A DNA stretch of 64,000 bases from positions 11,051,001-11,115,000 of the forward strand of contig BSYQ01000001.1 of NCBI GenBank assembly GCA_030272585.1. Reading direction: 5' to 3'. The position numbers were made by a program, and so were the translations under genes. The stretch comes from Bryopsis sp. KO-2023. Taxonomy: Eukaryota; Chlorophyta; Ulvophyceae; Bryopsidales; Bryopsidaceae. Every line of letters begins with the position of its first letter. Position 1 is the stretch's first letter. This document shows, one piece after another, positions 1 to 64,000 of this stretch. The notes under the pieces are model-generated. The model searched no databases. It worked only from the letters and a program-made list of their open reading frames with translations, and was not told where the DNA came from.

Positions 1-207
1 GATTATTTGGTGCCTTTTCATTCTTCTTTTTTGGGGGGGAGGAAGTATGGTGTGGATTAGTTTGGGGGCAGAATGAATTGTTTGTCCAAAGAAAAAGAGG
101 GCTGGAACCTGCGGTTGAGGAGAGACTTGACCTACGGGGCTGTTTTCATACTGAAGTCGGAGGTTGGGTTTCTTTTCGGAAGAATTCCAATTGTGTATGT
201 GTCCCAG

Positions 208-343
208 GTTTTCTAAGTTTCATAGTGTAGATTATCGCACCTGGAACCAAATCAACATGCCAGGATCGATGCCATTTGACGACTGGCCAAACCCCGTGCC
301 CCATCCCTTTTTGCAAATCAACGAGTTGACCTTGATGAATTAA
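208..343 (+). CDS. Putative last exon of an unidentified upstream gene
   Basis: A short open stretch follows a plausible acceptor (tgtgtcccag at 198-207) and ends with TAA at 341-343. It encodes about 44 residues containing the peptide MPFDDWPNPVPHPFLQIN, whose proline and aromatic content looks more like protein than random intron. No family is recognised and no donor exon can be identified to the left, because the window starts about 200 bases upstream. It could be chance; only the acceptor, the peptide composition and the clean stop support it. Confidence 0.3.
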
Positions 344-1085
344 TATGTACTGGGTGATATATATGCCGATGAAAATATTGACACAGGCCGAAAAGAAAGG
401 GAAAGAAGCCTTCCGCCAGTTTTACCAAATGAAACTAAGCCGTTTCTTTGTCAAGAAGGCCTTGCAGCCCAAGCAACCTCTCCTGGGATTCCTGCCTTTT
501 GATCTGAAACTACTGCAGGGAAACGTCTGACATCTCAATCCTTTCCTGGTCTGAAAAGCACTCTCAAAGGGACTACGAAAGTGTCTCCAATAGAATTGCA
601 GATTTTGCGGGAATTCATCCTCCGAAACTGGGAATTTGCCTTTTCCTTTCACTTTCAAGCCACTAGAAGAATCATCCGAGTGCAGGGGAGATATCACATA
701 CTTGCATGGACTATCTTATCCCCCACAAGCAGCATAAATTTTTTTTCATTCTCAAGAAATTGGGTTGGGGATCTGGTGTGGCGACCGTCCTTTGGACCAG
801 CATGTCCGCGGCGTTTGCATTCTCGGCTGCGAAACTACCGAACCGATTTTTTGTCCAGTCTTGTCTCGATTCGTAATCAAAGTATCTTTGCTCCGGATTC
901 CACGCCTTTTTCCAAAAAGGCCTCCTCTGTCGCACCAATTCATCTCTTTTCGTCGTCACTTTTTCGCACGTGGCGTCGGAACGCTCTTCGCGATTGCTTA
1001 ACAAGGCGCGTGTGGGCGGCAGCCACTGCTATTTCTCCGTCTTGTTCCCCGCTCTTTCCATTCCTCCAGCTCAGATTTGGCAAAG
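344..1085. other. Region upstream of PGK
   Basis: About 740 bases between the putative upstream stop and the PGK start codon. It should hold the PGK promoter and 5' UTR. Pyrimidine-rich sequence precedes the ATG at 1086. I see no convincing TATA box. Reading frames here overlap the PGK start in other phases and show no recognisable protein. Confidence 0.5.
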
Positions 1086-3407
1086 ATGGCTCTCACCGCC
1101 CCCTTGACCATTGGAGTCGCTCCTGCCACCCGCGTGCAGGGTAGGCGCATCCCTCAGAGGGCCAGAGCTGTCCGCGCTACCCGCATGGCCAACCTCTCCG
1201 GCTCCGCCAGCGTGTTCGACGCCGCAACCGTTCGCGGACGTCGCTCCGCCGACAGGGCCTCCCGCATGGTCGTGTCCATGGCAAAGAAGTCCGTTGGTAA
1301 CCTTACCGAGGGCGACTTGAAGGGAAAGAAGGTGTTCGTGCGTGCTGATCTGAACGTGCCCCTCGATGGAAGCGATATCACTGACGACACCCGAATCAGG
1401 GCTGCCGTCCCAACTCTGAAGTACCTTTTGGACAACGGCGCCAAGGTCCTCCTGACCTCTCACTTGGTGCGTATCTTTGATCTGGCCCAGGGAGACTTTT
1501 TCGTCGCGCCGAGTTGCTTTTCCGTGCTTGTAACGTTTCTAGATCCGTTGTCATTGACGCGCCCGTATTGAACAGACCGCAGTTTCTGTATGTTGCCCAG
1601 CCGTTTTGAATATCTGCGAGTGTCGTAACAGGGTCGCCCAAAGGACGGACCCGAGGACAAGTTCAGGTTGAACCCTGTCGTGCCCCGTCTTTCCGAGCTC
1701 CTCGGAAAGCCCGTCCAGAAGGTCGACGACTGCATTGGTGACGCTGTCTCCACCGCTGTCGACAGCATGGGCGACGGCGAGGTAAACCTGCGTTTCAGCT
1801 CTATCGCTGCCTCTGGAGTGGTTGCGTCCTGCGTTGAGATCTTACTGAGATCGGATTTCGTGATATGTTGCAGCTCCTTCTCTTGGAGAATGTCAGGTTC
1901 TACAAGGAGGAGACCAAGAACGAGGCTGGATTTGCTGAGAAAGTGCGTTAAGCCAATTTGCAGCAATTTAGATACAGAAATCAAAGCACAGTGCCAAGAA
2001 GTCTTTAACAGGCGACACACTTCTAAAGAAAGGAAGGCATTTCGATGATTTATTTGCACTTTAATCTCTGTACTTCAGTGGCTGCTGAATCAGTGTGGGG
2101 ATAGAACCCATTTCAACACACCTGACATGAGCTGCACTGGTCGTTGATTTTCTGTTCGTTTTTTTTTTCGTCTCAGTTGGCGTCCAATGCTGAGCTCTTC
2201 GTGAACGATGCTTTCGGAACTGCTCACCGCGCCCACGCCTCCACCGAGGGAGTGACCAAATTCCTGAAACCCTGCGTTTCTGGATTCCTCCTCCAGAAGG
2301 AGTTGGACTACCTTGATGGAGCCGTCACCACCCCAGTCACTCCTTTCTGTGCCATTGTTGGAGGATCCAAGGTCTCCAGCAAGATCACTGTTATCGAAGC
2401 TCTTTTGGACAAGGTCCAGAAGATCGTCATCGGGTAGTTATACTCCCCCAGCTGACTGACTCACCAATATTCTAGCAAAAAGTTTGACAGACTAACCAAT
2501 ATTCTAGCACGAGGTGTAGCATATTGGATTTTTTTTGAGGAGGAGGATGGTTGATTATCAGTGTGTGGTGTTTAGAGGTGGAATGATCTTCACCTTCTAC
2601 AAGGCCCGTGGCCTGAATGTTGGTTCCTCCCTTGTCGAGGAGGACAAACTGGAGCTTGCCAAGGAGCTTGAGGAGAAGGCCAAGGCCAAGGGTGTTGAGC
2701 TGATTTTGCCAACTGATGTCATCGTTGCTGACAAATTCGCTGCGGATGCCGAGGCCAAGGTCGTGTCTGTGGATGCTATCCCAGATGGCTGGATGGTAAG
2801 TGCTTCGGCTGCAGGGGGTGTCGTTGTGGTGGTGTTTGCAAGGCTAGGAGCTGTGTGAAGAATAGGGTGGCTGAATCAGCGTGTTCCAATTCCAACATAG
2901 GGTTTGGATATTGGACCAGAATCCACCAAGATGATCCAGGAGGCTCTCAGCGACTGCAAGACCATCGTCTGGAACGGACCCATGGGTGTGTTCGAGTTCG
3001 AGAAGTTTGCCGCTGGAACCTTGGTAAGTTTCATGCACCCTCTTAACTACCCGGGCTGGCATTTACCTCTAGATGGTGGCTGTTAAACAAGTGCTTTAAA
3101 CATGGTGGCTGTAAAGCATGGTGGCTGTAAAACAAGTGCTTTAAACAGAACAAGTGCTTCTGGGAATGTAGGACAGTGGGGTTCAAACTGAGACGATTGG
3201 TGGTGTTGATAGGGTGTGGCCACCACTTTGGCTGAGTTGACCGGAAAGGGTGCCACCACCATCATCGGTGGAGGAGACTCTGTTGCTGCTGTTGAGCAGG
3301 CAGGACTTGGTGACAAGATGAGCCACATCTCCACTGGAGGTGGTGCCTCTTTGGAGCTCTTGGAAGGAAAGGTTCTTCCTGGAGTTGCTGCTTTGGATGA
3401 GGCTTAA
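1086..3407 (+). CDS. PGK: Phosphoglycerate kinase, plastid-targeted
   Basis: Calvin-cycle and glycolytic enzyme that transfers phosphate between 3-phosphoglycerate and ATP in the plastid stroma. Seven exons (1086-1466, 1632-1781, 1874-1942, 2177-2433, 2576-2795, 2901-3023, 3213-3407) join in frame to 464 residues. The start is the ATG at 1086 in context gcaaagATGgct. The first 60 or so residues are Ala/Arg/Ser-rich without a hydrophobic signal peptide, a typical primary-plastid transit peptide. The mature part shows the hallmark N-domain motif [42 protein letters not shown], the lysine motif VGGSKVSSK, and C-domain [11 protein letters not shown] and the nucleotide site GGGDSVAA, ending [10 protein letters not shown] as in plant plastid PGKs. 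Length matches the family. All introns are GT-AG. Identification is secure; strong plant similarity argues for the green lineage. Confidence 0.96.
3073..3158 (+). repeat. Local tandem repeats inside PGK intron 6
   Basis: The segment atggtggctgt occurs three times (3073, 3102, 3118), and acaagtgctttaaac occurs twice with a third partial copy. The units are nearly identical, so this is a recent small duplication confined to the intron. The splice sites at 3024 and 3212 are outside it. Confidence 0.75.
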
Positions 3408-4274
3408 ACGATGAATTATTTGCAATGGAGATCTTTCTTTTTTTTGAGACTCCATATTGGGTTTTTACTTTGCTTTGCGAGTTGGACGAAGTGTCCGTCT
3501 GCTATTGGTTTCATTCTTTGGGGATTGCCGCTCAGCTGCTGTCAAGCGCTCCGTGGATTTTGGGTTCCTTCATTCTTGTGAGGCTTGATTTGTAATGCTT
3601 GCTTCTGTCATCAAGTTTACATTTCCCAATTCTCAAATTGAACCTTCAAGAAACATGGGTTTGCTGGCTGACATATTTCAGATTCCCTTATTGGGACCTG
3701 CATGATATCTAACCCTTGAAAATCCTAGATAAAATACTTGCACCAGTCAATTTGACAGGGGTGATGACGTCAAGCCCAAATTCCAACCCAAATTGCTCTT
3801 AATCTTGAAGACCACTGGAAATGTTGTTCTAATCCACCTGATTGGTTCCTGAAACTCACAATGGACAAAGTCTACAATTACACATGTACTTTTTTCCTTT
3901 GGAAGGTCGGACTACTGTTGGCAGTAAAATACGTGGTGCGTATGTATGTTGATGGAAGACCACCTGCTCCGCCAACATTCATGATGCATTGTAAAATCGC
4001 GTGCCCACGTGTCAAAGAAAGGCTGCGGGTGTGTGGTGGTTTCAACCTCCGATCACGTGTCCATTATGCTCAAGAAATCCTCTCCATGCCAGGGCTGCGG
4101 AAGTATCGAAGTCTCGGCTTCAAGGGCGTGATTCATTGAACGGGATTTGCCTTCGCTGGGCTCTGGTGGAGGGTTTCCGCATCTTGGACTCGTAGCGATA
4201 ACGCAAGACAGAGCCAGGACTGACGCTTTCACACTTAAACCAGGAGGGAATGCTCTGAGGCCCTCAAACGCAGC
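3408..4274. other. Intergenic: PGK 3' end and promoter of the GT2-GH9 gene
   Basis: About 870 bases. The first part is T-rich and probably PGK 3' UTR. The remainder should carry the promoter of the gene starting at 4275. No tRNA, repeat or convincing exon was seen. Confidence 0.5.
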
Positions 4275-7200
4275 ATGAGAGTTTCGACTGTGGTTAGAGC
4301 GTTCCTTCTTCTCGCATACGTGGTGGTGGCAGGGTATTACTTCTACAAGCGAAGCCAAGACTCGCTAGACGTCCACTGGCTGTCATATGGTCGTTTCATT
4401 ATATTTCTCGAAGTGCTCGTAGCATCAGTCGTTGTGCTATATGGGATTACTTTAACGAGAAGGGTAAAAATCCGTGGTGCGAAAGACCCTGTGGTTGGGA
4501 TAGAAACCGTCCGAGTGTTGATTCCCTGCTCCCGGGAGCCTTTCGAGCTGGTTGAAGCCTCTGTACTTGCTGCGTTGTCGGCAGCCGTCCCGACAACTAT
4601 TTCGAAGCATGTATATTTGCTGGATGACTTACCGGACGAGCGAAGAAGGGTGTGGGTGCAGAGCATGACTGGAGCTACCCGAGGTTGTCTGCACTATCGA
4701 ACCCGTACCCCCGGGGCAAATGAAACGAACCACAGGTCGTGCAACCTGAACGCGTCCCTGCAGCTTTTGTATGGAGATTTGGGTTCGGACGTTGGGAGGG
4801 GAGCGTGTGCTTCTGAACTCGTGGCTGTATTGGATGCGGACCAAGTTTGCAACGCAGACTTTTTCACAAAGACTTTGGAAGCTATGGGGGATGCTGCTAT
4901 GCTGGTTACCCCTCGACGAGCGCATAATGTCCATGTCGAGCAGGACGCCTTCACCCACAGCAACGTCCAGTGGTATGAGTACGTCCTCTCGGGAATGAGC
5001 GCTTGGGGCAGCGTGAACTGCTCCAATACCAACTTCCTGGTCAAAGCTGACGTTCTCAGGGCGGTCGGTTACTTTCGTGAAGAAGAATTGGGAGAATTTG
5101 GCCTGTCAGTCGAACTGAGCAGGCGTGGATACAGGAGCAAGTATATGCAGGAATATCTGACAACAGGAGAGGCGCCTGAAAAGCCAGGGAGCATTCTCAG
5201 AGAGCACAGTACATGGTATTAAACAGAAACACATCTGTCCAGTTCTGCACACTGCTTGTACTTCTTGCACCCAAATTTTTCAAACTGACACATTGGTTTG
5301 GTTTCTGTGTTTCAGGGTCAAGGCGCACTTGCAGATTTTCTTCGGGAAAGCAAACCCAATACTGGCAAAGGGACTTCCTCTGCGTGCCAAGTTCTTCTAC
5401 AGCATTACGAACTGGTCATTCTTGGTCACAGCCTTCACGACTCCCTTCTTTATTATCATCCCGCTCTTGACTTTGTGGTATGGAATCTACCCACTCGATG
5501 TCACCAGAGAGTTTGCCACAGTCTTGGTCACCTACTACTCAACCCTCATATTGACGGTCTACTTTTCGGACAACTACCGTCACACCTACCAATTCTGGCT
5601 GGGCTGGGTTCAAAACCATATCTACTGGTACACATACTTGAAGGCGATTTTTAGCGTGATTCTGTCAAAGATGGCTGGGAAGCAATTGACGTACAAGCCG
5701 ACAAATAAGACTGGGAAAGGATTGTCGACCCAAGCACACAGCCTGTCGATGAATGTGAACGCTCGCGACCCCACCGAGAATCCCTTCTCAGTCGATGGGG
5801 CGATCGCTGGAAGAAGTAAGTCATAAGGGGGGGGGGGAAACCAACCCAATGTTTTGTCCTTTCTTTTTCTCTGGTGGAGCAACATGTCTTGAGGGTGTGA
5901 AATTTCAGTTTTTTTACATGTGACCTATTCATCCCCACCACTTGCGTATTGTGCTGATGAAAATACCAGACCAGAAACAAAGTGCCATTGTTCAAAAATT
6001 GTCCCCCTTAAGTTCTGAATGTTTCAAGTTCCAGAGTTCCCGAAGGTGCAATTTTCGCTGTCATTTTTGTATCCATAATTTCTGCGATGTAAATCGACAG
6101 AAAAACTGAATTTTGGTGGTCTTCTTCTCATGGTATAATTCTTGTTGTGTGTCTGATAGGGGCGGCAGGCCGTAACGCTGCAAACAAAACACCACGGGGG
6201 GACAATGATGTCGACTGTGGTGCCTCCAGACTTTTTTGTGATTTCTGGGGAAGTGGCACAGACGTTTTTGTGCTTTTGGCAGTTCTATTACTCTCTGGGG
6301 GAACAGCAATTGTGGGGGGGTTCTGGATGATTGGACAAGTTTGGACGGATTGGAAAGTTGTGCAAATGGTCAGCGTGTTGTGGTGCCTGCAAAACGCAGT
6401 GCCACCCTACATCTTTTTTCATTACCTTCTGTTCAGGAGAAGAGGTCTTGACAAGGCTGCTTGGATTGGGTCGGTCGTCGTGCTAGCGGCCACAGTCGTG
6501 TCTTTTGTTATTTTGATTCTTTATAGCAGAAAAACTTACGATTATGGAGAAGTTCTCGACATGTCCATGTTATACTTCGAAGCCCAGAGGTCAGGAGTGT
6601 TGCCTCCTGATAATAGAATACCTTGGCGGGGGGACTCTGGATTGCTGGACAAAACTGAGGATGGACGTTCCTTGGTGGGGGGCTACTACGATGCAGGTGA
6701 TACTATCAAGTTCGGCCTCCCAATGGCCACCAGCATATCGCTTCTGGCATGGGGACTGCTGGAGTTTCCGAAAGGATACACGGACATTCCGCGAGTGCAT
6801 GACACACTGAAATGGGGAACCGATTATTTTATAAAATGCCACACGGCGCCGAATGAGTTTTACGCTCAAGTTGGGACTGGGACCGGCGAACACAAGATCT
6901 GGATGCCACCAGAAGAAATGTTGAAGGATTGGGAAAGGATTGGTTTCAAACTGAATGAAACTCGACCAGGGTCGGATGTTGTTGGCTCCACGGCTGCAGC
7001 CCTGGCTGCGACCTCGATGGTTTTCAAGAAACACGACCCAATGTACTCTGCAGAACTGTTACAGCATGCCAGGGAGCTGTACGACTTTGGGAACGGCTTC
7101 AGAGGGAAATATTCCGACATCATTCCAGACGCTAAAAAGTTTTACCCTTCGACCAACTTCGAGGATGATTTGGCTTGGGGAGCGATTTGGCTGTATGAAG

Positions 7201-7958
7201 CGACAAGGGAAAAGAGGTATCTCGATGAAGCTAAGGGTCACATCGACGATCTCTTGAGGCCTATAGAATCGGAAAACAGGAACCCCTCGTCGACGTTCGA
7301 CTGGGACAGTGTCAGTCAGGGAGCCAGTTTGTTGATTTACCGTGAAACCAATGACAAGAAGTACATGACTGTGATCGATCGTCACATCGATACTTGGATG
7401 AATGATATCGAGAGGACCCCAAGGGGGCTGGTGTGGCCAGCACAAGCGGGGGTGTTGAGGCAGGTGGCCAACACAGCTTTGATTTTCCTTGTCTATGCTA
7501 AAAATGAGAGGGCGAGGGGGGTACCCCTCCGTGTGCGTGGGATACATGAATGTTGGGCTCGTGAACAGATCTTATACATGCTGGGGGAGGGAGGCAGGAG
7601 CTTCGTGGTTGGATATGGACGCAACCCGCCAAAGAGGGTTCACCACCGAGGAGCGACTTGCCCTCAGCTGCCGGCCTCCTGTGGGTGGGGGACCTACCGG
7701 AGCGATGAGCCTAACCACAACATCCTGGTCGGTGGGCTGGTTGGCGGTCCTGCCAAGAACGATGTGTATTTCGACGACCGGAGAATGATAAAACAGAGCG
7801 AGGTGGCGATTGATTATAATGCAGGGTTCGCAGGTGTGCTGGCCGCACTCAGGGAACTGGAACGGTCGACAGGATTTGGCAAGTGTTTGCAGGGAATTGG
7901 AATGTCGACTAGATTTAGAGTCGTGGGCAGTACTGGGCGGCACGCCAAGAAAACATAA
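4275..7958 (+). CDS. Cellulose-synthase-like GT2 fused to GH9 endoglucanase
   Basis: Predicted membrane glucan synthase-like protein with an extracellular cellulase. Exons 4275-5215, 5316-5815 and 6160-7958 join in frame to 1079 residues. Residues 1-60 hold two membrane helices. Residues about 75-325 are a GT2 domain aligning with bacterial BcsA/plant CesA: LLDD at 115-118, DxD as D187-A-D189, and CSNTNF near 249-254. Helices 3-4 lie in exon 2, but three further helices lie in exon 3 (about 515-605), directly before a GH9 domain (about 607-1050). So the GT2 membrane region is split across the junction and needs exon 3 to be complete, which supports one gene. GH9 keeps GGYYDAGD (D658, D661), HHRGATCP (about 975) and DDRRMIKQSE (D1019/1020, acid E1028). 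Two GT motifs are altered: TED reads LGE and QxxRW reads EHSTW, so synthase activity is uncertain. Positive-inside topology puts GT2 in the cytosol and GH9 outside, as in KORRIGAN. Confidence 0.85.
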
Positions 7959-9218
7959 CATGACTTTTTTTGATGGCGATTGGGGAAATTTCGAAAACAG
8001 AGACGAGATCATAACTTTGAGGACTGCTGGGACGGAAAAAAAAAAATCAAAAAAAAAGTATCAAAGAAAAAACGCTGAGTGCGGGGCTCTTGTTGGACGT
8101 TTGAGTGCTGGAGTTTCCCTCTAAACCATGACTCCAACTTGTAGTGGAATAAGTCTGCTAGCGTGATTGGGACCTATGAGGGAAAAGAACATTTTTCTTT
8201 TTTTGTTTGACTAACTAAAATGTATGTCTTATGAATCCAGGGGATATGGTGGGGAACTTGGGGAACGGGTTTTGAAAGTGGTGATGGGCCGCTCCATGTA
8301 CAGGACACTTTTCTTTCTATTTTTCTGACAAAAATTTAATCTCACTGTAGGATATTCAGTTTCAAGTTGTTGGCAGGCAGAAAAAAACAAATACATATGT
8401 ATACACACACACGCGTGCGCACACACTCAGTTGTGATTGGCAGGGGGAAGATTATGTTGAGTGGAAAAATTGATGTGCACTTGAAGAGAAAAAAGGGGAA
8501 AAAAAAGAGGGGGGTGAAGGAACTGTTGAAATGAGTGATAGTTTTTGGGCACTAATATATGGTCTGTTAGCATTTGTTGGTGGGGATTGTGAATGATACA
8601 ATTTACAGACTCCAATATTTTTTATTTTTTACGTTTTGTGAGACACTTGTACTTTTTTTCTTGGAGGACTGGGAAAATAATGAGGCAAAAATTCCATTGC
8701 GCACATCCACACGGAGGAGAGAAACTCGCAAGGAAAGCAAAATAGACTACAACAAAACGCCAATACAATAACGCCAGTGTGGGACCCCAGGAAAGTTCGC
8801 GAATCAGAGGATTCCGCGATTTTGTACAGCTGTCCAGTGTGGGCTATCGTCGTTTCTTTGCTATGTGTGTATAGGAACTTTGATTTGACCCAGCAAACTG
8901 CACGCAGCAAACACAATCCGCCGTGCCGCGGCCACTTCGTGGTGCCCGCTGTTGTACTTCTGCGAGACGCCTCCGCACACACCAGACCAGTACATGCACC
9001 ATATTGTAACAGGCAAACGTCGCGCAAGACGCATGCGCCTGGTGGCAGTGCAGTTGGCGTTTGCCCAACGCTCAGCTCCAGTCGCATCAAGAGCGGTGGG
9101 AAGAATCAGTAATGGCGCACGTCGTATGACATCAGATTTTTAGTTGACAAACAAGCAAACAGACGAACACTTCTGAACTTCGCCCCGGCCAAACCAAGAC
9201 CGGTAGCTCGTGCCAACA
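7959..9218. other. Intergenic between GT2-GH9 gene and phosphatase
   Basis: About 1.26 kb. The left part is A-rich and likely the 3' UTR of the GT2-GH9 gene. A short CA/GC alternating tract lies at about 8403-8426. The right part should hold the phosphatase promoter. No recognisable coding sequence. Confidence 0.5.
8403..8426. repeat. CA-type microsatellite
   Basis: Alternating purine-pyrimidine run (acacacacac, gcgtgcgc, acacacac) of about 24 bases in the intergenic space. Confidence 0.8.
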
Positions 9219-12200
9219 ATGCTCAGCGCCATCCTATCTCTGCTCGTATTGGGCGCTGTTTCAGCCCCTGCTCATGAGCAATCAGCGATAATAGACCCCA
9301 GAGTCTACCACCACCACAACTCCAAGTCGCTGATTCGACCTCAGGCTGTGACGTTCTCTTTTTCGGAAGATGTGGAAGTTTCCCTCGACGCGAGAGTGCT
9401 GCACAAGTCGGGCCAGTCGTTTGAAATTTCGGTATGCTGTGTATCGGACCCGAAGGACGATGATTGGATGGCCGTCTATGCACCCGCTGACGTTGACCCC
9501 ACGGCGGTGGCGCCCGTGAAGTTCTTTCTTGCAAAAACTATGCAAGGATATCTGGAAACGGGGAGGGGTGTTTCGAGGTGGGCGATATGAGCTGGATACA
9601 TATCTTCTCATTTCCCTCTTTTATTCTTCATTTTCTTAAAGTTTATTGCCGTTCACCTTCCAACGGCTTTTTAGTCACACAAATGGAACCCTTGGAAATC
9701 AATGGTTGAATTAGGCATCTGTGCAATGCACCTTAATTCATCACTCTTTTTTTACCTTCAGGTGACATGTTCAAAAAGAGTGAGATTTCCTTACTTGCAG
9801 GGTGAAACTTTTCAACCATCGCACAAACAGCATGAGGGTTGCTTTGATGAGGGGAGGTCACAGTTCCCCAGTGATGGTCGCACAGAGCCCGACCATCAAG
9901 ATTGCCAATGTGAACGAGCCTCTCCATGGACACCTCGCCATCACAGGAAAACAAGGGTGGGCTATAATGTTCATATTTCTTACCCTTTGCTGACTATAAC
10001 TGCACATCACATTGTCAGTAAATTGAATGCGCTTTACTCGTGGAGGGAATGGTGGGGTTGATATTTTGCATCCGTTTTCGTTCATGGCTTGGTTAGGGAA
10101 ATGCTCATCCAATGGACAACGAAAGATAGAGGATCTCCCAGAGCAATGTGGGGTGCAGAGTCTAATGAATACACCCATTCTGTGGAGGGGGGGACGGTCA
10201 CTTACTCCAAAGAAGATCTGTGTGGGGCACCTGCAACGGAAGTGAGGAAATACAGCAATCAGGACACTCAATTAATGGCTTTTCCTGCTGAACGAGACTT
10301 CCAATAATATGCTGCTTCTTGTGTGCATCCTCTTGGATTTGAATTTTAGATGATCGTAAATAGAGTATTTTTTTCTGGCCCATTGTGCCCATCCAAAATT
10401 TAAAGGTAAATTCATGGCCACATTCAGGCCAGCGAAATTGAAAAAAAGAATCACTGGTTGTAAAGCTGTCAAGGTAAGTTTTTGCTGCTGAGGGCCCAAG
10501 CTCTTTTGTTGATTGGTTTGTTTGATTTAGGAAGGATGGATGGAGCCAGGGGTATTTCACAGAGCACTGATGACTGACCTGAAGCCGGGGAAAACGTATT
10601 ACTACAAATACGGTGATGAGGTCAGACCAGGCAGCGATTGCTTTTTTTTGCCTTTTCAACTCTTATAATTTGGACTTTTGAAATCAGCAGTGGTTCGTGC
10701 ATGGAGATGGTTTTCTTGTTCTTTTGTTATCGAATTTCAGTAAAAAATTATTTTCGGTGTCAATGGTTTGATTCTGAAAGCTCTATTATTGTGCTGGTAG
10801 AAGCGAAATCCTGGCTCGAATCTATTCCCTTTTCAAGAATTTGTTGCTTTTTTTTCCCTAGGAATTTGGATTCAGTGAGGAATTTTCTTTCGTCACCCCT
10901 CCGGAGGCTGGAGCTCAAGATTCAATTACATTCATTGCTTTCGGAGGTAAAAAGCCCCAAGGAATGGTAGTAATTTTTAGAATATTTTGGCATAACTTCT
11001 GACAATGTAGATGCTGTGGTGAGTCGATATCCTTCGATTGCTGTATTCAGCATTTTCGTTCGTTAGAAAATTACTGAAGATATAATATTTTATTTTAGAC
11101 AGTGGTGATGTCTTCTCTGTCATGGATCATGGGATGGAATTTTTCATCTTATTAAGGAAAATATAAAGAAAACTTCATGGCAAAGTTTGGATTTGCTTTG
11201 ATTTCTGAATGGAATTTTTGCTTTGTTTTGTTTTATTTTTTCATTAGATATGGGGGAGAAGGAGGATCCATATTGCACAGGGTCAATCAATACTATAAAC
11301 AGGCTGGAAACTGAGCTGGATGCCCAATTGATAATTCATAACGGCGATGTTGGCTATTCAATGTAAGCAAATCAGTTTTTTCTTTTTTCTCAGTTTTTTA
11401 TTCATATTGTTGATATTTTTGAAAAAAGGTTTCCAAGACTCTTTTTCTTTTCACGCTCCCTCCATCTGCTTTGCTTTGAGGGGTTGTGGTTGAGGGAGCG
11501 ATTTTCTTCCAAAGTTTTATTATCAATTCAGTGCAAAAGAAAGCGAGTTCAATTTTTCTTGCAATTTTTTTGACTTTTTAGATATGCGTTTCTAGCTATT
11601 CTTGTTGAACCCCTTCAACCCCCCAAGGATGTGTGAATTATGTTTTTTTTTTTTTCTTTTGTCTCTCGGGGGTGTTTTCTCTGGCCATTCAATTTTGTCT
11701 GCGAATTTGCAGGGGCTATGTCTCTACATGGGATCTCTTCATGGAGGGAATTCAGAAAGTAGCGACAAGGATCCCCTATATGGTACGACGCCATCTATAA
11801 TATATGTATTTTTTTGTATATTTTTCTTTGTTTTGGAAATTCAGACAATGCCCACCTCGTTTGTTAGGATGAACTCAAAGGGAGAAGAAAAAGCAGAGCT
11901 GGTTGGGGAAATCAACTTTTTTTTTTGTCATGTTTTCCAGACTTCTGTGGGAAATCATGAACGAGATTGGCCAGGAACAGGGGATCGTTATCAAGGACTT
12001 TCAGACGATTCCAGAGGTCAGGTTTCCATTCATCGCTCGATTGGTTTCTTATTAAAAAAAAAGTCAAAACACAATTTTCTTCCTTGGCACCACCACGTTG
12101 ATATCGAAACGTTTCACACGAGGGAAAGATATGCCGAGTGCAGCCCTTCCTCATGGAAATGTGTTGATAGACCACCCACATATTCCTCCTTTTTTTTCCC

Positions 12201-13875
12201 GTCAAGTCAGCACATGGGGTAGTATTCATTGCCCAAGAAAGGCAGTGCCATCTACGTGCTTTTTGGACTAACACTTGTACACACATGTATCTATATATGC
12301 ATATATATACATATAGCCAGATGTTCAAGGCCAGATGTGCAACATAAATATCTAATGGTTTGTGATTTCCTCTCAGGTGAATGTGGGGTTCCTTATAAAC
12401 AACGATTCAAAATGCCAACTCCGGAAGGGAAGCATGTCTATTGGTACTCATTTGATTTTGGCCCAGTTCATTTTCTGGTGTTTGATACGGAGGATGCTTT
12501 TTCACCCGGATCTGCACAGTACAAGTGAGTTCTTTCGAAACAAAAAACACTCGAAAAATACACTAATTATTTGATCTTTCTCAAGCCAGGATTTACAAGG
12601 GTGAAAAAAAAAGTGACTGCAAAAAAGAATCGTCCTCTGAAAACGAAAAAAATCATGCACAGGAGAGAAAAAAAATCCTGTGGGGGTTTGAGCCTTGTGT
12701 GAAGAAGTGAGTTTTTTTTTTTAAATTCAACACTTGACTCTCATCGCCACTTCGAAGGATTGGCAGTTTTTTACCAAGACGAAGTGATCGAATGAATAAT
12801 TAGCCTAAAGGCAAAATAAACTCAGATCGGGAGTGTTTCCTTGGTGTTTTTTTTTTTTCGCCCTGGCTGTTCAGGTTCATTGAGCAGGATTTGGGGAAGG
12901 TCGATAGGAGTAAAACGCCTTGGGTCATTGCAATTGGCCATCGTCCGGTTTACATCAGTTCGGAAGATCCCAGGCCTATAGAGGGGGACAATGCTGTCGC
13001 CAAAGATTTGAGGGAATCTTTGGAGCCCGTCTTCTACAAGCATCAAGTACGATTTCTTATTTATCTTTCTTAGGAGAGATTTGAAAAACACCAAAAAACA
13101 ATTGAAAACTCTGTGGAATGGCAGTTGTAGCATAATCAACAGGATCTATCTGTTCTTTTCTTTTTCTAAATCCAGAAAAGGAAACTGAAACTTTGCCCTT
13201 TCTGTGTTGGGTTGCTGCAGACAGTTGGTTTTCATTTAAATGCTTTCTGAAATGTTCCCTTCATTCTTGCTTCTTTTTTTTTTTTGCAGGTGAGCGTTGT
13301 GCTGCAAGGCCACAATCATTCTTATCAAAGGACTTGCTCCGTGTTCAAAGAAAAATGCAGAAGCACAGGCAGAGCCCCCATCTATGTCGACATTGGCAAC
13401 GCTGGAGCAAGGCTTATCGATCCTCCACCAGAGCACCCAGAACACATCGAGGTGCGTAAATAACAACAGCATTAGACAATCTGCAGTTTCTCCTGTCAAA
13501 ATACACCGGTGCGTAAATAACAACAGCATTAAACCATCTGTAGTTCTCCTGTCAAAATACACCACCGCCCACTGCTTTACAATAATGCACGCCGTTTCCT
13601 GTAACCATGTTTGATCGACACCGGCACTTATCAACTATTGAGAGTAAGAAAATCGATTCATTCTCAGAATTTCCGTTTTTTCCTTTTGCTTTTTTGCACA
13701 GATGGCGGTGGCTGAATACGGCTTCTCCAGATTTTCGGTCAATGGCACAGACTTGTTCATGGAATCGGTTAGATCATCAGACGGAAGCAATATCGACACC
13801 ATCCACCTCCAAGCAGGCACTGGCACCTTCTTTCCCAAAGCCTTCAGGGCAGAGTCCCGGAAAATCACCAAATGA
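9219..13875 (+). CDS. PAP: Secreted purple acid phosphatase
   Basis: Dinuclear-metal phosphomonoesterase, probably used outside the cell or in the secretory path to release phosphate. Twelve exons (9219-9577, 9801-9956, 10097-10241, 10531-10620, 10862-10946, 11248-11362, 11713-11782, 11941-12016, 12377-12524, 12875-13046, 13290-13451, 13702-13875) join in frame to 583 residues. The protein starts with a hydrophobic signal peptide (MLSAILSLLVLGAVSA). An N-terminal plant-type beta domain follows (DDDWMAVYAPA, YLETGRG), then a fibronectin-like part with TYSKEDLCGAPAT. All five metal motifs of the family are present: DMG, GDVGY, GNHERD, IGHRP and GHNHSY, so catalysis is expected. Organisation resembles the large plant PAPs. 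Intron 11 carries a tandem duplication that includes its donor. Confidence 0.93.
13451..13563 (+). repeat. 57-bp tandem duplication spanning a splice donor
   Basis: Two imperfect copies, 13451-13507 and 13508-13563, both begin ggtgcgtaaataacaacagc and both end tcctgtcaaaatacacc. The first copy contains the active donor of phosphatase intron 11 (exon ends 13451). The second copy carries the same GGTGCGTAAA donor sequence inside the intron. Confidence 0.85.
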
Positions 13876-14641
13876 GTTCCAGTTTTGTAGGTCTGTATTT
13901 CTTGTCTGTATATTACTGTTATTGTGGGGTTAAAAGTGTCAAGTGCAAACAAGATTACAAGCAAAATTATAAAAAAACGTCGACTAGAGAATTCATGTGG
14001 CATAGAACTAGTTTGCATTGGTTTGGTTAGTAATAGCATTTATGGATGGGGACTGAGGCTTTGGAAAAGCTTTGTCATTTTTGTATTTATCCATCGATTG
14101 ATGAACAGATATTTCCCGAAAAGAGCAGAAGATATATGTCCTGGAGGGCTCCAAGTGTTGTTGGCTACCTTTTTCTGGGGAAGTGACGAATGCTAGGATG
14201 GCAATTGCCATCACAAGACTTAGTCAAATGCATCCCATTACAATGGAACTTATCCACCCTCAGCAATAATTGAGAATTGATGGTACTATAATACAGGCCC
14301 TATTCTCTTCCCCTACATTTTTCAACATTAACAAACCCCACCATCATTGCTATCACACTCCCTTCTGTCAATGAGTGTGTTCAAACAAACCAAATTCGCT
14401 GCAGGGTGCAAAATTCACCAGACTGACATCAACCTACTTCGACACCATTGGAATGTCTCTCCCCCCTTTGATAGTTCACGCCATCTATTCCCGCACACTC
14501 ACAACCAAACAATGCACACTTGAAGGACATGTTAACAAGAGCTGATTTCTTGATTTCACCCCACATTTCGGCATTGCATCTATCACAACCAATCCCCCTC
14601 CCCGGGCCCAACATATATGAACTCGTATATCTACCCTGTTA
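13876..14641. other. Convergent intergenic region
   Basis: About 770 bases between the 3' ends of the phosphatase (+) and the transporter (-). Presumably both 3' UTRs. No gene-like sequence was seen. Confidence 0.5.
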
Positions 14642-16935
14642 TCATTTCACGTAACACCTCCAACATCTCGTAAACATAGAAACCTCCATATTGATGTCAA
14701 AGAAACCAGCCAAGACCGCCACCGTCCCGCTGATCATCAAAAAGATCGACCCCGAGTTCATCGCCCATTTCGGATGTTTCAGCATGACTTCGGGAATCAG
14801 TGCAAAGGGCACTTGCAATGAAAGGGCAACCGTAGCAATGGTCGGTCCAATCAAGAGGATGGCTCTAGCCCATAGATAATCCGACAAGACATTGTCGAAC
14901 AGACCTGCATCATCACAGAAGAAAAACAAACATTGGGCATCTCAATACAAAAACCAGTCCCTCCAGTCCCTTCCCCACCCCCACTTTCTGAAAAGGAAAA
15001 GGAACAAAACAAGAGATTTGAACAAAAAAAAGTGATGTGTTCGCTTAGATTACCTTTCACAATGGTTTTCCCCAATGCCTCTCTTGTAATGGTTGCGTCA
15101 ATCACACCCATCCCATGCAAACTCCACACAGTGCAACCGAGAATCACAGAGATCCCCAACCCCATGTACCCAAAGAAGAGGGTCATGTCGACCTTATCGT
15201 CCGGAGGCAACATTTTCTTCAGCAGAATGGTGTAAATCGCATAAAACAAGGCAGCCACTATTGCAAGAAGATCCCCAACAGCACTGCTTTGTTCGGCACT
15301 GCTGCTTTCATCGGCAAACATGACCAGCACCACACCTGAAAGTGACATAGTCCAGAATCAGTTTCTCTTCTATTTTTAGATAGTTCTTGAGGAGTGCTTT
15401 TTCTGGATTGAAGTGTGGTGTCATACATACGGGTTCGCCTGCGGTTTGCATAACTGTTTGCATGTATTGAAAAATCCAATACCAGAGCTGTCGAGGACCC
15501 CTAATGTATGGCTAACTCACACTTCATGATTCAGGGTATAAACATATGTATTCCTGAACACGAATAACGCGGGGGGGGGGGGGGTACGTATTCTTATATT
15601 AATTTATTCAGATATTCACTTTTGACGAGGGGGGGGGGAGGAGGGGGACTCCACTCAACTAGCATTAAATACATTAATCGTGGCGTTGACAATCGTACCA
15701 GCAAGACATAGCAGCAAACTGAGCAGCCTTTCAATCACAAAGGGCTCTTTGAACACCCAAATGCTCAGCAAAAAGGTGAATAAACTTGAACTGGAACTCA
15801 AGATGGTGTTGGATGAAACAGACGTCATTGCCAGCGACAAATTGAAGCATAGTTGCGCCAGGCACCAGAACGGAGCAATCTGCACCAGCCAAAAATATCA
15901 ACACCTTCCCAACAGACAGACATAGTGTCTGTTGATGTCATGATCTTTTCCTCCATGGAAAATGCAAAACAAAAATTACTCAAATCGAAACCTACACCAG
16001 AAAGTTCAGCTAACCAAGCAGTATATTGTGAATAAAACGCAGGTCTGACAAGCAGTGGATCAGGTAGAAAAACAATAACGTCGGTAAAAACAACAGAGCT
16101 ATTGATAATATTTTCTACTCCAGAATTGAGGTTTTCAAAGGAAATTTTCACCAATATCGATTCTGTTACCATGATTGCTGCGAACAAAGGATCAGTCTCC
16201 GACTCTTCCTCCCCATTTGAAATAGAATTCGGACCTTGAAATAGCGTGTCATTTTCACCAGGATTTTTCGATTGGCTGCGGGAATTCCTGAATTTGACAT
16301 GTAACGATGACCGTTTTTTCGTTTTTTCCAAAAATAGCATTGGGTATGTTTTCAAGATTGAGACAATAATCAGTGTCACCCCTGGGAACTTGGTTCCTTA
16401 TTTTTACTGGAGTGGGCCCAGAGATCATCTCGCTCATTTCTACAATACATTATTTATTTTTATTTTGTATCATCATCCTTCGGCCTCAATGCAATACATG
16501 CCAACAATACACGACGACTGAAATCCAATTTTTACGCTTAATGGGTATAGATGATTTTTCCAACCAGAAAAGCATCACATTAGATTTGCATGCGTCTGGG
16601 CAAAATCTCGACAAAAATCAAAACAGTTTTTTCCTGTTTTGTCCACCTCCATCCTGCAACAATTCCATCGAATCCTAGAAATGCATTTCAACCACTTACG
16701 ACCGCTTTGCAGGAAACAGCCATTTCCTGAGCTTGGAAATCGGCAGATAGACCAAGAACAAAGAGTTCGCGACGTAAGTGATGATCAAGGGATGCACGCG
16801 GCCTTCCTTTTTTTCCTCCAAGTCTTGCACCAGAAAGGATGCCGCCACCCAAATGAGCGACACGCACACAGCGAAGAAGAGACCGAGGGCACGGTCGCGC
16901 TGCTTGCGATCAAAATTTCCGCCCCAATCAAACAT
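14642..16935 (-). CDS. SLC35F-family (drug/metabolite superfamily) transporter
   Basis: Polytopic membrane transporter of the EamA/DMT fold, closest in feel to SLC35F5-type proteins; substrate unknown. Five exons on the minus strand (16935-16700, 16287-16170, 15879-15699, 15335-15054, 14904-14642) join in frame to 359 residues. Recognisable parts are the first helix followed by ASFLVQDL and ITYVANSLFLVYLP, then IAPFWCLAQLCFNLSL, the family signature SVSSNTILSSSSSLFT, the second repeat GDLLAIVAALFYAIYTILL, and a C-terminal half ending with GTVAVLAGFF. Exon 2 encodes a hydrophilic acidic linker (EEESETDP). Its acceptor could be either of two in-phase AGs, changing only a few residues. About ten helices are expected. 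It lies tail to tail with the phosphatase gene. Confidence 0.85.
15571..15584. repeat. Homopolymer run of 14 G
   Basis: Uninterrupted G run within intron 3 of the transporter gene; a second G-rich run lies at about 15631-15646. Prone to length errors in sequencing. Confidence 0.85.
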
Positions 16936-17696
16936 TGGGTGGATCCGTAATCATTGAAAGCGGAGCAATTCGTCCAGCGAAATAACGGTCACGTGCTCGT
17001 TGAGAGGTGGTGTGGGTGGGTGAGGGAGGCGACAGATTGTGTCGTGTGGAACATCCATGTAATGGATGTTCAGACAGGTTAAAGGAGGCTGATAAGCCAG
17101 ATGAGGGAGGCTGAGTAAGCTCTTGTGAATTGCAGGAAACAAAACCAGTTCTGGAACCAAGAGGAGTTAGTCTTTTTTTCGACAAGAGCCTTGTCGTTTT
17201 CAACACCCGGCCCTCCCTCCCGGGTGAGAGTAGAAGGAAGGAAAGAGTTCTTGGAGAAAAAAGAGGTGCTAAGGCGTGGTGATACCAGTTTAGGAACGAG
17301 TGGTTTTTTCAGAGTAGCTCAGAAATGAAGTGGGATTTGCAGTGGACAGGATTGGGACTTTGTAATTTTCTGGGGCAGTAAAAGTGCAAGGAGTGAAAGT
17401 CCACTGGACATGATGTTGAATTGTACTGAAAGAATAAAGTAATAGCACAACCTGGCAAGCCAGACGAACTGGTGGATGGCCTAGTTTAGGGCGATGAAGG
17501 ATTATTACAACAGGTCCACTGCAAAATCGGGTCCTGTTGGAGCTATCTGGTGGGTGGACCACAGAAAAAAAACCCACAGTTTCACAATGCCATGCTCTGT
17601 TCATTCTGAGTGCTGTCAAGACAGACTTGCTGACACCTCAACCCCGACCCAGCTTTCAGCCCAAACATTGTCAAATGAAAACCCCAACAATTTCAA
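16936..17696. other. Intergenic between transporter start and helicase end
   Basis: About 760 bases. Should contain the transporter promoter (minus strand) and the helicase 3' UTR. A perfect 9-bp inverted repeat (aacatccat, 3-base loop, atggatgtt) lies at 17050-17070. No coding exon recognised. Confidence 0.5.
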
Positions 17697-23191
<5,495 letters not shown>

Positions 23192-23537
23192 GATGATGAG
23201 GTCACTCGGTACGTTCTTGTTCTCCTGACCACTCGTCGAGAGATGAGTGCACAAAAAACCTGTTTCACAGTTAACCAGTTCCTGGACTATCAAATGTTCA
23301 GGAACTGGTCACCATCCAAATTTGGAGGATGTGAATAATTGTGATCAAGCTAGCGATTTTCTTGATTTGAAGAATTAACGGAATTTTGTGCCAGAAATCA
23401 GTTGAAAAGGTGGGCGTCCTCCCTTCTCTACCAGCCTTTTAGTACCGTGACGCAGCCGCCTTCGAGTATCGACGGTTGTGACTTTCAGTTTTCTGGTGTG
23501 TGACGGCGCCTTTTCATAAGGTTTCGATAACAGCAAA
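23192..23537. promoter_or_regulatory. Divergent promoter region, helicase and hypothetical gene
   Basis: 346 bases separate the start codons of the DHX35-type gene (minus strand, 23191) and the hypothetical gene (plus strand, 23538). Both promoters must lie here or in the 5' UTRs. No TATA box is obvious. The assignment rests on gene orientation only. Confidence 0.45.
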
Positions 23538-24432
23538 ATGAAACGGTCACGGGCGTGGATCGAGAGCCGGGATATTGGAAACATCCTCGAGAGGAAGTAC
23601 CGAGGATTAAAGAAGAGGCGCACTGAAGTAGGTTGTCTTATCTGACTTGCTTTTGGGCTTTGGAGCTTGTTCGTTTGTGTATTTTGGAATCCCATGTCTG
23701 TGTTTCTGTCGATAATATTCTGGCATCGCCAAGGATCGTTTGGACTTCTTAGTTTGCCGTGCCATCGTTTTTCTAACATGCTTTTGTATTCCTGCGAAAG
23801 TTAAGAAAGCTATATTTGCGGCGGTGGGAAATATGAGAGTGATTGTGATTTCCAGGTAACATCATCTCCAAGTGTCTAAGGTCTTCCGAGTGCGTTTGAA
23901 GATTGGTGCGCCTCTCCTCTCCTCACGGTGACCTCTCCTACTAAAACGTGCCACATCCCCAGCTCGCCGAGCACCCCTAAAGCCCCATCAAACAAAGGGA
24001 TTCGAGCTCCGTGTGGTCTTGGGCTTCTTCATGGTTGGGACGACATTCTTTGTGTGAGGCTGTGGAACTCGCAGCAGACTGCTCGCTTCGATAGGGAGGA
24101 CACGCCTTGTCCGCCAGAAAGTAACGAAAGAAGTAATATAAACGTCCAGGACGGAGCTCGTGGTGTTCCGCCAGAGCTCTATGGTCGAAGTTTTGACCAC
24201 GAAGAGTATGGGGAGGAGTCTGAACTATGGGTAAGTATTGTGCTGACCACTATTGGCAGTGAAAAAAACTGGGACATGAACTCATAAAGACTCCAAAAAC
24301 AGCTTTGCTGATGCTGTTTCTAAAATATTATTGTTCCTTCTTTGGGAAACATGAACATTTTCCCGATTGTCTCTTATTTTTTCGTTACAGAGTAGTGGAG
24401 CATCTTCCAGCGAGAATGAGGACGACTCGTAG
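23538..24432 (+). CDS. Small hypothetical protein with acidic serine-rich tail
   Basis: Not recognised. The start is an ATG at 23538 followed by a very basic segment (MKRSRAWIESRD, then RKYRGLKKRR), which suggests a nuclear or RNA-binding role by inference only. A second coding block ends at 24230 (donor ggGTAAGT). The last exon, 24391-24432, encodes SSGASSSENEDDS and a TAG stop. The body contains GLGLLHGWDDILCVRLW and EEYGEESELW. The junction between the first exon and the body is unresolved: donors at 23597 (gtaccg) and 23628 (gtaggt) and several acceptors near 23880-23960 are possible. Expected length is about 130-170 residues. Confidence 0.45.
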
Positions 24433-25183
24433 ATTAAAGAGGAGCTCTGAAAGCTCGAACTTCTTGAAGAATATTGGTTATGATTGTGTGATGGCAGAAA
24501 CAAATTTGGTGGAGAAATCGATGATAAAATATAGTGAATAGGAGCAATGTGAAAAAAATAGAGAAAAGAGGGTAATAATCTGGGTTTTTCTGGGGTATAG
24601 AACAGGCATAGGGATATATTAGCTTATGGAGGGGAATTTTCAAAACATTGGGGATGCACTGATATGTCAGCAATTTCTTTTAGGATTTATAACTCTGCAG
24701 AAACATAATTTACAATTTTAGCCTTGAAGTAATTTTGTTTGGCAGTACTCCATTTAGAGAAACTTCCCAAAATGCCATGGATCTATGGCATTTTATACCT
24801 GCAAAATGGGACGACAAGCTGCACAAGACTTCAAAAAAGATTTCTTGCACATCTTCAGACAATTGCCTGATGAAAGAAATCAATGATGGTTGTGATTGTT
24901 ATCACCATAGTTATGGCAGTGGATGGTCGAGATCGCCTTTCCATTGTCTGACAAGTATGATTCTCCAAGCGCTGAGACCGAATTTTAATCCTCCTAGCAT
25001 TTTCTTCCAAACGGGTCAGAATGAAAAGCTCAAATTACAAAAACCCAAATCGCCCTGGGGGAGCTGATGCACAAACCCTTTTGAATCCATCACCCCACTC
25101 ACCTTCCGTGAATCCAAGAATCCAAACAATCAATCCAAATCAACAAAAGTGGAAAAGGCAACTGAAAAATTGAGGGACAGTGT
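24433..25183. other. Convergent intergenic region
   Basis: About 750 bases between the ends of the hypothetical gene (+) and the plastid membrane protein gene (-). AT-rich and probably 3' UTRs. Nothing else was recognised. Confidence 0.5.
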
Positions 25184-27544
25184 TCATGCTGCCCCCTCAG
25201 GATTCTCTTCGGAGGGAGGCCCCAATTTCCAGTAAAAGATGGCAGCCATGGCGACCAAATCCGCTGAATAAACTGTAGCGAACGATTTCGAGACAAACGG
25301 AAGGGCAACATTGACCAGGGGCACCAACAAAAAGAGAATGTTTAGAGCATCCTTTTCCTTAGAAGTGCACTCCCGGGCTCGCAGAGAAGGAATTGTGAAC
25401 ATCCAGACTGACCACATCCTACAGAAACAAACCAATATCGCTTGCCAAAGGGTTTGGCATCAAAATTCAAATGGAAAACGCTTGCTGTCTACCCCACTCA
25501 TAAATTGACACCAAACAACCACGAGGAAATCGTCACTTACGAAATATTGTCCATGCATGCAAGCCAGTAATGGCATAAATTCTTACCCCATCAATCTGGC
25601 AATGCTGGGTTCATCTGATGGAAGCAGTACATTGAATGCCAGCAAACCACCAATCTGTGGAGCAAGTGTATTTGATGGATTAAAACTCGCATAAAAGTCA
25701 TAAAGTCACTCAAGAAAAAAAACGAAGGAGCCGAGGGCACTCTTTACCATATGTGCAAAAGACAAAATTTGATTCTCTTTTGCAAACTTAGGAATGGTTA
25801 GTTGATATCTTGGGGCACGACCCTTGTAATAAAATCGAGGTCCGTAACTCTGTTTTCATTTTATTCTTTTTTCCTTTCATATTCTTCTGCACGATCAAAA
25901 AGAAAAAGAAAAAGAAGCTTTTCTCTTTTTCTGTCCAGTATTTTAAAAAGGACTTTTGTATGTTACTCTCAACAAGATAACGGATTATCTCTGCTTTCAT
26001 TGACTTTTTATTTTTATTTTTGGCACTTACCGCTGCGGATCCCCATGCCTGCCATCCAAAGATTTTGTAAAGAAGCGAGCCTGAACGATACAATAAAAAC
26101 ACATAAACTAATCAGCAACCCTTTCCCATCCTTCGTTCGATTTGCTCGTTGGAGCCACACTGGTTCCGAAAATATGAAAAGATATTCAGAAGTAAATGTG
26201 GACTGTGAAAGGGCATTTTTCTCATCATCCTCTATTATCCAGGCATCCTTCTGGCTTAAACAAATGGGTGCTTTTGCTAGGACTAGCAACACAATTGGAA
26301 TGCATGACCGCTACAGCCAGCTTGACAGGCTGCATCTCTTTGCACAATAAGCATTCAGTTTTGACATGGGATTTGGGGGATTAAAGCGATAACAGGATTG
26401 ATTCGCTGCATTGAATCTGGTCGCCTACCTTTCACTGCAGGATTTTTAACTGCTCCAGAAGGCCTGGGGGCAAAAGTGCTGGCAACATCTCTAGCGATTT
26501 TCGATGCATCCTTGCTGGAGTCTTTTACTTTGTCCGTGGCAGAAACACTCTGCAGTAAAAAACATTAGGGATGTTCAGCAATTCACCGCTATTCACGTTT
26601 CAACGTTATTACTAATCGAAATGCCGTCGATGGGGCTAGTCGGGGGCGAAAATGTAAAGCGAAATACGGTACTTTCTCAGCTCTATTGTACGAATTTACA
26701 CGGGAAAAAACAAGGGCAATCTTTGTTCTTCCTGGCTTCAGTTTTCATGCGCTGCTGTAAGTCACCCAGAAAGTTTTCGAAAAAAGGTGGACTGGATGAA
26801 ATTACACCACTCCTTGCAACATTATACACCAAGCTTCCATTAGGATTTGTTTTTATGAAAAGAAGCTCTTTCTATTTCACATATCGCATTAATGAAAAGT
26901 TCACAAAAATTGCATCTCCACATTTCTGCATCGACTGCATTCTACCACAAGAATCACCCCCCTCCATCTTTTTTTCTAACGTTTTCCACATTTCTGCAAA
27001 ATACCTGTTCCTTGACTTCAGTAGTCTCTTCAACAGTCTTTGTAGCTGGAAACCAAAAAAAGCAATCTACAGATATCAGAAAACACGCTAAATCAATTGA
27101 TTTCGCGGAAACTGACATCTTCAGAAAGGGAAAGCCCTTTTGCATCTAAGAAAGATCCCTCCAAAAAGAGAAAAAAACACAGAAACAACCAAAGAGCATG
27201 CAATTGTTGCCCCCCGAAAAGTCTCTGATTCCAATCACCCTCAGATGTCTAATCTGTCTGGTTTTTCACCACTTCATCCAGGATACTTTATAATCCGCAA
27301 AACCAGAAAATCAATTTCATCAATCCCTTGCTGATAGAGGATGCACAGGAATAAATCGCCAAGAATCAGTTTCTCACACAACAAATATCTAGAATATCTT
27401 ACCCTCTTGTTCTGCAGCAACGCCCGCTTGCGACTCGGCTTTGCATCCTAACCGTGTATGAACTCTAGAAATGCGAGAAGACGGGACTGCGAGCACTCCA
27501 GGCTTGAAATGGCCGGACAGAGTGACGGTACGCATTGCAGCCAT
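25184..27544 (-). CDS. Probable plastid membrane protein of unknown function
   Basis: Seven exons (27544-27403, 27045-27005, 26549-26429, 26080-26031, 25786-25748, 25654-25587, 25418-25184) join in frame to 231 residues. The first 45 residues (MAAMRTVTLSGHF, then RISRVHTRLGCKAE) look like a chloroplast transit peptide. A charged linker rich in Glu, Lys and Ser follows (ETTEVKEQ, KVKDSSKDASK). The C-terminal half has about four hydrophobic segments, including GGLLAFNVLLPSDEPS, MWSVWMFTIPSLRAR and ALNILFLLVPLVNVALPF, ending in a hydrophilic tail. The style resembles conserved thylakoid or envelope proteins shared by plants and cyanobacteria, but I cannot name the family. Every splice site is a good GT-AG pair. 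Targeting is inferred from composition. Confidence 0.72.
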
Positions 27545-28976
27545 GGGGAGAAACTGAGGACCAACAGAGTCTGTGTCGTCGGTTCATTCTTACACATCAA
27601 CACTCTGTTTTTTGTCATTTTATGACGTGGACCGGCACGGGACGTTTTCCGTTACGGCGTCACGTTTCTTTTGAAGAAAAGAGCCCGTCATGCAGCGGGG
27701 AATCAGTGCAAGTAGATGACCTCCCCTTCTTTTCGGCCAAAACATTCGAAATCCCCTATTTCGGCCCATTTTCAACTCCTTTTCGTCGTAGCTACGTAGT
27801 TTTCCAGCAAAAGATGTTGAAGAGTGACTAATTGTTGGCTGTAGGCGGCTGTAAACACATGCACAGATACAAATACTGCTGCTGCTCCACTCAAGTAACT
27901 TCTGTTAGAGCAAGTTTTTCGGACCTGTGCTGACCACTGGGAACGATGTGATTCATTCCTGGATTGAAAGATCCTACTTACAAAAGCTGCATACAACTTT
28001 TGCTTTGTGTTGCTAAAAACCCGTGCAATGGAGGAGCTTTTGTTGCAAAAATGGCAAAGGCCGTCTTTCTCTTACCACAACGGTCAATTGATTGCTGCTA
28101 CTATTAGCAATTAATTGCAATTAGCATAACATTGGTTTTGGAGGACTTAAGTTGATGTGGTGATTGGGTCACACTGGTACAATTGAATATTGTTTGTTAT
28201 TCACCTCAGAAGAGGTCACTGTAGTTACAGTATCCACGTCACAACAATAGAAATTGGGTAGTTGATCAAGGTATGAAGCTTGTCTTTTCACACTTCAAAT
28301 TGTTCTGAAACTTGTCTAGTCTCTCATGAAAGCAAAGTTAATTCCTATATGTTTTATCAATACAAAACGTCACAACACACAAAAAAACTTAATCGATTTA
28401 TTTGAATAAACTAGAATTCGTTGGGTTTTCATTGCCTGGAAACCCAAAAAGAATGTTCTAGATGCTTTGACTTTACACAGTCAACTCTGCATGAGGATTG
28501 AGATCAGGATCACAGCAAAGAGACAATTATCCCATGAACAAATCAAGCAGCAATTTTAAATATAAGAAAGCAAGTCTGCTTTCTTTTAATACAGCCCCAG
28601 AAGCTTCCTTGCACTGTGGAAACCAATATTTTGCTTTCTCACAGTCAAATCGTACTGTTTCATTTCAAAGAATGTAATCCAACATCTACACAATAAAGTT
28701 GCCAGTCGTTGACCTCAGAAGACGCCAAAAAATTCATGAAGGCTTTATGTGCTCTTCAGAGTCACAGTAATTTTGCAAAGAGGGTAGAGCTTTCCCCTGT
28801 TCCACAAACCAAAGAGAAAAAAAAATCAGAGTATTCATCAACATACATATTTGTTTTTAAAGTTTTGCAAACGCAGCTGGAACCATAATGTGCTCAGAAA
28901 AAAACAGTAATATTTTCAAATATCTACTTTATTTTTTGTGACAGCACAGGAAAGGTAGGAAAAGATTGCTTTGCAC
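27545..28976. other. Intergenic, about 1.4 kb
   Basis: Lies upstream of the plastid membrane protein gene and downstream of the spondin-domain gene (both minus strand). The left part should hold the promoter of the former. AT-rich, with a palindromic AT stretch (gcaattaattgc) near 28107-28118. No gene recognised on either strand. Confidence 0.5.
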
Positions 28977-30331
28977 TTACTGTTCTATGTTGTAGAAGAT
29001 GTTGGAATCGTCCTTTGCATCAAACCTGAGAGATTACAGACAGACATGTAAGCAGACTGGACAATCACTGGACAGATAGTACCTCAACAGCAAGCTTGAT
29101 CCAGAATTTAATTAAGAATTAAGAACAAAACGTGAAACAACTTACACAGAGATTGGAACGGGCTTTGCCAAAGGCATGTCCGGTGACAAGAAGGTAGGGC
29201 CACCGTCCGTTCCAGCGTCGTTACCCATGAGATATTTCTCATACTTGGGTACCCAGAAGCCGTGCTTGCACAGACCAATAGAATCCACGCCGACGAACCT
29301 GATCGTCAAAACGTGCATGTCAGGATATGCAAGCAGAAACGGGAAGGCGGGCTTTCTTGAATTTCCTGATGTGCATCTTGTCGTTCAAGCGAGCGATCCT
29401 TACCAGTCAGGAGAAGGTGCAGCCATCGAAACCAGTGAAAGGTAAGGGTACTTCTTAGTGACGTCAAAGGTGCCCGTGTGCTGGCAAGTACCATCCATCG
29501 CGCTACATGGATAGCTCAAGAAGTTGCCGCAAGACCCGTATTTGGCGCACTTCGAAACCTACGTCTGGATCCACACGAACAATTCAATCCCTCGGAAGAG
29601 ATGTGCTTTTGCATTTTTACAGATGGAGTATCAGCAGACGCCTTTCGAGTTGAGTGTCGAGACGGTTTCGGAGGCCCACCTGAAGGGTAGAGCATTCTCC
29701 CGTTTCCGCCACTTGTTTCACACCATCGGTCGAGATGCCTCCGATTTTGAACACGGATGCCCTGAAAAACGATTCCACAGCGAATGTTAGCAGGGTTTCA
29801 CGAAAGCAGCACAATACTCAGGTCTTTCGCTCAACAACATTGAACTTACGCTCTGTTGTGAGTGGTTCCGCAGAGAGGGCTCCAGTGTGCGCTGGACGGG
29901 TAGTCCCTTGGGTGGGTCATGGAATTCCAGTCGCAGTCGTTCACAACAGTGTACTGAACGTTTTTCCAACATGGAATTTTCTTGCTCTGCAAAAAGTTTT
30001 GACGTTAGGAAAACATAATCGCTAAGGAGCCCACCAACCGTTGCAGCACCGAAAGAAGCAACCCACACCTGCAATTTGAACTTCTTGACCAGCTGATGCT
30101 TCACGAAAAAGCCTTGCTTCCCGTTGTGTTGCCCACCTGCGCATCGAAAATAGATTTTGAATATGCTTTCTTTTCCGCGATTTTTCGCGCGCAACACAGG
30201 AAATGGCGACAGAGCCCCAACTCGTTGAAATCGTATTTCAGCTGAGGAGCACACCCACCGAATCTCGTGGCATCGCAGCATGCACCCAGCAGGGCAATGG
30301 TCAGAACAGCTGCCGCAGAAAGGGACATCAT
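28977..30331 (-). CDS. Secreted spondin-domain protein with cysteine-rich insert
   Basis: Predicted extracellular matrix or cell-surface protein. Seven exons (30331-30259, 30136-30069, 29986-29850, 29761-29680, 29558-29404, 29298-29146, 29025-28977) join in frame to 238 residues. Residues 1-20 form a signal peptide (MMSLSAAAVLTIALLGACC). The rest fits the Spondin_N fold: YTVVNDCDWNSMTHP, DYPSSAHWSPLCGTTHN, GVKQVAETG, a hydrophobic LSLVSMAAPSPDWFVGVDS, and the characteristic acidic ending NDAGTDGGPTFLSPD. In known spondin domains the last two segments bind a divalent cation. Unusual here is a cysteine-rich insert (KCAKYGSCGNF, then PCSAMDGTC) between the two halves, replacing the usual hydrophilic loop. 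Metal binding and matrix role are family inferences. Confidence 0.82.
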
Positions 30332-30418
30332 CGTCGTCGTCGTCGAATTGGTCGAAGAGTGCTCTATAGATCACTCGCCGGAAGTTTTTTCGTTGATGTT
30401 TTCCTGCCGCATCCCTCT

Positions 30419-30428
30419 GTTTATATAC
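30419..30428 (-). promoter_or_regulatory. Candidate TATA box of the spondin-domain gene
   Basis: On the minus strand the sequence reads GTATATAAAC about 90 bases upstream of the start codon at 30331. That is a plausible distance if the 5' UTR is about 60 bases. No transcript data support it. Confidence 0.4.
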
Positions 30429-32137
30429 CCACGCAAGCCATCGCAGGGATTCCTCGCGAGAAGTGCCATTTGTTTCTGTGTGGGTGACGAGAGGGGGAAA
30501 ACACCAACAGCAGGTTTGGATGTTGGGCCGACCGTTACGGCATGCATCGCACGATGCGTCGTACTCGGGGGATTGTCGTGATGAGAAAACTTGGCCCAGA
30601 ACCCCTTGGACGGTTGTTGTGGCCTAGATTTAGCCATTTGAATATTTTCTTGGGCAGCAAGATTGAAGGCGTTTTTTCTGCTTGCTTTGAAATTCTGAAA
30701 TGAGTCAATCTCCCCATCTCCTATGGTCACTTTTGGCGAATGGCAATCCTGCGACTTACTTCAGGGTTTGTGGGATTTTATTTACACCTGGTGGTGAATT
30801 AAATTAAAAGTTAAATTTCAATTTCGGATAAAACTCTGAGGCAGCCTATTATATTGTTGACACCCAAGCTGCTAGTTCAGTGCTGTGCTTCCCCACTGCT
30901 GCCCTCAGGTATTGTTATTAACCATGCATGCCATCATACTTTTTTATGAGAAACACCATGTGCTCCCTGTGGGTGAGCAGAGGGGCAATGTTAGAGTTCT
31001 CGACCACTGCAATATGTCTTTAATCTTTTAGAGTTATTTTTTCCAGGGTGTGAAGTTTGGAGGCAAATATTCTAGAAGGTCATTCTGGTGTTGAATTCTG
31101 TGAACTCATCTCCACCTCAAACAGAAGAGCAAGCAAAGAGCATAGTCAGTTGCCCACAAAAAACCACTCGGTAGTTTTTGTTTTTGTTAAGGAAATCAAA
31201 GTTTACAGAGTGTGCTTCCCTTGCAACGAATCTCTCAACGACGGCCCCTCCACCAAATCCATACCAAAAGGGCCCTCATTCCAGCCAGTATTTAGCGAGC
31301 TTTAACCTTTGTCAAGCTCCCACCAACTCAAAGATTTGCACAGGCACTCCTCCATATCTCCACCTGAGCCAAGTACCAAGATTCCCCCACGATGAATTTC
31401 GACCAGCATAATGAACCATAGAAGAGTTGGGAGCCACAGTCTATATGATTCTCCTCCAGCATTTCATCAGAAAAACCATTTCAACCCCTCGGTTGGAATG
31501 CAAAGAGGATCTGATAGCTCCATTTGAATGCATGCACCACACTGACAACTGAAGAAAATTCTGAAGTGAGAATCCCAGCTGTTGTGAAATGGAGCTTTCT
31601 TTCTATTCTCTTTTTTCTCCTCAAACAAACACTGGAAAATAAACTCAAGACAGCTCCACTCGGTCTCTTCTGTGTAGATTCAATATTTTTCTGCACTCTG
31701 CAGAGATTTTTGTCCAATTTTTCACCTGGCACTAACGATAATGCCTCCTCAATCTCGAAAACCGTTCTAAGAAACCCATCCATTCGCAGCAACCCTTGGC
31801 AACTCTTTTAAGTTTTTCCCTCTTTTTTCCGAGACCTTTTCGATGGTCATTTTCTTTTTTGCAATGGCTTTTTTCATCTTTTTTCGGTTTTTTTGAGCCA
31901 TTTTTTTGTGGGTGCGCGTGGGGTTGATACTTTTCCTTGCTTGAAGAACAAGAAGTCGTTTTCAGGACAGACAGAACTAGATTAAGAGAAAAGAATTTTC
32001 GTCGCTCATTCTTTTCTTTCTTGTTTCTGCCATTCGAGCCCATTTTCGAGAATTTTCATTCTTCCATTTTCTTTTGTCCTTGTGGAAATTCCTAAAAGCA
32101 ATCTCCACCCTTCCTCTCAAGTTTTTTCCCCCTGGAC
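30429..32137. other. Intergenic, about 1.7 kb
   Basis: Between the spondin gene promoter and the stop codon of the probable nuclear protein gene (minus strand). Part is the latter's 3' UTR. Homopurine/pyrimidine patches occur near 31800-31900. No gene recognised. Confidence 0.5.
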
Positions 32138-35100
32138 TTAACCCCGCCCCGAAGCCTCCTGGTCGCATTCCATGGCAGCCCAATCGGAACAAACATTTTC
32201 CAGGATGTTCTCCGCTGCTTTCCTCAGTCGTCGAACCTCCAGCAGCAAATCACCCCGCCCTTGTTTGAGGGCTTCACTGTGCATAAGGAGAGCCATCGAC
32301 CAAAGGTCTGATGCCCCCTGGAGCGAATCCACTTGCTCTCCTTCGGGAAGAATGGTCCCCCGTGCAACACACCCCTCGATAAACTCCATTCGCTGCTGGC
32401 CGTCATTCTTGAGAAGGTGAAGCAACGGGGTGTCCACCTCCACAAGAGCCTCAACCCGCTGCAATTCACGAAAGCATTTATACAACATCCACCGACCAAC
32501 CAACCTGGTCAACTTCCCACACAGAAAGAAAAAGCAACCGACAGGAGATATTCATACCAATATACAAAGAGAGGCGTCTATATATATGTAAACACCTGCT
32601 CCAGTTGCTCTCTGAAAAGAAAGAAAAGCCTCTGCATGGCAATTCTGCCAAAAAACAATGCATTATGAATTGCTCAGTGAACACTTACCTCGATCAGCTT
32701 TTGGATGTAAATCACCCCCTCTCGATTTCCCACCCCCGAGCTGCCCGGGCCTTCCCTCAAACCGTTCAGCACATCCTGAAGAGCTGGCAACAACGTTTTC
32801 AACCCTTCCGTGGCTTGCTCCTTGTTGGGCCCCCCCTTCACCACGTTCCTCTTTAATCGCTCGTCGACCAGGTCGAGGAGCCTCTCTGCCAACCGGACCA
32901 CGCAGGTTTGCATGTCTTGCGATCGGTTGTCCCTCTCACTGCCGGGGTACTCGCATTTTCTCTGGCCAGAAATTTCGCCTGACCAAGGAGACTGCAAACC
33001 ACAGAATTAAACTCATGATGTCAGAACTGAGAATTGATGTTCAGGTTTATGATCAGCCGTGCAAGTTGTTTGCAGAAGCAATACCCAGAAAAAAAAATGA
33101 AATGTGAAATGAGCAGGCCGATGTAGCTGCCTCCCAGTGACAGGAAAAAAAGGGCATCATGTTTAATTCTGGAAACTATTTTATTTCCATAGAAGAACGA
33201 GTGCATTGCGCAACGCTCAGGACATTTGAATTACCTTCGATGCAGGGTTAAAGTCGCAGTTAACGAGGTACACGCTCTCCATCCACGAATCCGCCTGTCT
33301 CTGTTTTTCACCTCCCAGCATGTCCTCCTTCTCATTTTTCGCGATTTCCTCCAGGAAATACGCAGTCAATGGCTCCTTTCGCAACCCAATATCATTGCAA
33401 GACACCTGGTCAAACAACAGAATTAAAAAAAAAATCAGTTATTGCAGTGCAAGAACAAAACAAACGTCCCCGACCCCCCCCCAGAAAAAAAAATAAAAAT
33501 AAAAAATAAGTAAATAAAGAATAAGAATGCCATATTTGTTCGAACAAAAAGCAGGGTCAAAGCAGAGCGAAATTCTTTGGAATGCTGTTTCCATACCTTG
33601 TAGGGTGGAGGTGACGAAAAGAGTGTTCCATGTGAAATGAATGCATGCGACGATAAGATGGGCAATTCCACGCATTCGGCATATCCTTGATCTCTAAGGT
33701 ATGTAACCATTTCAATTCCTTCCTCCAGATACATTTCAATCGGCAGTAACTGCACACAGCCAAAACAGAATGAGACAGAAAACCACACAGAGAAAATCCC
33801 AGCCAACGGCCGGACTGTTTCTCGAAATGCTCAACACAAAGCAAACCAGCCAAGGGCAACTTTCTTTAGAAATCAAAATGAGATTTATCCATGCTGAAGC
33901 AAGAAGTGTCCCCACACCTAGTGCCACAGAAATCTGTGGAATGCTAGAAAAGAAAAGGTTCATATTTCTACATATATTCCTCCACAAGACAACTCTGCTG
34001 CGTCTGACCCACAGAAAGATGATGTCTGAGCTTTCCATTCACATACAAAATCCCGAATAATTACCCTTTTTCAATTTTATGCTGAAATTTAAACAAGCAA
34101 AGAACACTTCGTTGAAATCGCACCTGGCCATGCCGCTCAAACGTCCCGAAGATTGCCTGATGGATTCTGTCCAATTTCCTGAGGTTTTCCTCCGTAGCCA
34201 AAGGCTGGAAGATCAAATCACCAGTTCCACAATTGAGCGACCTCAGTCGCTTCGTCTCGAAATGAAACGCCGTTATGTTGGCACCACCTCCCAGTGGAAG
34301 GAAAAAAGTGAACGTCGATGTCCCAGTGCTCTCCACCTGGTTTGCAACAAATTCAGCAGCACCCCGATCAGAAAAAAATCCATCAAACAAACAGCTTTTT
34401 CAAATCTAGAAAAGTCGAAAAATAGAGCTCCCACTTTTACGATCAGAAAGACACACACAAGCAACCCACCTTCATGAACTTCAACAGCGATTCTGGTCGG
34501 TCTGATCTCAACATGAGAGGCAGCATGCTATTGGCCCCATCGTTGACCGCACAACTCAAACCAGGCTCATCGATCGACATTTTCTTTTCGCTGTAGTTTG
34601 GCAGGGTCCCATCTGTGAAGTACAATTTGCCAGTGTTGGATGCCGTGCAAACATCAGTCATTATACTGCCCAAGGTTGCAGAATCCTCGACCGGCTCCTT
34701 CACAACTCTACCATTTTTGAATTTCGTTCTCTGGATACAAACACACACACAAAAAAAATCACTCCCTTCTCATCTTTGGCTAGGGGCAGCTTACTAAAAC
34801 TCGGTCTTTACAGCCCCAAGAAAAAAGCAACAGAAAAGTAATGAACAGGGCAGTCGAACAACAGCCTTGGCAACTCAACGGTCACTGCATCTGCATGGAT
34901 TTTTCATGTGTTGGATATCTGCATGGCCATATTCCGACAGAAATGTATTTGAGCGTGTGGAAAGTCAGGAACGAACCGTGATCAAGCAAGACATTTCTGT
35001 CGCTTCTTCCGAGTTTGCCTCGACCGCTCCATAGCTGGTGGAAGCCATGCTGTCGTAGAGACGCCCCCACACTTGTTCCATGGTGTTGTCCCAATTGCCT

Positions 35101-36649
35101 CGCTTCTTGTCAGAAGGCCTCCACACAATGAACCTCCTGTTCACCAGCTTGAAGAATTCCATATCCTCAGTTGACTTCCAATCTATGTTTCGCACACAGA
35201 AGTGGGGCAATAAGACTCCGACAATAAAATAAAATAAAGACATAACAAATAAAAAATAGTGATATTCTCTCTCCCCCTCTTGAATACAACACATCAATGC
35301 ATCAGGTTTTATTTAATAGTAAAAAAACGGGGGGGTTTTCCCCGTGTGTGCATGTGAAACTAAAAAAGAAAAGGAAGACGGATTAACATTGTGCATACCC
35401 ATCAACAGCTCGAGCATTATCCTAATTGAACTGTACTTGATGTTCACAAAATATGTTCAAAAGACAAAAACAGTCTGCCGAACCTTTCTCGTAGCCTTTC
35501 AGTTTGTCTTCGTCAAATATGTAGGGATCCAGAATGAGGTCTGGATACAGTTCCCGAAGCGAAGCTACATAGTTTCTTGATGCCTGGGGAAAATTCACAA
35601 ACAACGCAGCTGTTTTCAATGACACTTTCCACAAGTGAAAGGAAAATTCCCACATAAAACAATACATACAGGAAAGCACCACCAAGAAAAGAGGCAACAA
35701 CCAAGCATATGGAATTCAACTCCACTCATTAATTCAGGAGCAGCACCCCATCATCCAAACTCACCTCCAAGCATTCCTCCACGGAGAAGCAAATTCTTTG
35801 TCGCGGCCCCACCCCGCCTTCCAGGACTCGCTTGAGAAAAGTGTCATGCGCATATGCAGCCTCCCTGCCCCCCTTTTTTCTCAGCAACAATTTGATCTGC
35901 TTTTCCCAGGCCAAGAACCTCTTCTCTGGGTCCACTGCTCCCTTGGTTTTCGAGAAAAACTCCTCCACTTTCAGACGGTCTGCCTTGGTGGGGGTGGGCT
36001 TTTCGACATTGGGAACTTGACTGCGGCCATTTGACTTTTTTTCCTGGTCAAAAATCGATGTCCTCACAGAAATTATTCAAAGGCTCATGGAATTAGTAAT
36101 AAGAACAATGACTCCCTCTAAATTTCTTCACACTCTCAAGGAAAAAGAGAGGGGGAAGGGAAAAGAACAAAGAAAAAAGCAATCACTGACTCCGTCGTCT
36201 TCGACAGGCTTTGCGTCTGACAACGATCATCCCACAAAGAAGGTGTGGCGGTTGGCTAGTGAGTTCCCGCAAAACGCTAAAGTCGTCAGATTGTCGTCCA
36301 TCCAATCATCCAACCACCATCACCCCCATTACTGCTTTCCTCTCGGTTACACTAACACGCCGACTGATCGCGCCACTACCTTTGCTGCATCCTTTTTCCG
36401 CTTGGGGGCTCGGTTTGGCAAAGGGTGTTGCGGCGCTCGTTTCCTCGATGCTCTCATTCTCGCCGGCCGATTCTGCTCGGTTGATAATGATGGGCCCGCA
36501 TCACCGCCCCGTTGCAGTCTCGCGCTCCTTCTGATCGTCCCTTGCGCGACGGCGTGTGATGATTTCGCTCCAGCACCTCTGGACGCTTCCTCCTTCGCCA
36601 CCTTCGATCTACGAAAACAGGCAACGAGACACCTTGAGCACCCAGCCAA
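32138..36649 (-). CDS. Large unknown protein with nuclear localisation signals
   Basis: Ten exons: 36649-36380, 36043-35765, 35583-35484, 35182-34977, 34730-34470, 34336-34124, 33749-33597, 33405-33235, 32991-32689, 32458-32138. They join in frame to 758 residues. The N-terminus carries RRSARLQRG and KRKKD, typical nuclear import motifs; the exact start Met (36649 or an internal one) is not certain. Later parts include WEKQIKLLLRKKGGREAAY, RRFIVWRPSDKKRGNW, PLGGGANITAFHFETKR, IEMYLEEGIEMVTYLRDQ and a Leu-rich helical C-terminus (RLAERLLDLVDERLKRN). No helicase, kinase, RRM, SET or nuclease signature was seen. Most junctions are phase 0 with good GT-AG sites, so the model is credible although the function is unknown. 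A chromatin or DNA-metabolism role is only a guess from the signals. Confidence 0.7.
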
Positions 36650-37233
36650 GCCGACGAGGTCGGTCCGAGGAACAAGCTGCTATGTGCCACTTGTTTGGAG
36701 TGTATTTATTGTGGGCCCACCTCCGTCGCGTCATGACGACCATCGTTCTGTGTGAATGCAGAAGTTGCGCGCGCGAGTTCTCAGGACCGAATCGTTGACG
36801 GTGTTCGGTTATGCAGACTCGCGTCGTGGTTCGCAACCGATTGGGCATTATCCTGCTCGCATCATTGAATCTTCATTTTCGAAAAATTATGTCAAGAGTG
36901 GCAATGCCCCCAGAGTGGGTCGAAATCGCTGCTTGCTTATTTTCAAAGACGACGAACCAACCAACAAAAGAAGACTGAATAAACAACGACGAAAAACACT
37001 GAATCTCTTGAAAAGCCTCAACAATTTTGTTGCCTCGGTCGCATATCTTTCTTTTCAGCAGCACTTCCTTTCCACACACACCCTCAACACTAAGCCAAAC
37101 CTCGAACGAAAAAATCTAGTTCAGAATGAACCCCTCAAAATTCTCACCTCCCTGAACTTTCCCTCTTCCATTTTCAAAAAACCCAATCCCTACACCTTCA
37201 TTCATTGAACTCGTTTGCTGGCAATTTTCTCTG
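36650..37233. other. Intergenic between unknown nuclear gene and methyltransferase
   Basis: About 580 bases on the 5' side of the unknown gene and the 3' side of the methyltransferase (both minus strand). No recognisable feature. Confidence 0.5.
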
Positions 37234-40200
37234 TCAAGAAGATTCAACGGGCGCCTGTTTTGCAGCCACTATGAGGCTGTGGAGAAGAATTCCAGTGGCA
37301 ACACTGACATTTAAGCTATCCAATTGAAACTCTTTGTTGGCTTCTGGCGCAGCACTCTCGATTTTCACAAAAGCTTCACAAGCTTGTTTCACGGTTGTTC
37401 TCAGGCCATAGCCCTCGTTCCCTGCAATAAAGGAGCAAGAAAGTTCAAAATCTTTCATGTATCCTCAGCCACAGAAGCACCAATGGAAATTATAGGGCGC
37501 AACACCCCTTGCCTTCCAAACTGAAAGGAAAAAGAAAAACTACACAATGAATTGCAGTGTAGTCCATGATTTTCCCTCAAGGAATCCCAACCACGCTGTT
37601 TTTTCTTCATCGTGACCAGAGCTCCACTTCATGCAACGCTTTTTTCATGTTAAAAAAGATATTCTTCGTTGAAGCAAATCCTGACAGGGCATTTTCAAGC
37701 CTCATATGGGCAGAGTTTCTTTTCTTCCTTGCATTTGCACCCACCAACCACTAAAACCACAGGCTTCGTCGGTCTGAATTCACCACAAGGGGTAGCATCT
37801 GGGGAGGCGGCTGCCCCAACCACCAGCCAACCTCGCTCCTGGGCTTCCACCAAAAACTGTTGCATTTTCACGCAGGAATGAACGGGGAAAAACTCCATGA
37901 CCCCAGCGCTAACCTTACTGACAGCAGCACTCAGGGAGGCTGAGTTTTTGGCAGAGACAATTATCCCGGTGGTGCCCAGAAAATAGGCAGACCGAATAAT
38001 TGCCCCCAAGTTTTGCTGTAAAAGAAGACACAAATAGTTATGGACCATAGTTATATGGGGAACGCTATGTTCTATATAATTGTTTTAGCACCCTTTTGAC
38101 CGCTGAGGAAGGGGGAGAGGCACCCCTAATAACTTTTTCCCAGCAGGAGTGGTTTTCCATGACCAGGAAAGCTTTCTAGAAAAAAAGCAAGCACTCACAG
38201 GATCTTTGACTTCGTCGAGGGCCAACCAAACGGGCGGTTTGCTGCCAGCATATGTTGATGCCCTAGGAAGCTCCAATAATGGGACATACTCTAGTGGAGA
38301 GCAGTCCAATGCAAGACCCTGGAGCCGGCACAACACCCAACCAAACATTCAGACATCACGAACATACAGTCAGACAGTTGAACCATCCCTGAAACACAAA
38401 CAATATCTGCACTATCAGACTATCAGTTCAACTCTGGCAATTTTTCTCTTGGGAAGACAGTGAGAAGCACTTTCAAACCCCATCACTGAAGTCGATGGCT
38501 GTTTCTTTCTTACATTAAAAGAAGAAGAAAAAGAAAATCACAAAAAAACAGGATCCTCTGACCTGATGCGGTCTGTTATCCACAACCATGTTCAAATCGT
38601 GTTTCGTCACGTATTCGACCCCCACTCCCAATGCGCCGGCTTTAGAGATGGCATCATCAACAGCATGAGCCTCTTTCCTTTTCTTCGGTTGCAGGCCCTC
38701 TTGCACATACAGCTTGTGCACTTGACGTCTGGACGCACCAAATTTTTCCACAAATTTTCACAAATCAAACCGGCATATCTGGTTTCAAAGAGAAATGCCT
38801 TCCACCCCCCTCACCCCACATTGAACAATGCTTCTTTTCATGTGAGAAAAGAAACACAGAAAATATTTTCTACCACAGGAAATTCTTTACCACTGGGTTT
38901 AATAGTCCTTTTTAAATGAAAAATTCCTAATAAAAATAAATTCTCTCTCATCACACATACATTCAAGTTGAAAAAGGGTCTCCAATTCTTTACCTCCAAG
39001 CTTTCAGTGCACCAGTAACAGGGGAAACCCCATAGATCAATTCCCCGACGATCTGTTCTCTTAATTTGAAGGATTGTTCCTCATTTTCATCATTGCTCCA
39101 CGATCCTCCCCGTCTGTTATCGCCCCAGTCAGACCGCCCCCTGAATGCATTGATTTAAAATTAAAAAAAACAACAACAGTGAGCACAATAGCCCTAAACT
39201 TACAGCTTCTTGTTTTAAGCTTTTCTTCTTCCTCTGACCATAAGAATTTCAATGCTAGAAAAGGCAGTTGAACCTTCCAGGCCAAAAAAACAAACCCACC
39301 AGAAAGAGGTAGAGAACATTTCTCCAGGTATATTAAACAAAACCCTTTTTTTCTCTAAAGCAAGGGTAAAGGAGTGCTGGAGTTTCCAGTTGTACTAGGG
39401 TTACCTTGCCCCTCTGCTCGAGCTATCCTTCCACGTCGAGCGAGGTCTGTTTGATCGATCTTCACCCCCCCTCCTTGAGCTTTTCCATGACTGACTGGGA
39501 CCCTTCCTACCCCCACGCTGATCCCCTCCATGCCCCCTCCATGGCTGACCAGAATTTCTCCTGTTTCCCTGATCCCGATCATCGTTTCGCCCCCATGTCT
39601 GTCTTGGTTCGTCCCTTTTCGATTCCTGGTCTCCACTGTAGCTTTCGTCTTCATCGTCCCATTCAGAGTAGTATGATTGGTCTTTTGAATTGGATGGACC
39701 GCTGGAGGTAGGCCCTCGGTTTTGTCGGCTTGATTTTCGCCCAGCGCGTTCTTCAAGAAAAGATTCGTAAGAGGAGTCCGACCGGGACCTATGCCACTGC
39801 ACAGTTACTCTGTGAAATTCATTCAAACATGAAAAAAAAACTTGGTTGCCCAACTATGCACATTTATTGGGTTTATCATCCACCCCCTGTTGATTCTAAT
39901 GAAGTCTCAATGTAAAACTTCGCTTCTGTTTCCAGATTAAAATGAGCTGCTCTTTGGGGTCTGAAACACACCCATTCGGTTTTGGCCATAGAAAACCCTT
40001 CTTGGGAAAGACAATGGCTGTTTTTTTCATTCTAAGGTCGCATTAGTCCTTCCAAACATATGGGTCTCAGAGCAAAACAAACGGAATGCCAAAATCACCC
40101 ACCCTTGTGCAGTTGTTCTGGAGCATGCTCTTCTGGGTTCAGTGACTCCACCATTTCTTTGTCGAAAAACGCAGGACCTTTGCGTAGATTGCAGTCCGAC

Positions 40201-40581
40201 TGGGAACTGACCTGACACTCCAAACAATGATGATTATTATCATTAAAACGAACCTGGATCAAACTCAGGAGGGCTTGAAGGTATCAGGAGCAACATCAAG
40301 CTACTTTTTTTTTTTGGAGTTTGCATGTTTGGGAGGAGGGGCCCAAAAAAATCAAGCATGCTTTTGATCGGTTACATGAGGCCAAAAAAAGAGAAAGGGC
40401 AGACAGGAAAGCAGCATATAGCCTCACAGCGAAGTGCTCGTGGGAAGATTCCCCGACACAGATCCGCCGCCATATTGGGGTGTAGAATTTCAATCGTGGG
40501 GGAGAAGCGACGTCTGCCGCCGAGAGTTGGAAGAAACAGCGCGGGAACGAAAACCAAGAGTGCATTCCAGCGAAATGACAT
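37234..40581 (-). CDS. SPOUT 2'-O-ribose rRNA methyltransferase, MRM1/RlmB type
   Basis: Likely methylates a guanosine of organellar large-subunit rRNA with S-adenosylmethionine. Eight exons (40581-40428, 40211-40103, 39788-39405, 39140-38994, 38728-38563, 38318-38199, 38015-37745, 37421-37234) join in frame to 512 residues. The C-terminal SpoU domain has all three motifs: QNLGAIIRSAYFLG, VVLVVGNEGYGL and LDSLNVSVATGILL. A substrate-binding domain precedes it (ELIYGVSPVTGAL, then KAGALGVGVEYV). The N-terminal 90 residues are Arg-rich and could target an organelle. A long RG/Asp-rich low-complexity stretch follows (RGHGGDQRGGRKG, EWDDEDESY), as seen in some plant MRM1-like proteins. The first two exons rest on splice phase alone, and an upstream in-frame ATG at 40734 exists. 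The start faces a divergent gene 151 bp away. Confidence 0.87.
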
Positions 40582-40732
40582 CAAAATGAAGCCCACGTCA
40601 TTCTGTGGTGGGCTTGATCCGACCGAACCGACGCAGAGCCAACCCTTCAAAGAGAAGAAAATAACGCTGGTGAGGTGAGCACGCCCCGTTCCGTTATCTC
40701 TGTCTAAAAATTTCTTTACTCGGTGGCTGATC
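40582..40732. promoter_or_regulatory. Very short divergent promoter
   Basis: Only 151 bases separate the predicted start codons of the methyltransferase (minus) and the unknown gene at 40733 (plus). Both promoters and 5' UTRs must share this space or overlap the coding parts. No TATA box is evident. Confidence 0.45.
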
Positions 40733-43134
40733 ATGGCTCCATTGGGAAAAACGTGTTCTCTCGGACGCAGCTTCCGCTTGCAAAGGTAAAGGGCCTAACT
40801 CGCCTGTTTTTTGCCCGAGGGGGAATATGTTCGTGTCGGAACTCGACAATCTTATTCTGGATTGTCGAGACTAAGCATACCTCCCATTTTTTTATTTTTT
40901 ATTTATAAAAAAAGCTTCGCTCTTGAGCGCTTGAGATTATTTTCCTTGGTTGTTTTTTCAAGAAATATAGAAACCAAAAGGAAGTTTTCATTTTGCTGAT
41001 TCTCAAATTTGGAAAGGATTTGCAGCCATTAGAATTTTTTTTCAAGGTTCTTCAAGTATGTAAAGAGGAAAAATAGTGGGTTTCTTTGGCACTGGTAGGT
41101 CATTGGCAGTCAGACATCGATCGGTCGGGCCACTGGTCCAATGTAAGAAGGCTGGCGAATCGTCAGACATCAAAACTTCAAGGAATTCCAAGGCGGGCTC
41201 CAATGGATCTGGCCGGTAATTTATACATCCAAATTTTACACTGTGTTGCACTGAGCTTTTGTATTACGAAGAGTAGACGGGCTCCATTTCTGGCCAGTAA
41301 TTTTTTCAAACTGATCTAATGCAACGCTCCATTCCAAAAAAATGAACGTGTGGTTAATTTTTAGCCCTTCAAAAGGAAGCGTGAAGTTTTTTGGGGGAGG
41401 GTGCTGCGGTTTGTCTTCAAAAAACACAAACTGTTTATTTTAATAGTAACAATTTTTAACAATTGTAGGGGAAATTCAGTTTCATGATATTAAAAAAAAG
41501 AAATATTTTTCCAGCTGCAGAAAGCAATAGAGATGATTTCGTTTCTGAATTCTACCAAGGACGCATAGGAAGTGTATGTTATGAGCCATCATAGAACAAG
41601 AAGTTCTATTTATCTTCATTGGATAATATTTCTTGCCCACTGCTTCAATCTACATGTAAGAATAGAATAAGAAAGCTGTTAAGCTGGAAAATGAACAGCT
41701 AAGCAGATTTGTTGACTGTAGGTTGGGGTGGCAGTGGGGCATGGTTGCCTCTGCTGTTCCTTGGCTCCAGTCAGCATTTTGGAGCGCTACGGCATCTGAT
41801 TTCTTTGGACCTGTTTTGACGGAGCCAGAACAGATCGACATGGGGGCAGTTTTGGTTGGGGATTTGGTCATGTTGTTTCTGGCACCCCTGTTTATCTATG
41901 CAGCCTTGAAGATGGTGATCTGGGGAGAAGAAGTAAGACCCACTCCTTCCCCAACTTTTGTAAAGGCATCTGGTTCCCAATCCACAAAAATCGTGACATA
42001 GTAAAAAGAACTAAGTAACAGTCGGATCTTCCTTCAATAATTTTTTTTTGTACAGGAATCTAACTATGCAAGGCTGCCTTCACATGGAATGCGATTTGGA
42101 AAATCAGTGACAATTGGTCATATTTCTGTGCTTGCCATTCCCATGATATAGGGGTGTACCATTCTTGGGAAGCCATTTTTGAAAGTGTTTTATTTTCCAT
42201 TTTTCGAACATTTATCAGCGGTGCTTGTAGATTCCCTGCAACTCCACAGTTGCTGAAATGAGCTTGTTGTTTTTTGGACGTTACCAACAGCAAGAGAGCA
42301 AGGGTAAGGATGAGATCTCGGTGCCTCTGGACCCTCTGCTGGCTGCCCATGTTCGGAGCGTTGTGAAGAGCAATGTCAAGCCAAGTGAATACACATCGAT
42401 TTTGGCAAACCCCGAATTGAAGGAATTGGCCGACAAGACTGTAAACAACATCGCATCTGCTGTCAAGTATGTGTTTGCCTTTGGTGCGCTTTAATTTTTT
42501 TTTCCATCTTAGGTGTTCAACAATCGATATGTGTGTTTCAACATTTCAGATTCACGGAAGGAACGAAAAAAGGCATCTCTTTGAATGAAGTAGTAGTTTA
42601 CTTGTGTTTTCAGCTCATTTCAGCACTGGTGAACTTTTTCATTGCTTTGTTCAGGGATGCCCAAGATGGCTGTGCATTCCAATCAAGTTTGCATGCGTTG
42701 GCTGTCAGCCATGGAGGTGCAGATGTGGACAACAGTTGGATCGATGAGCTTTTGCAGGAGGCGGTGGAAGAAGTCCGAAATGACCGAGATTTGGCTGCCA
42801 AGGTAGGGAGTTCACTACTACGATTCACTATCAATCCTTGCAATCATCGTTCTTTCAGTTGCTTTTGTTTCCATCTTTGGATATCTTTTAATGTGTTACA
42901 TAAGGTTTCTTGAAGCCCATCATCATTCACTGTGCAGATAATAGGTCATACTACTTGATGCTTTTTTATTCGAATTGATTGGTTTGGGTGCCTGTGGAAT
43001 TTCAGCTTGCTGAGGAAGCTTCCGCAGACAATGAGGGTGTTTGTCTGACCATGGCCCGGACCATAGCAGAAAGAACGGCGCTCCATGAGCTCAAAGGCCT
43101 GGTCCAGCAGATGGAACAGTACAAACCCACCTGA
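40733..43134 (+). CDS. Unknown protein with one membrane segment
   Basis: Not recognised. Five exons (40733-40785, 41722-41932, 42291-42466, 42655-42802, 43006-43134) join in frame to 238 residues. The N-terminus (MAPLGKTCSLGRSFRLQR) is basic and could be an organelle-targeting sequence. One clear hydrophobic segment follows (GDLVMLFLAPLFIYAALKMV), then a long hydrophilic helical part (EYTSILANPELKELAD; DELLQEAVEEVRNDRDLAAK) ending LVQQMEQYKPT. Intron 1 is long (about 940 bases) and might hide another exon; a further possible exon lies near 42548. Splice phases are consistent as given. Membrane and organelle location are inferred. Confidence 0.6.
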
Positions 43135-44243
43135 AACCTGGATTTGCTTGGTTTTCTGGATTGGCGTACCCTCATGCTTTTTGTAGGGGTTCAGGAGAAG
43201 ATTAAGAAGAAAAAGGAAAAATACTGTTGCACTGAAGAAAAGGAATGGAATCCCAACGAGTGATATGACCTATCGGTTCTGATGTTTTTTTTGTTGCTAT
43301 TTTGTCTGAGGGTGGTTGAATGCATGAGACCGATCAGGATATCTTTTTTTGTCTGACATGGTGGATGGAAGGAGAGAGGGAGGGGGGGGGAGTGTTGTTT
43401 CCACGGGAAAAACACCCTTGAAAAAAAAAACGGATGCTTTCGGAATTAGTTACTTTTGAGTATGTATTTTTGTATTGTGCTGAGTTTTTCGCACTGGATT
43501 GTAACGAACGCAGAACCATATGACGCTTTTTGATGTGTGCTTTGTCTTTGTGTTGGGAGTGGGATTTAATGTGGGTGCGCATGGATATTGTGGAAAGCCG
43601 TCCTTGACAGAAAAAGGGCGGCACCCAATTTCGTGAAACCCTAATTGTCTCGGCTGCCTGCCTGCCATTTTCTGGATTTTGTGCTGCGACTCACACAAGC
43701 AATCACACCACAGCGTTATCCAACGATTGAAAGCTTGATCAGGGGGGAGGGAGAGCGATAAGTACTCTCTACTGTTCGCAGCGAATTCCCTGGTTTCAGT
43801 GTGCCGCCAGATCCACTTCCGTGAGCGTACGTGCATTTCTCGATTTGCCTGAACCATTTCGTTTGAATGGACAACACCTAGCATGGAAATCCCACCATCC
43901 CCAACTCTCGATCAATGAAATGAAGAATTATGTAACCCTCTACACAACTCTTGTTGGGGGTTACCAACTGTCGACAGATAGCTTCAGACCCTCATTAAAT
44001 CAGTTATCAGCTAAAGCTAAAGGCCTTTCCACAGAACTACACCAAGGCATCGAATAATTGCCCATGACACAATCGTTTTTATGAACCCAAACGCATGAAC
44101 ACACCTTCCCAGCTATTCTTTACCCCCATTATGATTGTGTTGTGTGCAATTCGCCATTTTTGCTGTTTCAATTTTTTTTTTCAATTCTGAGTGCACCTGG
44201 GCCCAATTTCAGACATCCAAGAGCAAGATTGATACAAAGCTCA
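43135..44243. other. Intergenic, about 1.1 kb
   Basis: Between the unknown membrane protein gene and the TIR-SAM gene (both plus strand). It includes a G-rich stretch near 43380-43391. No gene recognised; it should carry the TIR-SAM promoter toward the right end. Confidence 0.5.
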
Positions 44244-47200
44244 ATGGAAGAGGCTTCAAATTCCAAGCCCACTCAGGACGGGCAAAACGGGAGCGATGGG
44301 GAAGAATCTGACGTACCGTCGGAATGGAGGAGTAGCAGAGGTTCTTTGGCTGAACTGTGCTTTCAGCAGATGCGGGATAATCTGATTAGGTTAGCCCTGT
44401 GGATGGCAAAACCACCAGTCCCATCTCAAGGAATTGCCAACCACAGAGATAACAATACACCTCCAGAACAGCAGTTGTGGGTGGGATTTTTTAATGATCC
44501 ACAACCAGCAATTAACTTATCATTGGTCTAGTTACGAAACAATTTGAAAATCCCCCTGATGCAAAATAGATCCTCCACATGGCTGTTGGCAGCCATCATA
44601 TCGTTTCTGGATCGTGCTGCATTTGCTTTCATTTGCTTTTTTTTTTTTTTGGTTTCTTTGGAAAGCTGATCTATGGTTCGTTTCGCTTTGTGGGTGCTTT
44701 TTCTCGCATCCAATCATTACTGGTTGTTTCAGTTGTGAATATGTGTCAGGCGTTTGGTGAGGATTTTTTTCACTCAGTGATTGAGACTTTGCTTGGTTCT
44801 ATATAAAACCTGAATGCCTTTCGACATAGTTTGGATGTTTTTCTAAACTGGTACTTTTAATTGTAGGGGTTTGATCAACCACGATGTGTGCAGTTCTTGC
44901 TGAATTAACTTGGTGATAATTAGAGTAAGAATATATTGTATTTTTATGAGAGTTTGGTTTGTTATTATTGGTAGAGTGGTTTCATGGATGGGCTGCATAA
45001 TGTAAACCCTGTGAAAAAAAAAAAAAACGTGCTGATAAGATTTTTTCCTTTTTTTGTTCCAGCGAGTGGAAGGAAAAATCAGCTAGAGGGAAAAAAGAGG
45101 AGGAAGCCTTGGCTGCGCAGAAAGCAGAAGCAGAGCGCCAGGCATCAGCAATCCATGACAAAGAAATGGAGGAAATCAGTACCAGGTTCGTTGGATATGC
45201 TGCATATGTAAAATTTCTCAGTTTTCAGAAGGGAGGAGGGGGCTTCTTTTTGATTGAAATGTTTCTGCTTTTTTTTTTCATACTTTAGGGCAAAGCTTGA
45301 AAAATTCATGGAAGAGCTCAGGGGAACATTGAATCAAGCTGGTGCGGTACGACGTTCGAAAAAAGAATCAATAAAAACGCCATCAACTATCAAATTTCTA
45401 TTCTATGTTACACCCATGCAAGACAGGATCTCTTTGACTATGCTTCGTTTAGTTTTAGTTTCCTGTACGTTTGTGGTGACTAATTCTTTTTTCCTTCTTG
45501 GCGGGGGTGGGGGCTACAGCCAGCAAAACACAAGCCAATTGTGTTGTTATATGGAGCTGATGCCTCAACTCCAGAGAGGATTTTTGTCCGTGCATTGTTT
45601 CATTCTCTGGAGTCCTGTGGCCTGAGTGGAATGGTGTGGTTTGACTGGGAGGAAGGCTACCACTACTCGCCGGAGCGGCAACTGAAAAGGTGAATTTTCT
45701 AATTAATGGCACCCCAAAAAGCAAAAAATCACACGAAACAAAACATAAGGGGACGAGCACGTTTTCTTTTCTAGAATCACTGGTATCCATCCTTTCTGTA
45801 GCAAAATATTTCCCTGACAATTTTCGGGGGTATGATGCATAACTAGGCTGGAAGCCTTAGACAAGGCCAGCGCAGCAATAGTGGTGTTATCACCAGCATA
45901 TGTTGCCTCCCGTGAATTTCATTGGGAAGCCACTTGCATGCGAACTCGGGTCATTGGCCGATTTGGCCAATCGCCATTTTCAGTGATTCCACTGGAATTC
46001 GCAAAGTGCAGAATTCGGGATCCCCATGCCGATCCCCACGATTGCATGCGGCTTCTGTGTGCCCCAGATTTGGCTTGTCAGCTATGGAAAACCCCGGGGG
46101 TCAAATCAAAAATCAACAAGGCTTTGGGAATCATTGATTTGGTGACTTTCGCTGACAGTGCTGCCAGATTGAGCCTCAATAAGGTGTGTATGTTTGTGTG
46201 TGTATGTGTGTATTTCCGAAAGGCATGTTGTATTGTTATTCGTATTTCCCTACGCAGAATATCGGTGTTAGTGCGAGTGGGTGTGTTTTTCAAATTTGCT
46301 TGATTGGTTGGAAGTCCCTTGATTGGCTACTCTTCTTCCACACCTGGATTTTAAATCATTGATATTTCATTTGACCCCCAGTTGGGTGCGTTCAATCCAC
46401 ATCAGACATGGTCGAAGAAAAACCAGTGGATGTGTGCAATCAATTTTTGCTGCACAGTGCAATGATTTTTCTTCTCCTGACGTGTATAATGTTTTTTTTA
46501 TAGTTGAAAATGTGATGGGTGTTTGTTTCAGGCTCAGTATGATAATTTCATGCTGTCCAGCCCAAGTCTGGTCGAACAGTGGATACATGCCAGGCAACAG
46601 CCCTATCGATTCATCGACAAACCTTTGTCAGACTGGGAGGTGTTCGATACGCATGTGTGGCTGGAAAGCCAGGGTGCTCAATTCAGGAGCATAGCCGAGA
46701 AATTCATGTCGATGAGAATGGATGGCTTTCATTTGCCGTTTCTGACGGCGACTGATCTGAAGGATTGTTTGGGAGTGGACAGGCCGGTCGACAGAAGTTT
46801 TATTGTCGAACATCTGTCTAAAATTGATGCCCAGAACGAAAGGGATGAGCTCAAGATCCGGTGGGATGAATGCACCTCACTGAGCAAAAGAAAAAATGGC
46901 AAAAAACAAAAAAAAAAAACAAAGAAGCTTCCAATGATTTTGCTGCTTCTTATTTTCTCAATTGTTTTTCCTCTCTTTTGTCTTTTCTTTCCGGCAGACG
47001 ATGGGTGGAGGTTGTGATGCAAGATATGGATGCGAGCATGACTCAAAAAGACAAACAGGTCCAAACAGAATCCTTTGTGGAGAGAAAATGCTACCAGCAA
47101 ACCAAAAGTAACTACTGCATATATGTTTGGGCCGCCCCCGATCCAAAACAAAACAAGAAAAAATGGGGGAAGACGAATCTACGCAACTGAGAAAAGAAAC

Positions 47201-48520
47201 ATGAAATTTCTTACATTGGGGGGTTGTGATTTGGTATGGTAGGGGGTGGATCCGAAGCCTGTGGTGCTGTTATATTCGCCAGATGCCCCCACAGGGGAGA
47301 GAAGATTTGTGCGAGCATTGGCCACTTCGTTGAAACGAGCTGGGCTGGAAAACGAATTGTGGTTTGACTGGGATGAGGGAGAGTTCAATCGACCGAGTAG
47401 ACAGCTCAGAAGGTACCAGTGCATATCACTCCGCCGAAAAAACATGAAAAGAAAAGCTTACAATGGCAATTCTCGCATTCGCACAGAGTGACATATCTTT
47501 TTCTATTTTTGAATTTCATTTTTCTCTGGACACACCCTCGAACATGTCTGTTCATTTGCATCCGAGCACCTCATATTACAGACGTATATGTTTGCACTAT
47601 GTAACTTCCACATCGCCTTCGCTGTGTGATAGCTTATTTGTGCATGGTCCGGACAGACTGCAAGCTCTGGACAAAGCAAGGGTGGCAATAATAGTCCAAT
47701 CCCCATCTTATGTAGCTTGCCCTGAATTCCACTGGGAATTCACTGTAATGCGAACGAGAGTCCTGGGGGAGTTCGGTGCTGGCCCCATGACGGTTCTGCC
47801 AATTGTGTACGAGCCTGTTGGGTTTCCTTGCCAATATGCTGATGCTGAACGCACATCCACTCTCATGTTAGCCCCCGACTTCAAATTGACCCTGCCAGAG
47901 AAAGGATCCCTCAAAGAGAAGGTTCAAACCGCTTTCAGTGGTTTGGCAATATTGCTGTACATTCATGAAGTCTTCTACAGGGATGAAAGCGAGGTGAGTG
48001 CTGATTGGACCAAAATGTAGATCAAATGTTGAGGGCATTCGCTGTTTCATGCAGACCCTCATGATAGTAAAAAAAACACAAAATGTCCCCTTCATTTTGG
48101 AAAATCATGTTTGGGGAAAGAGAAAACCAATGCGTGTGAAATGTGACTTCTTTGCTGCTTTTTTTCCAGGTGGATTTTGACCACACAGTAGCCATCCCAG
48201 ACTCCACGCACAACGCATTCCCGCCACCCTACAGAGAAAAGCCCTTGCTGGATTGGAGCCCCAGCGATGTACATTCTTGGCTGACGGACCAAGGAGACCG
48301 ATTTCACAAGCATGCCGAAAACCTGGCAAAAATGAACATCGATGGCTTCTACCTCCCCTTTCTCACTGCAGAATGCTTAGAAACACACTTGGGAATACAA
48401 GATCAAGCTGACAGAGAGCTCATCCTGATGGGGCTGAATGCACACAACGGAAATCAAATCCTGACTGTGGACACATCCCAGGATTTACAAGATATTGCAC
48501 TGCCTTGTCCCCCACCATGA
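44244..48520 (+). CDS. TIR-SAM-TIR-SAM protein (SARM1-like domain set)
   Basis: Predicted cytosolic signalling protein or NAD-consuming enzyme. Ten exons (44244-44389, 45063-45185, 45289-45346, 45520-45689, 45847-46183, 46532-46860, 46998-47058, 47243-47412, 47657-47993, 48170-48520) join in frame to 693 residues. Residues 1-109: acidic N-terminus and a Lys/Glu/Ala coiled coil. Residues about 110-278 are TIR 1 (KPIVLLYGADA, MVWFDWEEGY, IVVLSPAYVASREFHWE). About 310-375 are SAM 1 (VWLESQGAQF, MRMDGFHLPFLT). Residues 409-577 are TIR 2 (KPVVLLYSPDAP, LWFDWDEGEF, IIVQSPSYVACPEFHWE), and 578-693 hold SAM 2 (VHSWLTDQGDRF, MNIDGFYLPFLT). Both TIR copies keep a Glu in EFHWE at the site of the catalytic Glu of NADase TIRs. 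The paired TIR exons have identical lengths (170 and 337 nt). Intron 1 has an unusual gttagc donor. Confidence 0.88.
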
Positions 48521-49222
48521 TGCTCACATTTGACACGCAACGTAACAAAAAATATAAAAAAAGAGCGCAAAAATAAAAAGGTGTCGGAGAGCAGAGGAAT
48601 TGGACCAGACCGGTATATTTGTAATAACCCTGACTAACCCTCCTGTTCAAAATCACCATCGTTTTCTCAAACCTCGACGGCATTGCTCATCCTACTTTCC
48701 TTCACCATTTTTTTTCCATTTTGGTTTGTTATTCTTGGTGTTTCTTTCATTTTGCTTAGAGAAATCAAGAATAAGAAGGGCGGAGGGTGGGGAGGAACAT
48801 ATATATATATATATTTTTTTTTTCTTTCAAAAAATGCATGGGGGCATCTCATGACCGTTCCACCAACAATAATTTAAAAAGAAACATGAAAAAAATCCCA
48901 AAAATATAATATCTCTTGCTTCCTTTTTGACCGTCACCCCCACCACCCCAACCCCGAAAATCAAAATGCATACACCCCCATGAATAAGGAACTCTTCCCA
49001 GCCAACGATGTGACTGATCAATTAATCTTCCAATTACGAAATCAACTCTCTCTCTGTGTTTGATGCTCCATTGCTTTTTTTCTTTCACAGAACAACACAC
49101 AGTGATATTGCCCAAGTCTTTACTCAAAAATCTCAGAAATACAATGTCACAGCCCTCACGACCCACCCCACTCGCAAAAGGGAAAGACCACCCCCCACCC
49201 CCTCCCTGAATTTAGAGATCTT
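48521..49222. other. Convergent intergenic region
   Basis: About 700 bases between the ends of the TIR-SAM gene (+) and the RIBA-like gene (-). An (AT)n and T run lies near 48800-48823. No gene was seen. Confidence 0.5.
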
Positions 49223-50830
49223 TCAAGCTAGTTTGCTATGCAAAGCACCATGCCCATTGAGATAAGCAGCGGCTGGACCGGTCAAATCCTCCAGCACTTG
49301 GAACTTGCTAACCACCTTCGATCCTTGCACCTGCATGCCTAAATTCTCCATTTCCGTTGACACACCCGGTACATTGCTCAGCAAGAAGATCGACTTCACC
49401 CCAATGTCATGGAGGATCTGGACAGAAACTGCATGGTGCTCTGGAGTCTCACACTTTTTTGTGTGACCCTCCATCTTTTCCCCCAATTGTTGCAGGCCTT
49501 CCAAGACTGACTGGGACTTGCTGGCATTTCCAACCGCATATATCACCACCCCCCGATCCTGACGTTCAACCCATCTCATAGCAGAAGCCAATTCCGAGGA
49601 CAGCGCATCATTGAGATAATCTGCTGAATGAATGTGGACCGGCACGCTCTCCCCGTTCTTGACATCCCCAGCAACAAACGCGATATACTCTGACCCGTCA
49701 AAGGTGGACTTATAGGAACAAGCCTCAAATTTCCCAAACTCCGTTTTCACATCCATCGTCCCAGTCTTCTCCACGATGGTGTCATGCTTGAGTCTGTACT
49801 TGATCAAATCTGCGATCGTGATACATTTCAGTCCATATCGTTTGGCAAATTCCAGCAACTGGGGGGTCCTGGCCATGCTTCCATCCTCTTTGTTCACGAT
49901 TTCACACAGCACCCCAGCTGGATGGCACCCAGCCAGTCTCGACAAGTCAACCGCAGCTTCAGTATGACCCGCCCGGACGACAGTCCCTCCAGATTGATAT
50001 CTTAATGGGAAAATATGCCCAGGTCGCCGGAAATCAGATGCAAACGATCGGGGGTCCGATAGCCTCTTGATCGTTCGACTCCGATCCTCGGCTGAGATCC
50101 CTGTGGTGATCCCCTCCGCCAAATCCACAGTCACAGTGAATGCTGTTCGCATGGCTTCCTTGTTGTCCAAGGAATCCACCATTAGGGGCAACTCCAGCCT
50201 ATCTAGATCTTCCCCCTCCATGGCGATGCAAATCACACCACTGGTGTATTCAACCATGAAGGCCATCGACTCGGTGGTGATTTTATCCCCAGCAATGATT
50301 AGGTCCCCCTCATTTTCCCGATCTTCGTCATCCAACACCACCACGAATTTCCCAGCTGCAATGTCCTCCAAAGCTTCTGGTATCGTGTGAAATTGGGGGA
50401 GAGCAGCCTCAGCTGTGTCGCTTTCCGTCGAGTCCCCGTTGTTGGTTGCCCACACAGGTATCAGAAAATTCTTTCTGCCATTCTGGCTCCAAGACGACGC
50501 GAATTGCCTGTGAGGATTCCCCCTGAACCCTTTTAGCGAGTTGGGTGCGCTCGGGAACGCTTCGCTCCTGGCGCTGGTGCTAGCGTCGGAGCTTCTCGGG
50601 TGGAGAACGGACGACGCGTGGCGTAACGCGCCGACAAAGCGCGTGTGGCAATTGAGCGCGACCGGTCGTTCCATCGAAAACGGGGCTAAAAAAACACCTT
50701 TTCGAGTCAGTGCGCAGCTCGAAAGAGCTCTTTCGTGCAACGCAAGGGAAGTACTGGAAATCAATACGGAAACGGAGCGAAAAAAAAAGGTGCGCTGGAA
50801 TGGCCAAATCCCAACATCATCATGCCTCAT
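49223..50830 (-). CDS. RIBA-like protein: intact DHBP synthase, degenerate GTP cyclohydrolase II
   Basis: Intronless reading frame of 535 residues for the riboflavin pathway. Residues about 1-125 are a plastid-type leader; Met53 is an alternative start. Residues about 147-346 are 3,4-dihydroxy-2-butanone 4-phosphate synthase with key motifs DDEDRENEGD (167-176), TGISAEDRS (243-251), RRPGHIFPL and RAGHTEAAVDL, so ribulose 5-phosphate conversion should be intact. The C-terminal GTP cyclohydrolase II domain (about 365-515) keeps the fold outline (VPVHIHS, QILHDIGVKSIFLLSN) but lacks the three zinc cysteines. The catalytic segment normally reading QEGRGIGL is replaced by YAVGNASKS (431-439). It is therefore probably monofunctional, like the plant RIBA paralogues reported to have lost one activity. 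No frameshift is seen, so this is divergence, not a pseudogene. A separate active GTP cyclohydrolase II would be needed. Confidence 0.92.
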   Translation of the reverse strand: MRHDDVGIWPFQRTFFFRSVSVLISSTSLALHERALSSCALTRKGVFLAPFSMERPVALNCHTRFVGALRHASSVLHPRSSDASTSARSEAFPSAPNSLKGFRGNPHRQFASSWSQNGRKNFLIPVWATNNGDSTESDTAEAALPQFHTIPEALEDIAAGKFVVVLDDEDRENEGDLIIAGDKITTESMAFMVEYTSGVICIAMEGEDLDRLELPLMVDSLDNKEAMRTAFTVTVDLAEGITTGISAEDRSRTIKRLSDPRSFASDFRRPGHIFPLRYQSGGTVVRAGHTEAAVDLSRLAGCHPAGVLCEIVNKEDGSMARTPQLLEFAKRYGLKCITIADLIKYRLKHDTIVEKTGTMDVKTEFGKFEACSYKSTFDGSEYIAFVAGDVKNGESVPVHIHSADYLNDALSSELASAMRWVERQDRGVVIYAVGNASKSQSVLEGLQQLGEKMEGHTKKCETPEHHAVSVQILHDIGVKSIFLLSNVPGVSTEMENLGMQVQGSKVVSKFQVLEDLTGPAAAYLNGHGALHSKLA

Positions 50831-51293
50831 GCAGCATGAGTCATGCTCATCGTTGCATCAGTCGTACGAACCTAACAAAGTGTGAGCGGGAGGTGCGAAT
50901 CACAACTTCGCTTCTCAAGAAGCCCCAGGCGGGGTTTTCAACCGAGAATTTCTCGGCTTGTTTTGCTTTCAAGCTGCCCTTCATGACTTCCACGTGCTTT
51001 TTCTTTTCTTTTTTCCCCACTCCCGGTGGGGTTTTCCCCCACATCGGAAACATCCCGAGAGGCCGTGGGGTGCTTCGTTCCAGAAAAAGCGAGAAAACAC
51101 GAGTCAGGAAGTACGGTACGATGAGGTATGACTGGCACAAGGCTGCACCACGCAGTTTTGCCAGAGCGCGTTTTTCATCGCGTGGTTCGCGCCAGCAGCC
51201 CTCTTTCGAGAGGTGCTTTGAGCAGTTACGCAACGCTTCTTTTTTTTCTTCTCTGAGACGAGGGAAAAGGGGAAAAAAAAAAGGGAACCCAAA
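50831..51293. promoter_or_regulatory. Divergent promoter region, RIBA-like and cyclin genes
   Basis: 463 bases separate the start codons of the RIBA-like gene (minus) and the cyclin gene (plus). Open reading on both strands here shows no recognisable protein. No TATA box identified. Confidence 0.4.
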
Positions 51294-52373
51294 ATGCCTT
51301 ACCCTCGCTACACCTACGAGCAACTCAAGCATCACACGCCAAGTCGTCGCGATGGAATCAGCGAGCAAAAGGAAGCCAAGCTTCGACACAGTTACTGCAA
51401 ATTGATCGAGTCAACCGGCCAAGCCTTGCGACTACCCCAGTACCTCATCGCGACCGGCATTTATCTGGCGCACCAGTTCTTCGCTGTTCGCAGCATGAAA
51501 CGCAACGATCGCTTCTTGATTTCAGCTGGCGCGTTGTACCTGGCGTCGAAAATCGAAGACCCCGTCCGCAACGTGATGGATATCGTGCACCACGCGCATG
51601 TTTTCCGTTTCAGGCACGAGCCGGAGAGGATTACCGCCTTCAGAGAGAGCCATTCGCAACAAGCGAGGCTGAGGGAAGCTGTGCTCGAGGCTGAAACCCG
51701 AATTCTGCACCTGACAGGTGAGAAAAGAGCTGGGTTGGCGCAGAGAAAGTTGGAGGCGGGAAGGGCGTCCAGAGTTACTAAAAGCCGACGTGGGTCGCTG
51801 CTTCTTAACGCCCTCCGCGAGACGTTCGTTTCAGATTTTGACGACTTTGACCCCATTTGAGAGATTTTCACGCGCGCGCAGCTAACATTACTCACGAAAA
51901 CCCCGCGAACGTTGCAACAAAGTCTCGCCCAACCAACCCGCACAGGAAAGAAAAAGAGAGAGCGAGTCCGGTGGTTCTCGGACGGCTACTCAATCTTATG
52001 TTTTCCAGGTTTCGACTTCTTCGTTGAGCAGCCCTACTGCCACGTCTTCCGCCTGCTCAACGACTTGAAACTTTCCCGAGATCAGCCCGACATTCGAACC
52101 GCGATTCAACTCGTTTGGACGCTAATTAACGACAGCAGGAGGTCCACCCTTTGGCTCCAGTATCAGGCCAAAGTGCTGGCAGGAGGGTTGATGGTTTTAG
52201 CATTCAGATATTTGAAAATTGAGATGGATTGGGATCCACTCTGGAATTTTATAGGGGAGGAGGGAAAAGATGCAGTGGGGGATATCTGCACACAAATGCT
52301 GGAATTGTACGGGCCTTGCGGTTTACATGGGTGTGCAAGTCAGCAGGACAGCAATTCACCGCCCTTCACATAA
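51294..52373 (+). CDS. Cyclin, T/K/L-like
   Basis: Probable partner of a transcriptional cyclin-dependent kinase (CDK9/12 class) in the nucleus. Two exons (51294-51717, 52009-52373) join in frame to 262 residues. The start of the cyclin box matches cyclin T/K (TPSRRDGISEQKEAKLR, then LPQYLIATGIYLAHQFF). ALYLASKIEDPVRNVMDIV carries the Lys and Glu typical of the CDK contact helix. The second fold begins with GFDFFVEQPYCHV and ends TQMLELYG, as in cyclin T/K. The protein stops shortly after the second fold, so it lacks the long His- or Pro-rich tails of animal cyclin T/K. Subtype is a judgement by eye; cyclin L is the main alternative. Confidence 0.87.
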
Positions 52374-52810
52374 AGAGAGCAAAAGGGCTTGACAAGCAAA
52401 AAAAAAGGAACAAAAAAAACACAAAAATTTTGGTTTGAGGGGGCCGATTGGGGGTTGTATCCAACAAAAGAAGGGGAGGAAATACAGAAAAGGCTGATTT
52501 TTGGTTGGATACTTCATGTTGTGGCCAGGAAATGATATTTGGAGGAGTGCAAGAGGAAAAGAACGAAAGATGAGAACAAAAAGAAAGAAAAAGAGTTGTT
52601 GAGTGAAATATGGGGATATGAACCATAAAACCGTAACAAGGATGAGTGTAGGAAAACATCATGAAGACTGGGAATTCGAAAAAGGGCGGTTTGGATGCTC
52701 TATTGATTTATTTTTTCCCTGGAGGAGATCGGAGGTAGGAATTGGAGGGGGAAAAAAAAGACGGAGAGGCGAGATATTTGATATTATGGCAGATATCCTG
52801 GTGAGAATGA

Positions 52811-52824
52811 GGGGGGGGGGGGGG
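52811..52824. repeat. Homopolymer run of 14 G
   Basis: Uninterrupted G run in low-complexity intergenic DNA. Confidence 0.85.
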
Positions 52825-54880
52825 AAATAGGTTCATAAAGCAAAAATTTTATCAGTGTAGAGAGAAAAATTCAAAGCAGAAATGGGAAAAAAAAGAAGAG
52901 AATGCGGGACACCAGTTTTCTTTCTTTTTTAGGGGGGGAGGGGGTTGGGTGGGTGGAGATTGTGGACGAAATTAATGATGGCTTGGACACTCAATAGGTG
53001 GTTGCTTCAATATTGTTGAAATCCTGCTTCCTTGTCTTTTTTTCGCAAGGCAGCCCTCCCCTCGTGTGTAAAATTAAGTAGGGAAGAGAATGGGGGAAAA
53101 AAACGAAGGGTAGGAAAAAAAAAGAGAAAAAAAAAGAGAGCAATCGAACAAGGTTGACTGGGGATACTTTTGGGCTTTCTTCCACGGAACGAAGAAAAAG
53201 AGGATTTTTGTTTCCTTTTTTTATGTTTTTTTTAATGTTTCTTTCTTTGTTTTTGTTGTAATAGGGAGGGGGTTGAGAGAAAGAAAGAGAAAAAAAAAAA
53301 ACAAAGAAAAAAAAAAAGTTGAACAAAAAAATAATTTTGGGAGGGTTGCGGATTACTTCACAATCGAATTTTTTTAAACATGATTTGACATCTTTTCAAA
53401 GTAATCAAAAGAAAAAAAAAATTGCGTACACACACACGACAGGAGAGAGGGATAATGGTAGGTCTTTGCAACTACGTTCGAGTTTTATTTTTAATTCTTA
53501 TTTTATATACAAGGAACTTTTTATTGCAAGGAGGAAATTTGCTTGCGATCGCTCTTCACCATATGGTGGCTTTTTCCAGCTGTGACTGTCGTTTCTCTCG
53601 TGTGGTGGCTGGAACCTGTGCTTTTCTGTTTGATGGAGAGAGGGGTGTTGGATAACAGTGAATTTTATTTAAGAGGGACTGGGGATATATATACGCTTCA
53701 GTGAAGAAGGAAGGACAGAAATACCATTGCATTCCATTATGGAGGCAACAATCTGGGTGGAAATTGACTTGATCAAATTGATTTCGTAAAATTAGTGCAA
53801 TCCAAAGAGCCACCCCCCAAAAAAGAAAAAACCTACCACCTTTTTAGTCTGTTGCAACCATGATTATTATCGGTGAAAAGCTAGGCAAATAATTCTGATA
53901 TCCTTCTTGTGTTGAATTCACATTTTTACAGTAAAAGAACGACCCCTGTTCCAACCAAAGTCCCTTCAAACACCACAATCTAGAGTTCTAACTGTACAAA
54001 CTACCCAACTGAATTAGCCCTTTCCACAGTTGCCAATTTCCGTTCCTCTCCCTGGTTTGTCTGGGGAGGTCGTGCAGGTGATTCTTCCTCCCACAACGTT
54101 ATGCTTTGGTAACCAAACAAAGAAAAAGGGGGGTGGATGACTGAGTTCCAGCCACCAACAATGCGGGCGATCTTTTTGAGGTTAATACACGCAAACAAAA
54201 TGCGGAAGGAAAAACGTACTCAACACTCAACACTCAGACCGTGAAATTGTTCCTTACATCTTTGGCACAAGAGAGACAGCAAGCCAAAGCAGAAACACGA
54301 TGAAAACAAGTCATAAATTTCTGCCTGACTTTGGTCGAACGCTGGCTTTGGCGCGGTTCAAAGCAATACCATCGTTCATTGGCAAATACTCAGCCAAACG
54401 GAGTTACGGATGTGTGCAAAGGAGGGTAAGGGCCTCGCCCCAGTACTTACGTTGGCTGACAAAAATACCAAAAGCATCACAGAGACTATGTTTCGGAAAA
54501 CAGTGTCATGTCAGGAGAAAGACAATTTAAGGGCTAGGTGCTGCAATGTGGGACATAGTGGGTCAACAAACTCATGACTTACACAGTCCTCCCATTCTCT
54601 CCTCTTTCTCAATGTCTCTGACCGAAAAGCCAATCAACTTCAGTCCCTTCCCTCCCCTTATAATTCCTATGCCATATCTCCACACCCCTTCGACAAGATG
54701 TCACCCCCCCCACCCCCCAAAAAAAAACAAAAACTACAGGCAGATAGATGATTGTGCTATTGATTGCTTAAGTTTCACAAGCACCACTAATATTTTCTAG
54801 TCTTTCTTTTCCCCGCACAATCCAGACTTTGTGGAGAGATTTCTTGAACAATGTTACTTATCATCCACAGGCAACAGATG

Positions 54881-54895
54881 CCCCCCCCCCCCCCC
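54881..54895. repeat. Homopolymer run of 15 C
   Basis: Uninterrupted C run in intergenic DNA; its length may be a sequencing estimate. Confidence 0.85.
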
Positions 54896-55247
54896 AAACC
54901 GGCTTTTTCTCAAACCAGATTACAAGGACCAAACAAATCGCTTGGACTAATCCAATCCCTTGTCTCTTACACTCCAGCTTTACCCAATTGGGGCAAAAAA
55001 ATTATCCAATCTAAAAGAAACTGCTATTTCGTTCTGATCAACCCCTCCCTTATAACTTGTCTCTCCTCCCACCCTGATAATTAAAAAAAAGATAAAAAAC
55101 CGCAGCTACACTGTGTTAAAAGCTAAAAATCTATGTTTTATAAATCTCACCAGACTTGACCCTACAACTCTTACTGTCCTGTGTCGTTCGGTTTCTTTTC
55201 TTCCATTCAAATCCATTATATAAAAAAAAGATGGTGGCCGACTGGGG

Positions 55248-55329
55248 GAAGAAATTCGACGATAGCTCTGAGCACATGTACATCTTTTGAAGAAATCTAA
55301 CGGTAGCTCTGGGCGCATGTGTATCTTTT
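55248..55329. repeat. 41-bp tandem duplication at the 3' end of the quasi-RRM gene
   Basis: Two imperfect copies, 55248-55288 and 55289-55329, both reading gaagaaat, then agctctg and catcttt or equivalent on the plus strand. The right copy holds the last codons and the stop (55297-55299) of the quasi-RRM gene. The left copy lies just after the stop. Confidence 0.85.
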
Positions 55330-56962
55330 GAGTTCTTCGGGGGTAGATGCGAAAATTTCAATGTAACGGGTACCCATCATTTGCCTGTCTTTTGAAAGAG
55401 CATGTTGGGCGTCTTCTGCAGTTCTGAACTCCACAAATGCTACACCGCTGGGACGGCCAAAATCCATTACCAAAAACAAGCTGCAAAAATTAACAAGAAA
55501 AATCAAACCTATAAAATGATTCTTGCCCCACTCTTACTTCCCCCCCCCAAAAAAAAATAAAAATAAAAATAGATAGATAAATAAATAAATAAAGATATAT
55601 ATCAACAAGAACATACGGAATTAAAATCTGCTTGCAAACTACTCATATTTGGATTTCTATTGCCAGGATCGGCTGAAAACTTTTTCACCATTTTTTAGGG
55701 GGGAGGCATTTTATGAAAGACTGGAGCCTCACAAATGGACTACACCAATTCAACAAAAAACCATGTGTTGAACCAGAATGCAGTTGATGGTCCATCGTCA
55801 CACTCACTCTTCGAGCTTGACTTCAGGGATGGGTAAGGAGCCGTCATTGAACCAATTAACAATGTCCTCCCTGATCACACTGAAAGGCAAGCCCCTCATG
55901 CGCAACACTGTGGTTGGGCCGCTGACTTGCGGAGTGGGTTCAGACCCAGAGAACCCCCTCCGAGGCCTTACAGGCTCAGCAATACTGGCAGAAATTGGCC
56001 CACCCTCCGTCATTTCAGACACTATGGCCTTGTAATAGTCCTGCATCGATTCATCAACAAAGATCGCCCCCTATTGTGAATACTCAAAAACTACCCTCAA
56101 CTTTTGGTTGAAAATTTGGGAGTGGCTCTCAAGAAACAACAATACACATTTCCTTATTTGTTTCAATTCAACGCAATTTCAACATGTAACCCACAGTATT
56201 AATTATCCGATCCGTCCATATATTGGACCTGAAGCAGGGAGGGGGCAAACTTACTAAATAAGGACATTTAAGGGTCCAACAATTTCCATTACTCACCAAT
56301 TTCTTGGCTTTGAAAACCTCCACATAGCGTCTGCCCATATACCCCTTGTTCTTTGCCAGAGCCATGTCCACCTCGACGGTCGAACCATACACAACATAAG
56401 CCTCCCCAGTCGTTCTTCCTTCTTTCTTCACCACCAGGACATCCACAGGATGGCCCCCCTGCCCACAAGAAAACAACCCCCCAAACTTGAACCCCAGCCC
56501 TCCCACCACAACAGGCTCCTTTTCCTTTCTTCTTTTAACACTAGATCGACCCGGAGCGCCACGTGTTCGTCTTTTTCTTTTCTTTTTTTTGCCATTCTTT
56601 TTTCTTTTTTTTTTCTTTCCTTCTTTTCGTCTCTTCTTATCGGTTGTTGGGAGAGCTAAACAAGGTAGCAAACGGCGTCGAGCGTACGAGGGACGATCAG
56701 CCGCCCGTTGCGATGGATCGCGTATGGCATTCCTTCCGACGGGGAGGGACAACTACATTTCTTTGATACCTGTCACCGATACACTCCCGGCCAAAGTCCG
56801 TACCAGAAACATGCGAATATCTTCGGCTGTTACAGTGAACGGGAGCCCCCGGAGTCTGACACAAGGAAAGAACCTTTCCCCCCCCATTCCCCACCCCCCC
56901 TGCATTCTCAAGCCTACGCTCAATGACAGGGGATCGGGTGAATAGTAGTCTTGGCCAGCCAT
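55297..56962 (-). CDS. Quasi-RRM RNA-binding protein (hnRNP F/H, ESRP, GRSF1 type)
   Basis: Likely splicing or RNA-processing regulator. Four exons (56962-56804, 56458-56297, 56070-55808, 55480-55297) join in frame to 255 residues from the ATG at 56962 (MAGQDYYSPDP). The first qRRM starts VRLRGLPFTVTAEDIRMFL, continues VDVLVVKKEGRTTGEAYVVY and ends GYMGRRYVEVFKAKK. A linker with RPRRGFSG follows. The second qRRM reads VLRMRGLPFSVIREDIVNWF, then GRPSGVAFVEFRTAEDAQHAL and MMGTRYIEIFAST. The GLPF opening and the GRxYVEVF ending are hallmarks of hnRNP F/H quasi-RRMs, which bind G-rich RNA. The last 11 residues lie in a tandem duplication. Some family members have a third qRRM; this one has two. 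Confidence 0.88.
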
Positions 56963-57499
56963 CCTCCCCCGTAAAACACCGTGCCTGTGTATCCTCTCCC
57001 TTTCCACAACAAAAAAATAACCGAGCGACTGACTTGGAAGCTCCTGTCCGGCTGGGCCTCGGGTGTCTTATGTTCTCTTTTTTTTCACTTTGCGTCGACC
57101 GTACGGAGCTCGGGTGGCGACATGCAAAAGTGTTGAAAATGTGGCGACTCACCAAATGGAAGGGTGGGTGATCCATGGGGGGGCAAGTGGGAATGGCGAA
57201 TGGCCGTCGGTTCCCCTGGGGTGATGCGATTCTGGCATTCAGATTATGGCACGTTTTCCTGGCCGAAAAAAAAGAAAAACGCAAACCAGGATGACGTCAC
57301 GCTACGTTTTCTCCCACGTGGCACAAAATTCAGACGGAATTCCACAAAGCTACAAGAAGGCCACCACCCCACCCTCGATCCCACTGTTAACCGTTCCGCT
57401 GTTAACGTGAGTGGCACTCAGTCGCACTTTTTTCTCTCGTTTCAAGAACGCTTGCATCTGTGAACTCCTCAGCGTGAATGCACAGCGGGTTCGGGCTTG
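56963..57499. other. Divergent intergenic region, quasi-RRM and kinase genes
   Basis: 537 bases between the start codons of the quasi-RRM gene (minus) and the receptor-like kinase gene (plus). It must contain both promoters. No specific element was recognised. Confidence 0.45.
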
Positions 57500-59596
57500 A
57501 TGTGGTGTGTGACCCCATCATGGCTCTCACCACCCACCTTGTCGCAGAAACTTGCCGCGGTAGTTTTTCTCCTCTCGGTTTGGCACTCCACTGCAATATT
57601 GCTGGACGAAGATATTGTTACCACGGTCCCTACGACCCCCTTTCCGACGAACACTGTCCGTTGTCCTGGGGGATACTGGACAGTTGCAGTCACTACTTTT
57701 GGGGTTGATAGGGGATCTTTTGGTAAGGCTCGTTCAAGGAATGGGGGTGGCGTCCAGGCCTACTTTCCTTTCGAAGGGAAGGAGAGGATGGACGCGCAGT
57801 CGATGGATCTGCTGCAATTGCCCTCCGTCGACACTCGTGACTATCGCTGGGTGGATATTTCGGAATATTTCAGGAAAAAGCACGTGTATAAGCCCGTGAG
57901 CAAAAACGACAAGTCGCCCTTTGCGTACTATCACCCTGGGGACGGTGGGAATTGGCAGGTCGGGAAAATAGACCTCGTCCGGAACGTAGGAAGTTACACG
58001 GTAGCTGGAGAGATGTTCGAAGTCACGCCCGGAGCAGTGGAGAAAGGAAAGATCCTCGTGGTGTCGTTCAAAGAGTACGTCTCGACCGAATGCGGCAAGT
58101 CGTCGTCCGCTTCCGTTGTTGGAATTCTCACGTTAATCGCTCGAAGTTTTACCCTGTTTGATGTTGACAAAGGCCCCGTTCTCCTTGACAGGCTCACTGC
58201 TGTTTGTTTTGTTGGTGTTGTTTACACAAAACTGTTCGTACCTGTGCATGGATCCCCTGACCTGAGGTTTGATAATCAGAGTGTGAGTGTTGATGGAGCA
58301 GTGTGGTGGTGTAGGGATGCATATGCCTACTGGAAGAAGATAATTTTGTTGGTCGTCACCATGATGTTGAACATTGTAGCTTTCTCTCTACTTGTGCCCT
58401 TCTTCCGCAGAGGCAACAGGGGTCATTCATTTTTGTCAAATTCTCCACTTCGGGCAGCTGGGGCCAGTGCGCCCCAGCAAGGGGTTCCACGTCAGACAGG
58501 GTCGCATCGGGAGATTAATAATCCTATTAACGTCATAGAGCAAAAACCTAAAAACAAAGAAAATGAGAAAATGATGGAAAAAAACGAAAAAAGAAAGTGT
58601 TGTGCGGGTTCATCAAGTTTAAAAAAAGAGAAAGATAACACAGAAGGGGTTGGGGACGTGAATTTGAACGTGAAATTGATGGACAGTGTGATCGGGGTGG
58701 GGGGGTTTGGGGCGGTGGAAACAGGGATTTGGGAAGACCAAAAGGTCGCTGTTAAATTTGTAAATCCCATGTCCGGCCATGATGCGGTTTCCACGATTTT
58801 GCACGAATTGGACGTGCTGCAGAGAATCCCGGACCATGCAAATGTTGTCAAGTGTTATGGCCGGTGCATGGATGAGAAGAAAAGGGTTGGGCTGGTGGAG
58901 GAGCTCATGGACATGAGCCTGGATGATTGGGTGCATGGGGAAGGGTTCAGAGCAAGGACACCATTGAAAGCGTTGCTGGACGTATTCATCGGCATCGCAA
59001 ACGGCCTGGAGCATCTGCACAAGTGCAAAATCGTGCACTACGATTTGAAGCCCAGGAACGTTCTTTTGGACAAGGGCTTGATCGCCAAGGTGGCCGATTT
59101 TGGGTGTTCGAGAATCAAGGCGAATTCGTACATCACTGCGGGGCTGGCGGGGACGGTTCCATACCTGGCACCTGAATGTGTGTTGTCGGTGTACTGCAAT
59201 CTGAAGGGCCGAGTGAGAGCTGAGAAGATCGATGTGTTTTCTTTTGGGGTGGTTATGTGGGAGGCTTTGATGGGTTCGACTCCGGGCATTCCAGGGGACA
59301 ATCTGGGTTTTGAGAGTGATTTCACCCCTGCGAGTGCTAGCGCATGCACGAATAGCAAGACGGAGTCTATTAGTAATGCAGCCTGGAGCTCCACAAGCAC
59401 AGAACGATTGAATAATTGTCTGTCGGCAAAGTTTCCAATCAGCTCGGGCTGCCCTGTGGAGCTGAGGGATTTGGTTTCCAGTTGCATGAGTGTGGACAAT
59501 AGGTCCAGACCTAAATGTACAGAAGTCCGACGGAATTTGGAAAAAATGAGGTCGGCACCATGGGCATCGAGGACGGTTTCCCAAGTAATGGGCTAG
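57500..59596 (+). CDS. Receptor-like protein kinase, non-RD, intronless
   Basis: Single-pass membrane kinase of the plant RLK/TKL type. One exon, 698 residues, ATG at 57500. An N-terminal hydrophobic signal (AAVVFLLSV) is followed by about 240 residues of likely extracellular sequence with no domain I recognise. One membrane helix (LLVVTMMLNIVAFSLLVPFF) lies at about 280-302 and is followed by a basic, Lys/Glu-rich juxtamembrane stretch. The kinase domain (about 390-690) has the Gly loop GVGGFGAVETG (about 397), VAVK with Lys419, HYDLKPRNVLL (His513-Asp515), DFG at 533-535 and APE. The catalytic loop reads HYD instead of HRD, so it is a non-RD kinase, a feature common in innate-immunity receptors; catalytic residues are otherwise kept. 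A Ser/Thr-rich insert lies near 600-640. Lack of introns stands out next to neighbours with up to 14 exons. Confidence 0.88.
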   Translation: MWCVTPSWLSPPTLSQKLAAVVFLLSVWHSTAILLDEDIVTTVPTTPFPTNTVRCPGGYWTVAVTTFGVDRGSFGKARSRNGGGVQAYFPFEGKERMDAQSMDLLQLPSVDTRDYRWVDISEYFRKKHVYKPVSKNDKSPFAYYHPGDGGNWQVGKIDLVRNVGSYTVAGEMFEVTPGAVEKGKILVVSFKEYVSTECGKSSSASVVGILTLIARSFTLFDVDKGPVLLDRLTAVCFVGVVYTKLFVPVHGSPDLRFDNQSVSVDGAVWWCRDAYAYWKKIILLVVTMMLNIVAFSLLVPFFRRGNRGHSFLSNSPLRAAGASAPQQGVPRQTGSHREINNPINVIEQKPKNKENEKMMEKNEKRKCCAGSSSLKKEKDNTEGVGDVNLNVKLMDSVIGVGGFGAVETGIWEDQKVAVKFVNPMSGHDAVSTILHELDVLQRIPDHANVVKCYGRCMDEKKRVGLVEELMDMSLDDWVHGEGFRARTPLKALLDVFIGIANGLEHLHKCKIVHYDLKPRNVLLDKGLIAKVADFGCSRIKANSYITAGLAGTVPYLAPECVLSVYCNLKGRVRAEKIDVFSFGVVMWEALMGSTPGIPGDNLGFESDFTPASASACTNSKTESISNAAWSSTSTERLNNCLSAKFPISSGCPVELRDLVSSCMSVDNRSRPKCTEVRRNLEKMRSAPWASRTVSQVMG

Positions 59597-60231
59597 GGTG
59601 TGTTTGTTTCACATATTTGTGACATGATTTGCATTATTTTGTTTTGGTTGCTGTTTTTGTTGGGATAAATTCGGCTTTTTTTCTTTTAATTTTGAGGCAG
59701 GGATGCTGGCGGTAGCCCATGGGACGGACATACTTGCATTTGTTTGGGGGGAATAATGCCCTGCGATTGGATTTTCTTTTGAGAATGCAGGGGCACAGGT
59801 TCAACATTGTTTTTTCTCAATATTTTACTGATTGGGGGTTGTAGGAGTAAAAGAAAGAGCAACAAAAAGGATTGTAAAATGTTACACGTGAATTGGGTGT
59901 TTCTGTCATCATTCTGGTGTGGCTTTTCTCTGGACAAATAAAAGCAATGGGGTTTGAACAAAGTATGTGCAGGTACAGTGCCGCCCTTGCACAAAACGTT
60001 TTCAAATGAGCTTAGTTTGGATGGTTGAACTACAGAAGGAGTAACCCCCTCACACTTTCCCCCACCAACAGGCGTGGAGTTGATACGAAAGATGTACGCG
60101 CCAGAAATCACGAGACGTACTTTTTATCCAGTGCCAGAAATTACTCACCCGCTCTGTTTGAACCCACCGCCCGAAACCCAGCAAACTCCACCACTGGGCG
60201 TGTTCGCAAGCGAAGAAGCGAGAGATTCACG
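59597..60231. other. Intergenic between kinase and importin-9
   Basis: About 635 bases. The left half is probably the kinase 3' UTR and the right half the importin-9 promoter and 5' UTR. No coding exon was seen. Confidence 0.5.
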
Positions 60232-63200
60232 ATGGACATCGGGCAGTTGGTGACATGTTTGGCTGGATCTCTCGATAGCGACGTCGACGTTCAGAAAGCA
60301 GCGGAATCTCGCTTAGAGTCGGTTAAAAATACTCCTGGCTATGGTGTCGCGTTGGTGAAAGTCGTTCTGGCGAAAGAAATACCCGAAGGAACGCGACATC
60401 TCGCGGCGGTGTTGCTCAAGCAAGACGTCAAGCGCCACTGGCAGGATGAAGCTCCGTTTGTTAACGATGCTGACAAAAGGACCATCAGAGAACTTCTGGC
60501 TCAAGCTCTGTCCGACCCCTCCTCGAAACTTCGAACAGCGGTTGGCGTGGCAATCGCGACAATCGCTGGTTTCGACTGGCCAGAGAACTGGCCTCATCTC
60601 CTGGGTGTTCTTACGACCGCCATCAAGGAGAGGAAGGACCCCAACCTCGGTAAGATGCCTGCAAGAATTTCCACCCCCGCGATAGTGTCGCGTGTACGGG
60701 TTGTCTCAGACGACTATTGGTTCAATTGTCTGGAGCCGAACAAATTTTTTTCCTTCGGATTCCGTTGCAGTGCAAGGAGCTCTGCGGTGCCTTTCGATGT
60801 TCGCCTCGGACATCGATGACCAGCAACTCGCAACGGTGAGTTTTTCGGGGGGTTTACTACTTTACATGCATTTTCGGTATGTCTGCGCGCGCAAAGCAGA
60901 CTTCCTGTCGGCTGTTTTCCAGCAACCCGAACCCCCTCACCCTCCCTTCAACTCTAGTTTTCTGCTCCTTGCTGCAAACCAACCTAGAGGTTCACTTTTT
61001 GTTTTAGTAAGCGTACGTGTTGTTTTTCTTGACACGGGATTCCAACCGAAATTGCTCTTGCCTGCTGCCATTCTCCAGCAAGGCCAATCACATGTAATTT
61101 GGATTTTTTCATTTTTCATTTCTTCGCAGGTCCTTCCTGTGCTGTTGCCAGAGTTGCGAATCATAGCCAGTTTGGGTGGAAACGATGAAGAGCAAATGAA
61201 GAGGCGGTCGATTTCCATAGTCTACGGTTTCTTGCAGAGCTTGGCTGTCATGTCTGGAATTTACCCTCAGGAAACTCAAGCACTCATCGAGCCACATGTT
61301 GGAAGTTGGATGGAGGTGTTTCTTTCCATACTGACGGCCCCAATCACGCTCAAGGTGGAGATTTTTTTTTACTGCGACATTGCTGGCACATGATTCGAGT
61401 CAAATACAGATGCCACCAGCTGCAAATGAATCCAACAACAATGTTGAAATATCGAAAGCAGAATTGTGTGTTTTTTTGCGTGTCCAGGATATGGACCATT
61501 GGGGGGTGGTCATTGAAACGGTGAAATGCACCATTCAATTTCTGGTGAATTTTCCCAAGCTGATGAGCAGTTACACCGAACTGATCATGAAGAGTGCCTG
61601 CAGTTTGTTGCTCAGCAGCTTCCCCATGTTCTCAAGCGAAATCATCAGTCAAGAAGTGGAGGATGCTGAGTTCGATTCAGATGGGGATAATACTGACCTC
61701 CAGACCCTGGTGTCACAGGTAGGTGCCACACATTCACAAGGTTTTTTTGCTAGAGTTTATTACTTTCTTTTGTGATCGATGGAGTGGCTTGCTGTTGCGT
61801 TCTGTTTTCTGGCATCCATACAGTTTATTTATGTGTTTTTCTTTGCTGCAGATTTTTGAGTTGGTTCAGACGCTTATCGGCAAGCGATATGCGTGTGCGT
61901 TCAAATCCAGCGTCCCCGATCTGATGTACTTGACCATCGGCTACATGCAAATGACAGAAACTCAGGTCGGCACATGGATGTCAGACCCGAATCAATATTT
62001 GGCTTCCGAATCGGAGGAGCTCTTCACTGCTCGAGTGTCTGGGGAAGTTTTGATCAATGCAATGGTGGAGGTGAGAGAATGAAAAGCTGGTCTGAGTCTT
62101 GTCCACATGAGAACTGCTCTGTGAAAATTAAGGGATGTTCAGATTCAGATTTTCTTGTCGTCAATCTGTGTGCAACGTCGAGGACATATATATCGTGTTG
62201 TGGGAAAAAAAAAATGGAGAAGAATTATTAAGGGGACTGGGAATCTGCTGCATTTTGAAAATGGGATCTTATTTTGGAGATCGTTGTTTTCAGACTTATG
62301 AAGGGGATGGCATCACTGCCTTGATGGGGGCGATTGAGCGCCACATGCAAGAATCTTTCGTAGCAAAATCACAAGGTATTGCTCTTTCCCCTCTTCGCCT
62401 GTTGTGAACAGAGCATTTTTTTCTCTTAACAACATTAAAGAAATTAATAATGATTTTTTATTTTTGTAGAAATGCATGCAGGGAGAGTGTTTGTTCTAAC
62501 ACAGCCCAAAGAAGGGCATTGGACCTAGGAACAATATCTGAACTTTTCCGGACTTGATTTTCCAGGGAAATCAGACTGGTGGAAATGCCGAGAGGCAGCT
62601 ATTGCATGCATCGGGCATATATCGGATAGCTTCGGCGAATTCGATGGCGACGGCAGCCATCCAAAATTCAATGCTGCTGGGATTCTGGACACTCTGTTCA
62701 AAAATGATGTCGATGTGACTGATCCATGTCCATACTTGGTGGGGAGGGTGCTTTCCATCGTTGGCCAAATGGCGAATTTCGTTTCCACAAGTCAGGCCGA
62801 GGGTTTTGTCCGAGCAGCTGTCATTGGTGAGTGGAAAGTCGCTGTTGATGGGAGAAGGTGGCAGTTTTTGTAGGTTCTTTTTCTCATTTGGTCCGGAATT
62901 TTGCCAGAAAGGAGTGCAAAATTACAGAAAAAAGCAGAAAGAAAGAAGAAGGAAGTTTCAGGGGTGGAACCAATGGCGTGATTTTTTTTTGTCTAGGGCT
63001 GAAGAGTCCTAACCCTCCTCCTGTGAAGATTGGCTCCTGCATGGTAGTTTCCAATCTCTGCCCGCTGTTGAGTTCCGACAGACTGAAGACCATGCTGCCG
63101 GACATCTACGAATCCATGAAACATCTCATGGAGGAGTGCACAGAGGAAATGCTGAATTTAGTTTTGGAAACCCTGACTCAAATCATCAAGGTGCCATTTC

Positions 63201-64000
63201 CCGCACGCTCAGAAACAGAACAGCAGTAAAAAATGTATGATTTCTTGGACAATCGAAAAAGTGCATGACAATGAGCAAAACCTTCTTTTCTGCATGAAAC
63301 ACGAACAGGTGGATAAGGAGACGGCGCCGAAATTTGAGCCGTACCTAACACCACTCGTATTAAAGACTTGGTCGGAAAACATGAATGACCCTTTGTTTGG
63401 TCCGCCTGCTATGGCTGCAATAGAGGCATTCTCTGAGAATGAAGCCTGTCTTGGGAGCTTATGTGGGTATGGAGAAACTCCTTACACCAGATTGTCAGCT
63501 TCCATTGACTTGCAAAAGTCAACCAGAGTGTGTTGTTCCCTCAGAAAAAAAGGAATTGTCTCTAGTATGTACCTGCAGCTGCGACTGTTTCGTAACAGGC
63601 TTTGTGTTTAGCCCAGATCTATGCTGCCCACTCTGAGTGCTGCGATATCGTCACACAAAACTCAAGAAGCGAGTGTCGTGGAGGGGTCGTTGGATTTGAT
63701 TACCATCCTGCTCAAGGGTCGCCACCCTGAAGTGGCCAAAATGGTCTACATGGCGATCGCCCCAGCTTTGGTGGATTTGCTGACAACATCGGATGATCAT
63801 GGGATTCTCCAAAGCGGAACACAACTACTTCAAGCTGTGGTGGGTTTGCTAAAATGATCCTGTCAGTTTCAGGGAGTCGTTTTGGGGTGCGAAAAGAGGA
63901 GGTTTTCTTGCATTGAATATTATTCATTTTGGTGGAGTGTACACTGTGTGGTGCTTGAGAATTGCCCACTGGAAAAGTGTGAGACCAAGTGTGATGCACG
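60232..64000 (+). CDS. IPO9: Importin-9 (karyopherin beta), 3' end beyond window
   Basis: Nuclear import receptor built of HEAT repeats; IPO9 carries histones, actin and ribosomal proteins in animals. Ten exons are visible: 60232-60649, 60771-60835, 61130-61356, 61488-61718, 61852-62070, 62294-62375, 62566-62826, 62997-63190, 63309-63466 and 63617-63839. All are in frame. Recognisable stretches follow plant and animal IPO9: AAVLLKQDVKRHWQDE, FDWPENWPHLL, VQGALRCLSMFASDIDD, VYGFLQSLAVMSGIYPQET, the acidic DSDGDNTDLQTL, YMQMTETQVGTWMSDPNQY, SDWWKCREAAIACIG and EGSLDLITILLKG. The last visible donor is at 63840 and the remaining C-terminal HEAT repeats lie to the right of the window. The start ATG at 60232 is the first with a good IPO9-like N-terminus; a longer 5' reading frame is open but not family-like. 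The exon 9 donor is less certain. Confidence 0.9.

What the first reader, a model, noticed from the sequence alone, without database searches (positions are those of the whole stretch)
4275..7958. Cellulose-synthase-like GT2 and GH9 cellulase in one polypeptide
The three exons join in frame, and the membrane helices of the GT2 channel are split across the junction: helices 3-4 before 5815, helices 5-7 after 6160, immediately followed by a complete GH9 domain. The GT2 domain would therefore be truncated without the GH9 exon. Tunicate CesA carries a GH6 domain and bacteria and plants encode separate GH8 or GH9 partners (BcsZ, KORRIGAN); I know of no described GT2-GH9 fusion in the green lineage. 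The topology places synthesis inside and hydrolysis outside, which would couple glucan export and trimming.
Basis: partly seen in the sequence, partly recalled or inferred. Interest (0 to 1): 0.9.

Follow-up and report, generated by a model that had tools for sequence, protein, structure and literature searches.

The report
Cellulase fused to inactive cellulose synthase
In the giant-celled green seaweed Bryopsis, one gene joins a cellulose-making protein to a cellulose-cutting enzyme; in this copy the cutting half looks active and the making half looks switched off, while a sister copy nearby appears to keep both.

Summary
Three exons (4275-5215, 5316-5815, 6160-7958, +) join in frame to a 1079-aa protein: a BcsA-type GT2 with seven predicted membrane helices, then a complete GH9 domain. 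The public gene model (BSKO_02324, Bryopsis sp. KO-2023) is identical.

[quoted passage not shown] And this copy probably cannot synthesise: its TED and QxxRW motifs are degenerate, as in an 84% relative.

What I did not find in print is the family pattern. Bryopsis has four such fusions sharing one intron site. By active-site letters one, 90 kb away, keeps both halves; two (one is the window's) keep only GH9; one keeps neither. In the other green-algal group TED and QxxRW are intact in 21 of 21 rows, but the GH9 acid is absent in 17 of 17 readable rows. The helix-to-GH9 join has one length in 34 of 36 rows, so one old fusion fits best, with either half decaying while the architecture stays.

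Best reading: a pseudo-synthase-anchored, KORRIGAN-like cellulase. Nothing was tested biochemically.

The parts
4275..5215 (+). exon 1: start codon, TM1 (4278-4361), TM2 (4380-4454), GT2 catalytic fold up to the QxxRW position
   Evidence: identical to NCBI BSKO_02324
5216..5315 (+). intron 1, phase 2, inside the Trp codon of the QxxRW position; same site in the three paralogues
5316..5815 (+). exon 2: TM3 (5380-5481), TM4 (5506-5562), further helix, probably interfacial (5578-5676), gating-loop position (5692-5709)
5816..6159 (+). intron 2, only in the window copy among the four Bryopsis paralogues
   Evidence: the predicted ORF of P0060 (57% identical over 52% of the query) also begins in the exon-3 part
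6160..7958 (+). exon 3: linker end, TM5 (6258-6329), TM6 (6348-6434), TM7 (6447-6524), GH9 and stop codon
4833..4844 (+). GT2 DxD motif (DADQ), intact
5088..5105 (+). position of the TED motif, here LGEFGL: one residue deleted, Glu in place of Asp
5202..5316 (+). position of QxxRW, here EHSTW (Gln and Arg replaced); interrupted by intron 1
6543..7841 (+). complete GH9 domain (PF00759, profile 1-444 of 444)
6690..6701 (+). GH9 DAGD motif (catalytic Asp pair; role recalled), intact
7797..7829 (+). GH9 SEVAIDYNAGF with the acid Glu (role recalled), intact

Best explanation
The gene encodes a membrane-embedded GH9 endo-beta-1,4-glucanase whose membrane anchor is a cellulose-synthase (BcsA-type GT2) domain that has most likely lost synthase activity. 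Shown: one reading frame, an identical public gene model, intact GH9 active-site letters, degenerate GT2 letters, and a paralogue with both sets intact. Inferred: the GH9 domain faces the wall, directly outside the membrane. The pseudo-synthase half keeps the shape of a synthase and lets the protein sit in or beside the complex formed by the intact paralogue (L018), so that it delivers a KORRIGAN-like trimming activity where glucan emerges. It belongs to an old chlorophyte GT2-GH9 fusion family in which either catalytic half can be lost while the two-domain architecture is kept.
Against: No biochemistry, localisation or expression data. Loss of synthase activity is read from motifs; DDL and DxD remain, and P0059 carries an Asp in the column of the TED Asp. 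Partnership with L018 rests on shared descent and analogy only. The GT2 half evolves relatively faster than the intact one (0.70 against 0.12), as partial decay would too. Conservation of the degenerate half rests on one comparison; no DNA of relatives was at hand for a dN/dS test. If helix 402-434 crosses the membrane, GH9 would face inside. N-glycosylation sequons do not help: of 7 in the protein, one (746) is in GH9.
Confidence: 0.6

Rival explanations
1. The window protein is a working bifunctional enzyme: it makes beta-glucan inside and trims it outside.
For: DDL and DxD kept; whole-length synthase fold predicted; GH9 intact; the paralogue L018 and P0001, P0004, P0005, P0006 keep both sets of letters.
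Against: TED is GEF with a deletion, QxxRW is EHSTW; 19 of 56 invariant GT2 columns changed. All 21 second-group rows keep the TED Asp and the Gln, Arg and Trp of QxxRW.
Confidence: 0.1
2. Only GH9 matters: the GT2 half is a decaying passenger that merely anchors the enzyme, on the way to the free single-helix GH9 proteins also found in this genome.
For: Bryopsis has two KORRIGAN-like GH9 genes with one N-terminal helix (L025, L026) whose GH9 nests among the fused ones; holding the 14 fused rows of the Bryopsis clade together without them is rejected at p-AU 0.0255 (group named after the tree was seen). The window's GT2 evolves relatively faster than the intact one (ratio 0.70 against 0.12).
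Against: The GT2 catalytic part is still 90% identical to P0059, GH9 84%; no stop inside the spliced frame.
Confidence: 0.17
3. The family's polymer in Bryopsis is not cellulose but the 1,3-beta-xylan or 1,4-beta-mannan that dominates bryopsidalean walls.
For: Bryopsis gametophyte walls hold 1,3-beta-xylan with small amounts of cellulose, the sporophyte mannan (PMC6419167, PMC7550628, passages). No activity was assigned here.
Against: The GT2 of the intact paralogue is closest to cellulose synthases by sequence: TIGR03030 134 bits, though far below its cut-off of 699; all 6 PDB sequences matched are cellulose synthases. GH9 is an endoglucanase fold with its active-site letters kept.
Confidence: 0.1
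4. Assembly or gene-model artefact joining two neighbouring genes.
For: Only that no RNA reads were seen here.
Against: Three paralogues with TM3 to GH9 in one frame; 24 of 57 hits carry both PF00759 and a GT2 Pfam; P0164 is an ORF labelled TRINITY and complete, i.e. from an assembled transcript.
Confidence: 0.01

Closest known systems
[quoted passage not shown] 2012, PMC3446292)
   Same: GT2 of tunicate-like type together with GH9 in one protein; relatives from Coccomyxa elongata (P0011, P0012) are in the same family by the trees.
   Different: In P0011 and P0012 the GT2 letters are intact and GH9 has lost its catalytic letters; the window copy is the reverse. The passages seen do not discuss active sites.
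KORRIGAN (plant membrane GH9 endoglucanase)
   Same: GH9 directly after a transmembrane helix, facing the wall; expected to act beside cellulose synthase.
   Different: KORRIGAN has one helix and no GT2 (recalled); here GH9 hangs on a seven-helix synthase domain.
Tunicate CesA with a GH6-type domain
   Same: Synthase and glycoside-hydrolase domain in one polypeptide; in the GT2 tree Ciona CesA lies just outside the chlorophyte clade, after the unnamed P0040.
   Different: A different hydrolase domain (PMC3446292 says different from type 9; GH6 recalled).
Bacterial BcsA with the separate cellulase BcsZ
   Different: The bacterial cellulase is a separate family-8 protein (abstracts in the listing); no PilZ domain among the Pfam matches here.

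Membership tests
Chlorophyte GT2-GH9 fusion family | GT2 (PF13632) followed by GH9 (PF00759) in one protein | tested here: met
   identical public model
Chlorophyte GT2-GH9 fusion family | Homologous join: constant length from TM7 to GH9 | tested here: met
   31 residues in 34 of 36 rows, 30 in two (P0008, P0009)
Chlorophyte GT2-GH9 fusion family | Both halves place in one chlorophyte clade | tested here: met
   GT2 tree: 42 rows, 99*; GH9 tree: 36 rows, 99*, which include the two KOR-like rows and unfused P0160 (quick trees)
Processive cellulose synthase (BcsA/CesA type) | GT2 fold with synthase-like membrane helices | tested here: met
Processive cellulose synthase (BcsA/CesA type) | Catalytic TED and QxxRW motifs | tested here: not met
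   GEF and EHSTW
Processive cellulose synthase (BcsA/CesA type) | Makes beta-1,4-glucan from UDP-glucose | not testable with these tools
   needs enzyme assay
GH9 endoglucanase | Full GH9 profile, Asp pair and acid Glu | tested here: met
GH9 endoglucanase | Hydrolyses beta-1,4-glucan | not testable with these tools
   needs enzyme assay
KORRIGAN (plant membrane GH9) | Single N-terminal transmembrane helix, no other domain | tested here: not met
   seven predicted helices and a GT2 domain
Plant-type CesA (PF03552) | Match to PF03552 | tested here: not met
   not among the Pfam matches of the window protein; 0 matches in the genome search, which reads exon by exon

The most novel reading that the evidence does not exclude
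An ancestral bifunctional synthase-cellulase of green algae has repeatedly split its labour without splitting its polypeptide: one lineage kept synthesis and turned GH9 into a non-catalytic domain, while Bryopsis kept one bifunctional copy and turned others into pseudo-synthases that carry a live or dead GH9 into a mixed synthase complex. Each dead half would then be a structural or glucan-guiding part of the terminal complex, so that cellulose trimming is built into the synthase array in cis or by a neighbouring subunit.
Probability: 0.4. Interest if true: 0.78.

Novelty: new variant of a known kind. Interest (0 to 1): 0.6.

Why it matters
Why cellulose-making systems need a cellulase is an open question; bacteria and plants carry it as a separate protein. 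A family in which the two are covalently joined, and in which either half appears to have been switched off separately, offers ready-made comparisons: bifunctional (L018), cellulase-only (window copy, L019), synthase-only (second group) and neither (L020). If the dead halves are still needed, that shows a structural role for the cellulase fold, or for the synthase fold, in building the wall.

Tried and rejected
Assembly join: rejected (paralogues, public model, relatives). 'First green-lineage GT2-GH9 fusion': rejected by PMC3446292. 'The fused GH9s form a clade without free GH9s': rejected by the data (33 rows held together: p-AU 6.2e-5), because Bryopsis KOR-like L025/L026 and unfused P0160 (source unnamed) fall inside; a narrower test, the 14 fused rows of the Bryopsis clade without the KOR-like ones, gives p-AU 0.0255. 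Both trees are quick ones (SH-aLRT only). In the GT2 tree L019 and L020 have very long branches and come out as sisters (100*), which I do not trust; in the GH9 tree they are not sisters.

Remnants of GT2 before the KOR-like genes: tblastn of residues 1-630 of the four fusions against L025 and L026 gave matches at E 4e-5 or better only at the query's end, around the last helices and the GH9 start; the rest had E 0.25 or worse. Plant-type CesA in the genome: 0 matches. SSU rRNA search to name the organism: not answered; the name came. Papers: ten searches; in their listings and in the passages seen I met no text on active-site loss in these fusions, but the library holds open-licence papers only, and a paper on the Bryopsis KO-2023 nuclear genome did not appear in the listings. 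Of PMC3446292, PMC3797821, PMC4981690, PMC10762512, PMC6419167 and PMC7550628 I saw found passages only; of PMC4226561 the abstract and outline.

Rows left out and limits: each protein search scored only about 8000 candidates sharing most words, so the lists are partial. The motif alignment used 47 of 57 hits (10 of the 14 bacterial-type hits P0044-P0057 were dropped), P0059-P0062 and the four Bryopsis proteins. The GH9 tree used 9 of 99 unfused GH9 hits (P0063-P0161). P0164 was in no tree; it is put in the second group by its letters. P0022, P0025 and P0032 lack the GH9 end, P0023 cannot be read at the Glu, and P0024 reads poorly there but is counted as readable. P0013 also carries a kinase domain, probably a merged gene model.

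Full report

Topology. Two helices lie before and five after the catalytic fold. Helix 402-434 stands where CesA has an interface helix (my recollection of CesA); by composition it is not clearly different from the crossing helices (mean hydrophobicity 0.45, moment 0.21, against 0.52 and 0.25 for TM4 and 0.44 and 0.12 for TM6). With it at the interface, GT2 is inside and GH9 outside. K+R counts agree: predicted inner loops 60-77: 5, 396-403: 1, linker 435-513: 11, 571-578: 3; predicted outer loops 29-36: 0, 369-378: 1, 537-544: 0, and 602-609 before GH9: 2. This is inference, not a measured topology.

Family in the genome. A search with the L018 GT2 half finds 8 matches at four loci (the tool calls such counts lower bounds). 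All four fusions have intron 1 at the same place, phase 2, in the Trp codon of the QxxRW position. Only the window copy has intron 2. Pairwise identities are 34-46%. Catalytic letters: L018 keeps those of GT2 and of GH9. The window copy keeps GH9 and is degenerate at TED and QxxRW. L019 keeps GH9 and loses the first Asp, both DxD Asp and the Gln and Arg of QxxRW. L020 loses the second DxD Asp, the Gln and Arg of QxxRW and the GH9 Glu (Arg instead); its relative P0062 also has Arg. The other GH9 genes found are two single-helix, KORRIGAN-like ones (L025, L026) and three without GT2 (L027, L028, L029), with Kazal-like stretches upstream of L027 and L029 (read by eye). Four further places match the GT2 family PF13632 (contigs C2, C4, C5, C6) and were read by eye only, so L018 is not shown to be the only synthase.

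Family elsewhere. Of 57 hits to L018, 24 carry both GH9 and a GT2 Pfam. Named ones are Myrmecia bisecta (2), Elliptochloris bilobata, Coccomyxa elongata (2), Chlorella sorokiniana, Trebouxia sp., Botryococcus (from the label Botrbrau1) and Symbiochloris irregularis; that these are Trebouxiophyceae is from my own knowledge. One search adds P0164, labelled as a complete ORF of an assembled transcript. In this second group of 21 fused rows the TED Asp and the Gln, Arg and Trp of QxxRW are kept in 21 of 21. The GH9 acid Glu is kept in 0 of 17 readable rows, both Asp in 2 of 21. In the 14 rows of the group with Bryopsis, 12 keep the Glu and 13 both Asp; of the 9 with a readable GT2, 5 keep the four GT2 letters.

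One fusion event. The GT2 tree splits the chlorophyte rows into a Bryopsis clade (9 rows, 96*) and the rest (33 rows, 85); the GH9 tree into 16 rows (100*, with L025 and L026) and 20 rows (84, with unfused P0160). The stretch from the end of TM7 to the GH9 motif is 31 residues in 34 of the 36 rows that could be read and 30 in two. Trebouxiophyte rows without GH9 (P0026-P0028, P0030, P0031) nest inside the fused ones, so GH9 loss is likely there, unless gene models are cut short. The Bryopsis KORRIGAN-like GH9s nest inside the fused ones too (p-AU 0.0255 for keeping them out), so free GH9 may have arisen by loss of GT2. Against simplicity: P0160, of unnamed source, joins the second group's GH9 at weak support, and the fused rows alone are rejected as a clade.

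Constraint. The degenerate GT2 half is not simply rotting: window and P0059 differ at 43 of 375 sites there and at 71 of 433 in GH9, and of the 19 otherwise invariant GT2 columns changed in the window copy 18 are changed in P0059. But it evolves relatively faster than the intact half (ratio to GH9 0.70 against 0.12). P0001 and P0059 are full-length, uninterrupted frames on contigs of 4191 and 4003 bases, whereas P0002, P0060 and P0062, on contigs of 9.8 to 20.4 kb, start near an exon boundary; this suggests that the former are transcripts, but it is an inference.

Mechanism. I take the window protein for a cellulase held at the membrane by a pseudo-synthase that may seat it in the complex of the intact paralogue. 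Support is by analogy: KOR1 needs its transmembrane domain for CesA contact (PMC4226561 abstract). Bryopsis walls contain 1,3-xylan with small amounts of cellulose, and mannan in the sporophyte (passages), so another polymer cannot be excluded.

Known or new. The fusion as such has been in print since 2012, for Coccomyxa; the same passage finds the synthase-like domain, among algae, only in Coccomyxa, Chlorella variabilis and Emiliania huxleyi. The alternating loss of the two active sites, the occurrence in Bryopsis and the likely origin of free GH9 from fused genes were not met in my ten searches, which cover an open-licence library only.

Noticed in passing
1086-3407 (+): Phosphoglycerate kinase gene in several exons with a plastid-type leader (recognised by eye from its sequence), directly upstream of the fusion gene.
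   Followed up: no
9219 onward (+): Gene start with a signal-peptide-like leader; weak, below-cut-off match to the Fn3-like domain of purple acid phosphatase.
   Followed up: partly
49226-50857 (-): DHBP synthase plus GTP cyclohydrolase II in one frame: a RibBA-type riboflavin gene.
   Followed up: partly
57464-59593 (+): Protein kinase domain behind a possible membrane helix (by eye), with an above-cut-off match to MFP2b, 'cytosolic motility protein' (a nematode family, recalled), in its N-terminal part.
   Followed up: no
60016-60816 (+): Importin-beta N-terminal domain, probably the first exon of a larger gene.
   Followed up: no
L027 and L029 (contig C7): GH9 genes with Kazal-like cysteine-rich stretches upstream (read by eye), a second GH9 set-up in this genome; L028 on C11 has a similar GH9.
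   Followed up: no
L020, P0062 and the second group: The lost GH9 acid Glu is Arg in 11 of 17 readable second-group rows and also in L020 and P0062, although the GH9 tree places L020 and P0062 with the other clade: repeated or retained change, unexplained.
   Followed up: no
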